Below are positions 1 to 64,000 of a stretch of 64,000 bases of DNA, in pieces. Origin of the DNA: a virus. The DNA lies in IMG/VR virus record IMGVR_UViG_3300044835_000040, positions 62,001 to 126,000 of that record, one strand, 5' to 3'. The number at the start of each line of letters is the position of its first letter. Position 1 is the first letter of the stretch. Both the position numbers and the translations under genes were made by a program. The notes beneath the pieces are model-generated. The model worked only from the letters and a program-made list of their open reading frames with translations. It ran no database searches and was not told the DNA's origin.

Positions 1-2
1 TC

Positions 3-608
3 GGCGGGCCGGGTGTGCTGGACGAACTGTTCGGCAAGCGCTCCAGCTCGCAGCTCGCTCCCCGGTACGCCGGGATCCGCGCGCAGCGCGGGGAGACCGA
101 GAACGCCGACTTCGCTCGGCTCTCGGGCTGCGTCCCGCTCCCGAAGTCCAGCGGCGCGGGCGTCACGTTGACGGAGGTCGAGTCGATGGTGCACGCGGGC
201 GTGATCTCGCTGCAGCGTGACCGGTACGCCCCGGCGCCTTGCCGGATCGTCAAGGAGGTCACGACGTGGGCACCCGCGCCGCGGACTCCTGCCGAGGCCG
301 AAAAGCCTCGGGCGATCTACGGTCGGCCGAAGAACGTGATGTCGATGCAGCAGTTCGCCAACGAAGCGGAGGAGCTGCTGGAGACCACGATGATCGGCAA
401 GACGGTCGTGAACGATGCGACGCGGGCGGCTGCGGCCGCACGGGTGCTGACGCTCGGGCAGAACCGCATCAAATCGGGTGCTTTCCAGGCTGGCTTCAAG
501 GTCACTCCGGAACCCGGATCGAACAGCGATGAGTTCATCAAGCTGGCGATCGAAATTCCGTTCGGGCGGGCGCTGGCGCAGCTGTTCCTCGACGCCACCG
601 TGAGCTAG
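3..608 (+). CDS. Contractile tail sheath protein, C-terminal part (5'-truncated)
   Basis: The frame is open to the first base of the window, so the gene begins upstream; about 201 residues are visible. The segment with ENADFARL, VTLTEVESMVHAGV, LQRDRYAPAPCRIVKEVTTW and a final IPFGRALAQLFLDATV fits the C-terminal half of myophage sheath proteins, which polymerise around the tail tube and contract. The gene for a tube-like protein follows directly, the usual sheath-tube order. The family call rests on motif memory and context, not on alignment. Confidence 0.6.
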   Translation, partial: GGPGVLDELFGKRSSSQLAPRYAGIRAQRGETENADFARLSGCVPLPKSSGAGVTLTEVESMVHAGVISLQRDRYAPAPCRIVKEVTTWAPAPRTPAEAEKPRAIYGRPKNVMSMQQFANEAEELLETTMIGKTVVNDATRAAAAARVLTLGQNRIKSGAFQAGFKVTPEPGSNSDEFIKLAIEIPFGRALAQLFLDATVS

Positions 609-639
609 TTCACACGATCTCTAGAGAGGACTGACACAC

Positions 640-1221
640 ATGAGCGCAAGGCCCGGAATCGTCCCCCTCACTCCGCAGGAGAACGCGACCCTGAACGAAG
701 CCCTGTGGCGGATCGGCGGGATGCACGGCCGCGTTCTCGACGCGAACGGCAACCTGCTGCACGAGGCGATCTCGCTCGCTGCTGACGTGAACATCGGGAA
801 AATCTCGGTGGCTCTCGCGGGCACCGACCGAACCGGCTTCAAGCCGGGCCGTCAGACCCGTGAAGGTACGTTGACGGTGCAGAAGCTCGACACCGCCTGG
901 GAGATGCAGGTCTACAAGTGGATGTCTCTCACGCTGGATGAACAGCGCGAAAAACGAGGCACGAACGAAGCGCTGATGCGCCCGTTCTCGCTGATGATCG
1001 AACACGACGATCCCGGCGCGCTCGGCCTGGAGAAGTGGCAGGTCGACGGGTGCTTGATCTGGCAGATGGGGATCGCGATGAACATCGGCGAAGAACTGAT
1101 GCAGAAACAGATCCCGATCACCTGGGAGCGCGAGACGCCGCTGAACGCGTTCGTGCGCACCGGGTCCATCGAACCGAACGGGCTGCCCGCGGTCAGATAT
1201 GTGGGGGCTTTGGACGGCTGA
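640..1221 (+). CDS. Tail tube protein (XkdM-like)
   Basis: 193 residues. The start follows an AGAGAGGACTG ribosome site. GTLTVQKLDTAWEMQVYKW and the beta-rich composition are typical of tube proteins of the PBSX XkdM type, which stack as hexameric rings inside the sheath. Its place after the sheath gene and before chaperone and tape-measure genes supports the role. The stop codon overlaps the ATG of a homing-endonuclease gene inserted next. Confidence 0.65.
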   Translation: MSARPGIVPLTPQENATLNEALWRIGGMHGRVLDANGNLLHEAISLAADVNIGKISVALAGTDRTGFKPGRQTREGTLTVQKLDTAWEMQVYKWMSLTLDEQREKRGTNEALMRPFSLMIEHDDPGALGLEKWQVDGCLIWQMGIAMNIGEELMQKQIPITWERETPLNAFVRTGSIEPNGLPAVRYVGALDG

Positions 1222-1751
1222 TGCCTGACGGCGAGCGCATCGAGCGTCGTCGGCGCATCGCCCGTGAGAGTTACCACCGCTGTCGCGAGCAGAAAGGGCT
1301 ACCCCGCCGCGGGTCCAATCCTGAGCTGTTCATCGGCACGGGCGAGTTCGTCAATGACGGCTGGCTGAGCGGCTTCATCGACGGCGAGGGCGCGTTCGGC
1401 GGTCACCAGCACCGCTCCGGCGCGTGGGAACCGCGCTTCACGCTGACGCAGCGTGACGATGACTACGCTCTACTCCGGCGCATCGCTGCCGAGCTGGGCG
1501 GCAATCTCTACGTCCAGAAGGCCCGCGGCGCCTCGCGCCCTGTCGCTCGCTGGCATTGCGCTAGCAAGGCGTCGATGCTGCGGCTGGTCGAGTACCTGGA
1601 TCGGTTCCCGCTGAGGTCGCGCAAGCGGCATGAGTACGAACTGTGGCGCTCCGCGGTGCTGATCTATTCGGCCGAGGGTCGGAATGCTCCCGAGCTAAAC
1701 GATCTCGGCCACCGGTTCGTCGCGCTTCGCGACTACCGGGGGAGGGCGTAG
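1221..1751 (+). CDS. LAGLIDADG-type homing endonuclease, free-standing
   Basis: 176 residues with a single LAGLIDADG-type motif, WLSGFIDGEGAF, at residues 48-59, and a basic N-terminus. Single-motif members normally act as homodimers that cut an allele lacking the gene. I chose the ATG at 1221, which overlaps the stop of the tube gene, rather than an upstream in-frame start inside that gene. It is not a tail gene: it interrupts the tube-to-chaperone order and looks like a mobile insertion with 1-base junctions to its neighbours. Confidence 0.75.
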   Translation: MPDGERIERRRRIARESYHRCREQKGLPRRGSNPELFIGTGEFVNDGWLSGFIDGEGAFGGHQHRSGAWEPRFTLTQRDDDYALLRRIAAELGGNLYVQKARGASRPVARWHCASKASMLRLVEYLDRFPLRSRKRHEYELWRSAVLIYSAEGRNAPELNDLGHRFVALRDYRGRA

Positions 1752-2044
1752 TGGTCGACTCGGCCGCCGTCCTGCTGGAGCTGCGCGGCCGACTCGCCGA
1801 GAAGCCGTCGTGGGGGCGCCAGGACCTACTGGTCCTGATCGCCGAGCTGGAAGTGCAGCACCGTGTCGACGAGGACGAGTTGGAACGGGCGCTTCGGCTG
1901 GTCCAGCCGACGTTGATGGACACGCTTTTCAACAGACTTCCCGCGCTCGCGCGGGCTGCAATGGTCGCACCGGCCCCTGACGACGGCGAGCAGATCGCTG
2001 ACCGTGATGCACAGGGCGACCGCCATTCGATCGCCGTCGGTTGA
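1751..2044 (+). CDS. Hypothetical protein
   Basis: 97 residues, starting at a GTG that overlaps the TAG of the preceding endonuclease gene. It is helical, with an LLELRGRLAEKPSWGRQDLL stretch and an acidic middle. It lies between tail tube and tail assembly chaperone genes, so a tail-related role is possible, but I recognise no domain. No good ribosome-binding site is seen, so translation probably depends on coupling to the upstream gene. Confidence 0.5.
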   Translation: MVDSAAVLLELRGRLAEKPSWGRQDLLVLIAELEVQHRVDEDELERALRLVQPTLMDTLFNRLPALARAAMVAPAPDDGEQIADRDAQGDRHSIAVG

Positions 2045-2060
2045 CGGCACGGAGGTAGAC

Positions 2061-2741
2061 ATGTCAGAGGTCACAGAGGAGCCGCGCACAGCGGCCGAGA
2101 TCGCCGAGGAGGCGGGTGCCGCGCAGGAGCGGGACGGCTCGCAGGAGGCTCAGGACGCCGAGCGCGACGAGGGCGGCAAGTCGGGTGTGCCGGAGCACCT
2201 GAAGCGCGCTGCTCGTGAGGCACGCGAGAACGCCGACGGCGACGTGGTGGTGCTGGAGGACGACCCGTCGATCGAGGCTCGCGACGCCGCGGCGCGCGGA
2301 GACGCGACGCCGGACGAGTGGGCAGAGACGACCGAGTGGCTGCTGAGCGACGAGCCGACGGAAGTCATCACCCGCAAGCTCCGCGTGCGGATCGGTGGCT
2401 CGGACGAGGACCCGCGGTTCGCGAGCTTCATCGTCGGCGCGATCTCGATGGACACGATCCGGCTGGCCGAGCGTGACGCGAGCGGCGCGAATCGCGCTCA
2501 GCGTCGTGGCGGGACCGGCAACCAGAAATACGACGAGCAGCGCGCGAACCTGCGGGTGATCGTCGAGGCGACGCTGAAGCCGGACCTGAAGGAGATCTCG
2601 GGCGCGAAGGGCGTCGCGGATCCGACGGAGCTGCTGCAGAAACGGCTGTCGCACCGGCCGGGTGTGATCGCGCAGATCGCCGGTCAGGTGATGGCGATCA
2701 GCGGGTTCGATGACAACGATGTGGTCGCCGCGGGGCAGTGA
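2061..2741 (+). CDS. Tail assembly chaperone, upstream frame (XkdN-like)
   Basis: 226 residues; the ATG at 2061 sits behind GGAGGTAGAC. The N-terminal 80 residues are acidic and low-complexity; the rest (ITRKLRVRIGG, TIRLAERDASG, LLQKRLSHRPGVIAQIAGQVM) resembles the alpha-helical XkdN/gpG-type chaperone that coats the tape-measure protein during tail assembly. It ends in TGA at 2739-2741, which overlaps the next frame, the arrangement seen in G/GT frameshift pairs. Position directly before the tape measure supports the call. Confidence 0.6.
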   Translation: MSEVTEEPRTAAEIAEEAGAAQERDGSQEAQDAERDEGGKSGVPEHLKRAAREARENADGDVVVLEDDPSIEARDAAARGDATPDEWAETTEWLLSDEPTEVITRKLRVRIGGSDEDPRFASFIVGAISMDTIRLAERDASGANRAQRRGGTGNQKYDEQRANLRVIVEATLKPDLKEISGAKGVADPTELLQKRLSHRPGVIAQIAGQVMAISGFDDNDVVAAGQ

Positions 2742-2992
2742 TCCGGGCGGGTCGAGAGGCGACGCGGTTGTTCCTCGTCTGGAAGGCGTCCGGTACGGAT
2801 CCGTACCGGCTGTACAACGGCCTGGACGAGGACTACCGCCCCCTTGGCGACCCGACGGCCCCGCGACGCCCTCCGCTGTACCCGGAGCGGGTGCGTGCCT
2901 TCCTCTATGCGTGCGGCGAGCGCGCGCGAGAGATGGAAATCGAGGATGCGAAGATGCAGGCGACGATCATTGCGAACGCGATCGGTGGCTAG
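2738..2992 (+). CDS. Second tail assembly chaperone frame (possible -1 frameshift product)
   Basis: 84 residues in the -1 frame relative to the preceding gene, open from 2714. It contains LFLVWKASGTDPYRLYNGL and a helical tail, like the short second chaperone ORF before tape-measure genes. It may be made by a -1 slip on the GGGG run at 2732-2735, giving a fused protein, or by re-initiation at the GTG of the GTGA overlap. The slip site is not a classic XXXYYYZ heptamer, so this remains open. Its TAG stop shares CTAG with the stop of the antisense gene that follows. Confidence 0.55.
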   Translation: MIRAGREATRLFLVWKASGTDPYRLYNGLDEDYRPLGDPTAPRRPPLYPERVRAFLYACGERAREMEIEDAKMQATIIANAIGG

Positions 2993-3573
2993 TGCCGGAA
3001 TCGCCCATGCACGATGTTGCTGATCGTCGCCTGCGAGACGCCGAAGCGTTTCGCGAGATCGCGCTGCCGGATAGCACCGGCTGCGTAGGTCTCGCGGATC
3101 GTGACGACATCGGCGTTCGAGAGCTTGCAGGTGCGGTGTTCCTGCAGGCCGTCGCGGAGTATGCGCCAGATGGTCTTTTCGCTCAGCCCGAATCGGGCGG
3201 CGAGGGCGAGCTGCGTGACGCCACCCTGCGAGTAGGCGCGGCATACCGCAAGAGCGTCGGCCTGGGAGTAGGCGGGAAGGCTCCGTCGCCCGCCAGGACT
3301 GGCGTTCGTGAGCGCGTAGCCACGGTTGCGCAGTCGGCGGATCCACCGGCACTCCGCGGTGTCGAGATCGCGTACATCGACCGCGACCTGCTGGAGAATC
3401 TGGACGCGGGGCGGCCCGCCGAGGGAGCGAAGCCATCGGCAGACGAGCCGCGATCCACGGCGAGCCGTACCGAGGTGCTGACGCAGGCGCTCGTCCACAC
3501 GGCCGGTCGTCTGCCCGACGTAGCGGGGCTGGCCTGTCGCGGGATCACAGAGTGCGTAGATCGAGCCGACCAC
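2989..3573 (-). CDS. GIY-YIG endonuclease with helix-turn-helix C-terminus, antisense
   Basis: 194 residues on the minus strand, starting at GTG (3573). The N-terminus reads SIYALCDPATGQPRYVGQTT, a GIY-YIG nuclease core with the two tyrosines and the YVG element. Two helix-turn-helix segments follow (VTQLALAARFGLSEKTIWRIL and IRQRDLAKRFGVSQATISNIV, roughly residues 115-190), which would bind DNA. This domain order is known from homing endonucleases. It lies convergent to the chaperone gene and antisense between chaperone and tape measure, so it is almost surely a mobile insertion. It is the only convincing minus-strand gene in the window. Confidence 0.8.
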   Translation of the reverse strand: MVGSIYALCDPATGQPRYVGQTTGRVDERLRQHLGTARRGSRLVCRWLRSLGGPPRVQILQQVAVDVRDLDTAECRWIRRLRNRGYALTNASPGGRRSLPAYSQADALAVCRAYSQGGVTQLALAARFGLSEKTIWRILRDGLQEHRTCKLSNADVVTIRETYAAGAIRQRDLAKRFGVSQATISNIVHGRFRH

Positions 3574-3603
3574 GGCGTCATCGTCTCAGGCGAGGCGGCG
3601 TAG

Positions 3604-6600
3604 ATGGCCGCGAGCGTTGTCGGCAGTTTCGAGATCATCGACAAAGCGTCGCGGCCGATCAAAGGCATCCGTGACGCGGCGATCGAGGCGGATCTCGCGG
3701 TCAAAGATCTCGGGCGGTCGCTCGACAAGGTAGGCACGCAGAAACAGCTGTCGATGATGTCGAACACGGGGGAGAAGATCCGTCGTCTCGCGACCGATGC
3801 TGATCAGGCGGCGGAATCCTCCGATCACGTGGCGCGGAACCTGGAGCGCGTCGGCGCGCCGCAGCTGGCGAACAACCTGAACACGACGAACCGGTCGATC
3901 GCGAACACGTCCAGTGCCGCGAAAACGGCTGAGCGTGACGTGGGCGACATGAGCGATCGGGTCGACGTGCTCGGCAAACGCAGCGAGAAGGCGGCCGGTG
4001 GGCTGCGTGGTCTGAGCGCCACGCTGCCGGGGCTGAAAGCGGCGCTGGTCGCGACGCTGGTGCCGCTGGTCGGCTTCGCTGCGCAGGGCATCGGCTCGCT
4101 GCTCGCGGGCGTTACGTCGCTGCTGCCGAAGCTGACGGATCTGACGGGGATGTTCGGTCCGATGGGGGTCGCCTTCACCGGCATGGGCGTGGCGATGATC
4201 ACGACGAAGCTGGCCTTCAACGATCTCGCCAAGGCGATGAACGGCAACAAGAAAGCCCTGGAAGAATTGACGCCGCAGGGCAAGGCGTTCCTCGCGACGC
4301 TGAAGCTGTACAAGCCGGTGCTGCAGGAGATCCGCAGCTCGGCGCAGGAAGGGCTATTCCCCGGCTTGAACGTCGCGGTCCGTCAGCTCGCGAGCGCGCA
4401 GCCGGTGCTGAGTCAGATCGTGAAGGGGATGGGCAGTACCCTCGGTGGCTTCGCTGCGAACGCGAGCAAACAGTTCACCGGGACGGGCTTCTTGACGGAC
4501 TTCCAGGCGATCACCGAAGGCGGCCAGCGGACGGTCGGGCGCTTCGGCGAAGCTCTGCTGCATCTCGCCAACGTCGCCCGGAACTTCCTGACGGCGGCGC
4601 TGCCGTTCACGGACTGGCTGACGCACACGCTGGTCCACTTCAGCGTGCTGGCCGAACGGTCGAGCACGGCCGCGCGGGAGACGGGTCGCCTCGGCGAAAT
4701 GTTCCAGCGGACGCAGAGCGCGCTGACGACCTTCGGCGGGATCCTGAAGAACGTCTTCGACATCGTGAAAGCGGTCGGGCACGCGTCTCGCTCGATGGGC
4801 GAAGGGCTGTGGGAAAGCATCGATCGGACGACGAAGAAGTGGGCTGACTTCCTGTCGGGCGGGCAGGGCCAGAATGACATGGTGAGCTACTTCACGCGGA
4901 TGCAGCCGGTGCTGCACTCGGTCGGCAAATTCTTCGGGGATCTCGTCAAGGGCCTTGGCGAACTGGCAGGCGGGACCGGTGCGCAGGCGGCCTTCCGTCA
5001 GCTCGATGAAGCGATCCCGTCGCTCGTCAAAGGCATCAGCACTCTGACCGAAGCCTTCGGTCCGTCGGTGATCTTGGCGTTCTCCGAAGCGGTGAAGCTG
5101 ATCGGCACGCTGGCGTCGGACAGCGGTCCCGTCGGCGGCATGTTGCACCTGTTCGCTGGCGTGCTGCAGACGGTGAACAGCCTGATCAAACAGATCCCGG
5201 CGCTTGGCATCTTGATGAGCACCGCGCTCGCGGCGTTTGGTACGGCGGCGATCCTCGGGCGGATCACGGGGATGGAGAACGCGGTCGGCAAACTGGCCCG
5301 CTCGTGGTTCGGCGTGACCGGCGCGGCGAACGAGGCGGCTGCGGCCGAGTCGCGCGCGGCAGGCGTCGGTGTCTCTGGTGGCGTGGCTGCAGCGCGGGGT
5401 CGTTACCCGGCGGCGCCCGCGGCCGGGTATTCGCGTGCGGCGACGGCAGCTGAGTCGGGGAGCCAGAATAGCTTCGCGGGTCTGATGATGACGGGCGCGG
5501 CGGGCGGCGCGGCGTTGAAACAGCGTGCGGGGTCGCTGATCAAGGGGCTCCCGTCGGCGGCTCTCGGCGGGCTGGCCGCGGGCGCTGAGTTCCTTGCGCC
5601 GCTGATGGTGCTGCAGGGGATCTTCGGCGCGGTCGGTGGGCAGGGCGGCGTCGGCGAACGGGCGGCGTCGGGGCTGAATGCGGGGACGTTCGGGCTCTCG
5701 GGGCTGCTGGGAGGTCCGTTCGTGCCGCACCCGGACATCGGGGGAGGAGCCGCGGCGGAACGGTCACAGGCGGCGTTCATGCGGTCGTTCGCGACGGGTC
5801 GGGGATCGTCGGTCAACCTCGGTGGCGGGATGCCGACCTTCGAGCTGGCAGGCGCGAAGCGGCCGGGCTTCAACGCAGTCACTGGCGCGTTCACCGGGCA
5901 GGGCGTGACGGGCCGGATCGCTCAGAATCAGATCTCGTCGCTACGCACGGAATCTCACGCCAACGAACAGGCGCTGCAGGGCAAGTTCGGGCATCAGAGC
6001 ACGACCGAACAGGGCTTCACGCGGGGGCAGCTCTCCGCGGAGATCACGGCGCTGCACGACTACGAAGGGTATGTGCAGTCAGCCATCGCGAAGGCGCGCA
6101 CGCACGGCACCGAACTGGCTCAGGGCTTCGGCACGGCGTACAGCATCTACGAACGGAGCTATGGCCCGCAGAAGGCGTTCGCGAAGACGAGTAGCGAAGT
6201 GCTGGGCTCGATGAAGCATCTCGGCCCGCAGGGCAAACAGGCCCTCGGGGCGGGGGTGCTGAGCTGGGCGAAGGAACTGGAGGCGCGCGAACCGGCGCTG
6301 CGCAAGCCGATCGAAGCGTGGATCAAATCGGTCGAACACGGCATGGACGGCATGGGCCAGCACGTGCGGATCGTCAACGGCGAAATCTTCTCGAACACGA
6401 ACAGCAAATGGCCTGAAATCGCGAAGGCGATCGAAGGCCCGGCAGCGCACGCTGAATACGTGACGCGGGGGATCTTCTCCCGGATCTTCCAGGACGCGGT
6501 GGCGCAGCTCGAAGCCCTCGGCTACAGCAAAACGTCGGCGACGGCGCTGATCAAAGGCGTCGAGCATGGTGAAGTCAAGGCGAACGAAATCTCCAACGCG

Positions 6601-8082
6601 AACAGCCTCGCGCGCAACAACACTCTGAGTAACAACGCGACGAACCATCGTGGCGCGAAAAAACACGCTGGCGGTGGGCGCATCGGCGGGCACGGCCTGC
6701 AGGACTCGGTGCCGCTGCAGTTCGGGATGGCGGCGCCGGGGGAGCTGGTCGTCAACCGTCACCAGGAGCGGCTGGTCAACGGACTCCTGCACCGCTTCGG
6801 TACGAGCCTCGGGCAGGTCGTCTCCTCGCACCCGTGGCCGCACAACGCGGGCTTCGCCTCTGGCGGATTCGTACCGAGCATGGCCTACCCCGGCGCACAG
6901 GGCAGGATCGACCAGGGCGTCGACTACGGCGCGGCTGGTCCGGTCCGGGCGATCCTGCCGGGCACAGTCCATTCGGTCGGCCTGTGGCCGGGCTGGCCGG
7001 GCACGGGCGGCCTGACGTACTCGACGGGTCGCGGCGGCGTGTACGTGATGGAGGACTTCGCTCCAGGGGCCGGGATGCGGCCGGGTATGCACGTCAATGC
7101 AGGGCAGGTCATCGGCGCGGCGACGGGCGGCTCGTCTGGTATCGAGACCGGTTGGACCAACTCCAGCTTCTCGGGGCCGATCGTGCGCTACGGCAGCGCA
7201 GCCGACGGTACGCCCATGTCGGGTGGCAAGAACTTCGCGCGGTTCCTCGGTGGCGGACCGGGCGGTGGCGTGGCGGGAAGCACCGCGCTCGGGGCTGGCG
7301 TGATGGCGCAGATCAAACTGGCGCGCCAGAAAGCGACGGGCGGGATCCCGTCGGCGCTCGCGACAGCGGCGTACAACTCGATCGCGCTCGGTGCGGAAAA
7401 ACGGATCAACTCGAAGATCGGCGCGGCTGGCGGCACGGGGATCGGGGGGCTGCCGGGCTCGACATCGCCGGGCGGCTCGCACGCGGCGAACGAAGCGCTC
7501 GGCCGCCAGATGATGCTCGCAGCGGGCTGGCCCGCGTCGCAGTGGCCGTCGCTGCAGAAACTGTGGACGCAGGAGTCGGGCTGGGACGCGAACAGCGTCA
7601 ACTCCAGCTCGGGCGCGTACGGGATCCCGCAGTCGCTCGGGCACGGCAACCCGTTCCCGCTCGGTGTCGCTGGCCCGCAGATCCAGTGGGGTCTGAACTA
7701 CATCAAGGAACGCTACGGCTCACCGTCGGGGGCGTGGGCGCATGAGGTCTCGAACAACTGGTACGGCGCGGGCGGGCGGATCCCGTCGTGGGGCGGCTGG
7801 AACAAGATGGGCGGCTCGGGCGTCTTCAACAAACCGACGCTGATCGGCGTCGGGGACGGTCACGGCGCGGAGAAAGTCTCGATCACGCCGCACACGCAGG
7901 CCGCTGGCCGCGGCGGGCGCGGCGGGACGGGCGGCGTGCAGGTGGTGTTCCAGCCGGGGTCGATCATCGTGCAGGGTGCTGATGAGAAAGCGGCGCAGGA
8001 ACTGGTCGACAAGGTGATGCACAAGCTGGCCGGTGAGCTGGAGAACATGGACATGGAGTCGGAAGGATCGATTAGCCAATGA
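3604..8082 (+). CDS. Tape-measure protein with M23-like and lytic transglycosylase domains
   Basis: 1492 residues, the longest gene here; this protein sets tail length and enters the host envelope. The N-terminus is helical; a hydrophobic segment lies near residues 135-170. At about residues 1101-1185, RIDQGVDYG to GIETGW is an M23-peptidase-like fold that lacks the usual HxxxD and HxH metal ligands, so it is probably inactive. Residues about 1290-1385 hold a transglycosylase (SLT/lysozyme-like) domain with WTQESGW (catalytic Glu 1324), SGAYGIPQSL and WGLNYIKERYG. The end overlaps the next ATG by ATGA. Confidence 0.9.
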   Translation: MAASVVGSFEIIDKASRPIKGIRDAAIEADLAVKDLGRSLDKVGTQKQLSMMSNTGEKIRRLATDADQAAESSDHVARNLERVGAPQLANNLNTTNRSIANTSSAAKTAERDVGDMSDRVDVLGKRSEKAAGGLRGLSATLPGLKAALVATLVPLVGFAAQGIGSLLAGVTSLLPKLTDLTGMFGPMGVAFTGMGVAMITTKLAFNDLAKAMNGNKKALEELTPQGKAFLATLKLYKPVLQEIRSSAQEGLFPGLNVAVRQLASAQPVLSQIVKGMGSTLGGFAANASKQFTGTGFLTDFQAITEGGQRTVGRFGEALLHLANVARNFLTAALPFTDWLTHTLVHFSVLAERSSTAARETGRLGEMFQRTQSALTTFGGILKNVFDIVKAVGHASRSMGEGLWESIDRTTKKWADFLSGGQGQNDMVSYFTRMQPVLHSVGKFFGDLVKGLGELAGGTGAQAAFRQLDEAIPSLVKGISTLTEAFGPSVILAFSEAVKLIGTLASDSGPVGGMLHLFAGVLQTVNSLIKQIPALGILMSTALAAFGTAAILGRITGMENAVGKLARSWFGVTGAANEAAAAESRAAGVGVSGGVAAARGRYPAAPAAGYSRAATAAESGSQNSFAGLMMTGAAGGAALKQRAGSLIKGLPSAALGGLAAGAEFLAPLMVLQGIFGAVGGQGGVGERAASGLNAGTFGLSGLLGGPFVPHPDIGGGAAAERSQAAFMRSFATGRGSSVNLGGGMPTFELAGAKRPGFNAVTGAFTGQGVTGRIAQNQISSLRTESHANEQALQGKFGHQSTTEQGFTRGQLSAEITALHDYEGYVQSAIAKARTHGTELAQGFGTAYSIYERSYGPQKAFAKTSSEVLGSMKHLGPQGKQALGAGVLSWAKELEAREPALRKPIEAWIKSVEHGMDGMGQHVRIVNGEIFSNTNSKWPEIAKAIEGPAAHAEYVTRGIFSRIFQDAVAQLEALGYSKTSATALIKGVEHGEVKANEISNANSLARNNTLSNNATNHRGAKKHAGGGRIGGHGLQDSVPLQFGMAAPGELVVNRHQERLVNGLLHRFGTSLGQVVSSHPWPHNAGFASGGFVPSMAYPGAQGRIDQGVDYGAAGPVRAILPGTVHSVGLWPGWPGTGGLTYSTGRGGVYVMEDFAPGAGMRPGMHVNAGQVIGAATGGSSGIETGWTNSSFSGPIVRYGSAADGTPMSGGKNFARFLGGGPGGGVAGSTALGAGVMAQIKLARQKATGGIPSALATAAYNSIALGAEKRINSKIGAAGGTGIGGLPGSTSPGGSHAANEALGRQMMLAAGWPASQWPSLQKLWTQESGWDANSVNSSSGAYGIPQSLGHGNPFPLGVAGPQIQWGLNYIKERYGSPSGAWAHEVSNNWYGAGGRIPSWGGWNKMGGSGVFNKPTLIGVGDGHGAEKVSITPHTQAAGRGGRGGTGGVQVVFQPGSIIVQGADEKAAQELVDKVMHKLAGELENMDMESEGSISQ

Positions 8083-8963
8083 CGATTACCGTTGGACCAG
8101 GGCATCCATCTTCGGGCGGCGCTGTGGGCGCTGACACTCGTGCGTCGCAGGCGTCGGCGGTCGCGAAGCCGACGACGATCTTCAAGCGCTCGGACACGCC
8201 GTTCCTGGGCGGCGGCACCGAAGTGATGATCTCGCTGGAGCCGGGCTACACGAAGTCGGGCTGGCTGGGCGTGCCGTTCCGCTTTCAGTTCCCGCCGCTC
8301 GACAAATGGGACAAGACCCGCTCCGCGAGCTGGCCGGGCTTCATGGTGGTCGGCGGTGCGAAGGGTCCTCGCGAACGAGCGCGCCACGAAGGCCCGAAGC
8401 TGCAGACGGTCACGTTCAAGGCGATGTTCTTGAACTGGGAGCCGGGCTTCGAGGTGTGGGCGCCTGACGAACTGGAGCCGCAGCTGGCGGCCGCGGAACT
8501 GGAAGCTCTGTGCCAGGAAGGCGTGAAGTTCCGGCTGCGGATTCGCAACGCCGAACTGTACGACTACGACGACGTGAACATGATCGCGGTGATCACGCAG
8601 GCGGACGTGAGCGAGGAAGCGGGCGAGCCAGACACTCGCTACATGCAGCTCGCCTTCCAGGAATGGGAGCCGTCGGCGCAGGAATCGAAGTCGGTGAAGC
8701 AGGCGCTCGGGCCGTGGACGTTCAAGCCGGTGAAGGGCGGCAGCGAGAACCTGTACGGGCTGAGCAAGAAGTACTACAAAACGACGGCGCTGTGGCGGCT
8801 GATCGTTGCTGCGAACCCGTCGCTGAAGAACGTGCCGCCGTCGTCGACGGCGCTGTACAACTCGACGGGGGGGCACTCGATCAAGATCCCGCCGAAGCCG
8901 ACGCCGGGCGACACGACGGGTGCTGCTGCCGGTGAACCGCAGACGACGGTGATCACTCTCTGA
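8079..8963 (+). CDS. LysM-containing baseplate/hub protein (XkdP-like)
   Basis: 294 residues. The N-terminal two thirds resemble the PBSX XkdP/gp53-type protein that follows the tape measure. Residues about 215-270 (TFKPVKGGSENLYGLSKKYY, WRLIVAANPSLKN, IKIPPKP) read as a LysM peptidoglycan-binding module. Such proteins link the tape measure to the hub and may hold the tail tip to the cell wall. ATGA overlap with the tape measure; 1-base overlap with the next gene. Confidence 0.7.
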   Translation: MTITVGPGHPSSGGAVGADTRASQASAVAKPTTIFKRSDTPFLGGGTEVMISLEPGYTKSGWLGVPFRFQFPPLDKWDKTRSASWPGFMVVGGAKGPRERARHEGPKLQTVTFKAMFLNWEPGFEVWAPDELEPQLAAAELEALCQEGVKFRLRIRNAELYDYDDVNMIAVITQADVSEEAGEPDTRYMQLAFQEWEPSAQESKSVKQALGPWTFKPVKGGSENLYGLSKKYYKTTALWRLIVAANPSLKNVPPSSTALYNSTGGHSIKIPPKPTPGDTTGAAAGEPQTTVITL

Positions 8964-10216
8964 TGGCGTCCGCGCAGGCCACTCGCCGCTCTGAGCCGCC
9001 GCCCGTGACGAAGCCGGGCGCGGCGCCGCTGATCATGGGCGATGAGCGCTTCTCGGTCGGGCTGAAACCGCTGAAGGCGGGTCCGCTGACGGGGATCGAC
9101 GACTCGGTGACGGACTTCTCCTGGGAAGACCAGAACGCTGAAATGACCGGCAGTCTCGCGATCACGGATCCGACGGGCTCGCTGCGTGTAATACAGGGCC
9201 AGCAGATTGTCTGCTCGTGGACGCCGACGCCGGGTGGAGCGATGGACGAACTGTGGACGCTGCGCGCTGACTCACCGGAAATCGGCCGTCAGCAGCAGAC
9301 GCTCTCGATCGCGTTGCTGAGTGGTCTCGCGCAGGCGAACAAGGGCACCGACAACTACAGCTTCAAGAAGGGCAAGCGCAAGCCGCACGGCTGGACATGC
9401 GATGAAATCGGTCGGGAGGTCGAGAAGCGGACGCACATCCCGATCGGCAAGCTCGCGAAGGGCAGCCACCGGATCGTCAACCTCGTGAAGCACGCGGCGA
9501 AACCGCTGGATGTGATCGTCGCCGCGTATCAGGCTGAGCGTCGCGCGACCGGGCGCCTGTTCTTCGTCTACTGGGACGGCAAGCTGAACATCGTGCCGTT
9601 GTCCCCGTCGGGGCAGCTATTGCGGTTCGCTGGGGAGATCATCGACGCGAACCTGAAGGAGGCGATGCGCGCGGACTTCGCGACAGCGATCACTGTGCGC
9701 GCGACGACGAAGGGCAAGGAACGGGTCAACAAAGCGGGCCACAAAGTGAAAGTGGCTCGGTCGAGCAAGAAGATCCACGTGACGGTGCAGAGCGCCGCTG
9801 GGATCCGCCAGTACGGCTACGTGCACCGCGAAGTCAAAGCGCCCGACGTGCAGACGGTGGCGCAGGCGAGGGCCTACGGGCTGAAGCAGCTGGCGAAGGT
9901 CGTCAATCCTGAACGGACATTCACGGTGACGGTGCCGATCATGCCGACGTTGCGCCGCGGGATGGCTTTCAACGTCAACTGGGAGTCGCAGGGCCTGACG
10001 CAGACTTGCTATGTCGCTGGCCTGTCGCATTCGGTGGCGCCGTCGAGCGCGACGACGGCGGTCACGGCGACGTTCACGAACCCGTTCAAGGACTCCAAAG
10101 CTGCGGCGGACGCGAAGGCACGGGCGACGACAGCGAAGGCGCGCGGCCGGACGGGCGGCACCGAAGCGCCCGCGACGACCGGCGGTAGCAGCGCTCAGGC
10201 GCAGAGGAGGTACTGA
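8963..10216 (+). CDS. Baseplate hub protein (XkdQ / late control D-like)
   Basis: 417 residues with the pattern of the gpD/XkdQ hub family: VTDFSWEDQNAEMTGSLAIT near the N-terminus, a central KPLDVIVAAYQAERRATGR and FFVYWDGKLNIVPL, and PTLRRGMAFNVNW near the C-terminus. Hub trimers form the central channel of the baseplate. The last 35 residues are Ala/Thr/Gly-rich and disordered. Order tape measure, LysM protein, hub is as in PBSX. Confidence 0.7.
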   Translation: MASAQATRRSEPPPVTKPGAAPLIMGDERFSVGLKPLKAGPLTGIDDSVTDFSWEDQNAEMTGSLAITDPTGSLRVIQGQQIVCSWTPTPGGAMDELWTLRADSPEIGRQQQTLSIALLSGLAQANKGTDNYSFKKGKRKPHGWTCDEIGREVEKRTHIPIGKLAKGSHRIVNLVKHAAKPLDVIVAAYQAERRATGRLFFVYWDGKLNIVPLSPSGQLLRFAGEIIDANLKEAMRADFATAITVRATTKGKERVNKAGHKVKVARSSKKIHVTVQSAAGIRQYGYVHREVKAPDVQTVAQARAYGLKQLAKVVNPERTFTVTVPIMPTLRRGMAFNVNWESQGLTQTCYVAGLSHSVAPSSATTAVTATFTNPFKDSKAAADAKARATTAKARGRTGGTEAPATTGGSSAQAQRRY

Positions 10217-10872
10217 TGGGGCAGGAGGTCTTCAGTCGGGTGCTGGTCTCGAATGTGCAGCCGACGCGGCTGCTCGTCGGCAACGAGGATCGGAAGGTCG
10301 ACATCGTGGTGCTGAACACGAGCGCGTCGATCGTCGAAATCTTCGATCGTGCGCACGCCGCGGCGGGGGAAGGGTTCCCGCTGGCGCCCGGCGGCGAATA
10401 TCGCGCGACGGCGAAGGGGTCGCTGAAGCTGTGGGGCCTGTCGCTCGGCTCGAACGAAGTCGTCGTGGCCGTCAGCCGCACTGTGGTGGAACGCGTCGCG
10501 ATTGTCTGGGAATTCAAGGGGCCTGTGGAAGACATGATCATCGCGCGGTTGCCGTTTCCCGAAGCGCAGGATCAGCTCCGCGGCGCAGTGGAGTCGAAGT
10601 CCCGGACGCTCGCGAGCTGCGAATGGCATGGCGCGAACAGCAACCTCGGCGACCCGGAGCGCACGTCCTTCGCGATGGTCAACGAGAATGGTCCGCTGAC
10701 GGGGCTTGTCGGCGAGCGGATCGCGGTGAGCTTCGGTGCGCGGCAGGTCTTCGCGTACGTGCATCGCAGTGCAGCGCTGGACAGTGACCTGAGCGTGACG
10801 CGGCGTCTGTTCATGGCGCTCGCGCCGCTCTCGACTACCAGCTTGGATGTGACCGTCGGCGTGGTGCTGTAG
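10216..10872 (+). CDS. Hypothetical baseplate-region protein
   Basis: 218 residues, beta-rich, with a strong AGAGGAGGTACTG ribosome site. I recognise no domain. It occupies the place of the small XkdR gene of PBSX-type baseplate operons, but is more than twice as long and not visibly similar. The sequence has no signal peptide or membrane segment. A structural role in the baseplate or fibre attachment is inferred from position only. Confidence 0.55.
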   Translation: MGQEVFSRVLVSNVQPTRLLVGNEDRKVDIVVLNTSASIVEIFDRAHAAAGEGFPLAPGGEYRATAKGSLKLWGLSLGSNEVVVAVSRTVVERVAIVWEFKGPVEDMIIARLPFPEAQDQLRGAVESKSRTLASCEWHGANSNLGDPERTSFAMVNENGPLTGLVGERIAVSFGARQVFAYVHRSAALDSDLSVTRRLFMALAPLSTTSLDVTVGVVL

Positions 10873-12855
10873 ATGCCGGGCGGGGGCGAACGGCTGAAAG
10901 ACGCGGTGCGTAGCACGCTGGAGCGGTCCGCGAGGTATCACGCGGAGGGCCGCAGCTTCATCGCTGACATCCTCGCGCCGGGTCCTCCGGTGCTCGCCGA
11001 GATCCATGAGAGCAACATCGAACTGGAGGAGGGCGAGAACCTGCATCTGTCGCAGGCGGTCCGCCAGTACGACGCGGACTATGGCCTGGAAGCCGACGAC
11101 AACCTGCTCGTGGTCCACGTCGGTGAAGGCAACTTCCATGCGGATGCGGTGCTGAGCGACAACGATGTGGCGCCCCATGCCAAAGTCGGCGAAGCGGGCG
11201 GTGGCGCGACCGGCCCAGCGGGAGCGACGGGCGCGGCGGGCGCGACGGGCGCCGCAGGTGCGCCAGGCGGCGTAGGGGCCACCGGTCCGCAGGGTACGGA
11301 AGGGGCACAAGGCGCGACAGGTCCGGCTGGTGGAGCTGGCGCCACGGGAGTCAAAGGGGCGACAGGCACCGCGGGCGCGGCGGGTGCTACGGGTGCTCAG
11401 GGGGCATCGGGCGCGGCTGGTGGCGCCGGACCAACGGGGCCAACGGGTGCGACAGGACCAGTAGGCGCCACGGGTGCGGGGACGACAGGCGCGACGGGCT
11501 CGGCAGGCCCTGCTGGCGCCACGGGGCCAGCAGGAGCGACGGGAGCTGGCACGACGGGCGCGACTGGGCCGACGGGCGCCACCGGCACGGTCGGTGCGAC
11601 TGGTGCTGGCGCGGCGGGTGCCACTGGGTCGACCGGCGCGACAGGTGTCGGTGCGACTGGTGCCACGGGTCCGTCGGGGATCACGGAAGCCCTCCCGGCG
11701 GCGGGTGTGCCGTCGCTACAGCCGCAGCTACTCGCGTCGACGGTGCTGGGCGAGAACTTCCCTCTGTACCGGACGAACGGGAACACCGAACTGGCTCTGA
11801 CGAGCGGGCAGGCGGTGATCGTGCCGGGGCCGACGATTCAGGCAGGGAAGACCGTCTCCTCGGTCTCGCTGGTGCAGGCCGTGAAACCGACGACGCAAAC
11901 ACACGCGTGGGTCGCGATCCTGACGTTGACCGGCGAAGTGCTGGCAGTAAGCGCGGATGCAACCTCGACTCCGTGGACATCGACAGCGAACGCGGAGGCC
12001 AAGGTCGCGCTCGCTGCGAGCTGGACGCCTTCGGCCGAGACGGCGACGCTGGTGGCGATCATGTCGGCGGCGACGACCCCGCCGAAACTGCTCGGCGTCT
12101 CAGCGGCTGGCGTCGCCGCCGCGGCGTTCTCGCCGATCTACGCGGGGAACAGCCCGACGACCGGCTCGACGACGCCGCCTGCGGTCGGCGCGTCGATCGT
12201 GCTGCCGACAGCGGCGGGAACGGTCGTGCCGTATATCCGATTCAACTCGGAAGTCTTGGCTGCCCCGACCTACCGCGGTGAAGCGCTCGCGAACGCGACG
12301 GCAGTCACGTCGCTGACGGCTCCGACGCCGTTCGCGGGCACGACATCGACGGACATGCTGGTGATGGACGTGACGATCGAAGTGACGAGCGGGTCGCCGC
12401 CGACGGTGACCACGCCGTCGGGCTGGACCCTCGTCAATACGCGGCAGGCCGTCGGGGTGTTCGCTCGCTACACGTTCTGGAGGATCTACGAAGGCGCTGC
12501 GATGCCGAAAGTCGAAGCGAGCGCGTCCTGCGAAATCACGATCCGGCTGCACTCGATCGCGGGCGCCAAAACGGTCAACGCGCACAAAGGCTACGAAGAA
12601 CTTACGCCTACGTCGAGCGTCGTCACGGTCCCGTCGATCACCACGACCGTCGAAAACACACTGCTGCTGATGATGGTCGGCAATAACTTCGGCTTCTCGT
12701 GGACGACCCCGGCGGGTTGGGCTTCGCAGAACACGTCAGCGGAGATGCACCTGTTCTCGAAGACGCAGGCGACGGCGGGCGCGGTCGGCACCACGGCGGT
12801 CAAAGAGGCTGCGACCGCGCAGGTGGCTGCCGCGATCATGGCCGTCGCTCCGTGA
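10873..12855 (+). CDS. Collagen-like tail fibre / baseplate appendage protein
   Basis: 660 residues. Residues 1-108 are a non-repetitive anchor. Residues about 109-271 are Gly-X-Y triplets dominated by Gly-Ala-Thr and Gly-Pro-X ([14 protein letters not shown]), which form collagen triple helices in phage fibres. The C-terminal 380 residues are beta-rich, with a domain that starts near [13 protein letters not shown] and includes [10 protein letters not shown], probably the distal receptor-binding part. The ATG directly follows the upstream stop. It is inserted, with the next two genes, into an otherwise XkdQ-to-XkdS baseplate order. Thr-rich triplets next to a glycosyltransferase gene suggest glycosylation (inference). 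Confidence 0.75.
11199..11685 (+). repeat. Collagen-like Gly-X-Y coding repeat
   Basis: About 54 codons triplets of the form GGN-GCN-ACN and variants, read as Gly-Ala-Thr and Gly-Pro-X. The DNA is a degenerate 9-bp tandem repeat. Its antisense strand yields long Pro/Ala-rich open frames that are artefacts. Confidence 0.85.
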
Positions 12856-12886
12856 TCTGTCGGGGCCGGGACGTAGGTTGACGGAC

Positions 12887-13162
12887 GTGAAGCGAGGTCC
12901 GTACCGCAAACGTCCCGTCGCCGCCCGGTTCTGGAGCAAGGTCGACAGCTCTGGCGGCCCGGACGCCTGCTGGCCCTGGACGGCCCGCGTCGCTGAGATA
13001 GCTGCGAGGCAGCGAGGGAAGACGCACTGCCCGCGCGGGCACGCCTACGACGCGGAGAACACCTATGCCCCCCCGTCGCGCCCGACGGCCCGCTACTGCC
13101 GCCGCTGTGCGCGGGCGCGTAGGCGGCGACGGAAGGAGGAGGCGTCGTGCGCTTCCAGGTAG
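12887..13162 (+). pseudogene. HNH endonuclease remnant with the central nuclease domain deleted
   Basis: About 91 residues from the GTG at 12887 (a TTG at 12878 is also in frame). The first part, RFWSKVDSSGGPDACWPWTA, is the usual opening of phage HNH homing endonucleases; the second, THCPRGHAYDAENTY followed by RYCRRCARARRR, is their usual C-terminal zinc ribbon. The HNH core that normally lies between them (compare the intact gene at 25278-25730) is missing. The frame is still open, so it could make a small zinc protein, but nuclease activity is not expected. It overlaps the next gene by 16 bases. Confidence 0.7.
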
Positions 13163-14211
13163 TCGGATTGCCCCACACTGCGTGCTTGGACGAGTTCTCG
13201 TGGTGCGCCTACACCATGAAGGTAAAACGCTTTGCGACGATGATGACCGAGCGCGGGCACACGGTCTATCTCTACACGGCGCCGGAAAGCGATGCTGTCT
13301 GCCACGAGATCATCGGGGTGACGCCGCAGCCACCGGACGCTCGGGTGACCGAGCCGGAGTGGACTCAGCACTACTGGCGGATTATGAACGGCCGGACGAT
13401 CGCGGAGATGAGCGAGCGGATTGAGGAACGGGACATCATCTGCCTGATCGGCGGGCTGTGCCAGCAGCCGATCGCCGGGGCGTTCCCGTCGCATCAGTGC
13501 TGCGAGTTCGGCATCGGCTACTCGGGCACGTTCGCGCCTTACCGGGTGTTCGAGAGCTACGCGTGGATGCACGCTGTGTACGGCGAGCAGCAGCAGGCGA
13601 TGGCCGCCAACGGGATGTTCTACGACGCGGTGATCCCGAACTACTTCGACGTGGAGCAGTTTCCGCTCGGCGCGGGCGACGGCGGCTACCTGCTGTTCGT
13701 GGGTCGCATGATCCAACGCAAGGGGCTGGATGTCGCTGTCGAAGTCGCGAAGCGCACGGGCCTGCCGTTGAAGCTGGCCGGGCAGGGCGAGCCACCGGAG
13801 TACGGCGAGCATGTCGGCGTCGTCGGTCCGCGGGAGCGCGCGGAGCTGATGGGCGGCGCGGTGGCGTTGCTCGCGCCGACGCTGTACGTCGAGCCGTTCG
13901 GGGGTGTGGCGGTCGAGGCGCAGCTGTGCGGCACGCCGGTCCTGTCGACCGACTGGGGCGCGTTCACCGAGACGGTGCTGCCGGGCGTCTCGGGCTATAG
14001 GCCGAGCACGCTGGCCGAATGGGCTGATGCTGTCGAGCGGGTGCCGCATCTCGACCGTCGTGAGATCCGTGAGCGCGCGATCGGTCTCTACAGCACGGAG
14101 GTCGTCTCGGGGATGTATGAGGCGTACTTCGAGCGGCTGCAGGGTCTGTGGGGCGTTGGCTGGCCCGCTGAGAAGGGCGAGCTGGACGAGCTGCTGGCCG
14201 CAGTCCGCTAG
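13147..14211 (+). CDS. GT-B fold glycosyltransferase (family 1/4-like)
   Basis: 354 residues. The C-terminal half has the nucleotide-sugar-binding pattern of family 4-type enzymes: LLFVGRMIQRKGLDVAVEVA, LAGQG, and EPFGGVAVEAQLCGTPVL with the E-x7-E pair Glu249 and Glu257. The start is GTG at 13147. It lies inside the baseplate operon, right after a Thr-rich collagen-like fibre and an HNH remnant. A likely target is that fibre or another virion protein, but phage DNA or host surface sugars cannot be excluded. Confidence 0.85.
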   Translation: MRFQVVGLPHTACLDEFSWCAYTMKVKRFATMMTERGHTVYLYTAPESDAVCHEIIGVTPQPPDARVTEPEWTQHYWRIMNGRTIAEMSERIEERDIICLIGGLCQQPIAGAFPSHQCCEFGIGYSGTFAPYRVFESYAWMHAVYGEQQQAMAANGMFYDAVIPNYFDVEQFPLGAGDGGYLLFVGRMIQRKGLDVAVEVAKRTGLPLKLAGQGEPPEYGEHVGVVGPRERAELMGGAVALLAPTLYVEPFGGVAVEAQLCGTPVLSTDWGAFTETVLPGVSGYRPSTLAEWADAVERVPHLDRREIRERAIGLYSTEVVSGMYEAYFERLQGLWGVGWPAEKGELDELLAAVR

Positions 14212-14231
14212 AGCACCCGTGGGAAGATCGC

Positions 14232-14750
14232 GTGGTGGCTGAGAGTCAGACACCGGAACTGATCCCGCCGGTCCCCGCGCCTACGCCGGAAGGCTTCAGC
14301 CCGGACGCGGCGACGCTCCCGACGGTCGTGGTCAAAGACGCCTCGGCGCCGCCGCCGCTCGGGCGGACGTGGGCGTTCGATCTACGCAAGGGCGAATTCG
14401 TGCGCATCGGCTCGCAGGGGCCGCGTGCGATCTACGGTGCGATCACGCTGCTGCAGTGGATCGAGAAGTGCCTGCACACCGAACGCGGCGCGCTACCGAT
14501 CCATCCGCCGGGCTACGGCCTGGAGGACCCGCAGTCGATCTACGGCCGTCCGATCCGGGACCTGTCGAAGCAGGAGCTGCAGCGCAAGATCCAGGACGCG
14601 CTAACGTTCCATCCGAGGATCGCGGCGGTCGCGAACCTCCAGCTCGTGCGTCGTGAAGAGGCGGCGTTCTGCACGTTCCAGGTGCAGACCGATCCTCCGC
14701 TCGATGCTGAGCAGCTGCTGACGATTCGACTCGCGGTGGGGGCTGGCTGA
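14232..14750 (+). CDS. Baseplate wedge protein, gp25/gpW-like (XkdS-like)
   Basis: 172 residues. The first 45 residues are Pro-rich and probably extended. The rest, with AIYGAITLLQWIEKCLHTERGALPIHPPGYG and YGRPI, is the gp25-like wedge core that nucleates sheath assembly in contractile systems. The stop overlaps the ATG of the gpJ-like gene, the usual partner. A GTG start is assumed; a second GTG three bases later is equally possible. Confidence 0.75.
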   Translation: MVAESQTPELIPPVPAPTPEGFSPDAATLPTVVVKDASAPPPLGRTWAFDLRKGEFVRIGSQGPRAIYGAITLLQWIEKCLHTERGALPIHPPGYGLEDPQSIYGRPIRDLSKQELQRKIQDALTFHPRIAAVANLQLVRREEAAFCTFQVQTDPPLDAEQLLTIRLAVGAG

Positions 14751-15934
14751 TGGCGTCGCTCGTCGAGTGGGTTCCGCTTCGCGCTGAGACGATCGACACG
14801 ATCCGTGCCAGGGTTGACGCGAACGTCAACGCGGGCCTGGATGAATCGGATCCGCGTTGGCAGGAGACGGTCGGCGGCGGCTTCTTCTACGACCACACGC
14901 AGTCGATGGCGCTGGAGGCCGAGCAGCTGTGGGACTTCGGTTCGACGGAGCTGCCCGCGTCGTTCTTCCTGCCGTTCAGCTGGGGGATCTATCTCGACTA
15001 CTGGGGCGAACTGCTGAACTTGCCGCGCAAGGCGGCGGTCGCGGCGACGGGTGAGGTCCGGCTAACGAACGCGTCCAGCCTGGATCAGGTGATCGCCCGT
15101 GGGCTGGAGGTCGCTGCTCCGGCGACGACACCGGAAGACTCGCCGATCGCGTTCGAGACCGCCGAAACGGTGACGGTGCCGAAAGAAGGCAGCGTGCTCA
15201 CGCGAGTCGAAGCGGTGGATGTCGGTAGCGGCTTCAACGTCTCAGCGGGCGCGGTCGGCCAGATCACTTCTCCGTCGCAGGAACTGGCGGTGACGAACGA
15301 AGACGCGATCTCTGGTGGCGCGGACGAGGAGCTGGACGAGCCGTACAAGGATCGGCTGCTGCTGGAGTTCCAGGGATCGCGCGGCGGTGGCACGAGGGAC
15401 GACTACATCGCGCAGACGCTGGCGCTCGGCAGCGTCGGCAGCGTGGTGGTGCAGCCGCACTGGGCGGGTCCGAACACGGTCCGGCTGATCATCTCCGACA
15501 CGAACAACCAGCCGCTCTCTCCGGCGGTGATCGAAGCGGTGCAGATCTTCTGGGATCCCCCGGCAGAAACGGGGCTCGGTGCGGGCGAAGCCCCGATTGA
15601 CGCTGAAGTGACCGTCGCCACGGTGACCGTCACCACCGTGAACGTCGCCGCGAAGCTGGAGCTGGAACCGGGCTTCACGCTCGACGGCGCGGGCGGCACG
15701 GTGAACGTCACCGAAGCCGTCTCGACGGTGCTGACGACGTACTTCCACTCGCTGACCGCGGGCGAGCGCGTGCAGCTGAACCGTGTGCTGGCGGCCTTCC
15801 TGTCGATCGAGGGTGTGTACGACGTGCACGTCAAAACGCTGAAACTGAACGGCACCGAAGCGGACGTGATCGTGACGGCGCTGCAGTCGGCTCAGCTCGG
15901 GACCGTCACGCTCGAATCCGAACCAGCGCCGTAG
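14750..15934 (+). CDS. Baseplate J-like wedge protein (XkdT-like)
   Basis: 394 residues. Features of the gpJ family are visible: the N-terminal ESDPRWQETVGGGFFYDHTQ region, EDAISGGADEELDEPYKDRLL, GGTRDDYIAQTLALG and the C-terminal RVQLNRVLAAFLSIEGVYDV. The protein forms the baseplate wedge arms with the gp25-like and YmfQ-like products encoded on either side. The ATG overlaps the previous TGA. Confidence 0.85.
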   Translation: MASLVEWVPLRAETIDTIRARVDANVNAGLDESDPRWQETVGGGFFYDHTQSMALEAEQLWDFGSTELPASFFLPFSWGIYLDYWGELLNLPRKAAVAATGEVRLTNASSLDQVIARGLEVAAPATTPEDSPIAFETAETVTVPKEGSVLTRVEAVDVGSGFNVSAGAVGQITSPSQELAVTNEDAISGGADEELDEPYKDRLLLEFQGSRGGGTRDDYIAQTLALGSVGSVVVQPHWAGPNTVRLIISDTNNQPLSPAVIEAVQIFWDPPAETGLGAGEAPIDAEVTVATVTVTTVNVAAKLELEPGFTLDGAGGTVNVTEAVSTVLTTYFHSLTAGERVQLNRVLAAFLSIEGVYDVHVKTLKLNGTEADVIVTALQSAQLGTVTLESEPAP

Positions 15935-15937
15935 GCC

Positions 15938-16480
15938 GTGCCTGGACCGCTCGAAGCTCTCTCTGATCGCGGGCAGCGCATGGTGGAGGTGCTGTGGCCC
16001 CCGTCTCAGGAGGACCCGTCTGTCGTCGCGATCATGCGCGCGATGGCGGATGAGCTGGACGCCATCGAAGATCTGATGCTGACGATCCGGGAACAGGCGT
16101 GGCCGCACAAGGCTGACGACACAGAGGGGCTGCTGGCGATCCACGAGCGGATGCTGGGGATCCCGATCAAACCGGAGGGCGTGTCGCTCCCGTCGCGCCA
16201 GGATGCAGCGCGCTCGGCGATCCAGTCGCGGCGTGTCGGCTCGGCGAAACACTGGGTCGATCGCTTCAACGCGCTGATGAGCGGCAACCCGTGGAGCTAC
16301 AAACGCAACTCTCCCGGCCGGGGGCAGCTGACGATCACCATCCCCTACAGCGAACACTCCTACTCGGCGTCGCAGGTGATCAAGCTCGCCGAACGCGTGA
16401 CGCCTGCGCACATCGAACTGCTCGTCGCCTACGAATCGGGCTGGCTGGCGGGCATCTCGCGCGTCGGCGATCCCCTCTGA
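15938..16480 (+). CDS. Baseplate protein, YmfQ/XkdU-like (DUF2313)
   Basis: 180 residues with GTG start three bases after the gpJ-like stop. An N-terminal helical part (MVEVLWPPSQEDPSVVAIMRAM) and HIELLVAYESG near the C-terminus fit the YmfQ-like proteins that follow gpJ in Mu- and PBSX-type baseplates and connect wedges to fibres. Confidence 0.7.
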   Translation: MPGPLEALSDRGQRMVEVLWPPSQEDPSVVAIMRAMADELDAIEDLMLTIREQAWPHKADDTEGLLAIHERMLGIPIKPEGVSLPSRQDAARSAIQSRRVGSAKHWVDRFNALMSGNPWSYKRNSPGRGQLTITIPYSEHSYSASQVIKLAERVTPAHIELLVAYESGWLAGISRVGDPL

Positions 16481-16511
16481 CGATAGGGCCCCGCAGGTAG
16501 CCTCGTAGGCC

Positions 16512-17738
16512 GTGCCTGCTTACCCGACTCCTGACGAGCTGATCCAGCTCCACCATGCGGATCCGGTCCCTGCAGCGTTCTTCGATGTCACACAGGAGGT
16601 GCTGGGCACCCTCGGCCGCCTGGACCTGACGCTCGCGAACGCGACGACGCTGAAGGCGAACGCGGGGCCGGGTGCAGACAAGGCCGGGATGGGGATCAAA
16701 GGCCAGCTGCGCTTCGTCACCGCGAACGTCGAACAGTCGATGCCGGGCGGCTCGGCGGCAGGCCGGTACAACATCTACGTCACGACCGGCGCGACGCTGA
16801 TCGCCGGGGAAGAAGACACGACGGATTACAGCTGGCAGCTGGCGATCATCAAAGAAGGAGGCGGCGCGCCCGGCACCGCGTACTTCAAGCTCGTCGGCTA
16901 CCTCGACTACTCGGGCACCGCGATCACCCGTCTCGTGCAGATCTTCGGACGCCGGGACGACGCGCCGAAGGCGGCCGTCTCTCCCAGTGTCGGCGTCCCG
17001 GCGCTGGAGGCGATCATGCCAGCGTCCTCCACGGCCAACCCGATCCAGGCCCTCGTCGGCGGCACGCCGGTCTTCAGCGTCGGTCCGACGGGCGCACTCG
17101 CGATCACGAGCGGGCTGACGGCCGCGAACGCAGCGCTCGGCAAAAACGACCGCAACGCGCTGACGCTGACCGGGGCTGCGGCGGGGATGACACTCGGCGG
17201 CGACACGCAGCTCTACCGCTCGGCGGCGAACCTACTGGCGACGCCGGGGTCGCTCGCAGCGGGCGGGTTCCTGCAGGCCAACCAGGACGCGTTCGTCGGC
17301 GGCGTGCTGCATCTCGGCGCGTTCGGCGGGACGCTGTTCGACACGCAGCTCGAACGGACGGCCGTGAACACGCTGAAGACGCCGGGCGTGCTGCAGGTCG
17401 GCGGCAACCTCGCGCTGGTCTCGAACACGGGCGCGCTGCTGTTCGGCGCGGCGGGCGACACGAACCTGTACCGCTCGGCAGCGGGCGTGCTGAAGACCGA
17501 CGGGCAGTTCGTCGTCGCTGGCGGGCTGACGATCACCGGCTCGACGGCGTACGAAGGCACCGCGTTCGGCATCTTCGGTGTCACGCCGATCGGGCGCCGC
17601 ACCGGCTGGGGCGCACCGTCGCCGCCCGGCGGCGCGAAACGCACGCCGCTGATGTACGGGTCGACGTTCGCGAACCTGATCGACGAGTTCGAGACGCTGA
17701 AGGCCGACCTGATGGCCTACGGCTGGCTGGGCGCCTGA
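16512..17738 (+). CDS. Tail fibre protein with internal repeats
   Basis: 408 residues. The N-terminal 150 residues look like a fibre attachment domain; the middle has three related units containing DTQLYRSAANLLATPG, DTQLERTAVNTLKTPG and DTNLYRSAAGVLKTDG, spaced roughly 40-50 residues, typical of beta-helical or shaft segments. The C-terminus ends in a short coiled-coil-like helix (FETLKADLMAYGWLG) as in trimeric fibres. The stop overlaps the ATG of the next fibre gene. Confidence 0.7.
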   Translation: MPAYPTPDELIQLHHADPVPAAFFDVTQEVLGTLGRLDLTLANATTLKANAGPGADKAGMGIKGQLRFVTANVEQSMPGGSAAGRYNIYVTTGATLIAGEEDTTDYSWQLAIIKEGGGAPGTAYFKLVGYLDYSGTAITRLVQIFGRRDDAPKAAVSPSVGVPALEAIMPASSTANPIQALVGGTPVFSVGPTGALAITSGLTAANAALGKNDRNALTLTGAAAGMTLGGDTQLYRSAANLLATPGSLAAGGFLQANQDAFVGGVLHLGAFGGTLFDTQLERTAVNTLKTPGVLQVGGNLALVSNTGALLFGAAGDTNLYRSAAGVLKTDGQFVVAGGLTITGSTAYEGTAFGIFGVTPIGRRTGWGAPSPPGGAKRTPLMYGSTFANLIDEFETLKADLMAYGWLGA

Positions 17739-18913
17739 TGCTGTTCGACGAACTTCACGGCACTGACGACATCGCCATCGCGATCTCGACGAAAGGCACG
17801 CTCGCCGCGCGGCCCGGCGCGGGCACGATGGGCCGCTTCTACCACGCGACCGACGTGGGCGCGCTCTACCGTGACACCGGCACGACGTGGGAACTGGTGT
17901 CGGTCGTCGGCGGCGCTGGCGCGTTCTCCTCGCGGCCCGCGGCGGGGATCCTCGGCCGGTACTACGAAGCGACCGATCAGCAGGTCCTCTACCGCGACAC
18001 GGGGTCGGCGTGGCAGGCGATCGTCTTCCCGCTCTCGGGGCTGCTGTCGGCTCGCCCGACCCCGGCGGTCTCGGGGCGCCAGTACCTCGCGACCGACGTG
18101 AAGGTGGTCTACGTCGACAACGCATCGGCGTGGGAACCGCTCCCCGCGGTGCTGACGCCGGGGCTGCTGTCGGCACGACCGGCATCTGCGGTCGAGGGAC
18201 GGTTCTTCCGGGCGACGGACGTGGCGACGCTCTACCGCGACAACGGCGGTGGCTGGGACAACATCCTGCTGAATGGTGGCGCCAGCTCGGGCACGCTCGC
18301 TGGCCGTCCGGCGGCCGGTGTGCTCGGGCGCTGGTATCTGACGACCGACACGAACACGCTCTACCGCGACAACGGCGCGGCGTGGGAAGTGCCCGGCGGC
18401 GAACCGGGCGAACTGATCTTCTCGGCAGCGCTGACCGTCCCCGGTCGGGTGCTGAAGTGCGAAGGGCAGCCGGTGTCTCGCGGGACCTACGCGGCGCTCT
18501 GGAAGGCGCTCGGCGAAACCTCCTCCAAATGGGGCCAGGGCGACGGCGTGAACACGTTCAACGTGCCGGACTTCCGGGAACGCGTCCCGATGGGAGCGGG
18601 CGGCACGCCTGCGGTGGGAGTGAAAAGCGGGTCGACTACGACGACCCTGGAAACGGTCCACATGCCGAAACACAAGCACGGTGTGGCGCCGTACCTGTTC
18701 GGAAACGGCGACTTCGGCAACCTCGGAAACAGGACCGCTCCGGGATTCGTCGTTCTGCTCGTCGCCAGTAGCGGCTATCAGGGGGCGCCCGGTGGTCCCG
18801 GCTACGTCGGCGACGCGATCAACGGCGACGCCGACGTGGAAGAAGTCGGTGGCGGCCAGCCGCACAGCATCATGCAGCCGTCTACGGTCTGCAACGTCTG
18901 GATCCGCTACTAG
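17738..18913 (+). CDS. Tail fibre with five ARPxxGxxGR repeats and a tail-collar domain
   Basis: 391 residues. Residues about 20-220 hold five units of 41-44 residues on the plan SARPxxxxxGRxYxATDxxxLYRDxGxxW, a beta-rich shaft. Residues about 222-285 (LTVPGRVLKCEGQPVSRGTYAALW, TFNVPDFRERVPMGAG) are a phage tail-collar domain, followed by a C-terminal tip ending in NVWIRY. This is a strong candidate for receptor binding. It closes the structural operon. Confidence 0.8.
   Translation: MLFDELHGTDDIAIAISTKGTLAARPGAGTMGRFYHATDVGALYRDTGTTWELVSVVGGAGAFSSRPAAGILGRYYEATDQQVLYRDTGSAWQAIVFPLSGLLSARPTPAVSGRQYLATDVKVVYVDNASAWEPLPAVLTPGLLSARPASAVEGRFFRATDVATLYRDNGGGWDNILLNGGASSGTLAGRPAAGVLGRWYLTTDTNTLYRDNGAAWEVPGGEPGELIFSAALTVPGRVLKCEGQPVSRGTYAALWKALGETSSKWGQGDGVNTFNVPDFRERVPMGAGGTPAVGVKSGSTTTTLETVHMPKHKHGVAPYLFGNGDFGNLGNRTAPGFVVLLVASSGYQGAPGGPGYVGDAINGDADVEEVGGGQPHSIMQPSTVCNVWIRY
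17798..18395 (+). repeat. Five in-gene repeats of about 125-130 bp
   Basis: Degenerate direct repeats encoding the fibre shaft units of the 17738-18913 gene. Such repeats are hot spots for unequal exchange, so unit number could differ between relatives. Confidence 0.7.
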
Positions 18914-18923
18914 CTTGTCGGGC

Positions 18924-19229
18924 GTGAGCGAGCTGACGATCCCTGACGTGGGCGGCCGGGACGCGACGGTGAAGGTGCTGACGCAGATGCTGTATGTGGC
19001 GGCGATGGAGCGCCGCAAGCTGGATCTGACTCGGGTCGCGAACGGTCACAGTGAGGGGGATCCCGTGGCGGGCGAGGAGCCGTTGCGCGATGACGGCACG
19101 GTGAACAGCTACGAGCTGCGGCTGGGGGAGCTGTCCGAGCAGGAGCGGAGACTGGCTGAGGCGTACCCGGAGGAGATCGAGATCGTGCGCGAGCACGTTC
19201 GTAAGCGAGACAAGGAGACGGGCAAGTGA
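18924..19229 (+). CDS. Hypothetical protein before the lysis genes
   Basis: 101 residues from the GTG at 18924. Hydrophilic and helical with a charged C-terminal coiled-coil-like stretch (SEQERRLAEAYPEEIEIVRE). No membrane segment, so not a holin by itself. GTGA overlap with the lysozyme gene suggests co-expression at lysis time. Confidence 0.55.
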   Translation: MSELTIPDVGGRDATVKVLTQMLYVAAMERRKLDLTRVANGHSEGDPVAGEEPLRDDGTVNSYELRLGELSEQERRLAEAYPEEIEIVREHVRKRDKETGK

Positions 19230-20167
19230 ATCCGAGCGAGTGGACAAGGCGGGGCGTCCTCGGCTGGCTGACGCTGATGTTGCTGATCCTTGTCGTGCCT
19301 CTGGCCGTGCAGGGCTGCGGCGGTACGAAGACGGTCACACGGACGGTCGTCCAGCCGCCGACCGCGGCGATCAACAAGCTCGTCGACGAAGGCAAGCTGG
19401 TCCCGGCGGACAAGATCAAACTGGGGCCGGAATCGGGCGCCCGCCCCGACGGCTACAAAGCGGCCGCGCCGCCATCGAGCGTGCTGCGCACGCTGACTGG
19501 CTCGCAGATCCACCTGTCGCATCGCGGCGCTGTGCTGATCGAGGGCTTCGAGGGCTGGGCGTCGTGCCCCTACTGGGACGCGTACGGCGGGGTGTGGACG
19601 CGCGGCTACGGCGAAACCGAAGGCATCCACGCTGGCTCGGCCTGCATCAGTCGCAGCTTCGGGGAGCGGAATCTGATCTACCGCGCTGAACGCTTCTACG
19701 GCTTCGCGATCAAGCGGCTCGGCACGAGCTTCAACCAGAACGAGATCGACGCGCAGTTCTCCTTCCTCTGGAATCTCGGTGCGGGCATCGACCCGCCGGG
19801 CAGCACGCTCGCGCGCGGGTTCCAGCATCACAATGCTTCGGGGATCCTCGGCTACGACCGTGCTGGCGGCGTCGTGCTGGCGGGGCTCGTGACCCGCAGG
19901 CAGGCCGAGTACCGGCGCTTCAACGAACCGGCGCACGAAGAAACTCAGGCGCAGCGTCGTGCGCGGATCCACAACGAACGCGTCGCGAAACTGCACCACG
20001 ACTACCACTACCGGTCGCAGCTCGACCGGGCGCTGAAGGGCGCGAAGTGCCTGCATGGCTATGACCACTACACGAAGTCGCACCGCCGGTTCTGCAACGT
20101 CGAGCGGGCGCGTCACGGCGCGACGAACCGGGACATCAAGCGGCTCCGGGCGCTCGGCATCCGGTGA
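19226..20167 (+). CDS. GH24-type lysozyme with an N-terminal membrane or lipoprotein anchor
   Basis: 313 residues. Residues 12-30 are a hydrophobic segment ending in AVQGC (Cys31), so the protein may be a lipoprotein or signal-anchored endolysin exported without a holin. Residues about 100-230 are a GH24 domain: IEGFEGW with Glu109, Asp118 in YWDAYGG and Thr125 in VWTRGYG match the E-D-T triad of T4-type lysozymes. The C-terminal 80 residues are basic and of unknown role, perhaps wall-binding. GTGA overlaps join it to both neighbours. Confidence 0.8.
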   Translation: MNPSEWTRRGVLGWLTLMLLILVVPLAVQGCGGTKTVTRTVVQPPTAAINKLVDEGKLVPADKIKLGPESGARPDGYKAAAPPSSVLRTLTGSQIHLSHRGAVLIEGFEGWASCPYWDAYGGVWTRGYGETEGIHAGSACISRSFGERNLIYRAERFYGFAIKRLGTSFNQNEIDAQFSFLWNLGAGIDPPGSTLARGFQHHNASGILGYDRAGGVVLAGLVTRRQAEYRRFNEPAHEETQAQRRARIHNERVAKLHHDYHYRSQLDRALKGAKCLHGYDHYTKSHRRFCNVERARHGATNRDIKRLRALGIR

Positions 20168-20754
20168 GTGAGGCCGTGGCGATCCTGCTGACCGCTGCGC
20201 TGAGCGTCGCGCTGGCGACCGGCGTCGGCTACGCGATGCTCCGCGCCTACGAGGCGATGCCGCTGAGCGGCGGCCGCATGGCGTTCAAGCGTCGCGTCAG
20301 TGCGGTGCCGGTCGACCAGTGGCCGGAATGGGCGCGGTTGGCCTTCGAGTGGTGCGTGGCCGCCGACGGGCGTTGGCCGTACGTCTACGGCGGCGGGCAT
20401 AACGCGCGCTTCGCACCGGACGGCGGGACCCACAAACTCTCGATCAACGGCTACGACTGCTCGGCGATCATCTGCGCGGCGCTGCGCCGGGCGCACATCC
20501 TGAATCACCCGTCGGGGCCGTTCGGCACGCACGAACTGGAACGGGAGTGGGGCGTCTCGGGCGTCGGCGAGTGGGTCACGGTGTGGGTCTTCAACGGGAC
20601 GATCAACGGCGTCCCCGTCGAACACTGCGTCTTCGAGTTCTCGAAGGCTGACCGGGCTCACCGCTACTTCATGGCGTTCTTCACGGGCGGCCCGCGCTGC
20701 GGGTTCCTGAGCAGCTTCGACACGAGCCATTACCACGCACGCCACAAGGCGTAG
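20164..20754 (+). CDS. NlpC/P60-like peptidase with N-terminal transmembrane segment
   Basis: 196 residues. Residues 3-25 form one membrane segment. The rest has the cysteine-peptidase pattern of phage wall endopeptidases: WPYVYGGGH, NGYDCSAIICAALRRAHIL with Cys99, and PVEHCVFEF with His154. It would cut peptide bridges of peptidoglycan and complements the lysozyme. Located directly downstream of it with a GTGA overlap. A catalytic third residue cannot be assigned by eye. Confidence 0.65.
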   Translation: MSEAVAILLTAALSVALATGVGYAMLRAYEAMPLSGGRMAFKRRVSAVPVDQWPEWARLAFEWCVAADGRWPYVYGGGHNARFAPDGGTHKLSINGYDCSAIICAALRRAHILNHPSGPFGTHELEREWGVSGVGEWVTVWVFNGTINGVPVEHCVFEFSKADRAHRYFMAFFTGGPRCGFLSSFDTSHYHARHKA

Positions 20755-20764
20755 GGGGGGACTG

Positions 20765-22336
20765 ATGATCACCGTCACAGCGAAAGCCGCAGCGGCCGCC
20801 GATGGGAAGTCGTTCACGATCACGTGGACGCCGAGCAGCACCGAACGGCTCGCGGAATTCCTGATCCACTACCGCAAGAAGGGCGTGGCTAGCTGGTCGA
20901 CCGTCAGGGTATCTGCGGCGGCTCGCTCGCAGCTACTGGAAGTCGCGCCGGGCGAATACGAATGGCAGGTCCGCGCGGTCGAAGCGGGCGGTCTTGCCTC
21001 CGGCACGGTGACGGTCGCGGCGCCCGTGGTGCAGGAAGGACCGACGCTGATGAGGACGGCGGACGAGTCGGGGGTCGTGGTGTCTGCGGTCCCGGCCGCG
21101 GCGGTCGCGGTGAACTTCGCGCAGATGAAGGACACGAGCGCGACCGGCATCATCTACACGCCGAAAGGCGTGAGGGTCGGGGCGACGTTTACGCCGCAGT
21201 CGATCACGCCGGTCGTGGACGCGATCGGTGTGGACGCCGCTGGCAAAGAGGTCGGGGTGTGGCAGTCGAGTCTGCCGGGGCATTCGCGGATCACGACGGT
21301 CCCGATACCCACGCCGACACCGACGCCTGAACCGCCAGCGCCTGCGGGGATGCGGTGGCTGGGGCTGCACGGCGGCAACTGGGGCTCGCAGGCACCGATC
21401 GACATCGGGGGCATGGGCGTGAAGAGGGTCCGGCTGCCGTCGGGGAGGCTATCGGCCGAGGCTGCGGGCTACAAGGCGCAGGGCTTCGAGATCATCGGGA
21501 TCTTCGGCGAAGGCGGCTCGCTCGGGTCTCTCGCGGCCGGAGCTGCGGGCTACGCCGAAGGCGTCGCTGAAGCGGCCGTGAAGTACGACCTGCTCGCGGT
21601 CGAGGTGACGAACGAGTGGGGCGGCAACTGGTTCTGGTCGGACGCGGGGAACATCCCGGCGATGCGGTCGCTGATCAAGGCGACCCGCGAAGCGATCGAT
21701 CGTGTGGGCCACAGGGCGAAGGTGCTTGGCTCGTTCGACGGTGGCAAGGGCGGCAACGAAGGCGTGAGCTTCGGCGAAAGGGCGCACGCGGAAGGCGTGT
21801 TCGCGCCGTGCCACGGCGTCACCGTGCACCCGTATGGCGGCAGCTCGGGCGGCAACGGCGGGGGGGGAGGGGACCGGCACAAGTGCCTGCGGGCGATCGA
21901 AGTGACGGGCCTGGATCTGTGGGTCACGGAGCTGGGCTGGCCGACGGGCACGGGCTCGACGGGCGACTCGCAGTCGTGGTCGGAGGCGCAGCAGGCGGCG
22001 AGCTACGCGTCGTTCATCGTGTTCTTCGAGGCGACTCCGCGCTTCGTGTGCCTGATCTTCTACGGCTACAAGAACACGTCGGATTCCGGCGCCGACCAGT
22101 ACGGCGTGGAGATGCACGACAGCAGTCGCCACAAGCCCGCGTTCGCGGTGCTCGGCAACGCCTGCAAGGCGCTCGCTGCGAAACAGGCGATGCTCCCGGC
22201 GCTGGCTGGGATGCTCGAATGCGAGATGCCGCCGGTCGACGAGCAGCAGCCGGGCACGGAGGAATTCGCGTGGGGGCTGGGGGAGAAGCTGACCCCGCAC
22301 CAGCTGGCTGATCGCGCTCACGCGTCGATGCGGTAG
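20765..22336 (+). CDS. Clan GH-A glycoside hydrolase with N-terminal fibronectin III domain
   Basis: 523 residues. Residues 1-85 read as a fibronectin type III module; a Pro/Thr linker (TPTPTPEPPAP) at about 181-192 leads to a TIM-barrel hydrolase. The acid/base and nucleophile pair of clan GH-A is visible: VTNEWG with Asn283-Glu284 and VTELGWP with Glu389. The substrate is unknown; a host capsule, teichoic or exopolysaccharide polymer is plausible. No signal peptide is seen, so it may be virion-associated or act after lysis. It closes the lysis block. Confidence 0.75.
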   Translation: MITVTAKAAAAADGKSFTITWTPSSTERLAEFLIHYRKKGVASWSTVRVSAAARSQLLEVAPGEYEWQVRAVEAGGLASGTVTVAAPVVQEGPTLMRTADESGVVVSAVPAAAVAVNFAQMKDTSATGIIYTPKGVRVGATFTPQSITPVVDAIGVDAAGKEVGVWQSSLPGHSRITTVPIPTPTPTPEPPAPAGMRWLGLHGGNWGSQAPIDIGGMGVKRVRLPSGRLSAEAAGYKAQGFEIIGIFGEGGSLGSLAAGAAGYAEGVAEAAVKYDLLAVEVTNEWGGNWFWSDAGNIPAMRSLIKATREAIDRVGHRAKVLGSFDGGKGGNEGVSFGERAHAEGVFAPCHGVTVHPYGGSSGGNGGGGGDRHKCLRAIEVTGLDLWVTELGWPTGTGSTGDSQSWSEAQQAASYASFIVFFEATPRFVCLIFYGYKNTSDSGADQYGVEMHDSSRHKPAFAVLGNACKALAAKQAMLPALAGMLECEMPPVDEQQPGTEEFAWGLGEKLTPHQLADRAHASMR

Positions 22337-22400
22337 GTGTTCGAGCACGTCCGGTGGCCGCGCTAGTTTCACCGCTACTGCGACTACTGGAGGTGCGAGA

Positions 22401-23657
22401 ATGGCGGGTGTGACGGAGCAGCAGGAGCCTGACGTGGTGGCCGGGGAGGACTCGGCCGAGGAGCAGGCGAGGGTGCGTGCGCAGCAGGCGGCGGGGCAGC
22501 TGATGGCGCCGGGCGATGCGACGCTCCCCGCGCGTCATCGCTACGCGGCGGCGCAGGTGCAGGTGATCAAGGGCACGGTCGCCAAGAAGCTGACGGACAT
22601 CGAGCTGGCGTGGTTCCTGGAGGTTGCGGCCCGCTACAGGCTGGACCCGCTGCTGAAGGAGATCTTCGCGGCGAAGTTCGAGGGCGACAGCGGACCCGTG
22701 ACGATCTTCGCTGGTCGTGATGGGCTGCTGAAGGCGGCTCGCGACACGGGGCGCTTCGTGCGGATGGAATCGCACACGGTCTGCGAGAAAGACGTGTTCC
22801 GCAAGGTCGTCGACACGGCCGCGTCGATCGAGGAGGACCGGGAGGTCCTGACGATCCACCACGAGACGAAAGGGATGGGCTCGGCCGCGCGCGGGCCTAT
22901 CGTCGGCGCGTATGCGCTGGTGTGGACGACCAGCTCGCCGCACCCGTGGTACTCGGAGGCGACGTGGGAGGAGTACGGCCAGCGCAAGCAGGAGACGAAC
23001 AGCAAGAAGGACACGCTTTGGACGCTTGACAGCTCGAAGGGGTTCCCGTCGGCGATGATGGTGAAGGTGCCGGAGTCCTACACGCTGCGCAAGGCGTGCG
23101 GGCTGACGGGGCTGGTTGGCGAAGACGAGATCCGCCAGCAGCTCGACGAGGAGCCGGAGCGTCCGGCGCTGTCGGGTAGCGGCGCGACGCCGACGGTCGA
23201 GTACCCGGAGGACGAGCGCGGCGAACGGCTGAAGGCGCTGGTCGGGCGCGCGAACGAGCTGGTGCCGGGGTCGTGGCGTGACGCGAAGGTCGCGGTCGAG
23301 CTGGGCGTCGGTGACGAGGCCGCGATCGAAGCGCTGATCGGCAAGGTGGGACGATTTATCGCGACGCGCTCGCCGAGCGACCCGTTGCTGATGGTCGCGG
23401 CCACCGCGGAGGACGAGCCGGAGGCCGAGGAGCCGCTGCCGCACGTGGAGTGGGACGCTGACGCGTACCGCAACGTGCAGCTCGCGGTCGCGAACATCGA
23501 CGAGCGCCTGGAGGACCCGGAGCTGACTGAGCAGGCGCGTGTGGTGGTCGAAGGCGAACGCGCTGAGGGCGGCCGTCTGCTGCTCGCGTACGAGGCCGTG
23601 ATGCCGGAGGCCGCTGAGCCGGTCGAGGAGCAGGTCGACGGCCCGACTGAGCTGTAG
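22401..23657 (+). CDS. recT: RecT-family single-strand annealing recombinase
   Basis: 418 residues. The RecT/Bet core is clear: LTDIELAWFLEVAARYRLDP, LKEIFAAKF, TIFAGRDGLLKAARDTGRF and the Trp-rich GAYALVWTT region. It anneals complementary strands and acts with the nuclease encoded next. The C-terminal 140 residues are acidic and variable. The leader carries the shared GGAGGTGCGAGA ribosome site six bases before the ATG. The first gene of the recombination-replication block. Confidence 0.85.
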   Translation: MAGVTEQQEPDVVAGEDSAEEQARVRAQQAAGQLMAPGDATLPARHRYAAAQVQVIKGTVAKKLTDIELAWFLEVAARYRLDPLLKEIFAAKFEGDSGPVTIFAGRDGLLKAARDTGRFVRMESHTVCEKDVFRKVVDTAASIEEDREVLTIHHETKGMGSAARGPIVGAYALVWTTSSPHPWYSEATWEEYGQRKQETNSKKDTLWTLDSSKGFPSAMMVKVPESYTLRKACGLTGLVGEDEIRQQLDEEPERPALSGSGATPTVEYPEDERGERLKALVGRANELVPGSWRDAKVAVELGVGDEAAIEALIGKVGRFIATRSPSDPLLMVAATAEDEPEAEEPLPHVEWDADAYRNVQLAVANIDERLEDPELTEQARVVVEGERAEGGRLLLAYEAVMPEAAEPVEEQVDGPTEL

Positions 23658-23659
23658 TC

Positions 23660-25264
23660 GTGGTCGCAGTCAAGACGGACTACCGCGCGGAGGACGTTCC
23701 GTTCCCGCGAGCGATGACCCGCTTCCCGATGCTGCGCCAGTCGCTGCTCGGCGCGTTCGACCTGTGCGCGCTGGAGGCGATCTTCGAGGCCGAAACCGGC
23801 TACGTCGGCGGGCTCGATGATCCCGAACGGATGGAGTGGTCGTCGCACCCGCAGGGGCGCGGTCAACTTTTCCATAGGTGGGCCGCGAGGCTGCTGACGT
23901 TGCTTTCCTCGATCGGGCACGACCAGCTGAAGGACGACGTGGAATGCCCGCAGTGTGGGCTGGAGCCGAACTTGGAGCTGCAGGAGGGCGACCAGCCGTT
24001 CCAGGAGGGCAACGCGTGCCCGCACTGCCGGACGCCGCTGGAGATGAAGGCGCTGACGAACGTGGCGCTGGATCTGCTGATCGAGGTCGCGCGTCAGCAC
24101 GACGTGCCGGTGGAGGAGATCGTGAAGGTGCCGCAGAGCGAGCTGAAGGACCTGGAGTGGATCGTCTGCAAGTTCGCGAAGGAGCAGCGGTTCACGATCG
24201 TGAACCTGTACGGCGTCGAGGAACGGCTGATGGCGACGTTGGAGTACCCGAACCCGAAGGGCGGCGTGGTGCAGCGGGTGCTGACGGGGCAGCTCGACGC
24301 GCTGTTCAGCGAGGCGACGGAGGTCGAGGGCCGGTATCACGCGACGGTGATCGACTACAAGGACACGTGGGCGATCCCCGGCCCGTCGGAGATCTCCTCG
24401 GACGGATACTGGCAGCAGCGGTTCTACGCGTGGCTGGTGATGCGCAACCATCCGACGGTCGACAGCGTGACGTTGAAGGAGGTGTACGTCCGCTTCAAAT
24501 CGGGCGACTCGGGTGAGGACAACCATCGCTCGGCGACGATCACGCGTGAGCGGCTGCCGCTGATCGAAGCGCAGCTGTCGGTCGTGGCTGAGGGCTTCGA
24601 CCGGGCGTGGGACGCGTTCGAGGAGGAGCGTGAGCTGAGTGCCGAATGGGACTCGGACGAGGAGCTGCGTGACTCGCTGAGCGAGCGGATGGCGGTCGTG
24701 AGGCGTCGCGCGGCCGCGCTGCGGCGCCCGTCGCCGGGGTCGCACTGCAACTACTGCCCGAAGCCGGGGCAGTGTCCGATCGCGCCGTCGGTGCGTGTGC
24801 ACGGCGCGATCCAGACGCAGGAGGACGCCGAACGCGTCGTCGGCGAGCTGACGGTGTTCAAGCGCGCGGTCAAGAGCAGGGAGACGGCGGTGAAGGGCTG
24901 GCTGGAGCGCCCCGACACGGAGCGCGCGACGAAGGTCACGAAGTCAACGGAGGACCTGAAAACGTACAAAGACCGTCCGCCTGGGCTGCCCGAGGGCGTG
25001 CCGGTGAAGGCCGCGAAGGGCCAGAAGGCGTACGCGATGGTGGAGGGGACGCGCACCTCGGCGCCGAAGCGGGAGAAGGTCGAGGAGCTGCTGGCCGCGG
25101 CCGCGCGCGGGGTGCCGGTCGATCTCGACGAGTACTACCGGACGGGCGGCTCGTCGACGTTGCGGCTGGTCGAGCCTGCTGTGCCGGTAGACGGTGCCCC
25201 GGATCCTCTCGTCGAACAGGCCCTCGCCGAAGCCGAAGATCGACTGGCACAGTCGGTTGGCTGA
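23660..25264 (+). CDS. PD-(D/E)XK nuclease with Fe-S-type cysteines (RecB/Cas4-like exonuclease)
   Basis: 534 residues, GTG start. The nuclease motif is visible as GQLDALF (Asp213) and VIDYKD (Asp232, Lys234). Two CxxC pairs lie in the N-terminal part (ECPQC, ACPHC) and a cluster HCNYCPKPGQC after the core, like the iron-sulfur or zinc sites of AddB/Cas4-type enzymes. It probably resects DNA ends to feed RecT. Three bases separate it from recT. Confidence 0.8.
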   Translation: MVAVKTDYRAEDVPFPRAMTRFPMLRQSLLGAFDLCALEAIFEAETGYVGGLDDPERMEWSSHPQGRGQLFHRWAARLLTLLSSIGHDQLKDDVECPQCGLEPNLELQEGDQPFQEGNACPHCRTPLEMKALTNVALDLLIEVARQHDVPVEEIVKVPQSELKDLEWIVCKFAKEQRFTIVNLYGVEERLMATLEYPNPKGGVVQRVLTGQLDALFSEATEVEGRYHATVIDYKDTWAIPGPSEISSDGYWQQRFYAWLVMRNHPTVDSVTLKEVYVRFKSGDSGEDNHRSATITRERLPLIEAQLSVVAEGFDRAWDAFEEERELSAEWDSDEELRDSLSERMAVVRRRAAALRRPSPGSHCNYCPKPGQCPIAPSVRVHGAIQTQEDAERVVGELTVFKRAVKSRETAVKGWLERPDTERATKVTKSTEDLKTYKDRPPGLPEGVPVKAAKGQKAYAMVEGTRTSAPKREKVEELLAAAARGVPVDLDEYYRTGGSSTLRLVEPAVPVDGAPDPLVEQALAEAEDRLAQSVG

Positions 25265-25277
25265 TCTGGCGACACTG

Positions 25278-25730
25278 ATGGAGCGCATCGAAGCACGCAG
25301 CGTGCGCACCGATGATGGCTGTCTCGTCTGGACGGGCGCGCGCAAACCGACGCGGACTGGAGAGCCGGGCTACGGGTCGATCAGGATCGATCCCGGTCAC
25401 ACGGCGCAAGTGCATCGCGTCGTGTACGCCTTCCATTTCGGGCCGCCCGTAGGGATGGTGCTTCATCGTTGCCACAACCGCCCCTGTCACGAGCCGACGC
25501 ATCTATACGACGGCACCGCTATCGATAACGAGCGCGACGCGATCGAGCGAGGAACGGCCGTGTTCCCGATCTCACCGAACCTCGGCATCACGCATTGCGG
25601 GCACGGTCACGAGCTGACCGGTGCAAACCTGCTTCGCTACAAGCGGCCAGATGGCCGTGTGGAGCGTGTCTGTCGGCCCTGTAAACGCGCGCGCGCTAGG
25701 ACCCTCTACGCGAAGGCGAGCCATCGGTGA
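25278..25730 (+). CDS. HNH homing endonuclease, intact
   Basis: 150 residues from the ATG at 25278; an in-frame GTG at 25194 would overlap the nuclease gene by 71 bases. All parts of the phage HNH_3 type are present: DDGCLVWTGA, VHRVVYAFHFG, VLHRCHNRPCHEPTHLYDGT, and a C-terminal ribbon GHGHELTGAN with CRPC. It cuts intron- or gene-less alleles to spread. Inserted between the exonuclease and the next nuclease-like gene with GTGA overlap. Confidence 0.85.
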   Translation: MERIEARSVRTDDGCLVWTGARKPTRTGEPGYGSIRIDPGHTAQVHRVVYAFHFGPPVGMVLHRCHNRPCHEPTHLYDGTAIDNERDAIERGTAVFPISPNLGITHCGHGHELTGANLLRYKRPDGRVERVCRPCKRARARTLYAKASHR

Positions 25731-26167
25731 AGCGCGGCAAGCCGTTGGAGCGCCGCAAGCCGCTGGCGCGCGGGGACAGCCAGCTGGGGCGCTCGGAGCT
25801 GAAGCGCAAGGGCAGCGGCTTGAAAGCGCTGCGGCCCGACAAGCGCTCGAAGGAGGAGGTCGCGCTACGCAAGCGGTGGGAGGTCGCCGCCGGTCGCTAC
25901 GACGGCCACCATGCACTCCGCAGGAGCGTGATCGAACGGCTCGCTGCCGACGCCGGGCTGCCGGTGATCGAGACGGCATGGGATCTTGCGTGGATGATCC
26001 ACCTCACGCGCGATGCGCACGAGCGCCACACAAACCGCTCCAGGCGGCTGCCGTTTAGTGTCGTGCCGGAACGTGCGCGTGAGGCCGCGAACGCGCTGGA
26101 CGACGCGCTGGAGGCCGCGGGGCGCCCGCGTACGGCGATGCTGCAGTTGCGGCGGGAGTACTCGTGA
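25727..26167 (+). CDS. Putative HNH-like/NinG-like nuclease
   Basis: 146 residues, basic N-terminus rich in KPLxR. It has GHHALRR, then WDLAWMIHLTRDAHERHTNRSRRLP, a His/Asn pattern similar to HNH-like recombination nucleases of phages (NinG type) in which a paired His precedes HxxHT. No CxxC pairs are present. Its place among recombination genes fits. Family assignment is tentative. Confidence 0.5.
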   Translation: MKRGKPLERRKPLARGDSQLGRSELKRKGSGLKALRPDKRSKEEVALRKRWEVAAGRYDGHHALRRSVIERLAADAGLPVIETAWDLAWMIHLTRDAHERHTNRSRRLPFSVVPERAREAANALDDALEAAGRPRTAMLQLRREYS

Positions 26168-26481
26168 GCGAACTGCTGAAGCGGGTGCCGGTCATCTCGC
26201 CGTCGATCCCGTCGCAGCTGTGGATGGTGTTCATGGAAGCCGTCTGCAAGCGCTACGGGCACAACTGGCGGCCGTACGGCAAACCGCTGCGGTTCGGTCA
26301 CCGCGAGTACTGCGTCCGGTGCCTACGGCAAGCTGTCGAGCTGGCGGACGGGAGAGTCGAATGCTCCAAGGCTGACGTGATGGCCGCGGATCCGGATCTC
26401 GCGGAGGCTCTGTATCAGGCGCGGTGGGGCGAACTGCCTCGGCAGCGGCTGACGAGAGGCGAATGGCCGGTAGCCGACTAG
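26164..26481 (+). CDS. Hypothetical protein
   Basis: 105 residues, GTG start in a GTGA overlap. CKRYGHNWRPYG and YCVRC suggest a partial metal site. Helical N-terminus with SQLWMVFMEAV. Found in the recombination cluster; function unknown. Confidence 0.55.
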   Translation: MSELLKRVPVISPSIPSQLWMVFMEAVCKRYGHNWRPYGKPLRFGHREYCVRCLRQAVELADGRVECSKADVMAADPDLAEALYQARWGELPRQRLTRGEWPVAD

Positions 26482-26491
26482 GAGGTGCGAG

Positions 26492-28246
26492 ATGGTGGTG
26501 ACTGAGGAGCTGAAGGTTTTCCGGGGGATCGGGATCCCGGTCGGGCTGGCCGCGACGATGAAGTACGCGGTGCTCGCGAAATCCGGTGGCGGCAAGACGT
26601 ACTGCGCGCTGAAGTTCGAGGAGCAGATGTGCGACGCGGGGATGTTCTTCGTGGTGCTCGATCCCGTCGGCAAGCACTGGGCTCTGCGCGCGGGCGCCAA
26701 CGGCGAGGAGCGCGGCGGCAAGCGCGACGTGTACGTGCTCGGCGGGCTGCATGGCGATGTGGAGCTGTCGCCGTCGAGCGGAGCGTTGATCGCTGACACG
26801 GTGGTCGACCATCCGGGCCGCTACGTGCTCGACGTGTCGACGTTCGAGAGCGACGCTGAACAGGACCGCTTCGCGACGGACTTCGCCAAACGGCTGTTCC
26901 GGCGGAAGGCCAAAGACCCCGGCTACCCGTTGATGCTGGTGCTGGAGGAGGCCGAGTCGTTCATCCCGCAGGTGCCGCGCGGGAACCAGTCGGTGATGCT
27001 CGGCGCGTTCGGGAAGATCGCCCGGCAGGGACGCAACCACGGGCTCGGGCTGTTCATGGTCGCGCAGCGCAGCGCAGCGCTGAACAAAGGCGTGCTGTCG
27101 CAGGCGGATGTGCTGATCGCGAAAGAGATGAGCCACAACAGGGACCTGAACGCGATCGACGAGTGGGTCGAGGCGAACGGCACGAAGCAGGAGCGCGACA
27201 CGCTGATCGGCTCGCTCGCATCGCTCGGCGTCGACGAAGCGTGGGTCTGGTCGCCGTCGTGGCTGCGGTGCTTCACGCGTACGAAGGTGCTGCGCCGGAC
27301 GACGTTCGACAGCTCGGCGAGCGTGGAACATGGCACCTCGATGAAGGCGGTGAAGCTGACGCCGCTGAACGTGGCTGAGCTGGGCAAGCACATCGCGGAG
27401 ACGGCTGAGCGCTCGAAGGCCGAGGACCCGCGCGAGCTGCGCAAGAAGCTCGCTGCGCGTGACGCCAGGATCACTGAGTTGCAGAAGCTCGTCGAGGAGC
27501 AGCCTCTGCGCGTGCCGGAGAAGGTGGAGGTGGAAGTGCCGATGGTGCCGGATGAGGTGCTGAAGCTGCTGGGCGAGGCGATCGGCAGCGCGCACTCGCA
27601 GGCCGGGCGCCTGGAGGATCTGCGGACACTGGCCCGCAACGCGAACGCAGCGCGTCCCACGCTGGCCGCTGAGCGCCCTGTGCGCCCGGCGCCCGTCCGG
27701 AGGACCACTCCCCCGCCTGCACCGGCTCCGGCCCGGCACGCGCCCCGGAACGGTGCGCAGGCGGACGATGGAGAGGCCAAGCCGCTGAAGAAGGCCGAAC
27801 GGGCGATCCTCGCGGTGCTGGCGCAGTTCCCTGACGGCCGCACGGCGAAGCAGCTCGCGATGCTGACGGGCTACAGCCCCACGTCGGGCGGGTTCAACAA
27901 TGCGCTCGCGCGCCTACGGTCGATGGAGCTGATCGACAGGGGCCAGCCGATCCGGATCCTGCCGTCCGGGATGGCTGAGATCGAGGGGGAATACGAGCCG
28001 TTGCCGGAGGGCGAGGCGCTGTGGGGCCACTGGCTCTCGAAGCTGAAGCTCGCCGAACGGACGATCCTGCAGGCGCTTCGCTCCGGTGATGGCCTGACGA
28101 GCGAGCAGCTGGCTGAGGCGACCGGGTACTCGGGCACGAGCGGCGGCTTCAACAATGCGCTGTCGCGGCTGCGGTCGCTGGAACTGATCGAGCGCGGCCA
28201 GCCGATCGTGCTGTCGGCCGAGTTCGCGGAGTCGGTGGCGGCGTGA
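26492..28246 (+). CDS. HerA/VirB4-like ATPase with two C-terminal winged-helix repeats
   Basis: 584 residues. Walker A AKSGGGKT at residues 29-36 and Walker B LMLVLEEAES with Glu152-Glu153, plus FGKIARQGRNHGLG and MVAQRS (arginine-finger and sensor-like), place it with HerA/DUF87-type motor ATPases. A coiled coil follows near residues 310-345. Residues about 432-494 and 518-580 are two near-identical winged helix-turn-helix repeats (LTGYSPTSGGFNNALARLR and ATGYSGTSGGFNNALSRLR). It may pump or remodel DNA with the nearby nuclease. The leader has GGAGGTGCGAG. Confidence 0.75.
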   Translation: MVVTEELKVFRGIGIPVGLAATMKYAVLAKSGGGKTYCALKFEEQMCDAGMFFVVLDPVGKHWALRAGANGEERGGKRDVYVLGGLHGDVELSPSSGALIADTVVDHPGRYVLDVSTFESDAEQDRFATDFAKRLFRRKAKDPGYPLMLVLEEAESFIPQVPRGNQSVMLGAFGKIARQGRNHGLGLFMVAQRSAALNKGVLSQADVLIAKEMSHNRDLNAIDEWVEANGTKQERDTLIGSLASLGVDEAWVWSPSWLRCFTRTKVLRRTTFDSSASVEHGTSMKAVKLTPLNVAELGKHIAETAERSKAEDPRELRKKLAARDARITELQKLVEEQPLRVPEKVEVEVPMVPDEVLKLLGEAIGSAHSQAGRLEDLRTLARNANAARPTLAAERPVRPAPVRRTTPPPAPAPARHAPRNGAQADDGEAKPLKKAERAILAVLAQFPDGRTAKQLAMLTGYSPTSGGFNNALARLRSMELIDRGQPIRILPSGMAEIEGEYEPLPEGEALWGHWLSKLKLAERTILQALRSGDGLTSEQLAEATGYSGTSGGFNNALSRLRSLELIERGQPIVLSAEFAESVAA

Positions 28247-28446
28247 TCCCTGAGCAGCGCGTCGCGCGGATGATGGCGCACCTGATCGCGATTGGGCTGG
28301 TCAACGCGGAGGACATCGAAGCTGCCGTCGATTCCGCGGTCGGGATGGAGCTGGGCCAGGACGTGTCGAAGCCGGAGGGCTGTGCCCCGAGCCCGATGCG
28401 CCGGGCGTTCGTCTGTGAGCAGGCGTCGCGGCTTCTGCGTCGCTAA
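28243..28446 (+). CDS. Hypothetical small protein
   Basis: 67 residues, GTGA overlap with the ATPase gene. Helical, with one Cys pair too far apart to be a metal site. No known domain. Co-expression with the ATPase is likely. Confidence 0.5.
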   Translation: MIPEQRVARMMAHLIAIGLVNAEDIEAAVDSAVGMELGQDVSKPEGCAPSPMRRAFVCEQASRLLRR

Positions 28447-28473
28447 GCAGGAACGTCCGACCCGTCTGCAGAA

Positions 28474-28547
28474 ATAGTGCCGGTGAGTGCGGGGTCGATG
28501 ACTCCGTGGCGGGACTCCCGATGGCACTATCTCGCGGCGTCCCGCCG
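28474..28547 (+). ncRNA. Candidate structured RNA with a three-way junction
   Basis: In a 127-base gap: stem P1 ATAGTGCC (28474-28481) pairs with GGCACTAT (28523-28530), 8 perfect bp. Inside are P2 (28490-28496 with 28500-28506, one G-U) and P3 CGGG/CCCG (28510-28513 with 28517-28520). A further hairpin CGGCG-TCC-CGCCG lies at 28535-28547. A leader with GCAACCGA follows before the next gene. It could be a 5' regulatory RNA of the 28574 gene or a protein-binding site. No known family recognised. Confidence 0.4.
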
Positions 28548-28573
28548 TCTATGCAACCGAAAGGCAGGCGCGC

Positions 28574-29119
28574 ATGAGCGCAGCGACACAGGAGGCGGGT
28601 ATGGCAGACGCGATGACGGACGAGGAGCGAGCGGCAGCAGAGGCCGAGGCCGCAGCGAACGGCAACGGCAGCGACGGCGAGGCCGCGGGCGGTGAGCGGC
28701 AGACGCTGGAGCAGCTGGCCGCGGATGACCCGGACGCCGACGACGAGACCGAGCAGTTCACGCTGTTCGGCAGCCAGTCGAAGATCAACAGCAAAGTCGG
28801 CGGGCCGAAGGTCACGGCGTCCGCGACGCGCTTCACCGCGAAACGCCAGCCGATCCCCGGCCAGTTCGAGCTGGGCGAGACGGTCCGCGGCACGTGGGTC
28901 GGTCGTGTGAAGGATCTGCAGTTCCCGTCGAAGAAGAACAGCGACGGCAGCTACGAGGTGACCCGTGTGCATGTCGTGGAGCTGGAGCGGATCTCGCAGG
29001 CCGAGGACGTGCCGGAGGAGTTCGCGATCCTCGACGGTCGCGGCCGTGCTGCTGAGGACGGCGAGCTGGCGAAAGCTCTCGCTCGGGTCAAGGAGCTGGA
29101 AGCTCTGCTCGAAGCGTAG
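28574..29119 (+). CDS. Hypothetical acidic protein
   Basis: 181 residues. Residues 1-70 are Ala/Glu/Gly/Asp-rich and disordered; the central part (GQFELGETVRGTWVGRVKDLQF, YEVTRVHVVEL) is beta-rich; a short C-terminal helix (LAKALARVKELEALLEA) could oligomerise. An OB-fold single-strand-binding role would fit the replication context, but I see no diagnostic motif. It lies downstream of a structured gap and upstream of a long hairpin. Confidence 0.55.
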   Translation: MSAATQEAGMADAMTDEERAAAEAEAAANGNGSDGEAAGGERQTLEQLAADDPDADDETEQFTLFGSQSKINSKVGGPKVTASATRFTAKRQPIPGQFELGETVRGTWVGRVKDLQFPSKKNSDGSYEVTRVHVVELERISQAEDVPEEFAILDGRGRAAEDGELAKALARVKELEALLEA

Positions 29120-29134
29120 GACCCCTGGAAATAG

Positions 29135-29183
29135 CTCGACCCCGCGTCCGGCCTGGGAGGGCTGATGGGACGGCGGGGTCGAG
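29135..29183. other. Long hairpin between genes
   Basis: CTCGACCCCGC (29135-29145) is perfectly complementary to GCGGGGTCGAG (29173-29183), extended by GTCC/GGAC with one bulge: 15 bp with an 18-base loop. No T-run follows, so it is not a classic intrinsic terminator. It could slow or attenuate transcription or protect mRNA ends before the 29221 gene. Confidence 0.6.
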
Positions 29184-29220
29184 GTTCATGCCAACTACTC
29201 GCGAGGGAGAGGCTGACTTG

Positions 29221-29454
29221 ATGAAGGATAGTGGTACGCCGGACGGATCGAAGAAGCGCCTGACGGTCACCGCGGGCGAGCGGAGGATCATCGCTCACGC
29301 GCTGCGGACACTGGCCGCAGCGGAACGACCGGACGAGGACCGCCGGGCGTACCTGCGCACCGGCTACGGCACGCTAGAGGGCGATGTGCGGTGGCGGCGT
29401 GAGGTCGAGCGGCACGAGATGCGGCTGGCGTTGGCCGAAAGGTTCGAGCGGTGA
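29221..29454 (+). CDS. Hypothetical protein before the replication initiator
   Basis: 77 residues from the ATG at 29221, which has GAGAGG eight bases upstream; an ATG at 29188 is in frame but its upstream purines are buried in a hairpin. Helical and basic (LTVTAGERRIIAHALRTLAAA). GTGA overlap with the next gene. Unknown function. Confidence 0.5.
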   Translation: MKDSGTPDGSKKRLTVTAGERRIIAHALRTLAAAERPDEDRRAYLRTGYGTLEGDVRWRREVERHEMRLALAERFER

Positions 29455-30218
29455 GCATCGCTGGCCCGAACTACACGCAGGTGCCGCACGCGCTGCTCGA
29501 CGACGTGCTGCCGGACATCGACACGCTCGCGGAGCTGAAGGTCGCGATGGTGATCGTGCGGGCCACCTTCGGCTGGCAGAAGCAGGAGGAGGTGATGAGC
29601 CTGACGCGGCTGGAGAAGCTGACGGGGATGCGCCGCGAAAGCGTCGTCACCGGCCTGCGCAAGGCGGTCGCCCGCGGCTACGTCAAGAAGGTCGCCGTGG
29701 GTCGCGGATTCGCCTACGGCCTGATCGTGGATGGAGTCGTGGCGGTCCGGGGAGCGGACCAGTCGCAGGGGTCCGGAGACCGGACCATTGATAGTCCGCA
29801 GACCGGACTGCTGGATAGTCCGGAGACCGGACCCCAGTTAAAGAAAGACAGAAAGAAACCCTCCGGGGGAAAGAAACGCCAGGAGGAGATCAAGTTCGAG
29901 GAGGGAAGTGCTGAGGAGGAGGTGTTCAGTCGGCTGACGACGTTGGCGGGGGTCAAGCGCTGCGCTGTGCCGTCGAAGGCGTCGGTGAAGGCGGTGCTCG
30001 ATGCGTACCCGACGATCGACCACGCGTCGCTGCTGACGGACCTGGAGTACTGGGCCGAACACGGTGCAGGGACCCGTCGGCAGATCAAGAGCCTCGCTGG
30101 CACCTACCGCACCTTCGCCAAGCGCGCGTTCGATGACCTGAGCCGTTCGGGGGTGTCTGTACACTTGGAGGACGACGGAAAACCCGAGAGAGACTGGAAC
30201 GCGACGGTCAAAGGGTAA
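29451..30218 (+). CDS. Replication initiator-like protein (phage O N-terminal domain type)
   Basis: 255 residues. Residues 3-95 (GPNYTQVPHALLDDVLP, MVIVRATFGWQKQEEVMSLT, LTGMRRESVVTGL) match the winged-helix N-terminal domain of lambda O-like replication proteins. A low-complexity linker follows, then a helical domain (TYRTFAKRAFDDL) that may bind the helicase system, as in DnaD-like proteins. The helicase loader gene is next, the usual pairing. A TGTCTGTACA copy lies near its 3' end (30154-30163). Confidence 0.75.
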   Translation: MSIAGPNYTQVPHALLDDVLPDIDTLAELKVAMVIVRATFGWQKQEEVMSLTRLEKLTGMRRESVVTGLRKAVARGYVKKVAVGRGFAYGLIVDGVVAVRGADQSQGSGDRTIDSPQTGLLDSPETGPQLKKDRKKPSGGKKRQEEIKFEEGSAEEEVFSRLTTLAGVKRCAVPSKASVKAVLDAYPTIDHASLLTDLEYWAEHGAGTRRQIKSLAGTYRTFAKRAFDDLSRSGVSVHLEDDGKPERDWNATVKG

Positions 30219-30228
30219 GGACTCGAAC

Positions 30229-31035
30229 ATGCGGACGATGGACCCGACAGTCGAGCAGGCACGCACCGAGGAGGACGAGCGGATCGTCTCGCCGTGCCCG
30301 GAGTGCGGCACAGACGTGGAGCGGGTGCTGCCCGCTGGGACGATCGTGTCGCTGGCGAAGCTGATGCGCGGGATGGCGCTGACGTGCACGGACTGCTCGG
30401 AGCGCCTGGACGAAGAGGAGGAGGCGCGCAAAATCCGCATGGAACGCCAGGGGCGTGAGGAGCGGTGCGAGCTGCCGCCGCTGCTCCGTGGGCTGAGCTG
30501 GGACGGGTACAGCGTGGAGCGCCCCGGCGCGGCCGCGGCGGTCGATGCTGCTCGGGAGTGGGCTGCTGGTGAGCACGCGAAGCGCGGGCTGCTGTACGTC
30601 GGCCCGGTCGGGGTCGGCAAGACGACGCTGGCGGCTATCGCGATGTGGGCTGCGCTCGACAGGATCGGTGTGCGGTACGTCAACGTCGCGGAGCTGGCGG
30701 TGAAGATGACGGCTGCGTTCGGTGACAAGGATCGGCAGGCTGCGCTGCGGGTGCTGACGGGCCGCGGTCCGGTGGTGCTCGATGACCTGGACAAGGTGAA
30801 CCCGTCGATGCAGGTGCTGTCGCATCTGTACACGGCGATCGATGGCCGGGTGCAGGCGGGCACGTCGATGATCGTGACGACGAACATGGACCCGCAGGCT
30901 CTGCTGGAGAAGTTCAGCAAGGTCCGGCAGGGTGATGACGCGAGTGAGCGGCGTGTGGCCGCGGAGGCGATCGTCGACCGGCTGGTGGGGCACTGCTCGA
31001 TCTTCCGGATCACGGGCGGCTCGGGCCGCGTCTGA
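30229..31035 (+). CDS. DnaC-like AAA+ helicase loader with N-terminal zinc finger
   Basis: 268 residues. Two CxxC pairs near residues 23-26 and 52-55 form a zinc ribbon. The AAA+ core has Walker A GPVGVGKT at residues 125-132, a Walker B GPVVLDDLDKVN with the DD pair, and a sensor-like IVTTNMDP. Such proteins load the replicative helicase, here with the O-like protein encoded upstream. The helicase itself is not in this window and may come from the host. Confidence 0.85.
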   Translation: MRTMDPTVEQARTEEDERIVSPCPECGTDVERVLPAGTIVSLAKLMRGMALTCTDCSERLDEEEEARKIRMERQGREERCELPPLLRGLSWDGYSVERPGAAAAVDAAREWAAGEHAKRGLLYVGPVGVGKTTLAAIAMWAALDRIGVRYVNVAELAVKMTAAFGDKDRQAALRVLTGRGPVVLDDLDKVNPSMQVLSHLYTAIDGRVQAGTSMIVTTNMDPQALLEKFSKVRQGDDASERRVAAEAIVDRLVGHCSIFRITGGSGRV

Positions 31036-31277
31036 TGGACGCCTACACAAACGATGTTCGTAACTGCGCTCGCTGCGGCGGCGATCACGACGGCGTGGTG
31101 TTCGAGCCGTTGACACGACCGGTCGCGCGCGGCGGCGACCGCGAGGACTCGTTGCTCTACACGCACTGGGCGGCCTGTCCGACGAACGGCGAGCCGATCA
31201 TATCGCTGGCGCGCCCGCGCACGCCGCCGGGTCCTCCTTCGCCCCCGAAGCCGGACCGTCACCGCCCGATCGGCTGA
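31035..31277 (+). CDS. Small zinc-ribbon protein
   Basis: 80 residues, 1-base overlap with the loader gene. CARCGGDHDG and HWAACP give a possible CxxC-H-C site; the C-terminal 25 residues are Pro-rich and disordered. Function unknown. Confidence 0.55.
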   Translation: MDAYTNDVRNCARCGGDHDGVVFEPLTRPVARGGDREDSLLYTHWAACPTNGEPIISLARPRTPPGPPSPPKPDRHRPIG

Positions 31278-31441
31278 TGCCGGACTGGGGCTACACGCGG
31301 GGCGGCAACTGGTACGACGGGCTCCCCACACGGGTCTACCGCGGGTTCTACGGGCTGTCCTCGCAGCAGAAGATCGTGGAGAGCCAGCGCGACAAAGGCA
31401 AGCTCGCGGTGTTCCCCGACTGTAAGCGGCTGTGGTGGTGA
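31277..31441 (+). CDS. Hypothetical small protein
   Basis: 54 residues, aromatic-rich (WGYTRGGNWYDG, YRGFYG). Starts at an ATG that overlaps the previous stop and ends in a GTGA overlap with the next microprotein gene. No domain recognised. Confidence 0.5.
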   Translation: MPDWGYTRGGNWYDGLPTRVYRGFYGLSSQQKIVESQRDKGKLAVFPDCKRLWW

Positions 31442-31521
31442 AGCGGGCTCTCCCGACGCTGCTGGTCGCGTCGCTACTGGTGCTGGCCGCCGCGGCCGCG
31501 ATCTTGCTGCAGCATCTCTGA
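31438..31521 (+). CDS. Transmembrane microprotein
   Basis: 27 residues: MKR followed by a hydrophobic run of about 20 residues rich in Leu and Ala and a short QHL tail. One membrane helix with positive N-terminus (in). GTGA overlap with the upstream gene supports translation. Its size is below usual annotation cut-offs. Confidence 0.45.
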   Translation: MKRALPTLLVASLLVLAAAAAILLQHL

Positions 31522-31540
31522 CGGCCGGTAGGATCCAGCT

Positions 31541-31619
31541 CGGACGGGCCGCGCATGGTGTGCGGGAGATCCCGTAACCCGTCCCCAAAGTCGCGGCATG
31601 AAACAGAGCGGCCCGTCCG
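31541..31619. other. 12-bp inverted repeat in a 120-base gap
   Basis: CGGACGGGCCGC (31541-31552) and its perfect complement GCGGCCCGTCCG (31608-31619) enclose 55 bases with an inner CGGG-AGAT-CCCG hairpin. It fills the gap between the helicase loader operon and the resolvase gene. It could be a structured mRNA leader, a terminator without T-run, or a DNA element such as an origin or resolvase target. Confidence 0.5.
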
Positions 31620-31641
31620 TTCACTCGCGTAGGGTCGGCCG

Positions 31642-32265
31642 ATGACTCCCCTGCTGGAGCAGCAAGAGCTGCTGGAGGTGCCACCGGAGCGGACCGTCGC
31701 GTTGCCGACGACGATCAGCCCGACGGCGGGCTGGTGGGGCGTCGACATATCCACCGCTCGCTACAACATCGGGTTCATCGACCGCGACGGCCAGCGCGGT
31801 GTGCACAGCGTGAAGCTCGGCGCGGCGAACGACAACGAGGGCGAGCGGCTGAACCGCTTCCAGCGGCAGATGTGCACGCTCACGGAGACGATGCTCGCCG
31901 AGCCGGGCGTCCCGTTGCCGGGCGTGGTGTTCGTGGAGCAGCCGGGCGGGCAGACGGTGATGCCGATCCTCTGGTACGCGGCGGGGATCGCTGCGCAGGC
32001 GATCTACCAGACGGTCAACCGGATCCACGGCTACGTGCCGCGTGTGGAGACGATGCCGCCGTCGAAGTGGAAGAAGATCGCGGTCGGCAGGGGGAACATC
32101 TACAAGCCCGCGCGCAAGAAGGGCCAGCCGCCACCGCCGATCGACGCGTACCCGGTGTGGGTCTGGGCGCGCACGCTGGGGATGCCGGAGACGGGCAGCT
32201 GGGATGACGCTGACGCGTATGGCGTCGCGGAGGCGGCGCGCAAGACGATAGGGATTGCTCGCTAG
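31642..32265 (+). CDS. RuvC-like Holliday junction resolvase
   Basis: 207 residues with the RNase H-fold acidic set of RuvC: GVDIST (Asp35), VVFVEQP (Glu99) and WDDADAYGVAEAA (Asp188, Asp189, Asp191). It would resolve branched DNA made during replication and recombination before packaging. It lies at the end of the recombination-replication block. Confidence 0.8.
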   Translation: MTPLLEQQELLEVPPERTVALPTTISPTAGWWGVDISTARYNIGFIDRDGQRGVHSVKLGAANDNEGERLNRFQRQMCTLTETMLAEPGVPLPGVVFVEQPGGQTVMPILWYAAGIAAQAIYQTVNRIHGYVPRVETMPPSKWKKIAVGRGNIYKPARKKGQPPPPIDAYPVWVWARTLGMPETGSWDDADAYGVAEAARKTIGIAR

Positions 32266-32274
32266 CCTTCGCGC

Positions 32275-32475
32275 ATGTCCAACGTAGACAAGAGCGCGCT
32301 CCCCGCGCTTCAGATCAGGGATCAGGGCTTCGAGCTGCGCCAGCACCCGACGGAAACGGGTCCGGCCGACTACATCGGTCAGGGCACGCCGTCGGAGCAG
32401 GCGCGCGACCGCGCGCAGGAGGCGGCTGTCGCCGCGTGTCCTGCTCATCGCGTGGTCGTCGGCACGATGAGCTGA
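32275..32475 (+). CDS. Hypothetical protein
   Basis: 66 residues, starting nine bases after the resolvase stop. Hydrophilic, no motif recognised. The gap after it carries a 15-bp palindrome (GCCGCC-GGG-GGCGGC, 32483-32497), a TACTGT that could be a -10 box with extended TG, and a GCAACCGA leader for the next gene. Confidence 0.45.
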   Translation: MSNVDKSALPALQIRDQGFELRQHPTETGPADYIGQGTPSEQARDRAQEAAVAACPAHRVVVGTMS

Positions 32476-32537
32476 CGGTGGCGCCGCCGGGGGCGGCTGC
32501 TACTGTCTCGCGCTGCAACCGATCGCTGGGAGGTGTG

Positions 32538-32987
32538 GTGCTCACCGCTGATGAGGAACGCGCGAAGGCGCGTGCTCGCTATCACCGTCGTAAGGCTGAA
32601 GACCCCGAGCGGGTCGCGCGGCAGTCTCGTGAATCGAGCCGTGCGTATCGCAGGGGTCCGCATCGCGAGATGGTGCTGAGCATCGAAGCGATGCGGCTTC
32701 GAGGGCACTACGCTCGCGCGACGCCTGAGCAGAAACAGGCGATACGGCTGCGGTCGAGGCGCAAAGGCGCTGCCCGTCCCGACGCTGAGTACGGCGTGCA
32801 GGGCGATCCTTGCTGTTACTGCGGCGCTCGGATGGAGCACGTGGATCACGTGGACCCTGTTGCTCGTGGTGGAGGCGGCGGCTGGGAGAACCTAACCGCC
32901 GCCTGCGCGCCGTGCAACCTCACGAAGGGCGCACGCACGCTGCTCGTGTACCTCGTCGAAAGGAGGCGTCCCACGACAACCCGATAG
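32538..32987 (+). CDS. HNH endonuclease
   Basis: 149 residues from the GTG at 32538, behind a GCAACCGATCGCTGGGAGG leader of the shared type (a GTG at 32535 is also possible). The N-terminal half is very basic. The HNH core is CCYCGARMEHVDHVDPVARGG and ENLTAACAPCNLTKG, with two CxxC pairs, the DH and the conserved Asn. Either a homing nuclease or a packaging-type HNH protein; it is not next to terminase genes here. Confidence 0.8.
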   Translation: MLTADEERAKARARYHRRKAEDPERVARQSRESSRAYRRGPHREMVLSIEAMRLRGHYARATPEQKQAIRLRSRRKGAARPDAEYGVQGDPCCYCGARMEHVDHVDPVARGGGGGWENLTAACAPCNLTKGARTLLVYLVERRRPTTTR

Positions 32988-33088
32988 GTCGCTGCGCGCA
33001 CGAGGGATGCAAAGCGCGCCGGGGGAAGTCCCGTACCCCGAAGGCAAGCGGCCGGGCTGACGATGCAAACAACCCTGGAGGTCTGTTC
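32988..33088 (+). other. Structured 5' leader of the secreted transglycosylase gene
   Basis: 101 bases with a CGGGG/CCCCG stem (33020-33024 with 33036-33040), surrounding GC-rich segments and a repeated GATGCAAA (33006-33013 and 33062-33069). The gene start follows a CTGGAGG site. Wall-hydrolase genes of high-GC bacteria are often preceded by riboswitches, but I cannot match the conserved core of the c-di-AMP class here. Possible cis-regulatory RNA only. Confidence 0.3.
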
Positions 33089-33727
33089 ATGTTGGGACGA
33101 CGCTCAGTCGTCGCGTTCGCCGTCGTGGCTGCACTGGTGGGCGTGGTAGGAGCGCCGGGCGCGGGGTCTGCGGACACCGCGATAGTCGCACCGCCGTTGT
33201 CGCCGACGCTGGCGCCGACGGTGCTGGAAGTGAAGGTCGTGAGGCCGCCGCACAGGAAGATCGTGCATCGGCGGTTCGTGCCGTGGTCGGAGCCGTCGTT
33301 TGCTCAGGCGCAGCAGATCATCACGATCGAGGCCGAACGCGAGGGTGTGTCGCGGGCCGGGTTGGAAAACCGGCTGATGTGCGAGAGCAAACTCGTGTGG
33401 TCGGCCAAGAACGGCCAGTACGAAGGGATCGGGCAGTTCGCCTCGGAGACGTTCGGCCGGGGGATGGGCTCGATCGGGTCGCGGCGTGTGGAGGTGCGCG
33501 AGGAACGCGTGCGGCGTGTCGTGGCGAAGCGGGTGCACGTGATGAGCGACGGCAGCGAAGTCGTCGTCGCGCGCTGGCGCGTGAAGCAGGTCGTGGTGTA
33601 CATCGAGCGGGGAATGATCCCGCGCGACCCGCCGCTGACGCACGCGTGGGCACAGGTACGGATCGCCGCGGAGGCCATCGCCGGAAGGTCGGCTGTGTCG
33701 TCCTCGGAGTGGTCGTGTAGCACCTGA
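33089..33727 (+). CDS. Secreted lytic transglycosylase-like protein
   Basis: 212 residues. Residues 1-29 are a signal peptide (RRSVVAFAVVAALVGVVG, cut near AGSADT). The domain at about residues 70-130 has LMCESKLVWSAKNGQYEGIGQF with a putative catalytic Glu99, as in lysozyme-like/SLT domains. The rest is basic and repetitive (RRVEVREERVRRVV). It is far from the lysis genes and may act in wall remodelling during infection or superinfection exclusion. A terminator-like hairpin follows. Confidence 0.65.
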   Translation: MLGRRSVVAFAVVAALVGVVGAPGAGSADTAIVAPPLSPTLAPTVLEVKVVRPPHRKIVHRRFVPWSEPSFAQAQQIITIEAEREGVSRAGLENRLMCESKLVWSAKNGQYEGIGQFASETFGRGMGSIGSRRVEVREERVRRVVAKRVHVMSDGSEVVVARWRVKQVVVYIERGMIPRDPPLTHAWAQVRIAAEAIAGRSAVSSSEWSCST

Positions 33728-33740
33728 GAGGAGACGGGTT

Positions 33741-33767
33741 GGTCGGCGGCCAGGGATGGCGCCGACC
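33741..33767 (+). terminator. Terminator-like hairpin
   Basis: GGTCGGCG (33741-33748) pairs with CGCCGACC (33760-33767), 8 bp with an 11-base loop, followed by GGTCGTTT. It ends the transglycosylase unit. The T-run is short, so efficiency is uncertain. Confidence 0.5.
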
Positions 33768-33800
33768 GGTCGTTTCGCCAGCACTGGAGCCAGATTCGGA

Positions 33801-33871
33801 GCGACCGTCTGTCGCACGCGACTTGACGCGTTCGATAGAATGTTAGTGCAACCGATTCTTGTGGAGGTGCG
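33801..33871 (+). promoter_or_regulatory. Operator-like site and shared leader before the 33873 gene
   Basis: GCGACCGTCTGTCGC at 33801-33815 matches 12 of 15 positions of the operator palindrome found in three promoters of this phage. TTGACG lies at 33823-33828 and TAGAAT at 33836-33841, but their spacing does not fit a normal sigma70 pair. GCAACC (33848-33853) follows the TAGAAT by six bases, as in the operator promoters. Positions 33847-33871 are the best match to the antisense stretch of the candidate small RNA at 36258-36360. Confidence 0.5.
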
Positions 33872-33872
33872 A

Positions 33873-34118
33873 ATGGCGACTCTCGAAGTCGTGCAGGACG
33901 AGCGGGCAGCAAGGGCGAGGCTGCGTCATCTGCAGAAGGCGCGCAAGGCAGCGGAGCGGGCGCGCGAGCGCCGACGCCGCGAGGACGAGCGCGCGAGGTC
34001 GGCGTACCGGCGGTGGCTGGTCGCGGAGAAAGAGGCGTACACGCGGCAGGCCGCGGAGCCGGGGAACCGGAAGCTGCACGAAGCGTGGCTGGAGATGTGG
34101 CATCGGTGCCCGCGGTGA
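33873..34118 (+). CDS. Highly charged helical protein
   Basis: 81 residues, start set by GGAGGTGCGA just upstream. About half the residues are Arg, Lys, Glu or Ala, in a long helix (ARARLRHLQKARKAAERARE) that could form a coiled coil or bind nucleic acid. First gene behind the leader that best matches the candidate antisense RNA. Confidence 0.6.
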   Translation: MATLEVVQDERAARARLRHLQKARKAAERARERRRREDERARSAYRRWLVAEKEAYTRQAAEPGNRKLHEAWLEMWHRCPR

Positions 34119-34120
34119 GC

Positions 34121-34166
34121 TACCATCTGTCGCGGCGAAGGGGCAACCGATTCGAGGGAGGTGCGT
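34121..34166 (+). promoter_or_regulatory. Shared-type leader before the regulator gene
   Basis: TACCAT (34121-34126) could be a weak -10 box; GGCAACCGATTCGAGGGAGG (34142-34161) is a copy of the conserved leader, and the ribosome site ends six bases before the ATG at 34167. No good -35 is visible. Confidence 0.4.
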
Positions 34167-34469
34167 ATGGCGGCTGAGCGGAAATCCGCGGATGTCAGCA
34201 AGATGCTGAGCGGCGTGGGCAAGCGGGAGCTGGTGAAGTTCCTGCAGGAGGATCCGCGGGTTCGCGATTGGCTGGGATCCGGGGTGCTGATGAGCACGTC
34301 AGAAGCCGCGGAACTGCTGGAGGTGGAGCGCGGCCGCGTGTGGCGGTGGGTCAACATGGATCGCATCCAGTCGGTCGCGATCACGGGCGCGACGCCGCTG
34401 TTCCTGCGCGCCGATGTGCTGGCGCTGAAGCGAGAGCTGGCTGCCGGGAAGTCGAAGGCCGCGGCGTGA
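34167..34469 (+). CDS. MerR/excisionase-like helix-turn-helix protein
   Basis: 100 residues from the ATG at 34167. Residues about 45-95, MSTSEAAELLEVERGRVWRW and PLFLRADVLALKREL, have the helix-turn-helix plus wing plan of HTH_17/AlpA-type proteins, which act as small regulators or excisionases. Without an integrase nearby, a regulatory role is more likely. A candidate for binding the shared operators. Confidence 0.65.
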   Translation: MAAERKSADVSKMLSGVGKRELVKFLQEDPRVRDWLGSGVLMSTSEAAELLEVERGRVWRWVNMDRIQSVAITGATPLFLRADVLALKRELAAGKSKAAA

Positions 34470-34909
34470 TCGCGAAGGTCAACTGGACCTTCAACGAGGT
34501 GGACGGCTGGTGGGAAGCTCGCATGGACGATCGCCGCAAGCTGCGGATCGGCTGGGACGAGAGCGACGCGTCGTTCTACCTGAGCGTCGGTGTGGAACCC
34601 CCGCCGAACGTCACCGCCGAGACCGGGTACAGGCACTTCCAGGTGTCGCTGCCGCTGCTCGTCGCGATGCTGCTGGTGCCGCGCTCAGAGCACGCACGGA
34701 TGCTTGACACGGTGGCCGTCGCGCTGGTCGACGTGCGTGACCGTGAGGTGATCGGGAAGCTGCACGACGTGATGGCGTTCTCGATGGAGGACTGGCCGAA
34801 GCCGCTCGTCGCTGCAGAGTCGCTGAAGCTGGCTGCGGAGGCTGCGCCGCGCCTGGAGCGGCTGTCGCTCGACATGGCTGCGGCGGGGGCGTTCGGCGAT
34901 GGCGCGTGA
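34466..34909 (+). CDS. Hypothetical protein
   Basis: 147 residues, GTG start in a GTGA overlap with the regulator gene. Beta-rich N-terminus (WTFNEVDGWWEARMDDRRKL) and helical C-terminus. No known domain. Shares an operon with the helix-turn-helix gene. Confidence 0.55.
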   Translation: MIAKVNWTFNEVDGWWEARMDDRRKLRIGWDESDASFYLSVGVEPPPNVTAETGYRHFQVSLPLLVAMLLVPRSEHARMLDTVAVALVDVRDREVIGKLHDVMAFSMEDWPKPLVAAESLKLAAEAAPRLERLSLDMAAAGAFGDGA

Positions 34910-35078
34910 GCCTCGGACGCCTGTGCTGCGCCTGGACGCGCAGTCGGTGGCGACATGGGCTGGGACGGTCGCGACACGGAAGGATCTCCGCAGCGCGCTG
35001 GAGGAACTGCCGAACGACGACGCGCGGATGACGATCGTGCTCGACACGCTCCGTGACCGCTTCGACGAGAAGCCCTGA
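34899..35078 (+). CDS. Hypothetical small protein
   Basis: 59 residues; the ATG at 34899 lies inside the end of the previous gene and the TGA overlaps the next ATG at 35078. Helical, acidic C-terminus (TIVLDTLRDRFDEKP). Overlaps on both sides support translation. Confidence 0.5.
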   Translation: MAREPRTPVLRLDAQSVATWAGTVATRKDLRSALEELPNDDARMTIVLDTLRDRFDEKP

Positions 35079-35779
35079 TGTACGGCGACGCCGCGTACCG
35101 GCAGCACTTCCACGCGCCGTCGGGCGGGGTCGATAGCAAGGGCTACCCGGAGGCGTGGGGATGGGTCAAGGACGAGGTGCGCGAGTTTGTCGGGCATCGC
35201 TGCATCCGCTGTGGGCATCCGTACCGCGTCGGGCAGGAGTCCTTCTGGTCGGAGCCTGCGGCCGAGGCGTCGGTGCGCGAGGCGGCCGGGCTGGCGCTGT
35301 TCGACTCGGAGCCGACGGACGAGCCGCGCGTGAAGCGCGAGCGCCCGGTCCACTGGTCGCCGTGCGATGAGCACTGCCGCCACGGTGGCCTGATTCGCCG
35401 CGACATGGGCGAGATGGGGCCTGACGACGAGGTGCTGTGGGATGTACACGACATCGGTGCGGCGACGCTCGATCTAGCGCCGGGGATGGGGCCGGTGCAG
35501 GCGGCGTGGCGGATCCTGACCGTGCATCACGCCAACGGCAACAAGCTCGATCTGCGCTGGTGGAACCTGTTAGCTTTGTGCCAACGGGATCACCTATCGG
35601 TACAGAGCCGGGTCGTGATGGACCGCCCGTTCATCCTTGAGCACTCCGGCTGGTTCAAGCCCTACGCAGCAGGTTTCTATGCCTCCAAGTATCTCGGTGA
35701 AGACATCACGCGCGAGCAGGCCGAAGGGCGGCTCGACGAACTGCTCGCCTTCGAGCGGCGCGACCGGGCCACGGCGTAG
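35078..35779 (+). CDS. HNH-like zinc nuclease domain protein
   Basis: 233 residues. An N-terminal CIRCGHPY and PCDEHCRHGG give metal-binding cysteines; residues about 145-185, ILTVHHANGNKLDLRWWNLL and ALCQRDHLSVQ, have the HH, N and H of an HNH motif. The C-terminus (WFKPYAAGFYASKYLG) is typical of this phage protein group. It may be a DNA nuclease used by the phage rather than a homing enzyme. A 1-base overlap joins it to the gene before. Confidence 0.65.
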   Translation: MYGDAAYRQHFHAPSGGVDSKGYPEAWGWVKDEVREFVGHRCIRCGHPYRVGQESFWSEPAAEASVREAAGLALFDSEPTDEPRVKRERPVHWSPCDEHCRHGGLIRRDMGEMGPDDEVLWDVHDIGAATLDLAPGMGPVQAAWRILTVHHANGNKLDLRWWNLLALCQRDHLSVQSRVVMDRPFILEHSGWFKPYAAGFYASKYLGEDITREQAEGRLDELLAFERRDRATA

Positions 35780-35882
35780 CTGCGACTGCGCCGATCTCAC
35801 CGGTTGCAAGGTCTGTCGCCACCGAGAGAAGCAACGTCGTCGCTACCACGGGCTACCGCCGCTCGCTCCACTGCCCAACGCG

Positions 35883-36236
35883 ATGCGGATCCGGGAGTCG
35901 CGGCTGGTGCTGCCGGATGACCCAATCACACGCGCCTACATCGCGGGGTTGTTCGACGGCGAGGGCAGTATCACTCGCCAGCGCTGGCCGGTCCTCCAGG
36001 TCGGGATGACTGACGAGGGCGTCATCCGCTGGCTGGCAGCGATGGGCGGCAGCCTGCGCGTCGAGCAACCGCCCGGCAACCGGCAGCTGCTCTACCGCTG
36101 GCGTGTGCTCGCGCGTCGCGAGGTCATCGAGATGCTGGAGATGATGCTGCCGTACTTGCGCGTGAAGCGGAAAGCGGCGATAGCTGTGCTGGAGGAGCTG
36201 CTGGCGCTGGAGCGTATTTCGGTTGCGGAGACGTAG
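35883..36236 (+). CDS. LAGLIDADG-type homing endonuclease
   Basis: 117 residues from the ATG at 35883. The motif AYIAGLFDGEGSI is at residues 18-30, followed by a single LAGLIDADG domain (GMTDEGVIRWLAAMGG, LPYLRVKRKAAIAVLEELL). Upstream in the same frame, after the previous stop, is CDCADLTGCKVCRHREKQRR, a zinc-knuckle-like stretch with no start codon of its own, so a longer form or a decayed 5' end is possible. It is inserted just before the candidate small RNA. Confidence 0.7.
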   Translation: MRIRESRLVLPDDPITRAYIAGLFDGEGSITRQRWPVLQVGMTDEGVIRWLAAMGGSLRVEQPPGNRQLLYRWRVLARREVIEMLEMMLPYLRVKRKAAIAVLEELLALERISVAET

Positions 36237-36251
36237 GTCGCCCGCTATAGT
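36223..36251 (+). promoter_or_regulatory. Promoter of the candidate small RNA
   Basis: TTGCGG (36223-36228), a 17-base spacer and TATAGT (36246-36251). The TATAGT is identical to that of the 50542 operator promoter. GGTCGC half-sites flank it at 36236-36241 and 36252-36257, so the same repressor could act here. The -35 box overlaps the end of the endonuclease gene. Expected start near 36258. Confidence 0.5.
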
Positions 36252-36257
36252 GGTCGC

Positions 36258-36360
36258 ATCGATCCCGATGGATCGGTGTAGCGGTCGGCCTAACGGCCAC
36301 CGCCGCACCTCCAGAAGAATCGGTTGCAGGGAGCGCCGCCGCAAGGCGGCGTTTCCATTT
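36258..36360 (+). ncRNA. Candidate trans-acting antisense small RNA against the shared leader
   Basis: About 103 nt. Hairpin 1: CGATCC-CGAT-GGATCG (36260-36275). Hairpin 2: GCGGT/ACCGC plus GGCC/GGCC with a TAAC loop (36281-36303). A single-stranded stretch 36304-36333 follows, then a terminator hairpin. Positions 36304-36328 are the reverse complement, with one mismatch in 25, of the leader and ribosome site at 33847-33871; CGCACCTCC (36304-36312) alone is complementary to GGAGGTGCG, present before eight genes. It could block translation of several phage mRNAs or titrate them; CACCTCC also mimics the 16S anti-Shine-Dalgarno. Alternative: the GGTTGC element is only a protein operator. Confidence 0.5.
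36334..36354 (+). terminator. Intrinsic terminator with GNRA loop
   Basis: CGCCGCC (36334-36340), loop GCAA, GGCGGCG (36345-36351), then TTT and a further TTT after CCA. Seven perfect GC pairs and a GNRA tetraloop. It ends the candidate small RNA and insulates the 36418 gene. Confidence 0.7.
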
Positions 36361-36417
36361 CTACGACCGGTCCGGTGGGTACGCTCGGCAGCGTCAACAT
36401 TCGATCGGAGGTGCGAG

Positions 36418-36744
36418 ATGGCGCAGGGGAAAGAGCCGACGACGCGTGAGCCGTCGCCCTACCACGTGTACGAGGTGGTCGACCGGCCGCGGCAGATGGT
36501 TGCGGAGGAGACGGGCGAGGAGAGCATCGAGGGCGGCCCCGAGACGCTGAAGCTGGTCGAAACGCTGCAGGCGACGAGTAGCGCTGATGCGGACCGGCAG
36601 TGGCGCTCGATACTGGAGGACGAGTTCCGTGTCGGAGGCCGCAGTGGCGAAGTCGAGTACCGCTGCATCGCGGCCCGCTTCGCTGAGCCGCTGTACTACG
36701 CGGGCGCACAGCAGAAGATGGTTGTGACTGGTGGCACCCGGTAA
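36418..36744 (+). CDS. Hypothetical protein
   Basis: 108 residues; the ATG at 36418 is set by the shared CGGAGGTGCGAG site. An in-frame ATG at 36268 would run through the small-RNA region and give an Arg-rich tail without a ribosome site, so I reject it. Acidic, with a beta-rich second half (GEVEYRCIAARFAEPLYYAG). Function unknown. Confidence 0.55.
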   Translation: MAQGKEPTTREPSPYHVYEVVDRPRQMVAEETGEESIEGGPETLKLVETLQATSSADADRQWRSILEDEFRVGGRSGEVEYRCIAARFAEPLYYAGAQQKMVVTGGTR

Positions 36745-36970
36745 GGAGCGGCACGCGCAGCTCGCCGCGGACCTGGGCCACTTCAAGGACCCGGCGACCG
36801 GCGAGCCGATGGTGTACGCGGCGAAGGCGTGGCGCCGATGTCTGGCTGACCTGTTCTACCTGTCGCGTGTGCGGCTGGTAGGGCAGGGGCAGGCCGGTGT
36901 GGAGACGTGCGAGACCTACGGTCACGAGGGCGGAATGCGCTGCATACGCTGCGGCGCGCTGGTTCAGTAG
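36731..36970 (+). CDS. Small protein with C-terminal zinc knuckle
   Basis: 79 residues, GTG start overlapping the previous gene by 14 bases. The C-terminus CETYGHEGGMRCIRCG supplies C-H-C-C ligands. Function unknown; many genes here share such short metal sites. Confidence 0.5.
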   Translation: MAPGKERHAQLAADLGHFKDPATGEPMVYAAKAWRRCLADLFYLSRVRLVGQGQAGVETCETYGHEGGMRCIRCGALVQ

Positions 36971-36998
36971 ATAGGGGTCCGGCCTTACCTTCCAGAGG

Positions 36999-39041
36999 GT
37001 GACGGCAAGGCCCTCGATCGGTTCCCTCGAAGACCTGCCTGACGTTCACGGGCCGTTCGGTGATGGGCAGGTGCCGGTCTGGTCGCAGTCGCAGGGAGCG
37101 TTCGTTCCGGGCGCTGGCGGCGGTGGCGGTGGCGGCACGGGCGCGACTGGGCCGCAGGGAGCGACTGGTCCCGCAGGCAGCCAGGGCGCAACGGGCGCTG
37201 CTGGCGCAACGGGCGCGGGCGGTGTGCAGGGAGCGACGGGTCCCGTCGGCGGTCTCGGCGCGACCGGCGTCAACGGCGCGACCGGAGCTGGCGGCGCGCA
37301 GGGAGCGACCGGTCCCGCGGGTGGACTGGGCGCGACGGGCGTGGCTGGCGCTACTGGTGCTGGAGGCCCGGCGGGAGCGACAGGTTCGGTCGGTGCGGCT
37401 GGCGCGACAGGTGTCAAAGGAGCCACGGGCACAGAAGGTCCGGCTGGCGCTACGGGCGCCGCTGGGACCGTCGGAGCGACCGGTGCTGGCACCGTGGGCG
37501 CGACGGGAGCGAAAGGCACGACGGGTTCAGAAGGGCCTGCTGGGGCGACCGGCGCAGCGGGCACCGTGGGCGCTACCGGCGCGGGCACCGTGGGGGCTAC
37601 CGGCGCGAAAGGTGCAACGGGCACCGAAGGCGCTGTCGGTGCGACCGGCGCGGGTACGGTCGGCGCGACCGGGGCCAAAGGAGCCACGGGCAGCGAAGGG
37701 CCAGCTGGCGCGACTGGCGTCAAAGGCACGACCGGCTCGGAAGGCCCCGCGGGCGCGACTGGAGCTGCAGGCACCGTCGGGGCGACTGGCGTCAAAGGAG
37801 CTACGGGCACCGAAGGTGCCGCCGGGGCCACTGGAGCGAAAGGCACCACGGGCTCGGAAGGTCCTGCTGGTGCCACGGGAGCTGCCGGTACGGTCGGCGC
37901 GACTGGCGCGGGCGGCGCGGCGGGCGCCACGGGAGCGAAAGGAGCGACTGGGACCGAAGGTGCCGCTGGCGCGACCGGTGCGGCGGGCACGGTCGGTGCC
38001 ACTGGCGCCAAAGGCACGACGGGGTCGGAAGGCCCTGCGGGTGCGACGGGCACGACCGGTGCGGCGGGCGCCACTGGCGTGAAAGGAGCGACCGGATCAG
38101 AAGGTCCGGCTGGCGCCACGGGGACGACCGGTGCTGCTGGCGCGACGGGCGCCAAAGGAGCGACGGGCACCGAAGGTCCGCAGGGCGCGACGGGTCCGGC
38201 GGGGGCTGCTGGCGCGACTGGAGTGACGGGCGCGACGGGCAGCGGCGGCCCGCAGGGAGCTACCGGGCCGGAACCGAGCGGCGCGCTGCTGAAAACGAAC
38301 AACCTCTCCGATGTCGCGAACACGGGCACCTCCCGCGCGAATCTGAAGGACTCGACTCTCGCTCCGGCAATCGCAGTGTCGACGGCGAACATCGCGTCGC
38401 TCGAAGGCACGCCGGAAGTCGACGGCTACAAACTCGCTGAAGAAGACACGGTGCTGCTGACGGGGCAGACCGAAGCGAAGAACAACGGGCCGTGGGTCGT
38501 GCCCGTGGGCGCGGGTGCGTGGACCAGACCGGCTGACTACGCGACGGGGATGGAAGTCCGGGCGCGCCTAATCATGGTCGTGAAAGGCACGGTGTACGCC
38601 AACTCCGTGTGGATGCTCTCGACGCGGACGTTGATCACGGTCGGCACGACCGCATCGACCTGGGTCCGCTCGAATAAGACCCGCCACCGCACCGGTCACG
38701 CGTGGGTCACGCGCGGCACTGAACCGTGGGCGATCGAAACGATCCAGGGTCCGCCCGTCCGCCCGGCGACCGCGGAGACGCAGTACATCGCTGGCGTCGA
38801 CTGGACGAAAGTCACGTCGGGCACCTCCCCGAAAGTCAGCTTCAAGATCCAGGTCAACGGCGCGGACGTGGGGCTCGGCACGACCGCTTCGCCGCTGCTG
38901 ATGGAAGCCGCTGACGGCAACTCGATGCTGACGACGCCAGTCGAACTGAAAGCCGGGGACGACATCACGCTCGTGATCCTCGCGATCTCCACCGCGCCGC
39001 TCGGCGGGCGCATCGGCCTGCACATCGACCACGTTGCATGA
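36999..39041 (+). CDS. Second collagen-like tail fibre
   Basis: 680 residues, GTG start behind CCAGAGG. Residues 1-45 are a short anchor ending in a Gly run; residues about 46-425 are Gly-X-Y triplets ([26 protein letters not shown]), one of the longest collagen-like stretches possible in a fibre. After PEPSG comes [20 protein letters not shown], a classic fibre element, then [19 protein letters not shown] and a beta-rich tip. It sits 18 kb from the tail operon among early-type genes, so it may be a decoration or exchangeable receptor-binding fibre acquired separately. Confidence 0.75.
37135..38275 (+). repeat. Collagen-like coding repeat, second copy
   Basis: About 127 Gly-X-Y triplets with higher-order units of the form [13 protein letters not shown] and [16 protein letters not shown]. 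Codon choice varies between units, which limits exact DNA repeats. The antisense frames are Pro/Val-rich artefacts. Confidence 0.85.
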
Positions 39042-39051
39042 TGGGAGCACG

Positions 39052-39744
39052 ATGATCGCCATTGCCGGAAGGTTGACGCCGCTGCTCGTGGACTTCGGCC
39101 GCAAGAAGGTGGGGCTCGAACACGTCGGCTACCGGCTGCTGAACACAGACGGCACGGTCCACACGGCGCGCACCGAGACGGGCGTCACCGCCGTCGCGTC
39201 CGGTATCTACCGCGTCGCGGTGTCGCTGCCCGCGGGCTGGTCGGGCGCGGTGGAGTGGGACACGGGCGAGACGGTGCCGGTGTACGCGATCGAGGCGATC
39301 GAGGTCGCGAACCTCGACGATCTCGACGCGACGATCTCCAGCCGCGCGACGCTCGCGAGCCTCGCGAACACTTCGATCCAGGTGGTAGGCCCGGTGAGCA
39401 CGACAGGCACGATCTCGATCCTCGCGGGCGACGACTATCTCGCGTCGGACACGCGAGCGCTGGTGTGGGAAGACGTGACGGGCACGCGCTGGCCGTCGCT
39501 CTCGGGCGCGACGATCACGCTCGACGTGTTCGACGAGTCGATGGGCGAGAAGTTCTCGACGGTCGGCCATGAAGTCTCGGCGGTGTCGCCAGCGCGCAAG
39601 GTGAGCGTCGACATCCCCGGCGTCGACACGCTGAACGTGCCCGGCAAGTGGCGCTACCGGCTGTGGGCGGTGCTCGTCGACGGATCGAAGGTCACGCTCT
39701 CGAATGGGCCGTTCACGATCCTGAGTCCCTTCCTCAGCGCTTGA
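39052..39744 (+). CDS. Putative virion or fibre-associated protein
   Basis: 230 residues from the ATG at 39052, five bases after GGGAG; an earlier TTG at 39034 is less likely. Beta-rich with two Ig-like stretches (YRVAVSLPAGWSGAVEWDTG and GKWRYRLWAVLVDGSKVTLSNGPF), as in domains of phage fibre assemblies. It directly follows the second collagen-like fibre and probably works with it. The stop lies within the -35 region of the next promoter. Confidence 0.55.
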   Translation: MIAIAGRLTPLLVDFGRKKVGLEHVGYRLLNTDGTVHTARTETGVTAVASGIYRVAVSLPAGWSGAVEWDTGETVPVYAIEAIEVANLDDLDATISSRATLASLANTSIQVVGPVSTTGTISILAGDDYLASDTRALVWEDVTGTRWPSLSGATITLDVFDESMGEKFSTVGHEVSAVSPARKVSVDIPGVDTLNVPGKWRYRLWAVLVDGSKVTLSNGPFTILSPFLSA

Positions 39745-39769
39745 CAGAGCGACCATCGGTTGCTATGTT
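39741..39769 (+). promoter_or_regulatory. Operator-controlled sigma70 promoter 1
   Basis: TTGACA (39741-39746), 17-base spacer, TATGTT (39764-39769). The spacer is filled by GCGACC-ATC-GGTTGC (39749-39763), an imperfect copy of the palindrome in promoters 2 and 3. GCAACCGAT (39776-39784) follows six bases after -10 and is also complementary to ATCGGTTGC at 39755-39763. It drives an unbroken operon to about 47.6 kb. Confidence 0.75.
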
Positions 39770-39802
39770 GGCGGCGCAACCGATCGAAATGGAAGGTGCG
39801 AG

Positions 39803-39823
39803 ATGGAGATTGAGCAGCGATGA
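39803..39823 (+). CDS. Six-codon leader ORF (MEIEQR)
   Basis: The shared GGAAGGTGCGAG site is correctly spaced for this ATG, not for the next gene. The ORF has six codons and its TGA overlaps the ATG of the 39820 gene (ATGA). It probably couples translation of the first real gene to the strong shared ribosome site; the peptide itself may have no role. A similar 18-codon ORF lies behind promoter 2. Confidence 0.5.
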   Translation: MEIEQR

Positions 39824-40020
39824 TCGTCGCCCGCTTCAACTGCGGCAACTGCGGTCACGGCCCGTACGAGGTGGAGGACAACCGTGACGCGCCGATCCCG
39901 GCGTACGCGATCCCGGTCACGGTCCACCACGCTGACGGGGAGGGGCACCCGCTGCATCTGTGCTTGCGGTGCGAGACGGACCTGCCGCAGTTCTTGAACA
40001 AGGCCGCGGTGGTGTCGTGA
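39820..40020 (+). CDS. Zinc-ribbon small protein
   Basis: 66 residues. CGNCGHG at the N-terminus and CLRC near the C-terminus make a four-cysteine ribbon. Start within the ATGA overlap with the leader ORF. First full gene of the promoter 1 operon. Function unknown. Confidence 0.6.
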   Translation: MIVARFNCGNCGHGPYEVEDNRDAPIPAYAIPVTVHHADGEGHPLHLCLRCETDLPQFLNKAAVVS

Positions 40021-40385
40021 GGGCTGGGCTGGCGACGCGGGGACAGATCGACCCGCGACGGATCGATCGGGCGCGCGAGCGTCTGCGCTCGCGCGCGCAG
40101 TTCGATCAGCTGCAGGCCAGCCTTGATCGCCTGCAGGGTCAGGCCGACCGGGTAGGCGCGATCGACGTGCTGGTCTTGCGGCGGGATGGATCCGTCGGAC
40201 GGCTGATCACGCGTGGGTCGGGGCTGCTGGACGACTCGTGGTGGCCGACGCCGCTACGCCGCTGGCCGGTGCGTGCAACGCGCTTCGGGGAGTGGGTCCG
40301 GGTGCGGTCGGCCGACGGTAAGACCGACGAGGTTGGCATGATCATCGAACGCTACAAAGGAGGTGCGAGTGGGACTGAGGGCTGA
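40017..40385 (+). CDS. Hypothetical protein
   Basis: 122 residues from the GTG at 40017 (GTGA overlap). Basic, helical first half (DRARERLRSRAQFDQLQASLDRLQ), beta-rich second half. It overlaps the start of the next gene by 17 bases and supplies that gene's ribosome site. Unknown function. Confidence 0.55.
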   Translation: MRAGLATRGQIDPRRIDRARERLRSRAQFDQLQASLDRLQGQADRVGAIDVLVLRRDGSVGRLITRGSGLLDDSWWPTPLRRWPVRATRFGEWVRVRSADGKTDEVGMIIERYKGGASGTEG

Positions 40386-40851
40386 TCAGCTGACGGTCCG
40401 GATGGACACGAAGGGCTTCGGTAGCTGGCTGCGCCGTACGCGCGAAAGCCGTGGCCTGGAACTGAAGGAGCTGGCCGCGGCGTGCGACATTCGTGTCGGC
40501 ACGCTCGGCGAACTGGAGCTGGACAACCGGCGCAATCCGGGGATCCCCGGCATCGAGATCTTCGCCCGGATCGCGCGTGGCCTGGACCTGGAGCTGAGCT
40601 ACGTGCTGCACAAGGCCGGGTTCGATCTGGGCGCGGGCGGTGTGAACCTGGACCGGCTGCATCGCATCGAGATGCTGATGGAGATGCTGGACCAGGAAGC
40701 GCCGATGATCAGGCGGGCCATCGCGGAGGGCATGGACCAGCTCGACGGCGGCGGCACGGGCAGGGACGAAACCATAAACCGGCTCGGCAGGGCGCTCGGT
40801 GCGCTCGACCTTGTGACCGAGCGTGTCAGGGAAGGGAGGCGGGTCGCGTGA
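40369..40851 (+). CDS. Xre-type helix-turn-helix regulator
   Basis: 160 residues. By analogy with AAAGGAGGTGCGAG in other leaders the start is the GTG at 40369 rather than 40363. Residues about 15-75, WLRRTRESRGLELKELAAAC, IRVGTLGELELDNRR and IFARIARGLDLELSYVL, form a cro/cI-type domain; the C-terminal half is helical and may dimerise. A natural candidate repressor for the operator palindromes, being the second or third gene behind one of them (possible autoregulation; inference). Confidence 0.75.
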   Translation: MGLRADQLTVRMDTKGFGSWLRRTRESRGLELKELAAACDIRVGTLGELELDNRRNPGIPGIEIFARIARGLDLELSYVLHKAGFDLGAGGVNLDRLHRIEMLMEMLDQEAPMIRRAIAEGMDQLDGGGTGRDETINRLGRALGALDLVTERVREGRRVA

Positions 40852-41627
40852 GCGCACCTACCGCAGAGACCACGAAGCTGCTGACGAAGCAGCAGAAGTA
40901 CCCGTACCGCTGGGACATCGTGCGGATCGATGAGATGTACATCGACTCGCGCTACCAGCGTGACCTGAAACCGATCACGGGTGAGTTCGACCCGCGGATC
41001 GTCGGGATGCTCACGCTGAGTGAGCGTCCGCGTCAGGGCAAGCAGTACAGCGTCATCGACGGGCAGCGCCGCCGGGATCTGATCAAACGCGAGGGCATCG
41101 ACATAGCGCCCTGCGTGATCTTCTACGACCTGAGCGTCGAGGACGAGGCGACGCTGTTCTCGTTGTTCCAGCGGGAACGCAAGACGATTACGCCGTACGA
41201 GCGCTACCGGGCGGATCTCGTCGCGGGGCACCCGACGGTGAAGGCGATCGACAAGATCCTCCGGGAGGAGGGCTTCGAGATGGCGCCGTTCGAGACGACG
41301 CCGAAGTCGGTGCGTGCGGTGAGGGCCGTCGAAACGATCTACGGCGAAGAACCGGAGCTGCTGCGCAAGACGCTTCAGCTGGTCGCGCGCACGTGGCCGG
41401 AGGTGCCGGGCTCGGCGAGCGAGAAAATGCTGAAAGGGCTCTCGATCTTCGTCGCGACGACGAAGGACCTGGACGAGGAGAAGTTCGTCCGGCGGCTGAA
41501 GGGCACGCTCCCGTCGCAGATCGACCGGAGGGCCACGTATCTGCGTGACTCGCGGGAGCTGACGGGCACCTCGCCGAAGTTCTACGCCGAGGTGATCGAG
41601 CAGATGTACCGGAAGGGCAAAGGGTAA
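40848..41627 (+). CDS. ParB/sulfiredoxin-fold protein (DUF6551-like)
   Basis: 259 residues, GTGA overlap with the regulator gene. YIDSRYQRDLKP, QYSVIDGQRRRDLIKREG and ATLFSLFQRERKTITPYERY follow the ParB-like nuclease/CTPase-domain pattern common in phages (DGQHR-like site here VIDGQRR). Such proteins can bind DNA or hydrolyse nucleotides; partitioning is unlikely without a ParA. Possibly linked to regulation with the Xre protein. Confidence 0.65.
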   Translation: MSAPTAETTKLLTKQQKYPYRWDIVRIDEMYIDSRYQRDLKPITGEFDPRIVGMLTLSERPRQGKQYSVIDGQRRRDLIKREGIDIAPCVIFYDLSVEDEATLFSLFQRERKTITPYERYRADLVAGHPTVKAIDKILREEGFEMAPFETTPKSVRAVRAVETIYGEEPELLRKTLQLVARTWPEVPGSASEKMLKGLSIFVATTKDLDEEKFVRRLKGTLPSQIDRRATYLRDSRELTGTSPKFYAEVIEQMYRKGKG

Positions 41628-41632
41628 GGCCG

Positions 41633-41755
41633 GTGGTGCACGAAACCGGCTTCGAGCACATGCTGACTCACATGAGCGTCGGCGGCGGCATCGCGTTTGC
41701 GGTGCTCGTCGTCGGCGTCGCGTGGGTCATCGTGACGTTCCTGCGCGCGCTGTGA
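41633..41755 (+). CDS. Transmembrane microprotein
   Basis: 40 residues from the GTG at 41633. Hydrophilic N-terminus (HETGFEHMLTHM), then one membrane helix of about 21 residues (GGIAFAVLVVGVAWVIVTFL) and a short RAL end. It lies five bases after the ParB-like gene in the same operon. Confidence 0.5.
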   Translation: MVHETGFEHMLTHMSVGGGIAFAVLVVGVAWVIVTFLRAL

Positions 41756-41777
41756 TGAGCGGTCCGGCTGGGAGGGC

Positions 41778-42710
41778 ATGATGAGCGGCGTGCCGTTGAT
41801 CGACGAGAAGCCGCCCGCGCAGATCATCCGCGAGCGGAGGGTGCACATCGCGCATCTGCAGGCCGAGCTGGAGCGGATCGTGCAGCGCAGGCGGATCCTC
41901 GACGAGCTGGAGGAGAAGTACGAAGCGGACCTGAAGGCGTCGCTCGCTGCCGAAGAACGGCGGGCTCAGCTCGGCCCGCAGCTGCCGGAGGAGGTGGCCG
42001 AGGCCGATGGGCACGTGAGTAACGGCTTCGAGAAGTTCACGCCGGAGGTGGTGCGCAGCGCAAGGCAGACGGTCGCTCGTGCGCAGCTGCCGGAGGAGGT
42101 GTTCCGCAACCGGGTGGTGGACGTGGGCTGCTTCACGATCCCGGAGCTGGCCGCGATGCTGGAGGTGCCTGCGGGGATCGTGAAGGAGCGCGTGCTCGAA
42201 TGGCTCGACTCGGGGAAGCTGAAGTCGATCGGGAAGTTCGCGCAGCACATGATGTACGAGTACGTGCCGCCGCAGGAGCCGGGCGCCGCGTTCAAGGCGC
42301 AGCAGGCCACGCGTCCCTCTGAGCGCCCGGAGCAGCTGGCGCACCACGGCGGCCTTGACACAGGCGGCATCCCGAACGGGCAGGCCGCGATGCTCTCGCG
42401 GCTGGAGAAGGTTGTGCGCGTGCAGGCACGCAAGGCGGTAAGGGCGGGCTGGGAGATCACCGAGCTGGCGTCCGGGCACGGGTTCGCGCTCACGAACGGC
42501 GAGGCGCGGATCACGCTGTCGCACTCGCCGCGCAACGCGGGCGGTGAGGCGATGCGGATCATCGAGGCGATGCGCAAATCGAGCAACGGCAAGCGCGGTG
42601 AGCCCGTGCCGAACACGGGCCGTCCGATCGGGCCGTCGGGGAAAGTGAACCTGGATCGCAAACGTGGGCTCGCGGGTAAGAAGGTGCTCTCCAAGAAGGG
42701 CAAACACTGA
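41778..42710 (+). CDS. Helical DNA-binding-like protein
   Basis: 310 residues, GGGAGGGC ribosome site; ATG at 41778 or 41781. A coiled coil covers residues about 15-65 (HLQAELERIVQRRRILDELE). Near residues 115-150, VVDVGCFTIPELAAMLEVPA and VLEWLDSGKLKSIG read as a winged-helix. The C-terminus is basic and disordered. A sequence-specific binding or recombination role is possible; no family recognised. Confidence 0.5.
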   Translation: MMSGVPLIDEKPPAQIIRERRVHIAHLQAELERIVQRRRILDELEEKYEADLKASLAAEERRAQLGPQLPEEVAEADGHVSNGFEKFTPEVVRSARQTVARAQLPEEVFRNRVVDVGCFTIPELAAMLEVPAGIVKERVLEWLDSGKLKSIGKFAQHMMYEYVPPQEPGAAFKAQQATRPSERPEQLAHHGGLDTGGIPNGQAAMLSRLEKVVRVQARKAVRAGWEITELASGHGFALTNGEARITLSHSPRNAGGEAMRIIEAMRKSSNGKRGEPVPNTGRPIGPSGKVNLDRKRGLAGKKVLSKKGKH

Positions 42711-42721
42711 GACTCACGAGC

Positions 42722-42964
42722 GTGCTGTCGCTCGTGTGCCCGCTCGTGGGGCTGGGGCTGCTCGCGGCGAACGCAGGCGTGCTCTGGGGGCTGTCGGCGC
42801 TGTTCTTCATGGTGTCGGCGTACGCGGTTGGTCGCAGCGACGGTAGGTGTCCGGCGTGCGAGGCAAGATCCGGCGGTGCGTCCGGGCGGGACTCGACAGT
42901 GGAGACGGATCGTGCTGAGCGGCCGCTACCGGCTGACGCTGAAGGTCGAGCGGGCTGTCGGTAG
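42722..42964 (+). CDS. Small membrane protein with C-terminal cysteines
   Basis: 80 residues, GTG start. Two membrane helices in residues 1-37 (VCPLVGLGLLAANAGVLWGL and LFFMVSAYAVG), then GRCPACEA and a charged tail. The C-terminal half overlaps the next gene for 53 bases. Unknown function. Confidence 0.45.
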   Translation: MLSLVCPLVGLGLLAANAGVLWGLSALFFMVSAYAVGRSDGRCPACEARSGGASGRDSTVETDRAERPLPADAEGRAGCR

Positions 42965-43088
42965 GCACGAGGCGCGGCCACGGATGGACGTGATCAAGGA
43001 TTCGCTGACGGCGCAGGTGATGGATGACAGGATCGACTGGCCGACCTTCGAGCATCGTCTCGGGCGGGCACTAGAGAGAGAGGGCTGA
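42912..43088 (+). CDS. Hypothetical small protein
   Basis: 58 residues from the GTG at 42912, inside the previous gene; its TGA overlaps the next ATG. Basic, helical (YRLTLKVERAVGRHEARPRM). Predicted from overlap pattern and composition only. Confidence 0.45.
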   Translation: MLSGRYRLTLKVERAVGRHEARPRMDVIKDSLTAQVMDDRIDWPTFEHRLGRALEREG

Positions 43089-43369
43089 TGGCTCAGGAGA
43101 CGAAGACAGAGAAGGCGCAGCGGCTGCTGGACGACAACAGGGTGTTCCCGATCGCGGTGGAAGACGGCAGCGGCGTGTACGTGGTGCGCGGGGACACGAA
43201 GGCGTACCTCGTGACGGTGCTGCTGTTGACCCCGCGCGAGACGGCGGTACGGCTCGGCGGTGAGCCTGCGAGCTGCACGTGCGAGGCCCGTGGGCTGTGC
43301 TCTCACATCCTCGCGGCGGACGCTGCGTTCACGGCGCACCACATGGGCGGGACGGCGCCGCGCGCGTGA
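43088..43369 (+). CDS. SWIM-type zinc finger protein
   Basis: 93 residues. The C-terminal part has SCTCEARGLCSHILAA, the CxC-xn-CxH arrangement of SWIM zinc fingers, preceded by a beta-strand-rich half (VFPIAVEDGSGVYVVRGDTK). SWIM modules bind DNA or proteins and occur in transposases and ubiquitous regulators. No nuclease domain is attached here. Confidence 0.65.
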   Translation: MAQETKTEKAQRLLDDNRVFPIAVEDGSGVYVVRGDTKAYLVTVLLLTPRETAVRLGGEPASCTCEARGLCSHILAADAAFTAHHMGGTAPRA

Positions 43370-43689
43370 GCAAGATGGGCCTGAACCTGCAGCGCTTCGC
43401 TCAGGCGATCGGTGCGCACGACGTGACCAATCGGGGTCGCTGCGTCGCGAACGGGATCGGCATGGCGGCGTTCGACATGGACCGGCTCGGGATCGAGGAG
43501 GGCGAGGAGGTGCTGCCGGGCTACCCGGTCACCGCCGACGGCAAGGGCACGGGGAACTTCCGCGTGATCTGCGACGCGGACCACGATGCTGAGACCGAGA
43601 CCGAGAGCGAGGAGCTGGTGGTCGTCGGCCGAGCGATGGAGACCGTGGAGCCGGGCGAGGACGTGCGGATCGAGCTGGGGGACACGTGA
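43366..43689 (+). CDS. Hypothetical acidic protein
   Basis: 107 residues, GTGA overlaps at both ends. N-terminal LNLQRFAQAIGAHD is helical; the C-terminal half is very acidic (ADHDAETETESEELVVVG). Acidic small phage proteins sometimes mimic DNA, but nothing specific points to that. Directly upstream of the methyltransferase. Confidence 0.5.
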   Translation: MSKMGLNLQRFAQAIGAHDVTNRGRCVANGIGMAAFDMDRLGIEEGEEVLPGYPVTADGKGTGNFRVICDADHDAETETESEELVVVGRAMETVEPGEDVRIELGDT

Positions 43690-44270
43690 GCTTCAGCGCG
43701 ATCGTGGTCGATCCGCCTTGGCTATACCCGCCGACGAAAGGCCGAGGGTCGAAGTACGCGTGGCGTGAGGGGAGCGCTTCGGGCGAGCGCCGCGAGTTCG
43801 ACTACCCGATGATGAGCCTGGAGGAGATCTCCGCGATCGGCGTGGAGGATGTCGCAGCCGACGACGCGCACCTGTTCGTCTGGACGACACAGCGTCACCT
43901 GGAGGCCACGTTCGGGATCTGCAGGGCGTGGGGCTTCGAGCCGTCGAGCACGCTCGCGTGGTGCAAGGCACCGCATGGCTGGGGGCCGGGCGGCGTGTTC
44001 CAGTCGACGCTGGAGTTCGTCCAGTACGCACGCCGTGGGCAGCCTGCGCCGAAGACGCACGCGGTCGACCGGCAGTGGTGGAGCTGGCCGCGGACGCAGC
44101 ACAGCGCGAAGCCGGAGGCGTTCCTGGACATGGTGGAGGCGGCGTTCCCCGGCCCGTACCTGGAGATCTTCGCGCGCCGCGCACGGATGGGCTGGGAGTA
44201 CGCGGGCGACGGCTCGCTCGGCACGGTCGAGGTGGCTGGCCTGCGGCCGCCGGGGCAGGTGGCGGCGTGA
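43686..44270 (+). CDS. MT-A70-family DNA N6-adenine methyltransferase
   Basis: 194 residues. The catalytic DPPW is at residues 9-12, with the rest of the MT-A70 fold: LFVWTTQRHLEATFGICRAW, WCKAPHGWGPG, and HSAKPEAFLDMVEAAFPGPYLEIFARR. It transfers methyl groups to adenine, most likely in phage DNA, to avoid restriction or mark replicated DNA. No restriction enzyme gene is adjacent, so it is an orphan methylase. GTGA overlaps on both sides. Confidence 0.85.
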   Translation: MSFSAIVVDPPWLYPPTKGRGSKYAWREGSASGERREFDYPMMSLEEISAIGVEDVAADDAHLFVWTTQRHLEATFGICRAWGFEPSSTLAWCKAPHGWGPGGVFQSTLEFVQYARRGQPAPKTHAVDRQWWSWPRTQHSAKPEAFLDMVEAAFPGPYLEIFARRARMGWEYAGDGSLGTVEVAGLRPPGQVAA

Positions 44271-44596
44271 GCGAGTTCCAGCGGCTGCAGCGCGAGAAGG
44301 AACGGGAGCATGTCCGCCGGTTCCACGTGCTCGCGAAACTCATCTTCTGGGTGTGGGTGATGGTGTTCATCGCGCTGCTGCTGCACGAGGTGCTGCCGAC
44401 GTTGGCGTGGCAGATCCTAAGCGTCGTGGTGTGGCTGTTCGTGATGCGCGTCCTGTGGGTCGATGCGCATCTGGTCGAGCCGCCGCCGGAGGAGTATCCG
44501 ACGACGCCGGAGCCGGTGAAGCACGTGCCGCCGCTACCGCCGGAGCCGGGGCCGCCAGAGGCGCCGCGGCCGCCGTTGCATAGACCCGTGGACTGA
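44267..44596 (+). CDS. Two-helix membrane protein with Pro-rich tail
   Basis: 109 residues. Charged N-terminus (RLQREKEREHVRRFHVLAK), two membrane helices at about residues 25-65, then a Pro/Glu-rich C-terminal tail (PPPEEYPTTPEPVKHVPPL). The plan resembles class II holins, but it is not in the lysis cassette; another envelope role is equally possible. Confidence 0.5.
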   Translation: MSEFQRLQREKEREHVRRFHVLAKLIFWVWVMVFIALLLHEVLPTLAWQILSVVVWLFVMRVLWVDAHLVEPPPEEYPTTPEPVKHVPPLPPEPGPPEAPRPPLHRPVD

Positions 44597-44614
44597 CAAC
44601 TGAGGAGGTAGCTG

Positions 44615-44842
44615 ATGACCGCTGAACAGAAGCCGAGCATCGGACGGATTGTGATCTTCGACAACCCGGAGCACTACCAGAACCCGGTGCCCGCGATCGT
44701 CACGCAGGTGCGCGACGGGGACGCCGTGGTGGTGACGGCGTTCCCGCCCGGCATCGCACCGCAGGCGCACGGTGTGATCGTGCCGAAACACGACGGCTCG
44801 GGCGACCAGGGCTTCAGCTGGCAGTGGCCGGAGCGCATCTGA
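44615..44842 (+). CDS. Hypothetical small beta-rich protein
   Basis: 75 residues with a strong GAGGAGGTAGCTG site. SIGRIVIFDNP at the N-terminus, PAIVTQVRDGDAVVVTAFPP in the middle and QGFSWQWPE at the end look like a small SH3-like barrel found in many phage genomes. Function unknown. Confidence 0.55.
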   Translation: MTAEQKPSIGRIVIFDNPEHYQNPVPAIVTQVRDGDAVVVTAFPPGIAPQAHGVIVPKHDGSGDQGFSWQWPERI

Positions 44843-45054
44843 TGGGCGTCGGGGCGGTGATAGACACGTCGCTTCTGATCATGGGAGCGCTGGTCAGTGT
44901 CGGGGTCGCGCTGATGGCGCTGGCGGATCTCGGGAAGGACGAGGCCAAGGACGGCGCGGCTGGGGCGGCTCTCGCTCTGCTGCTGTTCGGGTTCGTCGGG
45001 ATCGCGTGCGCGGTCGGTGCGTTGGCGGTCGCCGGGAACGCGATCTTCGGATGA
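44842..45054 (+). CDS. Small membrane protein
   Basis: 70 residues; 1-base overlap with the upstream gene. Two hydrophobic helices (LLIMGALVSVGVALMALADL and LALLLFGFVGIACAVGALAV) separated by a charged GKDEAKDG loop. Unknown function. Confidence 0.5.
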   Translation: MGVGAVIDTSLLIMGALVSVGVALMALADLGKDEAKDGAAGAALALLLFGFVGIACAVGALAVAGNAIFG

Positions 45055-45302
45055 TCGTGGTCAAAGCGGATCTGCTGTCAGCGATCAGCAGCGGCCGTGA
45101 CCGCACGCTGTGCGAGGTCGAGATCGCGAACACGGGGGAGCAGGGCATCGGCTCGCGAGGCACGTACGAGGTGCGTCTGTACAGCGCGTCACGGACCGGC
45201 AAGCGGGGTCGTCTGATCCGGACGGCGCGCGTGGAGGACTGGCCGCGCGAGGCGAAGCCTGCGTGGCGGCTGATCCAGGCAGCGATGGAGGCGCTGGGAT
45301 GA
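45051..45302 (+). CDS. Hypothetical protein
   Basis: 83 residues, ATGA overlap on both sides. IVVKADLLSAISSGRDRTLC, TYEVRLYSA and RVEDWPREAKPAWRLIQAAM are seen in a small conserved phage protein group of unknown role; the group assignment is from memory. Confidence 0.5.
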   Translation: MIVVKADLLSAISSGRDRTLCEVEIANTGEQGIGSRGTYEVRLYSASRTGKRGRLIRTARVEDWPREAKPAWRLIQAAMEALG

Positions 45303-45484
45303 CGGAGGGGAAGCCGGAGCGTCGCGGCAAGCCGATCGAGCCTGACGAGTTGGGCTGGTGGACTGGGCTGGTGGCCGTCTCGGGTACGAACCCGGTCACG
45401 CGCTCGGCGGTGCCGGATCCTCCTGACGGGAAGGCGCCGGAGCGCTCGTGCATGATGCTGTTGCCGGAGGAGGTATTGGGCTGA
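45299..45484 (+). CDS. Hypothetical small protein
   Basis: 61 residues, ATGA overlap upstream and 1-base overlap downstream. Hydrophilic, Pro-rich. No motif. Confidence 0.45.
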   Translation: MTEGKPERRGKPIEPDELGWWTGLVAVSGTNPVTRSAVPDPPDGKAPERSCMMLLPEEVLG

Positions 45485-45621
45485 TGGACGTGCAGGTCCG
45501 CATCTACATCGAACCGGCGGTGCGCGGCGTCGCGGGCGTCGGCGTGGAAAGGACCGGCAGCTTCGAGTGGAGTGTCGAGGGTCGGCGCGCGATGCCGAAG
45601 CCGCAGTACTGCGCGAGCTAG
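45484..45621 (+). CDS. Hypothetical small protein
   Basis: 45 residues, starting in the stop of the previous gene. Beta-rich (DVQVRIYIEPAVRGVAGVGV). Followed by 25 non-coding bases. Too short for family recognition. Confidence 0.4.
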   Translation: MDVQVRIYIEPAVRGVAGVGVERTGSFEWSVEGRRAMPKPQYCAS

Positions 45622-45646
45622 ACGATCTCGTGCGGCGGGGCGGCTG

Positions 45647-45856
45647 ATGGGCGCCCGGCAGCAGCGGCACTACAAGCCGAAAGGTCGCACGCCGGACCGT
45701 CGTCGTGACGAGCCGCTGGACCCGAAGCGCAAACCGACGGCGCGCGACATCGCGGGCGACCGCAAGCCGGAGGCGCGGGTCCATCACGCGGTCAGCACGT
45801 GGCGGATCGAGCCGCACGGCGAGGTCTACGGGTTCGACGAACTGGGACGCGGATGA
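45647..45856 (+). CDS. Hypothetical basic protein
   Basis: 69 residues, very basic (KPKGRTPDRRRDEPLDPKRK), probably disordered in its first half, ending EVYGFDELGRG. ATGA overlap with the next gene. Possibly nucleic-acid-binding. Confidence 0.45.
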   Translation: MGARQQRHYKPKGRTPDRRRDEPLDPKRKPTARDIAGDRKPEARVHHAVSTWRIEPHGEVYGFDELGRG

Positions 45857-46101
45857 GCGGCTTCGAGCGCCGTGTCGAGACGTGGGAGTGCGCGTTCCCG
45901 GCGGCGCGCGTCGGTCCCGGCGGCCGCTATGAGATCCCGGAGAAGACGGTCGCCTATCACGGCGAGAAGCGGATGGCGCTGGAATTCGCGGTGCTGCACA
46001 TCGCGGCGATGGTGGGCCTGCCGCCGTGGAAGCCGTTGCGTCGCGAGGTCGCGAAGCTGGCGACGGTGAGCAAACGCGTGGAGCTGGTCAAGCTCGGCTG
46101 A
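45853..46101 (+). CDS. Hypothetical protein
   Basis: 82 residues; ATGA overlap with the upstream gene. Mixed alpha/beta (LEFAVLHIAAMVGLPPWKPL). No domain recognised. Confidence 0.45.
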   Translation: MSGFERRVETWECAFPAARVGPGGRYEIPEKTVAYHGEKRMALEFAVLHIAAMVGLPPWKPLRREVAKLATVSKRVELVKLG

Positions 46102-46133
46102 GGTCCGGCCGCGCCGCGGCTTACGATGCGCGG

Positions 46134-46470
46134 GTGCAAGGTGCGGAGCGGGACAGCGAGGAGGGCGCGGAGGTCATCGTCCTGCGGCCGGGGCTGGATC
46201 CCGATGCTGACGCGCTGATTGAAGCGCGACCGGAAACCGAGGCGCTGCCACCACACGAAGTTCAGCATGGACGCCACGCTGCACAAGGTGTTCTGCCGGG
46301 AGTGCGACGAGGAGATCGATCCGTGGGAGGCGCTGGACCGCATCGCGTCGCAGCCGGAACGGTGGGTCACGCAGGGGCGAGCTGCGCGTGGTGAGGCCCG
46401 GCGCGAGCAAAGCGCTGGAGGAGCTGCTGCGCGAGGAGCGCAACGCGAAGGCCCGCAAGCGTCGCCGTGA
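46134..46470 (+). pseudogene. Frameshifted small zinc-finger protein
   Basis: From the GTG at 46134 the first frame gives EVIVLRPGLDPDADALIEARP, then loses sense. The +1 frame from about 46219 continues with RRCHHTKFSMDATLHKVFC, then RECDEEIDPWEALDRIA. Together they match one small phage protein plan: VIxLRP, DALIE, CxH, CxxC, DPWEAL. An extra base in the CCGGAAACC run (46230-46238) would explain it. The first frame also ends at 46394 in GTGA overlap with the next gene. Sequencing error, real mutation and programmed shift are all possible. Confidence 0.5.
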
Positions 46471-46549
46471 GGGGCCGCGCAAGGAGCTGACGGCGGACGA
46501 GCGCCGCGCGATCATGTTCCCGCTCTCGACACGCTCGGGGCCGTCGTGA
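46391..46549 (+). CDS. Hypothetical small basic protein
   Basis: 52 residues from the GTG at 46391. Helical, basic (ALEELLREERNAKARKRRRE), ending TADERRAIMFPLSTRSG. GTGA overlap with the next gene at 46546. Inferred from the overlap pattern. Confidence 0.45.
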   Translation: MRPGASKALEELLREERNAKARKRRREGPRKELTADERRAIMFPLSTRSGPS

Positions 46550-47379
46550 GGGACTGGCGGGCACCGATGGAGGGCCGTGCGTGCTCGCACTGCGGCTGCG
46601 TGAAGTTCCCGCTGCTGTGCGTCTACTACTGGCGCCCGCCGCGCACGCAGTACGGGCACACGTACCCGGAGTTCTACTCGGCACGAGCACGCTGCATCGA
46701 CCGCCGGACGTGCGAGGCCCGCGTGACGAAGCGCACCGAGCGCGCGAAGGTGCGCGGCTCGAAGATCGTGCTCGCCGAGCCGCCGGGAGATCCTGAGCAG
46801 CGCGCCCGCAGCGGGTTCTGCAGCTGGTGCGGCAAGCCGATGTGGCGCAAGAACAAAGACGGCCAGACGGTGATGGATCTGACCCGCAGCTACCACAACG
46901 AGGTCAAAGGCGACGGTGAGTGCAGGGAACTGTTCTACGCCAGCTACACCTACAGGGCCGATGGGGCGGTCGCTGGCCGCGCGCGCCTGGAAGGCAAGAT
47001 CGAGCTGGAGTGCGTGGACTGCGGGAAGGTCTGCGAAACGATCCAGCCCAATCACCCGGACGCGCGGTGCCGATGCGGGCACAAGCGCAGCGAGCACGTG
47101 CAGGGAGGCGCGGGCTACAAACAGGTGTGCAACGTCGAGGGCTGCACGGGCTGCCGGTCGGGCGAGGGCGAGTCGATCTACCAGAGCGGGTTCCGGGCGA
47201 TGGGCGCGCCGTGGGAAGCGGACCATGAGATCGAGCTGGAGGACGGCGGCGAGCACTCGGTCGAGAACCTGCGGTGCCGGTGCGTGCCGTGCCACAAGCG
47301 GAAGACGGCGGCGAGCATCGCTGCACGGCGCCCGCCGAAGCCGAAGCCGGTCGAGCTGACGGAGGCGATGTTCGAGTGA
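46546..47379 (+). CDS. HNH nuclease with multiple zinc-binding cysteines
   Basis: 277 residues, GTG start. Several CxxC pairs: CSHCGC (N-terminus), CSWCGKP, CVDCGK, and a C-rich middle (CRCGHKRSEH, CNVEGCTGC). The C-terminal 50 residues hold an HNH core, WEADHEIELEDGG, ENLRCRCVPCHKRKT, with the DH, Asn and His. Longer and more cysteine-rich than homing HNH enzymes, so it may act in phage DNA metabolism or host DNA attack. Confidence 0.75.
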   Translation: MRDWRAPMEGRACSHCGCVKFPLLCVYYWRPPRTQYGHTYPEFYSARARCIDRRTCEARVTKRTERAKVRGSKIVLAEPPGDPEQRARSGFCSWCGKPMWRKNKDGQTVMDLTRSYHNEVKGDGECRELFYASYTYRADGAVAGRARLEGKIELECVDCGKVCETIQPNHPDARCRCGHKRSEHVQGGAGYKQVCNVEGCTGCRSGEGESIYQSGFRAMGAPWEADHEIELEDGGEHSVENLRCRCVPCHKRKTAASIAARRPPKPKPVELTEAMFE

Positions 47380-47624
47380 GGGGCGTACCGGGCACGAGCT
47401 GCAAGATGACGGTCGGCCGGTGGGACGGCGAGCTACCGGTGCCGGGCGACTTCCTGCGCACCCGTGCGGGCAGCTGCTACCGGATCGACGAGGTGAGGCC
47501 GGGCCGCGTCAAACGCGTCGGGAGCTTGCGGTGCACGCGGCTGGAGCACGACGCGGTAGCTGAGGGCGACGACGGCGTGTGGATGTGGTACTGGAACCCG
47601 CGCGTGCGGACGCTTCCACGGTAG
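47376..47624 (+). CDS. Hypothetical protein, last gene of the promoter 1 operon
   Basis: 82 residues, GTG start in a GTGA overlap. Beta-rich (DFLRTRAGSCYRIDEVRPGR). No motif. It closes a run of overlapping genes that starts at 39.8 kb. Confidence 0.5.
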   Translation: MRGVPGTSCKMTVGRWDGELPVPGDFLRTRAGSCYRIDEVRPGRVKRVGSLRCTRLEHDAVAEGDDGVWMWYWNPRVRTLPR

Positions 47625-47629
47625 GATCC

Positions 47630-47777
47630 TGCGCGGCTGGGATGGGGAAGGGCTGGCTGGGCGGTGACGGCAAAGGAAAGCACCGGATAGGAGTGGTAGG
47701 CTGCGCCGCACTGGCTAGGAAGGGTCTGGTTCTTGTCGACCTAGCCGCTGTACAGACAACGCTCAGGAGAGCTTCAT
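47630..47777 (+). promoter_or_regulatory. G-rich gap with repeat elements before the 47778 gene
   Basis: 153 bases between genes. It holds G-run DNA (47638-47670), the 15-mer AAAGGAAAGCACCGG (47672-47686, exact copy at 48780-48794), a possible -10 TAGGCT (47697-47702) and an inverted TGTCTGTACAG (47748-47758). The gene's ribosome site is AGGAGAGC. Probably a promoter region of a second type; boxes are uncertain. Confidence 0.4.
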
Positions 47778-48374
47778 ATGGACTACGAGGTGCATTGGAC
47801 GGGCATCCAGCCGCTCGTCATTCACAACATCAGGCTGGCGAACCCGCTCGACCCGTACGTGAAGGCGCTGAAAGCGATCACGGGCAAGCGTAAGAAGACC
47901 GAGGACGACCACGCCGAGCTGATGCGGCTGGAGTGGGAGGGCGGCCTGTATCACGACGACGACCTGGGGCCGTATGTCCCGGCGTCCTACCCGGTCGCGA
48001 CGCTGCGCGCGTCGGCTGCGCTGACGAAGCACAAGGCGTCACTGCAGCGCGGCATGATGGTCACGGCCGTCGATGGCGGCGATCGTGTGCCGATCGAATA
48101 CGAGGGGCCGCGCGACATCAAGAGGATGTGGGCCGACCAGGAGACCTTCCTCGACTTCCGCGCTGTCCGTGTCGGGCAGGCGCGCACATTCCGCGCACGG
48201 CCGAGGTTCCCCGACTGGGCCGTCACGTTCCGTGTGGTGCTCGACCCGGAGGTGATCGACGCTGACGTGTTCGAGTCGATCAACGAGCGTGCTGGTCGGC
48301 TGATCGGGTGCGCAGAGTCCGCCGAAGGTCAGCGTGCGCGCTTCGCCGCGACGATGAGCGAGCTGGTCGCGTGA
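47778..48374 (+). CDS. Conserved phage protein of unknown function (LVIHN family)
   Basis: 198 residues. GIQPLVIHNIRLANPLDPYV, KTEDDHAELMRLEWEGGLYHD and YEGPRDIKRMW recur, to my knowledge, in many unrelated phages. The N-terminal strand and the Gly-rich AGRLIGCAES end recall RAMP-like RNA-binding folds, but no catalytic residue is evident; that comparison is speculative. It has its own promoter region and forms a two-gene unit. Confidence 0.6.
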   Translation: MDYEVHWTGIQPLVIHNIRLANPLDPYVKALKAITGKRKKTEDDHAELMRLEWEGGLYHDDDLGPYVPASYPVATLRASAALTKHKASLQRGMMVTAVDGGDRVPIEYEGPRDIKRMWADQETFLDFRAVRVGQARTFRARPRFPDWAVTFRVVLDPEVIDADVFESINERAGRLIGCAESAEGQRARFAATMSELVA

Positions 48375-48580
48375 GCGTCGCGGGGGAGCGTGTCAAGAAG
48401 CTGCTCGCGCGCAACGAGGTCGAGCGCGTGCGTGCGGGCACAGCGCATCTGCTCGGGCTGCGCTCACGCGTGGAGCAGCGTGAGGACGCCGCGGAGGCAC
48501 TGCGCGAGGGACAGGATCTGAGGCACCCGGAGCTGCCGGGCGCCATCAAACGTCGGGCGCGCGAGCTGCGCTCACGGTGA
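48371..48580 (+). CDS. Hypothetical small basic protein
   Basis: 69 residues, GTGA overlap with the 47778 gene. Helical, Arg-rich (RVKKLLARNEVERVRAGTAH). Probably partner of the upstream protein. Ends at the start of the G-rich repeat block. Confidence 0.5.
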   Translation: MSVAGERVKKLLARNEVERVRAGTAHLLGLRSRVEQREDAAEALREGQDLRHPELPGAIKRRARELRSR

Positions 48581-48821
48581 ACCGCCGGGACCGGAATGGG
48601 CAGGAAGGCAAGGGAAGGGCGCGGATCGGCTCGGACCGCCGGGGATCGGCCTGGACAGGGACGGACTGGTAGGCGCAGGATCGGATTGGTTGGGATCGGC
48701 ATGGACGGCGAGGGACAGGCGCGGCAGGCGAGGGACCGGAATGCAAGGGACGCGTCGGGCTCGCGAAGGCTGGGAGCGGAAAGGAAAGCACCGGCCGGGT
48801 AGGCGGATACGCTGCGTCAGC
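48581..48821 (+). repeat. Non-coding G-rich block with GGATCGG direct repeats
   Basis: 241 bases without a convincing gene, unusual in this compact genome. The + strand is strongly G-biased, with GG or GGG every few bases. GGATCGG occurs at 48623, 48643, 48678 and 48693; GGACCGGAATG at 48588 and 48733; AAAGGAAAGCACCGG at 48780-48794. A TACGCT (48808-48813) could be a -10 box. Possible roles: replication origin iterons, regulator array, or an unstructured transcript. Minus-strand open frames here are Pro/Arg/Ser artefacts of the bias. Confidence 0.6.
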
Positions 48822-49031
48822 GTGAGGACCGACACGGCGATCACGCTGACGCAAATCCCGCCGGGGAAGTGCTGCCGGTTGTGCGGCCGCATGTTCGTGC
48901 TCGCTCGCCGCAGGCGCTTCACTGGGAGCCGCGGCAGGCACTCGAAGCAGCTCGTGTTCACGGAGCCGTCGAAGGTGGTTGTGACGGTGCTGATCAAAGA
49001 CTGGGATCCCGCCGTCGAGCAGGCCGCGTAG
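48822..49031 (+). CDS. Small zinc-knuckle protein
   Basis: 69 residues, GTG start. CCRLCGRMFVLARRRRFTG, with later His, resembles a treble-clef knuckle; the C-terminus is beta-rich (SKVVVTVLIKDW). Stands alone after the G-rich block. The TAG stop overlaps the TAGACT of the next leader. Confidence 0.5.
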   Translation: MRTDTAITLTQIPPGKCCRLCGRMFVLARRRRFTGSRGRHSKQLVFTEPSKVVVTVLIKDWDPAVEQAA

Positions 49032-49067
49032 ACTGTCTGTACAGCAACCGATTTACGGAGGTGCGAG
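49029..49067 (+). promoter_or_regulatory. Leader with TAGACT, CTGTACAG palindrome and shared ribosome site
   Basis: TAGACT (49029-49034) as -10 candidate, TGTCTGTACAG (49034-49044), GCAACCGATTTACGGAGG and TGCGAG before the ATG at 49068. No clear -35. It combines both repeated motif classes of the phage. Confidence 0.5.
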
Positions 49068-49292
49068 ATGGTGAGCGCGCAGCTGCGCTGGTACTCGGTC
49101 AGTGGTGCGTACGCGGGCGCGCTGGTCGCCGCCGAGAACGCGGAGGACGCGATGCGTCTCGCACGCGAGCAGGCATCCGGCATCTCCGACTGGTACGACG
49201 CCGCGCCGATCGAGGACTCCGGCGCGAGGCTCCGCCGCGAGCCGCCGGGACCGCCGACGGCCGCTGGCGTCTACTACGCGTGGGCCGAGTGA
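49068..49292 (+). CDS. Hypothetical protein
   Basis: 74 residues; start set by GGAGGTGCGAG. RWYSVSGAYAGALVAAENAE and DAMRLAREQASGISDW resemble small alpha/beta modules seen repeatedly in phage accessory regions. GTGA overlap with the next gene. Confidence 0.5.
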   Translation: MVSAQLRWYSVSGAYAGALVAAENAEDAMRLAREQASGISDWYDAAPIEDSGARLRREPPGPPTAAGVYYAWAE

Positions 49293-49528
49293 GCGCCGCC
49301 GAGTACACGGACGCGGAGACGATCGACTACCGCGTGGTCGAGTGCGTCGGCGCGATCCCCGGCTCGATCGGCTACGAGGATCATCCCGATCTGCGGCTGT
49401 CGACGAGGATCGAGGAGGCGCTGAACGCGGTGGCAGTGGATGGCTTCGTGCTGGAGCGGATCGAGCAGTGGAAGCCGGTCGAGGGACACGAGCGCGCGAT
49501 GGTGATCATGCGGCGCCCGAGACCGTGA
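49289..49528 (+). CDS. Hypothetical protein
   Basis: 79 residues, GTG start. Mixed alpha/beta (DYRVVECVGAIPG, DGFVLERIEQWKP, RAMVIMRRP). Unknown function. Confidence 0.45.
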   Translation: MSAAEYTDAETIDYRVVECVGAIPGSIGYEDHPDLRLSTRIEEALNAVAVDGFVLERIEQWKPVEGHERAMVIMRRPRP

Positions 49529-49704
49529 CGTGGGAGGTCTACCGCAAGCAGCGGGTAGACAAGAACCCGCAGGCACACAAGACGCACTGCAAGCGCGGAC
49601 ATCCGTTGAGCGGCCCGAACATGCGGATCATGGCCGACGGTAAACGAGTGTGCTTGACGTGCCGCCGATGGCGTGAACGCAGACTCCGCGCCAAACGAGC
49701 TTGA
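49525..49704 (+). CDS. Stand-alone HNH-type zinc ribbon
   Basis: 59 residues from the GTG at 49525. THCKRGHPLSGPNMRIMADG and VCLTCRRWRERR are the C-terminal zinc ribbon of phage HNH homing endonucleases, without the nuclease core. Either a remnant like the one at 12887 or an independent small DNA-binding protein. Confidence 0.55.
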   Translation: MTWEVYRKQRVDKNPQAHKTHCKRGHPLSGPNMRIMADGKRVCLTCRRWRERRLRAKRA

Positions 49705-49725
49705 CGCTCTGGCTACGATCGACGC

Positions 49726-50433
49726 ATGGCAGCGAAGCGCAGCGGACGGACCGCCAAACGAGCCGGGACCGCGAAGCCAGCGAAACCTGTCGGTAAGGCG
49801 CAGCCCCGCCGGTCAACGAAGGCGGACGAGACGGTCGCGAACGGCGATATCCCGCAGTCGGTGAAGACCCTCGCGAAAGCCGACCGGTACAGGCTGATCT
49901 ACGCCAAGCAACGCGCCGGGCACGACCTGCAGAAGGTCGCTGAAGAATTCTCGACCGACAAGGAACCGATCAGCGCTCGCCGCGCCCGTGAGATCTGCGA
50001 CGAGCTACGCGCCGGGAAGAACGTGTACCCGGTCACGACTTCCCCGCAGGAGGCGCTTCGGATCTTCGACGAGCTGATCGACCAGTACGACCACGCGATC
50101 GGGATCGACGTGGAAATCCTCGAAGGCGCGTTGAAGGCGAAGCACTGGTCCGCGGCGACGGGCGCTTCAAAGCGGCTCGGCGAAGCGCGCAAGGAGCGCC
50201 TGGAACTGTTGATGGCTCGCGGGGTGCTCCCGGCGAACCTCGCGATGCTGGAGTGGCACGCGGACGCGGAACTGGTGTGGACGGCGATCGAGGAGGTCTT
50301 CGAGGAGAACGGGATCCCGATGGAGATCCGGGAGGAGATCACGCGCAGGGCGGGGTTGCGTGCTGGGCTCGCCGCGGATGAGGTGCCGCAGCCGGACGGG
50401 CCGGGGGAGCTGGTGTCGGGCGAAGTGGTGTAG
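49726..50433 (+). CDS. Putative DNA-binding protein, terminase-small-subunit-like
   Basis: 235 residues. The first 40 residues are Lys/Arg/Ala-rich. KADRYRLIYAKQRAGHDLQK followed by VAEEFSTDKEPISARRAREI reads as a helix-turn-helix; the rest is helical (GASKRLGEARKERLELLMAR, GVLPANLAMLEWHAD). This plan fits small terminase or related DNA-recognition proteins, but no large terminase gene is adjacent, so the call is weak. Confidence 0.4.
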   Translation: MAAKRSGRTAKRAGTAKPAKPVGKAQPRRSTKADETVANGDIPQSVKTLAKADRYRLIYAKQRAGHDLQKVAEEFSTDKEPISARRAREICDELRAGKNVYPVTTSPQEALRIFDELIDQYDHAIGIDVEILEGALKAKHWSAATGASKRLGEARKERLELLMARGVLPANLAMLEWHADAELVWTAIEEVFEENGIPMEIREEITRRAGLRAGLAADEVPQPDGPGELVSGEVV

Positions 50434-50461
50434 CGTCCGATGGTCGCTGTAGACCTGTCGC

Positions 50462-50545
50462 ATGAGCGGGATCGTGGTCGGGTTGTGCGGGCTGGCGGCG
50501 TGGACGGGGTTCTGGCTGGCGTACGGGCATCTGCGGCGCCGTTGA
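50462..50545 (+). CDS. Transmembrane microprotein
   Basis: 27 residues: MSG, a hydrophobic run of about 19 residues (IVVGLCGLAAWTGFWLAYG) and HLRRR. One membrane helix with basic C-terminus. Its TGA lies inside the -35 box of promoter 2. Confidence 0.45.
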   Translation: MSGIVVGLCGLAAWTGFWLAYGHLRRR

Positions 50546-50570
50546 CGCTGCGACCGATGGTCGCTATAGT
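50542..50570 (+). promoter_or_regulatory. Operator-controlled sigma70 promoter 2
   Basis: TTGACG (50542-50547), 17 bases, TATAGT (50565-50570). The last 15 spacer bases are the perfect palindrome GCGACC-GAT-GGTCGC (50550-50564). GCAACC (50579-50584) follows eight bases after -10. It drives a run of overlapping genes to about 56.9 kb. Confidence 0.8.
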
Positions 50571-50603
50571 CTGCGGCTGCAACCGAGAGTGGAGGTGCGA
50601 GAG

Positions 50604-50660
50604 ATGTTCGTGATCGACGTGTGTCAGCCGGGCTTCATGGATGCCGGGTCGATCGGATGA
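50604..50660 (+). CDS. Leader ORF of 18 codons
   Basis: The shared GGAGGTGCGAG lies just upstream of this ATG. The 18-residue peptide begins MFVIDVCQPG and the TGA overlaps the ATG of the 50657 gene. Same plan as the six-codon leader at 39803: strong shared ribosome site, short ORF, ATGA-coupled gene. Confidence 0.45.
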   Translation: MFVIDVCQPGFMDAGSIG

Positions 50661-50908
50661 GGTACGAGATCACAGCTCGCGGCCTGTACGCGGAGTTCGT
50701 GGCGGTCGTCAAGGTGGAGAGCGCCGTCGATCCGGAGACTCTCGCGGTGCGGGTGATGGAGGCCGTCGCGCAGCACATCGCGATCGACGTTATCGGTGAC
50801 GAGACGCTGACGGCGCACCTCGAACCGTTGCCGTCGACGCGGCAGCATCCGCTCGCGGGTGTACGGGTAGGCCCGTACACTGTGCGGATGGAGGGCTTCT
50901 TCGCGTGA
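50657..50908 (+). CDS. Hypothetical protein
   Basis: 83 residues from the ATG in the ATGA overlap. Beta-alpha-beta (YEITARGLYAEFVAVVKVES, AVRVMEAVAQHIAIDVIGDE). First real gene of the promoter 2 operon. Its 3' end contains a 22-base palindrome. Confidence 0.5.
   Translation: MRYEITARGLYAEFVAVVKVESAVDPETLAVRVMEAVAQHIAIDVIGDETLTAHLEPLPSTRQHPLAGVRVGPYTVRMEGFFA
50859..50880. other. Perfect 9+9 inverted repeat
   Basis: GTGTACGGG-TAGG-CCCGTACAC near the end of the 50657 gene, with TACACT (50876-50881) overlapping its right arm as a possible -10. It could be an operator for an internal promoter of the 50905 gene or an mRNA hairpin. Confidence 0.45.
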
Positions 50909-51108
50909 GCGCGGGGTTCCCGACGGTCGAGCAGGTGCAGGCCGCGACCGATGTCGAACGGGTGCTGCGCTGGAACCGGTTCCTGCCGCGCCCGCGCGAG
51001 GACAGCGATGTCGCGGTGCTCTCGGCTGTGGTGGATCGGCTCGCCGAGCTGCGCGAGCAGGACCCGGCCGCGTACACGGAAGCGTCGAAGTCGATCGGCT
51101 GGGGCTGA
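50905..51108 (+). CDS. Hypothetical protein
   Basis: 67 residues, GTGA overlap. PTVEQVQAATDVERVLRWNR and AELREQDPAAYTEASKSIGW are features of a small protein common in phages of high-GC hosts; function unknown. Confidence 0.5.
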   Translation: MSAGFPTVEQVQAATDVERVLRWNRFLPRPREDSDVAVLSAVVDRLAELREQDPAAYTEASKSIGWG

Positions 51109-51281
51109 TGCCGCAGTGGAAGGTGATCCGCGTCCGTGCGCGCTGCCGCGATTGTCACGAGGAGCGTGCGAGCAAGAACGTCGCGGCGGTCGAGGAGTGG
51201 GCGTCGACGCACGCTGCGGACCTGCAGCACAAGGTCGGCGTGGTGGTGTCTCGCAAGAAGGTCTTCGATGAGCGTCGCTGA
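51108..51281 (+). CDS. Small protein with CxxCH
   Basis: 57 residues; ATG overlaps the previous stop. RCRDCHEERASKN may bind metal; helical and basic otherwise. It overlaps the NADAR gene by 14 bases. Confidence 0.5.
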   Translation: MPQWKVIRVRARCRDCHEERASKNVAAVEEWASTHAADLQHKVGVVVSRKKVFDERR

Positions 51282-51825
51282 GCAGCTGGCGGATCTCCGC
51301 AGCGGCGTGTACCTCGGGCGCATCGGGCACTACCGGACGGACGAGGACCTGCCGCTGCTGTTCTTCGGCGGGCGCTTCAGTAGCTTCGCGGTGATGCCGA
51401 TCAAGTGCGAGCCGCTGTTCCTGCCGTCGGCGCCGTTGGGCTACCCGACTCGTGAGCACTGGTTCGCGGCGCACAAGACGAGGAGCTTGACCGAGCACAA
51501 AGCGATCTCGTTCGCGCCGTCGCCGCAGGCAGCAAAGGAGCATGGTCGGCGGGTGCAGCTGCAGCCGGGGTGGGATGACGGGATCAGCTTCGCGGTGATG
51601 GTGGAGGGCATCCGTCGGCAGGCCGCCACGTACGAGGCGTTCGCTGAGCAGCTGGTCGCGACGGGGCAGCGGCTGATCGCGGAGGATTCCCCGTCGGACT
51701 TTGTGTGGGGGATCAGGGACAAGGGCGGCGGGTACACGGGCCGGAATCTGCTCGGGCGCGCGTTGATGCGCGTTCGGGGTGAGCTGCAGCGCGGACATGG
51801 ACTGGAGGCGGCAGATGGGGAGTGA
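51268..51825 (+). CDS. NADAR domain protein (YbiA/DUF1768-like), possible anti-defence
   Basis: 185 residues from the ATG at 51268. The NADAR fold is clear: FFGGRFSSFAVMPI, YPTREHWFAAHKT (Glu63, His64), SPQAAKEHGRRVQLQPGWDD, AEDSPSDFVWGI and GRNLLGRALMRVR. NADAR proteins act on N-glycosidic bonds of ADP-ribose derivatives; some remove ADP-ribose from guanine in DNA, and phage RB69 AdfN counters DarT defence this way. Here a protective role against DNA ADP-ribosylation is inferred. It lies in the operator-controlled promoter 2 operon. Confidence 0.85.
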   Translation: MSVAEQLADLRSGVYLGRIGHYRTDEDLPLLFFGGRFSSFAVMPIKCEPLFLPSAPLGYPTREHWFAAHKTRSLTEHKAISFAPSPQAAKEHGRRVQLQPGWDDGISFAVMVEGIRRQAATYEAFAEQLVATGQRLIAEDSPSDFVWGIRDKGGGYTGRNLLGRALMRVRGELQRGHGLEAADGE

Positions 51826-52147
51826 TAGAGGCACGGTCGAGGAGGGCGGCGGCGGGATTCACATGGTGTTCGCGACGAAGCGCGCGGGCGAACGGCTACG
51901 CGAACGCGGGATGACGATGGTGCTGTACGAAGGGCCGCACGGCGGCGTGATGGTCGTGCCGGTCGTCTCCGCGGCACTGGGCAGCCTGCAGGCGCTCGAC
52001 GGCGGCATCGCGGGATTCCTGGAGGGGTCCTTCGGGCCGCAGGCGCAGCCGACAAACCGGCAGCCGATCCGGGTCGTGACGCCGCAGTCATTCACGGCTA
52101 ATCAGGACGCCGGGTCGGAGCGCCTGACGATCGAGCCGCTGCTGTGA
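51815..52147 (+). CDS. Hypothetical protein
   Basis: 110 residues from the ATG at 51815, behind CTGGAGGCGGC; an ATG at 51797 is also in frame. KRAGERLRERGMTMVLYEGP and GGVMVVPVVSAALGSLQALD suggest a small alpha/beta fold. GTGA overlap downstream. Unknown. Confidence 0.5.
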   Translation: MGSDRGTVEEGGGGIHMVFATKRAGERLRERGMTMVLYEGPHGGVMVVPVVSAALGSLQALDGGIAGFLEGSFGPQAQPTNRQPIRVVTPQSFTANQDAGSERLTIEPLL

Positions 52148-52377
52148 GGGCGAAGCTGTCCGCGACGGAGCACGTGGTCACGGTCACGCGGGAGGATGCT
52201 CGGTGCTGCGATCGGCACTCCTGCTACGTGGCTCGCTGTAGCTGCGGCTGGGAGACGGACAGGCGCGACACGGAAGCCGATGTGGGCTACGCGTACGATG
52301 CGATCCGGGCGCACAAGATCGACGTGCTGCTGCATCACTCGCGCGTCAAATTCACGATGAAGCGGGAGGGACTATGA
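52144..52377 (+). CDS. Small cysteine-rich protein
   Basis: 77 residues. CCDRHSCYVARCSCGWETDR gives several metal ligands, followed by a helix (DVGYAYDAIRAHKID). The short CxCGW ribbon plus helix occurs again at 61724 and 62044 in this phage. Function unknown. Confidence 0.55.
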   Translation: MRAKLSATEHVVTVTREDARCCDRHSCYVARCSCGWETDRRDTEADVGYAYDAIRAHKIDVLLHHSRVKFTMKREGL

Positions 52378-52643
52378 CGACGAGACGGCCGGTGCACGCG
52401 CGGCAGGCAGGCGTGCTGATCTCTCGGCAGGCGGGCTACGACAGCCGCTGCTCGATGTGCGACGCGATGATCCTGGGCTACGGCGGCTCGATGTCGGCGA
52501 GCGAGCTGATGAGCAAAGAGATAGAGACCGGCCGTTCGCACGAGCAGCATCCGCTCGACACGCTGGACACGATCGTGAAGGTCGACGGCGAGTGGGTTCA
52601 CGCTGACTGCGCGCGTGACGCGGGCTACGAGGTGGGCGAGTGA
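52374..52643 (+). CDS. Small zinc-binding protein
   Basis: 89 residues. CSMCDAMI and HADCARDAG, split by a long insert, fit a PARP-like or treble-clef zinc site (GYDSRCSMC... EWVHADC). ATGA overlap upstream, GTGA downstream. Unknown role. Confidence 0.55.
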   Translation: MTTRRPVHARQAGVLISRQAGYDSRCSMCDAMILGYGGSMSASELMSKEIETGRSHEQHPLDTLDTIVKVDGEWVHADCARDAGYEVGE

Positions 52644-53026
52644 AGCGCGTCGGTCCGCATCGTCGGCTGAAGCGCAGCGAGAGGCCGCTGGGGCAGCGCG
52701 AGTGGCGTTTCTGCGTGTGGGGCGGTAGGTCGGGCTGGACGTGGGTCGGCTCAGCGGAGGACCGGTTCTACGCGGCGCGTGAGGGCGAGCGCGCGTTGTG
52801 GTGCCAGCCGCCGCTGCTGGTGGTCGCTCGGCAGTTCACGGCGGCGGTCGAGGCGATAGGCTCTGATCTGATCGTGGAGGCGTTCGTGTTCGAGGATCTG
52901 ATGGCTGAGGTGAGCAGCGACGCGCCGACGGGCACGGTCGCAGCGGCGGGATTGTGGGAGCGGCTGGTCGAGCGAGCATTCGAGACCCTGGAGGTGAGCG
53001 ATGGCGCATGGCGAGAAGAAGGCTGA
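52640..53026 (+). CDS. Hypothetical protein
   Basis: 128 residues, basic N-terminus (KRVGPHRRLKRSERP), aromatic middle (WRFCVWGGRSGWTWVGS), helical end. Overlaps the next gene by 26 bases. No domain recognised. Confidence 0.5.
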   Translation: MKRVGPHRRLKRSERPLGQREWRFCVWGGRSGWTWVGSAEDRFYAAREGERALWCQPPLLVVARQFTAAVEAIGSDLIVEAFVFEDLMAEVSSDAPTGTVAAAGLWERLVERAFETLEVSDGAWREEG

Positions 53027-53822
53027 CGTGCTGGGCCTGATCGAGCGGCTGCTGGACACGCCGCGCTTCACGGTTGACTTCGGGGAGATAGACAGGTACG
53101 GGGTGTGGATGCACGCGGTGATCGAGGCGCGGATGTACGTCGCGCGGTGCCGTGCGGGCACTGCTCCGAAACAGACCGGCAACCAGCGTGCTGAAGCAGT
53201 GGAGAAGCTGCTCGGGCGGATCGTCTCCCCGGACCTGATCCATGATCTCGCGGACGAAGGCGCTCGCGCGCGGCTCGCTCTCGCTGCTGCGGGGATCCGG
53301 GTCACGCCGGATGAGAAGTTCACGGCGCCGCGTGCGGAGGACTGCGGTTACGGCTGCTGCAAGGCGGGAGATGAGGGCATCGGCTCGGAGGTGATCGAGC
53401 GCGAGGAGCGCTTCAAGGTCACGAACAAGATCGGCGGCACCGGCTACTACGACGCGAACGGCCGGACGGTCGAGGAGATGTGGGATGCGTTCGGTGGCCG
53501 CCGTGGGCCGAGCGCGCCGAAGGCGATCGAGCTGGAGTGGCGGATGGTGGGGCCGTGGCAGTCGACGCCGATCGTAGAGGTGGCCGCGTGCACGCCGAAC
53601 ACGCTCGGGATCGTGATGCGTTCCAGTCCCGACCAGCCGTTCTCGCCGGGGTACATCGGAGATCTGGAGGAGCTGCGCGCTGCAGGGTATGAAGCACGGC
53701 CGCTTCACGGCGGCGTGGTATCGGCCGAGGACTTCCCGGAGCTGCACGCCGCGCTGAGAGGCGTCTACGGCACCTACGGCGACACGTTCAAGCTGCCCGA
53801 CTTCCGTGGGCGCGTGGTCTGA
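53001..53822 (+). CDS. Hypothetical protein ending in a partial tail-collar motif
   Basis: 273 residues. The first half is helical with CGYGCCKAG at about residue 114. The last 35 residues, FPELHAALRGVYGTYGDTFKLPDFRGRVV, match the second half of phage tail-collar domains, which normally sit in fibres. There is no fibre domain here, and the protein ends right after the motif. It may be a captured fibre fragment, or a protein using the same mini-fold. Confidence 0.5.
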   Translation: MAHGEKKADVLGLIERLLDTPRFTVDFGEIDRYGVWMHAVIEARMYVARCRAGTAPKQTGNQRAEAVEKLLGRIVSPDLIHDLADEGARARLALAAAGIRVTPDEKFTAPRAEDCGYGCCKAGDEGIGSEVIEREERFKVTNKIGGTGYYDANGRTVEEMWDAFGGRRGPSAPKAIELEWRMVGPWQSTPIVEVAACTPNTLGIVMRSSPDQPFSPGYIGDLEELRAAGYEARPLHGGVVSAEDFPELHAALRGVYGTYGDTFKLPDFRGRVV

Positions 53823-54139
53823 TGCTGAGCGCGCTGGACGTGGAGATCGTCGGCACTGAAGACGAAGCCGAAGCACGGTGCCGTGAGTGCTCGGAGAAGC
53901 ACTTCGGTCCGCTCCGCGCGCAGCGCATCATGGCGTGGCTGGAGCACGACGAGACCGGCTTCGGTCCGCGGGCGCTCGCGCGGTGGCAGGCGAACGAGGA
54001 CGCGATGGAGCGCGGCTACGAGTGCGACTGCGGCAAGTTCCCCGCTGAAGATGCGTCGTGCCCGTCGTGCGGCGTGTCGCCGTGCGTAGACTGCGGCAAG
54101 CGGCTCGACTCGCTCGACACGCCGCCGGTGGCGTCGTGA
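53822..54139 (+). CDS. Multi-zinc small protein
   Basis: 105 residues, 1-base overlap upstream. CRECSEKH, then CDCGKF, CPSCG, CVDCGK near the C-terminus: probably two zinc ribbons. Unknown function. Confidence 0.55.
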   Translation: MLSALDVEIVGTEDEAEARCRECSEKHFGPLRAQRIMAWLEHDETGFGPRALARWQANEDAMERGYECDCGKFPAEDASCPSCGVSPCVDCGKRLDSLDTPPVAS

Positions 54140-54414
54140 GCAGCTTCGGCTTCTACGGGACGAACGCGGACCCGCAGGAGCTGCTGCGCCAGCGCAACGA
54201 TGACGTGGGCATGGAGCACGCTCGGCAAGAAGCTCTGTACGAGCGGCATATGGAGGAGCGGCACGAGCGCGAGGAGCTGGACCGGCAGGCCGAGGATGAG
54301 CGCCGCCGGGACGAGGCGTTCCAGACGCGCCAGTTCGAGGAGTTCTTGGAGCGCCAGTACTTCGAGTCGCTGGAGATCATGCATGGCTACGAGAGCTACG
54401 AGGCGAGCGACTGA
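54136..54414 (+). CDS. Charged coiled-coil protein
   Basis: 92 residues, GTGA overlap. A long helix rich in Glu, Arg and Gln (YERHMEERHEREELDRQAED) predicts a coiled coil. No other motif. Confidence 0.5.
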   Translation: MSSFGFYGTNADPQELLRQRNDDVGMEHARQEALYERHMEERHEREELDRQAEDERRRDEAFQTRQFEEFLERQYFESLEIMHGYESYEASD

Positions 54415-54467
54415 TGACGCTGACCGACATGGAGAGCCGCGCTCTCGACGCCGCGAAGCGAGGGTGA
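54414..54467 (+). CDS. Possible 17-codon ORF
   Basis: Starts in the stop of the coiled-coil gene and ends directly before the next ATG at 54468; encodes MTLTDMESRALDAAKRG. It may only couple translation across this gap. Confidence 0.3.
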   Translation: MTLTDMESRALDAAKRG

Positions 54468-54950
54468 ATGCGTCGACCGGCTGACTGTATCGACGACGCC
54501 GCGGACTTCCGTGCTGAAGCGGTCAACGCTGACGGCGGGCTGATCGCGCTCAGTGACCAGCTGGAGGCGAAGGCGCTCGGGCTGGGGCTGCTCGGCGGTG
54601 AGCAGGAGCGGTACTCGGGGATCCGTGCGCTGGCGTTCCTGATCGCGCTGAGCGACGCGATCTTCGACCAGCTGGAGGAGGAGCGCGGCACGCTCTGCCC
54701 GCACATGGTGGACCCGTCGGCCGCGGAGATCATCGACTGTCACTTCGGGTTCGTGGCGTGCCGGACGTGCTCGGTGCAGCTGCGGCAGCTGATGGGGCCG
54801 TGGAACGAGGAGGGCTTGTGCGACGTGTGCGGGGCGAAGGCGCCGCCGCCGGGGGTGACGATCCCGATGGTGTTCGGTCCGCTCGGTTCGGCGGTAGCCT
54901 TCGCGGACGTATGCGGGGAGTGCCGAGATTTCCTAAGAGGGGACGAGTGA
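54468..54950 (+). CDS. Hypothetical protein with zinc-binding C-terminus
   Basis: 160 residues. Helical first half (LIALSDQLEAKALGLGLLGG, ALAFLIALSDAIFDQLEEER). Second half CRTCSVQ, CDVCGAK and CGECRDF could hold two zinc ions. Unknown role. Confidence 0.5.
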   Translation: MRRPADCIDDAADFRAEAVNADGGLIALSDQLEAKALGLGLLGGEQERYSGIRALAFLIALSDAIFDQLEEERGTLCPHMVDPSAAEIIDCHFGFVACRTCSVQLRQLMGPWNEEGLCDVCGAKAPPPGVTIPMVFGPLGSAVAFADVCGECRDFLRGDE

Positions 54951-55387
54951 TGGGCTGGGGGCTGTGCGGTGAGCTGGAGACGATCGCGCGGCAGCCGTGC
55001 GGTTGCCTCGGCGACATACACGCGTGCGGCGATCGGCATTGGCGTGACGGCTCGGGCGTGGACATCGGCGAGCCGTGGTACTCGCGCTTCGAGACGCCGG
55101 AGCCGCCCTACACGATCGGTCGGTACGGCCGTGAGTTCGTCGGTAGTTGGGATGGCGGCGCCGAGCCGGTGACGGTCGAGTCGTTCGCGCACTTCGAGCG
55201 GATCTTCGGGCCGGACGGACATGCGCAGGAGAGGGACGCTGCGGCTCGACGGTGGGCGCACGCCTGGATCGCTGCCCGGTACGCGCGACCACGGCGGACG
55301 CTGCTCACGCGTGGGCCGTGGTGGATGACGCCGATCGGCTGGGCGTTCACGGCATGGGTCGCGTGGCGCTGCTGGAGGGACCGCTGA
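54950..55387 (+). CDS. Hypothetical protein with C-terminal hydrophobic helix
   Basis: 145 residues; 1-base overlaps on both sides. N-terminal CGCLGDIHACGDRHW may bind metal; the last 25 residues (WWMTPIGWAFTAWVAWRCW) are Trp-rich and may insert in the membrane. Confidence 0.5.
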   Translation: MGWGLCGELETIARQPCGCLGDIHACGDRHWRDGSGVDIGEPWYSRFETPEPPYTIGRYGREFVGSWDGGAEPVTVESFAHFERIFGPDGHAQERDAAARRWAHAWIAARYARPRRTLLTRGPWWMTPIGWAFTAWVAWRCWRDR

Positions 55388-55566
55388 TGGACTTCGGCGG
55401 CGTGCTCGTGCTCGCAGCGCTCTACACAGCGACGGTGATGGCGGGCGCGCTGACTGTGGTGGTGGCGAGCGATGTGCCGCACGCGCTGCTGGGGATCATC
55501 GTGTGTCTGTTCCTGTTCTTCGCGTTCGGGATCGGCTCGATCGACCTGACGGTGCTGGACCTGTGA
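55387..55566 (+). CDS. Small membrane protein
   Basis: 59 residues: two membrane helices (VLVLAALYTATVMAGALTVV and LLGIIVCLFLFFAFGIGSI) with a short loop. GTGA overlap downstream. Unknown function. Confidence 0.5.
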   Translation: MDFGGVLVLAALYTATVMAGALTVVVASDVPHALLGIIVCLFLFFAFGIGSIDLTVLDL

Positions 55567-56093
55567 GCGACGACGTGTTCACGCGGCTCGCGTTGGAGGC
55601 CGCCGCTGAGGGGATAAACGAGGGCCGTCGTCGCGATCTCGCGCGCCGCGCACGCGAGGTGTGGGAGCAGGACCCCGAGGTTGGGGCGCTGCGCAGGTCG
55701 ATCGAGCCGCCTACGATCCGCCCGATCCAGGTCCGCTTCAGCGACGGGTCGATTGCCGGTGAGGTGGTCGGCGCTTCATACCAGGAGCTGCCCGGCATTC
55801 GGCCCGTCGACCCGCCGGAGGACCCCTACACGTGGGACTCCCCGGACATCGAGTTCAAGATCCGCTACGAGTTCGCGCTGGCCGGGGCTGTGCGCTCGCC
55901 GCTTGCGACGCTCGGGATCCCGGTCAGGCTGAGCATGGACTTGGATCCCGACGCGTGGTATCTGTTCGCGCCGCCGCGGTCGCACGCTGCGCAGGCCGAG
56001 GACTGGATCGTCGACTTCCGCCTGTGGCCGTCGTGGGGCGCGTTCTGGCAGGCCGTGAAGCACGCGTTCCTGTCGGGGGTCGAGGATGCCTGA
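55563..56093 (+). CDS. Hypothetical protein
   Basis: 176 residues, GTG start. N-terminal helix (GRRRDLARRAREVWEQDPEV), then a Pro-rich linker and a beta-rich C-terminal half. Overlaps the peptidase-like gene by 8 bases. No domain recognised. Confidence 0.5.
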   Translation: MSDDVFTRLALEAAAEGINEGRRRDLARRAREVWEQDPEVGALRRSIEPPTIRPIQVRFSDGSIAGEVVGASYQELPGIRPVDPPEDPYTWDSPDIEFKIRYEFALAGAVRSPLATLGIPVRLSMDLDPDAWYLFAPPRSHAAQAEDWIVDFRLWPSWGAFWQAVKHAFLSGVEDA

Positions 56094-56505
56094 GTTCGTC
56101 GGTGTCGAGCAGCGCGACGTGAACGACTGCCTCGTCGCGTGCTTGGCGACGGTGCTGGAGCTGCCCTACAGCGACGTGCCGTCGGACATCGCGTATGACG
56201 GGCACGACAGCGGGCGGCAGTCTCGCGCGGTGCGGGACTTCCTGGACAGCTTCGACCTGACGCCGTGGACGTTCCAGCTGCACGGGCAGGAGAAGCCGCT
56301 CGTGAAGTTCGGCACGGCGACACCGCAGTGGCATCTGTTCCCGCCGGGCTGCTGGCTAGCGACGGTGAAGTCTCCGCGTACGGGGCTCGGGCACGTGGTG
56401 GTGATGCGCGGCGCGGCGATGCTGTGGGATCCGCACCCGAAGCGCGAGGAAGGCCACCACGGGTACATGCAGGCGATGATCCTGATGGCGAAGGGACCGG
56501 CGTGA
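56086..56505 (+). CDS. C39/papain-like cysteine peptidase
   Basis: 139 residues. QRDVNDCLVACLATVLELPY with Cys15, GHVVVM with His103 and WDPHP with Asp115 form the Cys-His-Asp set of C39-like papain-fold enzymes. There is no transporter or bacteriocin gene nearby, so the target is unknown; stand-alone phage versions occur and may process host or phage peptides. GTGA overlap downstream. Confidence 0.65.
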   Translation: MPEFVGVEQRDVNDCLVACLATVLELPYSDVPSDIAYDGHDSGRQSRAVRDFLDSFDLTPWTFQLHGQEKPLVKFGTATPQWHLFPPGCWLATVKSPRTGLGHVVVMRGAAMLWDPHPKREEGHHGYMQAMILMAKGPA

Positions 56506-56861
56506 CGCAAGCTGCCGTGATCCGGGTGCGGATCCCACGCCGTGCCGTGCGTAGACGCCGTAGGCCGCCTCGTGCGCTGATCGCGGTCCTGATGTTCGCG
56601 TGGGGCCTGCTCGGGCTCGGCGCGCTCTGGGCGGCGATTGCGTTGAAGACGGCGGCGCCGACCGCCATCGAGGCGGCGAGCCTCGCGGTGGCGATGCTCG
56701 CGTGGAGCGGCGCGGGCTACCTGTTCTGGCATCTACATCGGCACTGGGAGATGTGGATGACGAATGACCGCCCCGTCACCGCGGGTCTCTGGCGCGCTTC
56801 GCAGCTGGTCGCTTTCGAGGGCACCGTGATGTTCGCCGCTGCGCTCGCGCTCCCGCTCTGA
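56502..56861 (+). CDS. Membrane protein with three predicted helices
   Basis: 119 residues, GTG start. Basic N-terminus (RIPRRAVRRRRRPPRA), then hydrophobic segments near residues 27-47, 55-75 and 100-118. Last gene of the promoter 2 run; a spacer with a possible new promoter (TACGAT near 56878) follows. Confidence 0.5.
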   Translation: MTQAAVIRVRIPRRAVRRRRRPPRALIAVLMFAWGLLGLGALWAAIALKTAAPTAIEAASLAVAMLAWSGAGYLFWHLHRHWEMWMTNDRPVTAGLWRASQLVAFEGTVMFAAALALPL

Positions 56862-56915
56862 CGTTCCGAGCCTCCCCGTACGATCAACGGGTCCATCGAA
56901 TCGAGGAGGCTTGCT

Positions 56916-57323
56916 GTGAAGCTGCAACTGAAACTGCCGTCCGTAGCTACGACGGTCGCTGCGCTCGTGCTCGGGGTGCTGACGGTGCTGAACACGACGA
57001 CGTTCCAGCCGGGTCCGCCGTGGCAGACGGGGATCAACATCGCACTGCTCGCGGGCGCCGCGTTCGGGGTCGCTCCGCTGCTCGGGAAGGCGTGGGCGTC
57101 CGCGCTGAACCTGACGGTCGCGCAGACGAGTCTCGTGACGGGTGTGCTGTCGTTCCTGCAGCTGTGGCAGCAGAGCGAACCGCTCTCCACCACGCTGCAC
57201 GCGGTCATCGTCGGCGTGATCACGGTCGCTGCCGGGCTCGGGTTCGGCGTGAACATCGCGATCATCAGCGGGAAAGCGAAGACGCTGATCGTGGCGACGT
57301 TCCGTGACGAAGGGCGATGGTGA
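56916..57323 (+). CDS. Holin-like membrane protein
   Basis: 135 residues, GTG start after GAGGAGGCTTGCT. Three to four hydrophobic helices (VATTVAALVLGVLTVLNTTT, INIALLAGAAFGVAPLLG, HAVIVGVITVAAGLGFGVNI). Size and topology fit phage holins, but the lysis enzymes lie at 19-22 kb, so another membrane role is possible. It is followed by a strong terminator. Confidence 0.5.
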   Translation: MKLQLKLPSVATTVAALVLGVLTVLNTTTFQPGPPWQTGINIALLAGAAFGVAPLLGKAWASALNLTVAQTSLVTGVLSFLQLWQQSEPLSTTLHAVIVGVITVAAGLGFGVNIAIISGKAKTLIVATFRDEGRW

Positions 57324-57466
57324 CGAGCAGGAGACCGAGGGCGCGGGTCAGCAGGGGCGGGACCGAGATCAACACGGGCGGCGGCGACGCCGAGGTGAAC
57401 ACGGGCGGCTCCGCTGGCACGTCCGAGGGCGACGAGTCCGGCAGCGAGGGCGGCTCGGAGGAGTAG
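57317..57466 (+). CDS. Hypothetical acidic-tailed small protein
   Basis: 49 residues from the ATG at 57317, overlapping the holin-like gene by 7 bases. Basic start (TSRRPRARVSRGG), two copies of a xINTGGG-like unit (EINTGGGDAEVNTGG) and an acidic Ser/Gly/Glu end. Chosen over the other frame at 57304, which is Arg/Gly artefact. Confidence 0.4.
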   Translation: MVTSRRPRARVSRGGTEINTGGGDAEVNTGGSAGTSEGDESGSEGGSEE

Positions 57467-57517
57467 ATCCGCTGCTGTCAGTAGCCTGATTGGAGAAGGT
57501 CCGCCTCCTCCCGCAGT

Positions 57518-57550
57518 GCGAGCGTCCGGCGCCCCCCGCTGGGCGCTCGC
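57518..57550 (+). terminator. Strong hairpin terminator
   Basis: 14-bp stem: GCGAGCGTCCGGCG (57518-57531) with CGCTGGGCGCTCGC (57537-57550), two G-U pairs, loop CCCCC. Followed by CGCTTC. It separates the holin-like unit from the 57590 operon. Confidence 0.7.
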
Positions 57551-57589
57551 CGCTTCAGGCAGTTAGAGATCCCGTGGGACCATCGAGCT

Positions 57590-57976
57590 ATGAGCGAGGT
57601 GTGGTCACCGGAGGCAGTGAAGGAGTACTGCGACAGGCGCATCGACGATCACCGCGAGTACGTCGAGCAGCTAGCGCAGCAGCGCGATAAGCGACTGGAC
57701 GAACAGGCCGAGGCGCTGAAGCGCGCTGACAAGCGGATGGAGGGGTTCGTCACGGTCCGGACGTATGACGCGGGCGCGACCGCGACGGGCGCGCAGGTGA
57801 TCGCGCTCGCGGGCAAAGTGGAGACGAGCGAACGGGCGCAGATCGCTGCTGAAGGCCGCAAGGCGGGGCTGCTCGGGTTCGCGCACGGCACGTCTTCGTG
57901 GGTCAACTTCGCGTTCGGGATCGTCGGCACGCTCGGCGGGATCCTCGGGATCCTCGGCGCGACGGGGAACCTATGA
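57590..57976 (+). CDS. Coiled-coil protein with C-terminal membrane helix
   Basis: 128 residues. A coiled coil at residues about 10-50 (REYVEQLAQQRDKRLDEQAE), then a second helix and a Gly-rich membrane segment (FAFGIVGTLGGILGILGATG). This plan is seen in phage membrane-anchored proteins near holins. ATGA overlap downstream. Confidence 0.55.
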   Translation: MSEVWSPEAVKEYCDRRIDDHREYVEQLAQQRDKRLDEQAEALKRADKRMEGFVTVRTYDAGATATGAQVIALAGKVETSERAQIAAEGRKAGLLGFAHGTSSWVNFAFGIVGTLGGILGILGATGNL

Positions 57977-58101
57977 CCGCGAACGACCTTGCGTGGGGCG
58001 TCGTCGGCGCGTGCTTCGCGTTCGCGACCGAACGCGCGTGGCGGCGCTGGGCGCGTCGGCTGCTGCGCGAAAAGCTCGGGATCGAGGAGCTGCTGTCGTG
58101 A
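57973..58101 (+). CDS. Small membrane-associated protein
   Basis: 42 residues. One hydrophobic helix (LAWGVVGACFAFATERAW) and a basic tail (RRWARRLLREKLG). ATGA and GTGA overlaps. Confidence 0.45.
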   Translation: MTANDLAWGVVGACFAFATERAWRRWARRLLREKLGIEELLS

Positions 58102-58385
58102 GCGAGGTCCGCGCGAAGACCCGGTTCCAGGAGCTGTGCGACCTGTGCGAGCGCAACGGGCTGATGGTCGAGCTGTGGCGCCGCGATCACGACGGCGTGC
58201 TGGCGATCTGGGTCCTGCCGTCGCATCGGCATGGCGACACTGAGCTGGAGGGCGTCGACGTGCAGGTGCGGACCGCGACGGTCGCTTCGCCGTTTGTGAT
58301 CGGGACGAAGGTCCAGAACAAACTGATCACGATCGAGATGGCGGTGCCGCAGCTGATCCAATGCTGCGGGAAGGGCTGCCGCTGA
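58098..58385 (+). CDS. Hypothetical protein
   Basis: 95 residues, GTG start. Beta-rich middle (GVLAIWVLPSHRHGD) and a C-terminal CCGKGC. CDLCERNG near the N-terminus may pair with it as a metal site. Unknown. Confidence 0.5.
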   Translation: MSEVRAKTRFQELCDLCERNGLMVELWRRDHDGVLAIWVLPSHRHGDTELEGVDVQVRTATVASPFVIGTKVQNKLITIEMAVPQLIQCCGKGCR

Positions 58386-58717
58386 TGCCGCTTCAGGGAC
58401 GCCGCCTACCCGACCACGGCTACCGCGACCGGGACACGGTGCAGCCGGGCGACTACTGGCTGACGGAGGACCATCGCAGCGTGTGGGTCGTGCTGCCGCA
58501 CCCGCCGAACTGGGCGCAGCAGGCCGAGGATCCGCTTGACCGGCTGGCGCTCGCGCAGCTGCCCGTGCGTGAGGGTGACACGACGGAGCTGGGCCGCCCG
58601 GCGTGGCAGATGGTCGAGCACGAGGACGGGACGATCACGATCACGCCGTCGATTCACGACACGAGCGAGGGCGGCTACCACGGGTTCTTGACGAACGGGT
58701 GCTGGTCCGATGGCTGA
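58385..58717 (+). CDS. Hypothetical beta-rich protein
   Basis: 110 residues; ATG at 58385 shares a base with the previous stop. DTVQPGDYWLTEDHRSVWVV and HEDGTITITPSIH suggest a small beta domain. Unknown. Confidence 0.5.
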   Translation: MPLQGRRLPDHGYRDRDTVQPGDYWLTEDHRSVWVVLPHPPNWAQQAEDPLDRLALAQLPVREGDTTELGRPAWQMVEHEDGTITITPSIHDTSEGGYHGFLTNGCWSDG

Positions 58718-58898
58718 TGTCGGCAAAGCGATCGAGGACGTGAAGGAGATGCGCGCGACGCATGTCTACTGGGCTGAGTACTTGGCGACGTGGGCGGTCC
58801 CGGCAGCGACCGTGGAGCTGGTCGGGAATCAGGCTGAGCACGAGGAGCTGGTCGTGCAGTACGACAACATCCTCGGCTGCCTGCAGGCGGCACGGTGA
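58710..58898 (+). CDS. Hypothetical helical protein
   Basis: 62 residues, overlaps the previous gene by 8 bases and the next by GTGA. Two amphipathic helices (VGKAIEDVKEMRATHVYWAE). No motif. Confidence 0.45.
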   Translation: MADVGKAIEDVKEMRATHVYWAEYLATWAVPAATVELVGNQAEHEELVVQYDNILGCLQAAR

Positions 58899-58990
58899 GA
58901 GCGATCTCGACGTGGGCGGTCTGCGGCAACTGCGGTGTGTGGCGGTTCCTGTGCGGCTGCGCGCACGAGTGCGAACGGGAGCGTGAGTGA
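58895..58990 (+). CDS. Cysteine-rich microprotein
   Basis: 31 residues with AVCGNCGVW and LCGCAHEC: five to six cysteines and a His, probably one zinc site. GTGA overlaps at both ends support it. Confidence 0.45.
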   Translation: MRAISTWAVCGNCGVWRFLCGCAHECERERE

Positions 58991-59307
58991 CCAGCACGTG
59001 CCCCGTCGAACGCGGATCCGGCGCGAAGCGCAGGAACGGTCATTCCGACGAGGCGGACCCGGCGACGTTGACGATCGAGGGGTCTGGTACGCTGCTCGTC
59101 CACTGCCAAGGTGCCCCGGACGACGTGGCTGGTGAGAGAGCGAGCCCCGAGACTGACTTGAATGTCGAAAGCCAGGGTACGGCTTGTCTCGGGGGTACCC
59201 CTCCCGGTTCTACAGATGCCATAGCGAAGTGCGAAGTGGTATGCGCGAACTGCCACGCGACCCGCACATGGCGACGTGCTCAGAACGAGGAGGCGGCTAC
59301 CGCATGA
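58987..59307 (+). pseudogene. Probable HNH endonuclease remnant
   Basis: 106 residues. Only the C-terminus is recognisable: IAKCEVVCANCHATRTWRRA is the end of a common HNH type (CxVxCxNCHxxRT). The preceding 80 residues are low in structure and lack the CxxC and DH parts, and base composition is less GC-rich than the neighbours. Likely a decayed homing gene; it keeps GTGA and ATGA junctions. Confidence 0.5.
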
Positions 59308-59909
59308 GCTGGCCTTGCACGTGGTGGGAGCAGACGGGCCGGGAACACCGCGCGCTCTGCGCTGAATGCCCGTGCGGGCATGAGACGCGCGAGGACCTGG
59401 GGCTGATCGCGGAGGACAGCGTGGCGTGGTCTGACACCGCACGGTGGCCGGAGTGCTGCGAGGCGTGCGGGCATTCGTTCGATTACTTCGACAGCGACAG
59501 CGTGGGCCGCTCAGCGACGGCGAGCGCCGAGTTCCGTTGCCCGGCGACGGGCGCTGTGGCACTGGCGCGCGACTTGCCGATCGGTGCGCTGTTCGACTGC
59601 GGGTTCGGCCGCCCGCGTGGAGGCGTGCATCTGGTGTGCGTCATCCCCGGCGAAGGGCACCCGACGGGGACGCGCACGGTCGACGGCGTGCCGGTCGGCG
59701 TGCACCACTGGCACATCGATCAACGCGCGAGCAACTGCGGCTCGCCGGAGGACAACGAGCACTTCTGCTGGTGCCGCCACGGCGATCCGAGGAAGCCCGA
59801 GACGGTGCATGTCGACAAGGCGTGCAATACCTGCGCGGCGGGCGCGGGCTCGATCGCGGTGCCGGGCTTTCACGGCTTCTTGCATCATGGCGAGGTCGTG
59901 CAGGCGTGA
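59304..59909 (+). CDS. Cysteine/histidine-rich hypothetical protein
   Basis: 201 residues. Many potential metal ligands: CAECPCGHE, CCEACGHS, HHWHID, CWCRHGD, CNTCAAG. Several zinc sites likely. No catalytic motif. ATGA overlap upstream, GTGA downstream. Confidence 0.5.
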   Translation: MSWPCTWWEQTGREHRALCAECPCGHETREDLGLIAEDSVAWSDTARWPECCEACGHSFDYFDSDSVGRSATASAEFRCPATGAVALARDLPIGALFDCGFGRPRGGVHLVCVIPGEGHPTGTRTVDGVPVGVHHWHIDQRASNCGSPEDNEHFCWCRHGDPRKPETVHVDKACNTCAAGAGSIAVPGFHGFLHHGEVVQA

Positions 59910-60157
59910 GTGAAGACCAGAAGGTCCTGCGCAAGCTGCGCCGCGGTGAGCTGTTCGCGCTCTGGCGGTGCGTCTTCTGGCTCGTGAACATGCCGACCGC
60001 GATCGGCTTGTACGCGTTCGACAAACCGATCTGGCTGCAGGTGAGCGTGCTGTATCTCGTGATCGTGAGCATCTACGCCAACATCGAGTCGGCGTACTCG
60101 TCGCTGTCGGCGAAACGAGCTGAGCGCCGGTCGCTGGAGAATCCGCCCGCGGAATGA
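59906..60157 (+). CDS. Small membrane protein
   Basis: 83 residues. Two hydrophobic helices (LWRCVFWLVNMPTAIGLYAF and LQVSVLYLVIVSIYANIESA) between basic ends. Last gene before a hairpin. Unknown function. Confidence 0.5.
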   Translation: MSEDQKVLRKLRRGELFALWRCVFWLVNMPTAIGLYAFDKPIWLQVSVLYLVIVSIYANIESAYSSLSAKRAERRSLENPPAE

Positions 60158-60159
60158 TG

Positions 60160-60195
60160 GCGGCCGGGCACGGTTTGGAGAGCGCACCCGGCCGC
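60160..60195 (+). terminator. Hairpin at operon end
   Basis: GCGGCCGGG (60160-60168) pairs with CCCGGCCGC (60187-60195), 9 bp, loop of 18. No T-run follows. It separates the 57590-60157 operon from the next unit. Confidence 0.5.
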
Positions 60196-60257
60196 GCGAC
60201 GGAGACGAAGGTAGACCGACAGCTGGAGGGCCGCCGCAACGCTTCCGTCGAGATCGC

Positions 60258-60305
60258 ATAGTACCCTCCGTGGAGTGTCTGTACAGGCGAGCTGAGGAGG
60301 TCGGG
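60258..60305 (+). promoter_or_regulatory. Leader with TGTCTGTACAG
   Basis: TAGTAC near 60260 could be a weak -10; TGTCTGTACAG is at 60276-60286; GAGGAGG precedes the ATG at 60306. Fourth copy of this motif. Confidence 0.4.
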
Positions 60306-60494
60306 ATGGATGCGACGGCGAACGGGTGGCTGGTCAAGGACGTGGACGCGACCACCTCGGAGAGCAGCACCGACAACTACATCGGCCCGTTCGACACCGA
60401 GCCGGAGGCCGAAGCGCACGCTGAAAAGCACCGGCAGGAGTTCCCCGGTCATCTCGTCAGCGTCGCTCCGCTGATCGACCCCGCGAACTGCTGA
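60306..60494 (+). CDS. Hypothetical protein
   Basis: 62 residues; GAGGAGGTCGGG ribosome site. GWLVKDVDATTSESSTDNYI and EAEAHAEKHRQEFPG. 1-base overlap with the next gene. Unknown. Confidence 0.5.
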   Translation: MDATANGWLVKDVDATTSESSTDNYIGPFDTEPEAEAHAEKHRQEFPGHLVSVAPLIDPANC

Positions 60495-60703
60495 TGGAAG
60501 GCGAACAGATCTTCGCGGTCGACTGTGGGTTCGTCGGCGAGGACAGTCTCGCGCTGCGGCTGTTCGTGCAGGCGGCGAGCTTGGAGGAAGCCGAGGAACG
60601 CGTGGGGCGCTTCATCGGCGATGCGCGGGAGGCGTTCGCTGACCGTGAGGTGTGGGCCAGCGCGTCGGAGCAGACGACTGTGCAGGCGGCGCCGACGCCG
60701 TGA
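60494..60703 (+). CDS. Hypothetical protein
   Basis: 69 residues, acidic (ASLEEAEERVGRFIGDAREA), beta-alpha. GTGA overlap downstream. Unknown. Confidence 0.45.
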   Translation: MEGEQIFAVDCGFVGEDSLALRLFVQAASLEEAEERVGRFIGDAREAFADREVWASASEQTTVQAAPTP

Positions 60704-60909
60704 AGCTGAACCGGATCCTCGGGGGCTCCGGCCCGAATCAGGTCGCTCGCGGCAACGGCGATGGGACCGTGACACGCGGGGATCTGTTCGTGCGTGAGGA
60801 CGGCAGGGTCGAGTTCATCGACGTGGAGACGCAGCAGACGATGCGCGGTGAGGGCGACTACAGCGGCGCGACGGGCTACATGGTGCTGGTCCGGGTCGAG
60901 AACTGCTGA
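60700..60909 (+). CDS. Hypothetical protein
   Basis: 69 residues, Gly-rich N-terminus (ILGGSGPNQVARGNGDG) and beta-rich C-terminus. Ends just before promoter 3. Confidence 0.45.
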   Translation: MKLNRILGGSGPNQVARGNGDGTVTRGDLFVREDGRVEFIDVETQQTMRGEGDYSGATGYMVLVRVENC

Positions 60910-60914
60910 AGGGG

Positions 60915-60943
60915 TTGCACGCGCGACCGATGGTCGCTATGCT
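60915..60943 (+). promoter_or_regulatory. Operator-controlled sigma70 promoter 3
   Basis: TTGCAC (60915-60920), 17 bases, TATGCT (60938-60943), with the perfect palindrome GCGACC-GAT-GGTCGC at 60923-60937. GCAACC (60950-60955) follows six bases after -10, then GGAAGGTGCGAG before the ATG at 60976. Drives the operon to the end of the window. Confidence 0.75.
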
Positions 60944-60975
60944 GTGTGAGCAACCGAATCGAAGGAAGGTGCGAG

Positions 60976-61236
60976 ATGGCAGTCCAGGAGCTGAAGGCGT
61001 ATCAGGAGGCGTGCGAGGCGATGCCTACGGGCGAGCTGGCCGAGGTGCTGCGTGATGGCTATTCGGCGGACGCTGGCAAGCTGCGGGTGCTGCTCGCCGT
61101 GGCGGCGCACCGGCTGAGCGCGCTCAGCGGCATCGAGGCTATCTGTGGGGCGATGGAGGCGCGGCGCTCGCGGCTCACGGAGCAGGCCGATCGTGCCCGC
61201 ATCGGTGTGGGCTTGCCGTACGATGGGAGCGCGTGA
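60976..61236 (+). CDS. Hypothetical helical protein
   Basis: 86 residues; start set by GGAAGGTGCGAG. Helical throughout (LKAYQEACEAMPTGELAEVL, LLAVAAHRLSALSG). First gene of the promoter 3 operon. Unknown. Confidence 0.5.
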   Translation: MAVQELKAYQEACEAMPTGELAEVLRDGYSADAGKLRVLLAVAAHRLSALSGIEAICGAMEARRSRLTEQADRARIGVGLPYDGSA

Positions 61237-61727
61237 TGGAGAGCGCTGAGCACGCGGCCGCGGTCGAGGCCGCTGAACGGATGAGCGACAACGATCTGAT
61301 CGCGCGCGTGGAGCCGCTGTTCGAGGACCAGCTGCTCGCGGCCGCGGAGGAAAGCGGCGAGGACATGACGGAGGAGCGGGTGCTGCTGCAGGCGCTGCGC
61401 CGCCGCTTCAACCAGTACAGCAGCGCGCTGGCTCGGATCGAGGCGTGGCCTGCGCCGTCGGACCCGGCGTATCAGGAACGGACGGCGCACGACATCCGGA
61501 CCGTCGCGAGCGCGGCGCGGCGGCGCCCGCCGGAGAAGTTGTGTCAGACGATCTGGCCGGTGCACAAGACGGAGATGGAGAAGCCGTGCGGGCGCCCGCA
61601 TAGCGAGCACCGGAACGGGATCGGGCCGTGCGAGGCGACGGGCTGCGACGCGTTCCGTCTGTTCGGTGAGTGGCGCGCGGTCGGCTACGTGAAGCCGACG
61701 CCGGGGTACTCGGGGCTGACGACATGA
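61236..61727 (+). CDS. Hypothetical protein with Cys-His cluster
   Basis: 163 residues; ATG shares a base with the previous stop (a GTG three bases earlier is possible). Helical N-terminal 110 residues, then CQTIWPVHKTEMEKPCGRPH and CEATGCDAF, a possible zinc cluster. Unknown. Confidence 0.5.
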   Translation: MESAEHAAAVEAAERMSDNDLIARVEPLFEDQLLAAAEESGEDMTEERVLLQALRRRFNQYSSALARIEAWPAPSDPAYQERTAHDIRTVASAARRRPPEKLCQTIWPVHKTEMEKPCGRPHSEHRNGIGPCEATGCDAFRLFGEWRAVGYVKPTPGYSGLTT

Positions 61728-62047
61728 GCGCGTTGCCGGAGCACTACAGGGCGTCGCTGAGCGGGCTGCCGGTCCCGACGCCGGGGATCCCGCAGGAACG
61801 GTTCTGGCGGCTGACGTGCAGGTGCGGCTGGCGGACGGAAGGCGTGACCTGCAAGGACGTGGAAGATGCCTTCGAGGAGCACGCTCGCCCGACGCGCGTG
61901 GTGCAGATCGAAAAGGGCGCGCGGGCGCTGCACGAGCACGACGACGCCGAGTGGGACTTCGACGACGAGACGAAGGAGTACTTCCGGGGCGTCTACGAGG
62001 AGAAGGCCGCGGCAGTGCTGGACGCCGTGCTGGGGCCGTGCGTATGA
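61724..62047 (+). CDS. Hypothetical protein with short zinc ribbon
   Basis: 107 residues. RLTCRCGWRTEGVTCKDVED resembles the CxCGW ribbons at 52144 and 62044; the rest is acidic and helical. ATGA overlaps both sides. Confidence 0.5.
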   Translation: MSALPEHYRASLSGLPVPTPGIPQERFWRLTCRCGWRTEGVTCKDVEDAFEEHARPTRVVQIEKGARALHEHDDAEWDFDDETKEYFRGVYEEKAAAVLDAVLGPCV

Positions 62048-62913
62048 GCGACCAGCACCTGCAACGGGGACTGCTGAAGGCCCGCGCTCTGGACGAGGGC
62101 ATGAGCGAGGCGCTGTTCGAGAGGTGGCTGTTCGCAGAGAACGTCGCGCTCGGGTGCGCGCCGTGGGACGCGCTGAAGCAGGCCGACCGCTACCGGGAGG
62201 TGCTGAGCGCGATGCTCGCGTTCGTGCGTGGTCGCCCTGCGGAGCAGCGGCGCAGCACGGCGCATCTCTACGACTCCCGTGTCGACACGTACCAGCACAT
62301 CGACGTGGTGCGCGGCTACCTGAACGACGTGATCATGGAGCTGATCGCTCGCGGGGAGAGGCACGACCAGTCGAAGCTCCAGTCTCCTGAGCGCGAGGCG
62401 TTCGACGAGTTCACGCCGAAGCTAAAAGAGCTGACGTACGGCAGCGACGAGTACAAGGCGACGCTCGACGCGATGTCCGGCGCGCTTCACCACCACTACG
62501 CCGCGAACAGCCATCACCCGGAGCACTTCGGGAAGGGCATCGACGAGATGACGCTGCTGGATCTGATCGAGATGGTCTGCGACTGGAAGGCCGCGACGGA
62601 GCGTCACGATGACGGTGATATTCGCCGGTCGCTGCAGGTCAACGCGGAGCGGTTCGGGATCGGTAAACAGCTGCGGTCGATCTTGCTCGCGACGATCGAG
62701 GAGCGCGGCTGGCTGGAGCCGAAGACGCCGCTGCGTAAGGTCGGCACGCGCGAGGAGCTGCACGAGGTGCGGTCGCTCGGCACCGTGGATGGGCAGGCCG
62801 GTGTCTGGAAGCTGGTCTGCTGCTGCGGCTGGGAGAGCCTGGAGCGCGAATCGGCAGCGGGCGTCGAGGTTGAATACGGCCATCACCGTCGGCATGTGCT
62901 GGGGCTCCCGTGA
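62044..62913 (+). CDS. DUF5662-like protein with C-terminal zinc ribbon
   Basis: 289 residues. Residues about 75-215, YQHIDVVRGYLNDVIMELIA, RGERHDQSKLQSPE, YGSDEYKATLD, HHHYAANSHHPEHF and LIEMVCDWKAAT, carry the His/Asp-rich helical pattern of DUF5662 (HD-like metal-binding proteins of phages). A VCCCGW ribbon ends the protein. Catalysis on nucleotides or nucleic acids is possible, not shown. Confidence 0.65.
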   Translation: MSDQHLQRGLLKARALDEGMSEALFERWLFAENVALGCAPWDALKQADRYREVLSAMLAFVRGRPAEQRRSTAHLYDSRVDTYQHIDVVRGYLNDVIMELIARGERHDQSKLQSPEREAFDEFTPKLKELTYGSDEYKATLDAMSGALHHHYAANSHHPEHFGKGIDEMTLLDLIEMVCDWKAATERHDDGDIRRSLQVNAERFGIGKQLRSILLATIEERGWLEPKTPLRKVGTREELHEVRSLGTVDGQAGVWKLVCCCGWESLERESAAGVEVEYGHHRRHVLGLP

Positions 62914-63137
62914 GCGTGTACATCGGACGGGACCGCAGGCAGGGCCAGCGACGCGACCCGCAGTCGTTCGTGCACCGCGAACTTCGCGGTCAGGCAGAGC
63001 GGCGCGTGGGCGCCGACCGGCGCCAGGAGGCGCTGGCGGGCGTGATCGTGGGGATGAGCGCTGAGGACATGGCGCTGCTCGCTGACTTCTGGCGTTCGAT
63101 CGAGGAGAAGCGCGACGAGATCCGGGGCCGGGCGTGA
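62910..63137 (+). CDS. Hypothetical basic protein
   Basis: 75 residues, GTGA overlaps. Arg-rich first half (GRDRRQGQRRDPQSFVHREL), helical second half. Unknown. Confidence 0.45.
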   Translation: MSVYIGRDRRQGQRRDPQSFVHRELRGQAERRVGADRRQEALAGVIVGMSAEDMALLADFWRSIEEKRDEIRGRA

Positions 63138-63502
63138 GGGTCTTTTGCTTCACGACGAATGCGTGGACGCCGCGCCGCAGCGAGGTGTCCGTGGTCGCGC
63201 TCGCTGAGGATGGCGCGCTGCTCGACTCGCACCTGTGCTCGCCGCGGTACGCACGGCGGGACATCGAGCGTAGGCTGGCGAATCTGGTGGAGGAGGGCCG
63301 CGGGCCGTATGAGCCGGTGTGGGTCGATGACCCGGAGACGCACTCGGGCGTGAAGCTCGCGGAGCAGCGCAACGAGCGGATCGCGAAGGAACTGACGGGC
63401 GGCTCCGGCATCTTCCGCATGGGGCTCGATGGTGAGGTGGAGGAGCTGACCGAGGGGGAGTTGCAGCAGGGCGAGATCAAAGGCGAGGGAGGGTACGCGT
63501 GA
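63134..63502 (+). CDS. Hypothetical protein
   Basis: 122 residues, GTG start. Beta-rich N-terminus (VFCFTTNAWTPRRSEVSVVA), helical middle, acidic end. Unknown. Confidence 0.5.
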   Translation: MRVFCFTTNAWTPRRSEVSVVALAEDGALLDSHLCSPRYARRDIERRLANLVEEGRGPYEPVWVDDPETHSGVKLAEQRNERIAKELTGGSGIFRMGLDGEVEELTEGELQQGEIKGEGGYA

Positions 63503-63681
63503 GCGACGGCGAGTGGGAGCCGACGCGCTGGTGGCGTGTGGTGGACGCGGCCGGTGAGCTGATGGCCGAATCGAGCGACGAGGCTGAGTGTCGGGCGTTC
63601 GCTGCAGAGACGCCGGGCGCGAAGGTCCATCGTCTGTACCGGCGCGTGCAGACCGAGGACTGGTGGAGGACGGACGTATGA
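63499..63681 (+). CDS. Hypothetical small protein
   Basis: 60 residues. WWRVVDAAGELMAESSDEAE is a small beta-hairpin plus helix module seen in several genes here (compare 49068). ATGA overlap downstream. Confidence 0.45.
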   Translation: MSDGEWEPTRWWRVVDAAGELMAESSDEAECRAFAAETPGAKVHRLYRRVQTEDWWRTDV

Positions 63682-63890
63682 CGCGGGTGCGGCGGGCTCA
63701 GCCGGGCATGGTGGCAGCGGTCAAGCCGAGACGGCTGCGGGTGAGCGTGTGGTCGCGGCTCGCGCGCGAAGGTGACCGGCACGCCGGGCTCCACGGCCGC
63801 GTGTGCGGGATCGAACGTGACGGCAGCTGTGGCCGGTCCTGCCGCTGCCATTGCCACCGCAGCGCACAGGAGGAGAGGCGGCATGGCTGA
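63678..63890 (+). CDS. Small basic protein with Cys/His-rich end
   Basis: 70 residues, basic. CGRSCRCHCHRSAQ near the C-terminus supplies a dense metal-binding cluster. Overlaps the next gene by 8 bases and carries its ribosome site (GGAGGAGAGG). Confidence 0.45.
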   Translation: MTRVRRAQPGMVAAVKPRRLRVSVWSRLAREGDRHAGLHGRVCGIERDGSCGRSCRCHCHRSAQEERRHG

Positions 63891-64000
63891 CCCGTTGACG
63901 GTCCGCCAGCGGCGTGTGGTGCTCGCGTGCAGCGACGGGCTGTGGCGTTCGATCGACGCGTGGTGTGTGCTTGCGAACAGCCGGGCGCCGAAGGGCGCGA
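63883..64000 (+). CDS. Hypothetical protein, 3'-truncated by the window edge
   Basis: 39 codons visible from the ATG at 63883, behind GGAGGAGAGGCGGC. Begins MADPLTVRQRRVVLACSDG and stays open to the last base. Too short to classify. Confidence 0.5.
   Translation, partial: MADPLTVRQRRVVLACSDGLWRSIDAWCVLANSRAPKGA

Follow-up and report, generated by a model that had tools for sequence, protein, structure and literature searches.

Antisense RNAs known from phages usually control one gene or one operon. The c4 RNA of phages P1/P7 and the CI RNA of satellite P4 contain short stretches that can pair with ribosome sites or leaders of phage transcripts; each comes from the transcript that also carries its target, and its control is limited to one operon. 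Trans-acting small RNAs (sRNAs) of enterobacteria that mask ribosome sites comprise a promoter, 5' hairpins, a single-stranded seed and a Rho-independent terminator, and they have multiple targets. In phage P22, sar RNA blocks translation initiation of the antirepressor, and OOP RNA of phage lambda lowers cII expression (PMC12197685). Cluster K mycobacteriophages carry a repeated, conserved Shine-Dalgarno leader, the start-associated sequence (SAS), in front of 11–19 genes; half of the SAS have an upstream inverted repeat or promoter, and four K1 phages contain one copy in opposite orientation that belongs to no gene (PMC3203893).

The DNA analyzed here, referred to as the window, comprises 64,000 nucleotides (positions 62001–126000) of a virus record of 129,070 bases (G000). 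On its plus strand, the intergenic gap 36237–36419, located between a homing-endonuclease-like gene (stop at 36236) and the start codon at 36420, contains a candidate trans-acting antisense sRNA (36256–36362), which would block the ribosome site of a regulon defined by a common leader. We assign this reading a probability of about 0.66; it is based on promoter-like sites, stems, a terminator, complementarity and conservation in one relative. The sigma70-like promoter, the two hairpins and the GCAA-capped terminator of 7 bp named in the original prediction were found again when the sequence was read, in the order promoter, two hairpins, CGCACCTCCAGAAGAATCGGTTGCA and GC-rich terminator:

36223–36251, plus strand: candidate sRNA promoter, TTGCGG (36223–36228) and TATAGT (36246–36251) with 17 bases between them, read from the sequence; without the operator of the leader promoters
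36256–36279, plus strand: 5' hairpin GCATCGATCC/GGATCGGTGT, forced local fold
36281–36303, plus strand: second hairpin GCGGTCGGCC-TAAC-GGCCACCGC, fold prediction
36304–36328, plus strand: anti-leader CGCACCTCC-AGAAGA-ATCGGTTGCA, complementary to the leader GCAACCGAT-n-GGAGGTGCG
36329–36362, plus strand: intrinsic terminator, fold prediction; GCAA-capped GC core stem of 7 bp, which lengthens to 12 pairs (36329–36356), and T-rich tail ATTTCT

Across both strands of the 129-kb contig there are only six copies of the motif TATANT, five of them at leader promoters and one at the candidate sRNA. A predicted promoter and a predicted intrinsic terminator within an intergenic gap, as expected of a stand-alone transcription unit, were present in this phage and in its relative. 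A consensus scanner listed neither phage's sRNA promoter, nor the relative's terminator, which is probably due to the terminator stem absorbing the T tract. Rfam covariance models gave no gathering-level match in the window and nothing relevant at E ≤ 5 for the element of either phage. The reverse complement of 36304–36328 is identical to the leader 33847–33871 at 24 of 25 bases, which agrees with the single mismatch reported before, and a BLAST search of the element against the whole record yielded only the element itself and this leader (E 5.6e-6).

The two-block leader GCAACCGA-n-GGAGGTGCGAGATG forms the predicted 5' UTR of 16 genes in the contig, seven of which start in the window; some copies are slightly degenerate. 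Most of them stand behind a common promoter/operator. The standard unit consists of TTGAC(n), a 17-base spacer with the operator, a TATACT-like box, 6–7 bases and GCAACCGAT-n3-9-GGAGGTGCGAG-ATG, and the operator is a near-palindrome, GCGACC-(ATC or GAT)-GGTCGC. Because of this promoter spacing, GCAACC lies at the 5' end of the mRNA, and GCAACC...GGAGGTGCG therefore makes up nearly the whole 5' UTR. The leader-specific part is GCAACCGA; most of the shared 9-mer amounts to a strong Shine-Dalgarno sequence. The two-block leaders in the window, together with the leader of the gene directly downstream of the candidate sRNA, are as follows:

32515–32537, plus strand: two-block leader of the GTG gene 32538 (HNH domain), ddG -22.7
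33847–33872, plus strand: two-block leader of gene 33873, nearest match to the anti-leader, ddG -31.2
34143–34166, plus strand: two-block leader of gene 34167 (excisionase-like HTH), kept in the relative, ddG -25.5
36397–36419, plus strand: leader of gene 36420 with GGAGGTGCG, GCAACC block absent, ddG -9.9
39776–39802, plus strand: two-block leader in the AGGTGCG form with operator and TATGTT box, ddG -18.0
49044–49067, plus strand: two-block leader of gene 49068, ddG -23.4
50550–50603, plus strand: operator GCGACCGATGGTCGC, TATAGT box and two-block leader before ATG 50604, ddG -22.0
60923–60975, plus strand: operator, TATGCT box and two-block leader before ATG 60976, ddG -19.2

In the window, GGAGGTGCG was found nine times on the plus strand, with one copy being intragenic, so that eight gene starts remain, as had been counted before; in total there are 10 matches (shuffle mean 1.94; 0 of 100 shuffles reached 10). 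The 7-mer AGGTGCG in front of two further genes (leaders 39776 and 60950) was also found as described. The resulting figure of ten genes mixes leaders having only the Shine-Dalgarno part with full leaders, and the 16 two-block leaders of the contig are the better count. Pairing of the Shine-Dalgarno-only leaders with the sRNA is predicted to be weaker overall than that of the two-block leaders. The frame that begins at the leader-bearing start 50604 has just 18 codons; its product (VIDVCQPGFMDAG) is similar to the N-terminus of a 92-aa protein of the relative (IEVAQPGFIEAHEGG, L117:1339), and a frameshift, a sequencing error or a short peptide could account for this. Despite the excisionase-like HTH protein among the leader genes, neither a tyrosine nor a serine integrase domain was found in the contigs of the two phages, and a role in lysogeny is therefore not assumed.

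The pattern CCTCC-N3-9-GGTTGC occurs once on the plus strand of each of the two genomes, both times in the sRNA gap, and all remaining top-scoring sites are located on the antisense strand, mostly of leaders. In dinucleotide shuffles, 0.2 (this phage) and 0.13 (relative) occurrences per genome were expected, and only 18 of 20,000 shuffled gaps of the relative contained the pattern (9e-4). Chance complementarity was rejected, since there is a single anti-leader per genome at the same locus and shuffles rarely match. The duplex energy to the own leaders was -43.8 in comparison to -30.3 for shuffled RNA (z -7.7; 0 of 300 shuffles) in this phage, and -39.4 in comparison to -31.5 (z -5.0; 0 of 300) in the relative. 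When the cost of unfolding was paid, the net hybrid energies of the 16 leaders ranged from -16.5 to -31.2; in this interaction prediction, which had been proposed as a check, all of them surpassed 30 other Shine-Dalgarno start sites (mean -3.2, minimum -10.9). The computed complementarity to distant ribosome sites thus exceeds chance. The relative's leaders reached -10.5 to -27.5, compared to random segments with a mean of -5.5 and a minimum of -14.3; two of these leaders thus overlap with random segments, and another two are level with the random minimum. In the relative, the inner part of the anti-leader pairs less strongly, and the relative's RNA paired only moderately with the leaders of this phage (z -3.0).

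The predicted fold counts against a trans-acting sRNA to some extent, as the lowest-energy folds conceal much of the anti-leader. In the fold of lowest energy (-63.7 kcal/mol, z -6.8), part of the anti-leader is sequestered by the 5' end of the sRNA (GCAUCGAU), which resembles the leader start, and the 5' hairpin competes with the pairing of 36256–36263 to the anti-leader. The two-hairpin fold with an open anti-leader lies 3.8 kcal/mol higher. The stretch originally described as unpaired is hence open in the two-hairpin form, but partly paired in the lowest-energy fold. Opening of the anti-leader would cost about 4 kcal/mol, which is less than the gain from any leader.

By searches with terminase, HNH, capsid and portal proteins, one relative was obtained (IMGVR_UViG_3300036797_000054; G001, 122,744 bases), which is largely syntenic with this phage. 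No further relatives were found with terminase, ATPase, HNH, capsid and portal protein queries among viral contigs or with HNH and capsid queries among genome contigs, and BLAST/tblastn searches against phage records gave only distant matches to structural genes. An exact-pattern scan of viral contigs yielded no match to the anti-leader, and one leader match each in 103 contigs; these single matches were treated as chance, except for the one (L059) that is the relative itself.

The syntenic gap of the relative extends from the stop of an HNH gene (L115:12128) to the ATG at 12338, which belongs to the orthologue of gene 36420. It contains a TTGCCG-17-TATTGT promoter, hairpins, the anti-leader CGTGCCTCCAACAGTAGGTTGCC and a terminator (CGCGGACC-CTAGT-GGTCCGCG-TTTCTGTTT), and the stretch following the hairpins reads CCGTGCCTCCAACAGTAGGTTGCC. 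Between the two gaps the sequence has diverged, whereas the order of the parts is kept. The relative's CGUGCCUCC pairs with 9 of 9 positions of GGAGGUGCG, two of them via G-U, and its GGUUGCC pairs with its own leader start GGCAACC. The leader precedes 13 starts in the relative, in comparison to 16 in this contig, and is present in both orthologues of, among others, the excisionase-like HTH gene (34167), a DUF932 gene (L005:10255) and a small gene (L003:19270). Seven conserved proteins are 68–84% identical between the phages, and their four-fold sites agree at 54% (40% expected by composition); the anti-leader match is therefore not leftover identity, and the diverged copy shows that the element has been kept. 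Complementarity has persisted despite sequence divergence in this one relative, together with the hairpin architecture.

Several further observations were made in these regions. The homing-endonuclease-like gene between the HNH gene and the sRNA (window 35779–36236; PHROG 5046) is absent at this position in the relative. Its end, EELLALER, resembles the C-terminus of the relative's HNH protein (DELLALER), which suggests insertion at the 3' end of the HNH gene. Just downstream of the locus, a long collagen-like protein with GAT repeats is encoded (window 36999–39041), and a similar repeat protein occupies the same place in the relative. The relative also contains two near-identical leader units (GGGCAACCGACTGATGGAGGTAGACGATGG) about 7 kb apart (L117:8333 and L117:15475), which represent a recent duplication.

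The relative's copy bears directly on the view that the element is an inverted copy of the 33847 leader, either as a chance relic or as the leader of a minus-strand gene. The match of 24 of 25 bases, which reaches into the variable spacer, and a minus-strand ORF of 58 codons beginning at 36300 would fit this view. With neutral sites near saturation, however, a diverged copy is still present in the corresponding gap of the relative, and we regard an inverted relic or minus-strand leader as very unlikely. A minus-strand leader in particular was rejected, since the minus strand lacks an upstream -10 box and the minus-strand ORFs of the two phages are unrelated (E 0.96); elsewhere in the contig, no minus-strand gene with the leader was found. 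The trans-acting reading of the original prediction was thereby supported, as neither of the two opposing findings it had named that were checked here, i.e. a related phage keeping the hairpins without the complementarity and a minus-strand gene using the element as its leader, was observed. The identity to the 33847 leader, spacer included, rather suggests that the anti-leader originated from, or was recently refreshed by, an inverted duplication.

Alternatively, the element might act in cis as the 5' region of gene 36420: the terminator would usually stop transcription, and in read-through RNA the anti-leader would mask the ribosome site of this gene. The downstream gene is orthologous in both phages (37% identity), and in the relative its leader (L115:12316) pairs well (ddG -17.6). 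In this phage, on the other hand, none of the gene leaders computed gave a weaker predicted pairing than the downstream one (-9.9 in comparison to -16.5 to -31.2), and gene 36420 has a -10-like box and a leader of its own in both phages. Since this leader lacks GCAACC, the GGTTGC half would remain unexplained by such an attenuator. We consider the cis reading unlikely, and an attenuator acting exclusively in cis was rejected, since the downstream leader of this phage pairs worst instead of best; in the relative, it is not the poorest partner. It is slightly less likely still that the element is only a terminator or insulator behind the HNH gene, with the promoter-like sequence as a by-product and a complementarity devoid of function. 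Terminators between operons are ordinary, and the terminator with its purine tract is kept in both phages, but this would account neither for the unique anti-leader in both genomes nor for the -10/-35 pair kept ahead of the terminator.

The original prediction had also raised the possibility that GGTTGC is only an operator half-site on DNA. Read as GGTTGC/GCAACC half-sites within an element that binds a repressor, this proved to be a weak alternative and is the least probable one. The operator of the leader promoters is a different palindrome, GCGACC-NNN-GGTCGC, which is usually located in the promoter spacer, and in the relative it reads AGCAACCRAACGCTGCT. The latter contains GCAACC, which speaks for an operator and makes the distinction between DNA and RNA signals clean in this phage only. 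Position 3 of the leader block GCAACC, however, is A and never G in all 16 leaders, 36304–36328 forms no palindrome, and the Shine-Dalgarno half would be superfluous in a DNA site. Moreover, the operator is absent from the sRNA promoter, where the best matches had 5 mismatches in 15 positions (this phage) and 6 in 17 (relative), and the DNA operator was rejected on these grounds. The two phages differ in the operator but agree in the leader block GCAACC and in the anti-leader, which speaks for conservation of the leader at the level of RNA. The operators at 50550, 60923 and 39749 of the window and at L004:8240, L004:13663, L005:8359 and L117:15446 represent equivalent promoters with two sequences, as if the specificity of the regulator had shifted across the whole regulon.

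According to the trans-acting reading, a terminated sRNA of about 100–105 nt would be formed from the plus strand (36256–36362), and its unpaired segment would match the predicted 5' UTR, from the transcription start to the Shine-Dalgarno sequence, of at least 16 genes. The targets would be the phage's own mRNAs, reached in trans. First contact would most probably occur between the exposed GGUUGC of the sRNA and GCAACC at the 5' end of the mRNA, and pairing would then spread via CGCACCUCC across GGAGGUGCG and the Shine-Dalgarno sequence. Binding of the 30S subunit would thereby be blocked, and translation of the whole leader regulon would be lowered jointly. Transcription of the leader genes would be set separately by a regulator at the promoter operator; as the sRNA promoter lacks this operator, the sRNA would represent a second layer of control. 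Transcription of the element, its action in trans and repression are the parts of this best reading that we infer. Repression is the expected sign of regulation, but activation or destabilization of the mRNA may occur instead.

Like sar of P22 and OOP of lambda, the candidate would be a small, terminated phage RNA that pairs with phage mRNA. Those RNAs, however, are made opposite or near one target, whereas the candidate lies apart from its targets and addresses the leader of at least 16 genes. With c4 and CI it has in common short stretches able to pair with ribosome sites or leaders, and the Rfam family C4 gave no match to the element. The candidate would resemble trans-acting sRNAs of enterobacteria in the parts listed above and in having multiple targets. 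In comparison to their seed of 7–10 bases, up to 18 or more bases are complementary here, and the targets, unlike those of the enterobacterial sRNAs, carry one built-in leader that spans the whole 5' UTR. Because the target is part of a leader common to many genes, a single RNA could determine how strongly a scattered regulon is translated, independently of the DNA-binding regulator of the promoters.

The cluster K phages offer a partial parallel, which is suggestive and no proof. Their SAS consensus GGGATAGGAGCCC is unrelated to the leader described here, GCAACCGA-n-GGAGGTGCG, and the resemblance would be one of working principle only, namely many gene-oriented leaders together with one reversed copy within a gap that is non-coding and structured. 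In Adephagia (JF704105), the reversed SAS GGCCTCCTATCCC (L126:11783–11795) is located in the 92–93 gap within the loop of a long hairpin, with a TAGACT box and a GC-rich hairpin upstream. Late transcription starts in the 92–93 gap that holds the cluster K hairpin (PMC11373665). The conserved hairpin region covers L126:11680–11830, about 58.58–58.73 kb of the Adephagia genome, and its stem shows compensatory changes, with Adephagia, Yunkel11 and Niklas differing on both sides. The loop reads CCTCCTATCCC constantly in K1 phages with the hairpin and CCTCCTTCCCC in K5; K3 and SirPhilip lack it. Where checked, the SAS is unchanged in several K subclusters with an altered or lost anti-SAS loop, which counts against the trans-acting reading. 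It is possible, if rather doubtful, that phages build translational regulons by placing an identical 5' UTR on many genes and gating all of them by one anti-leader RNA, that such a pair can outlast changes of the operator, and that it arose at least twice, here and in K1. If true, this would explain the single reversed SAS of the K1 phages. For the cluster K SAS, whose role has been open since 2011, a testable idea follows: the lone reversed K1 copy could be an anti-leader RNA.
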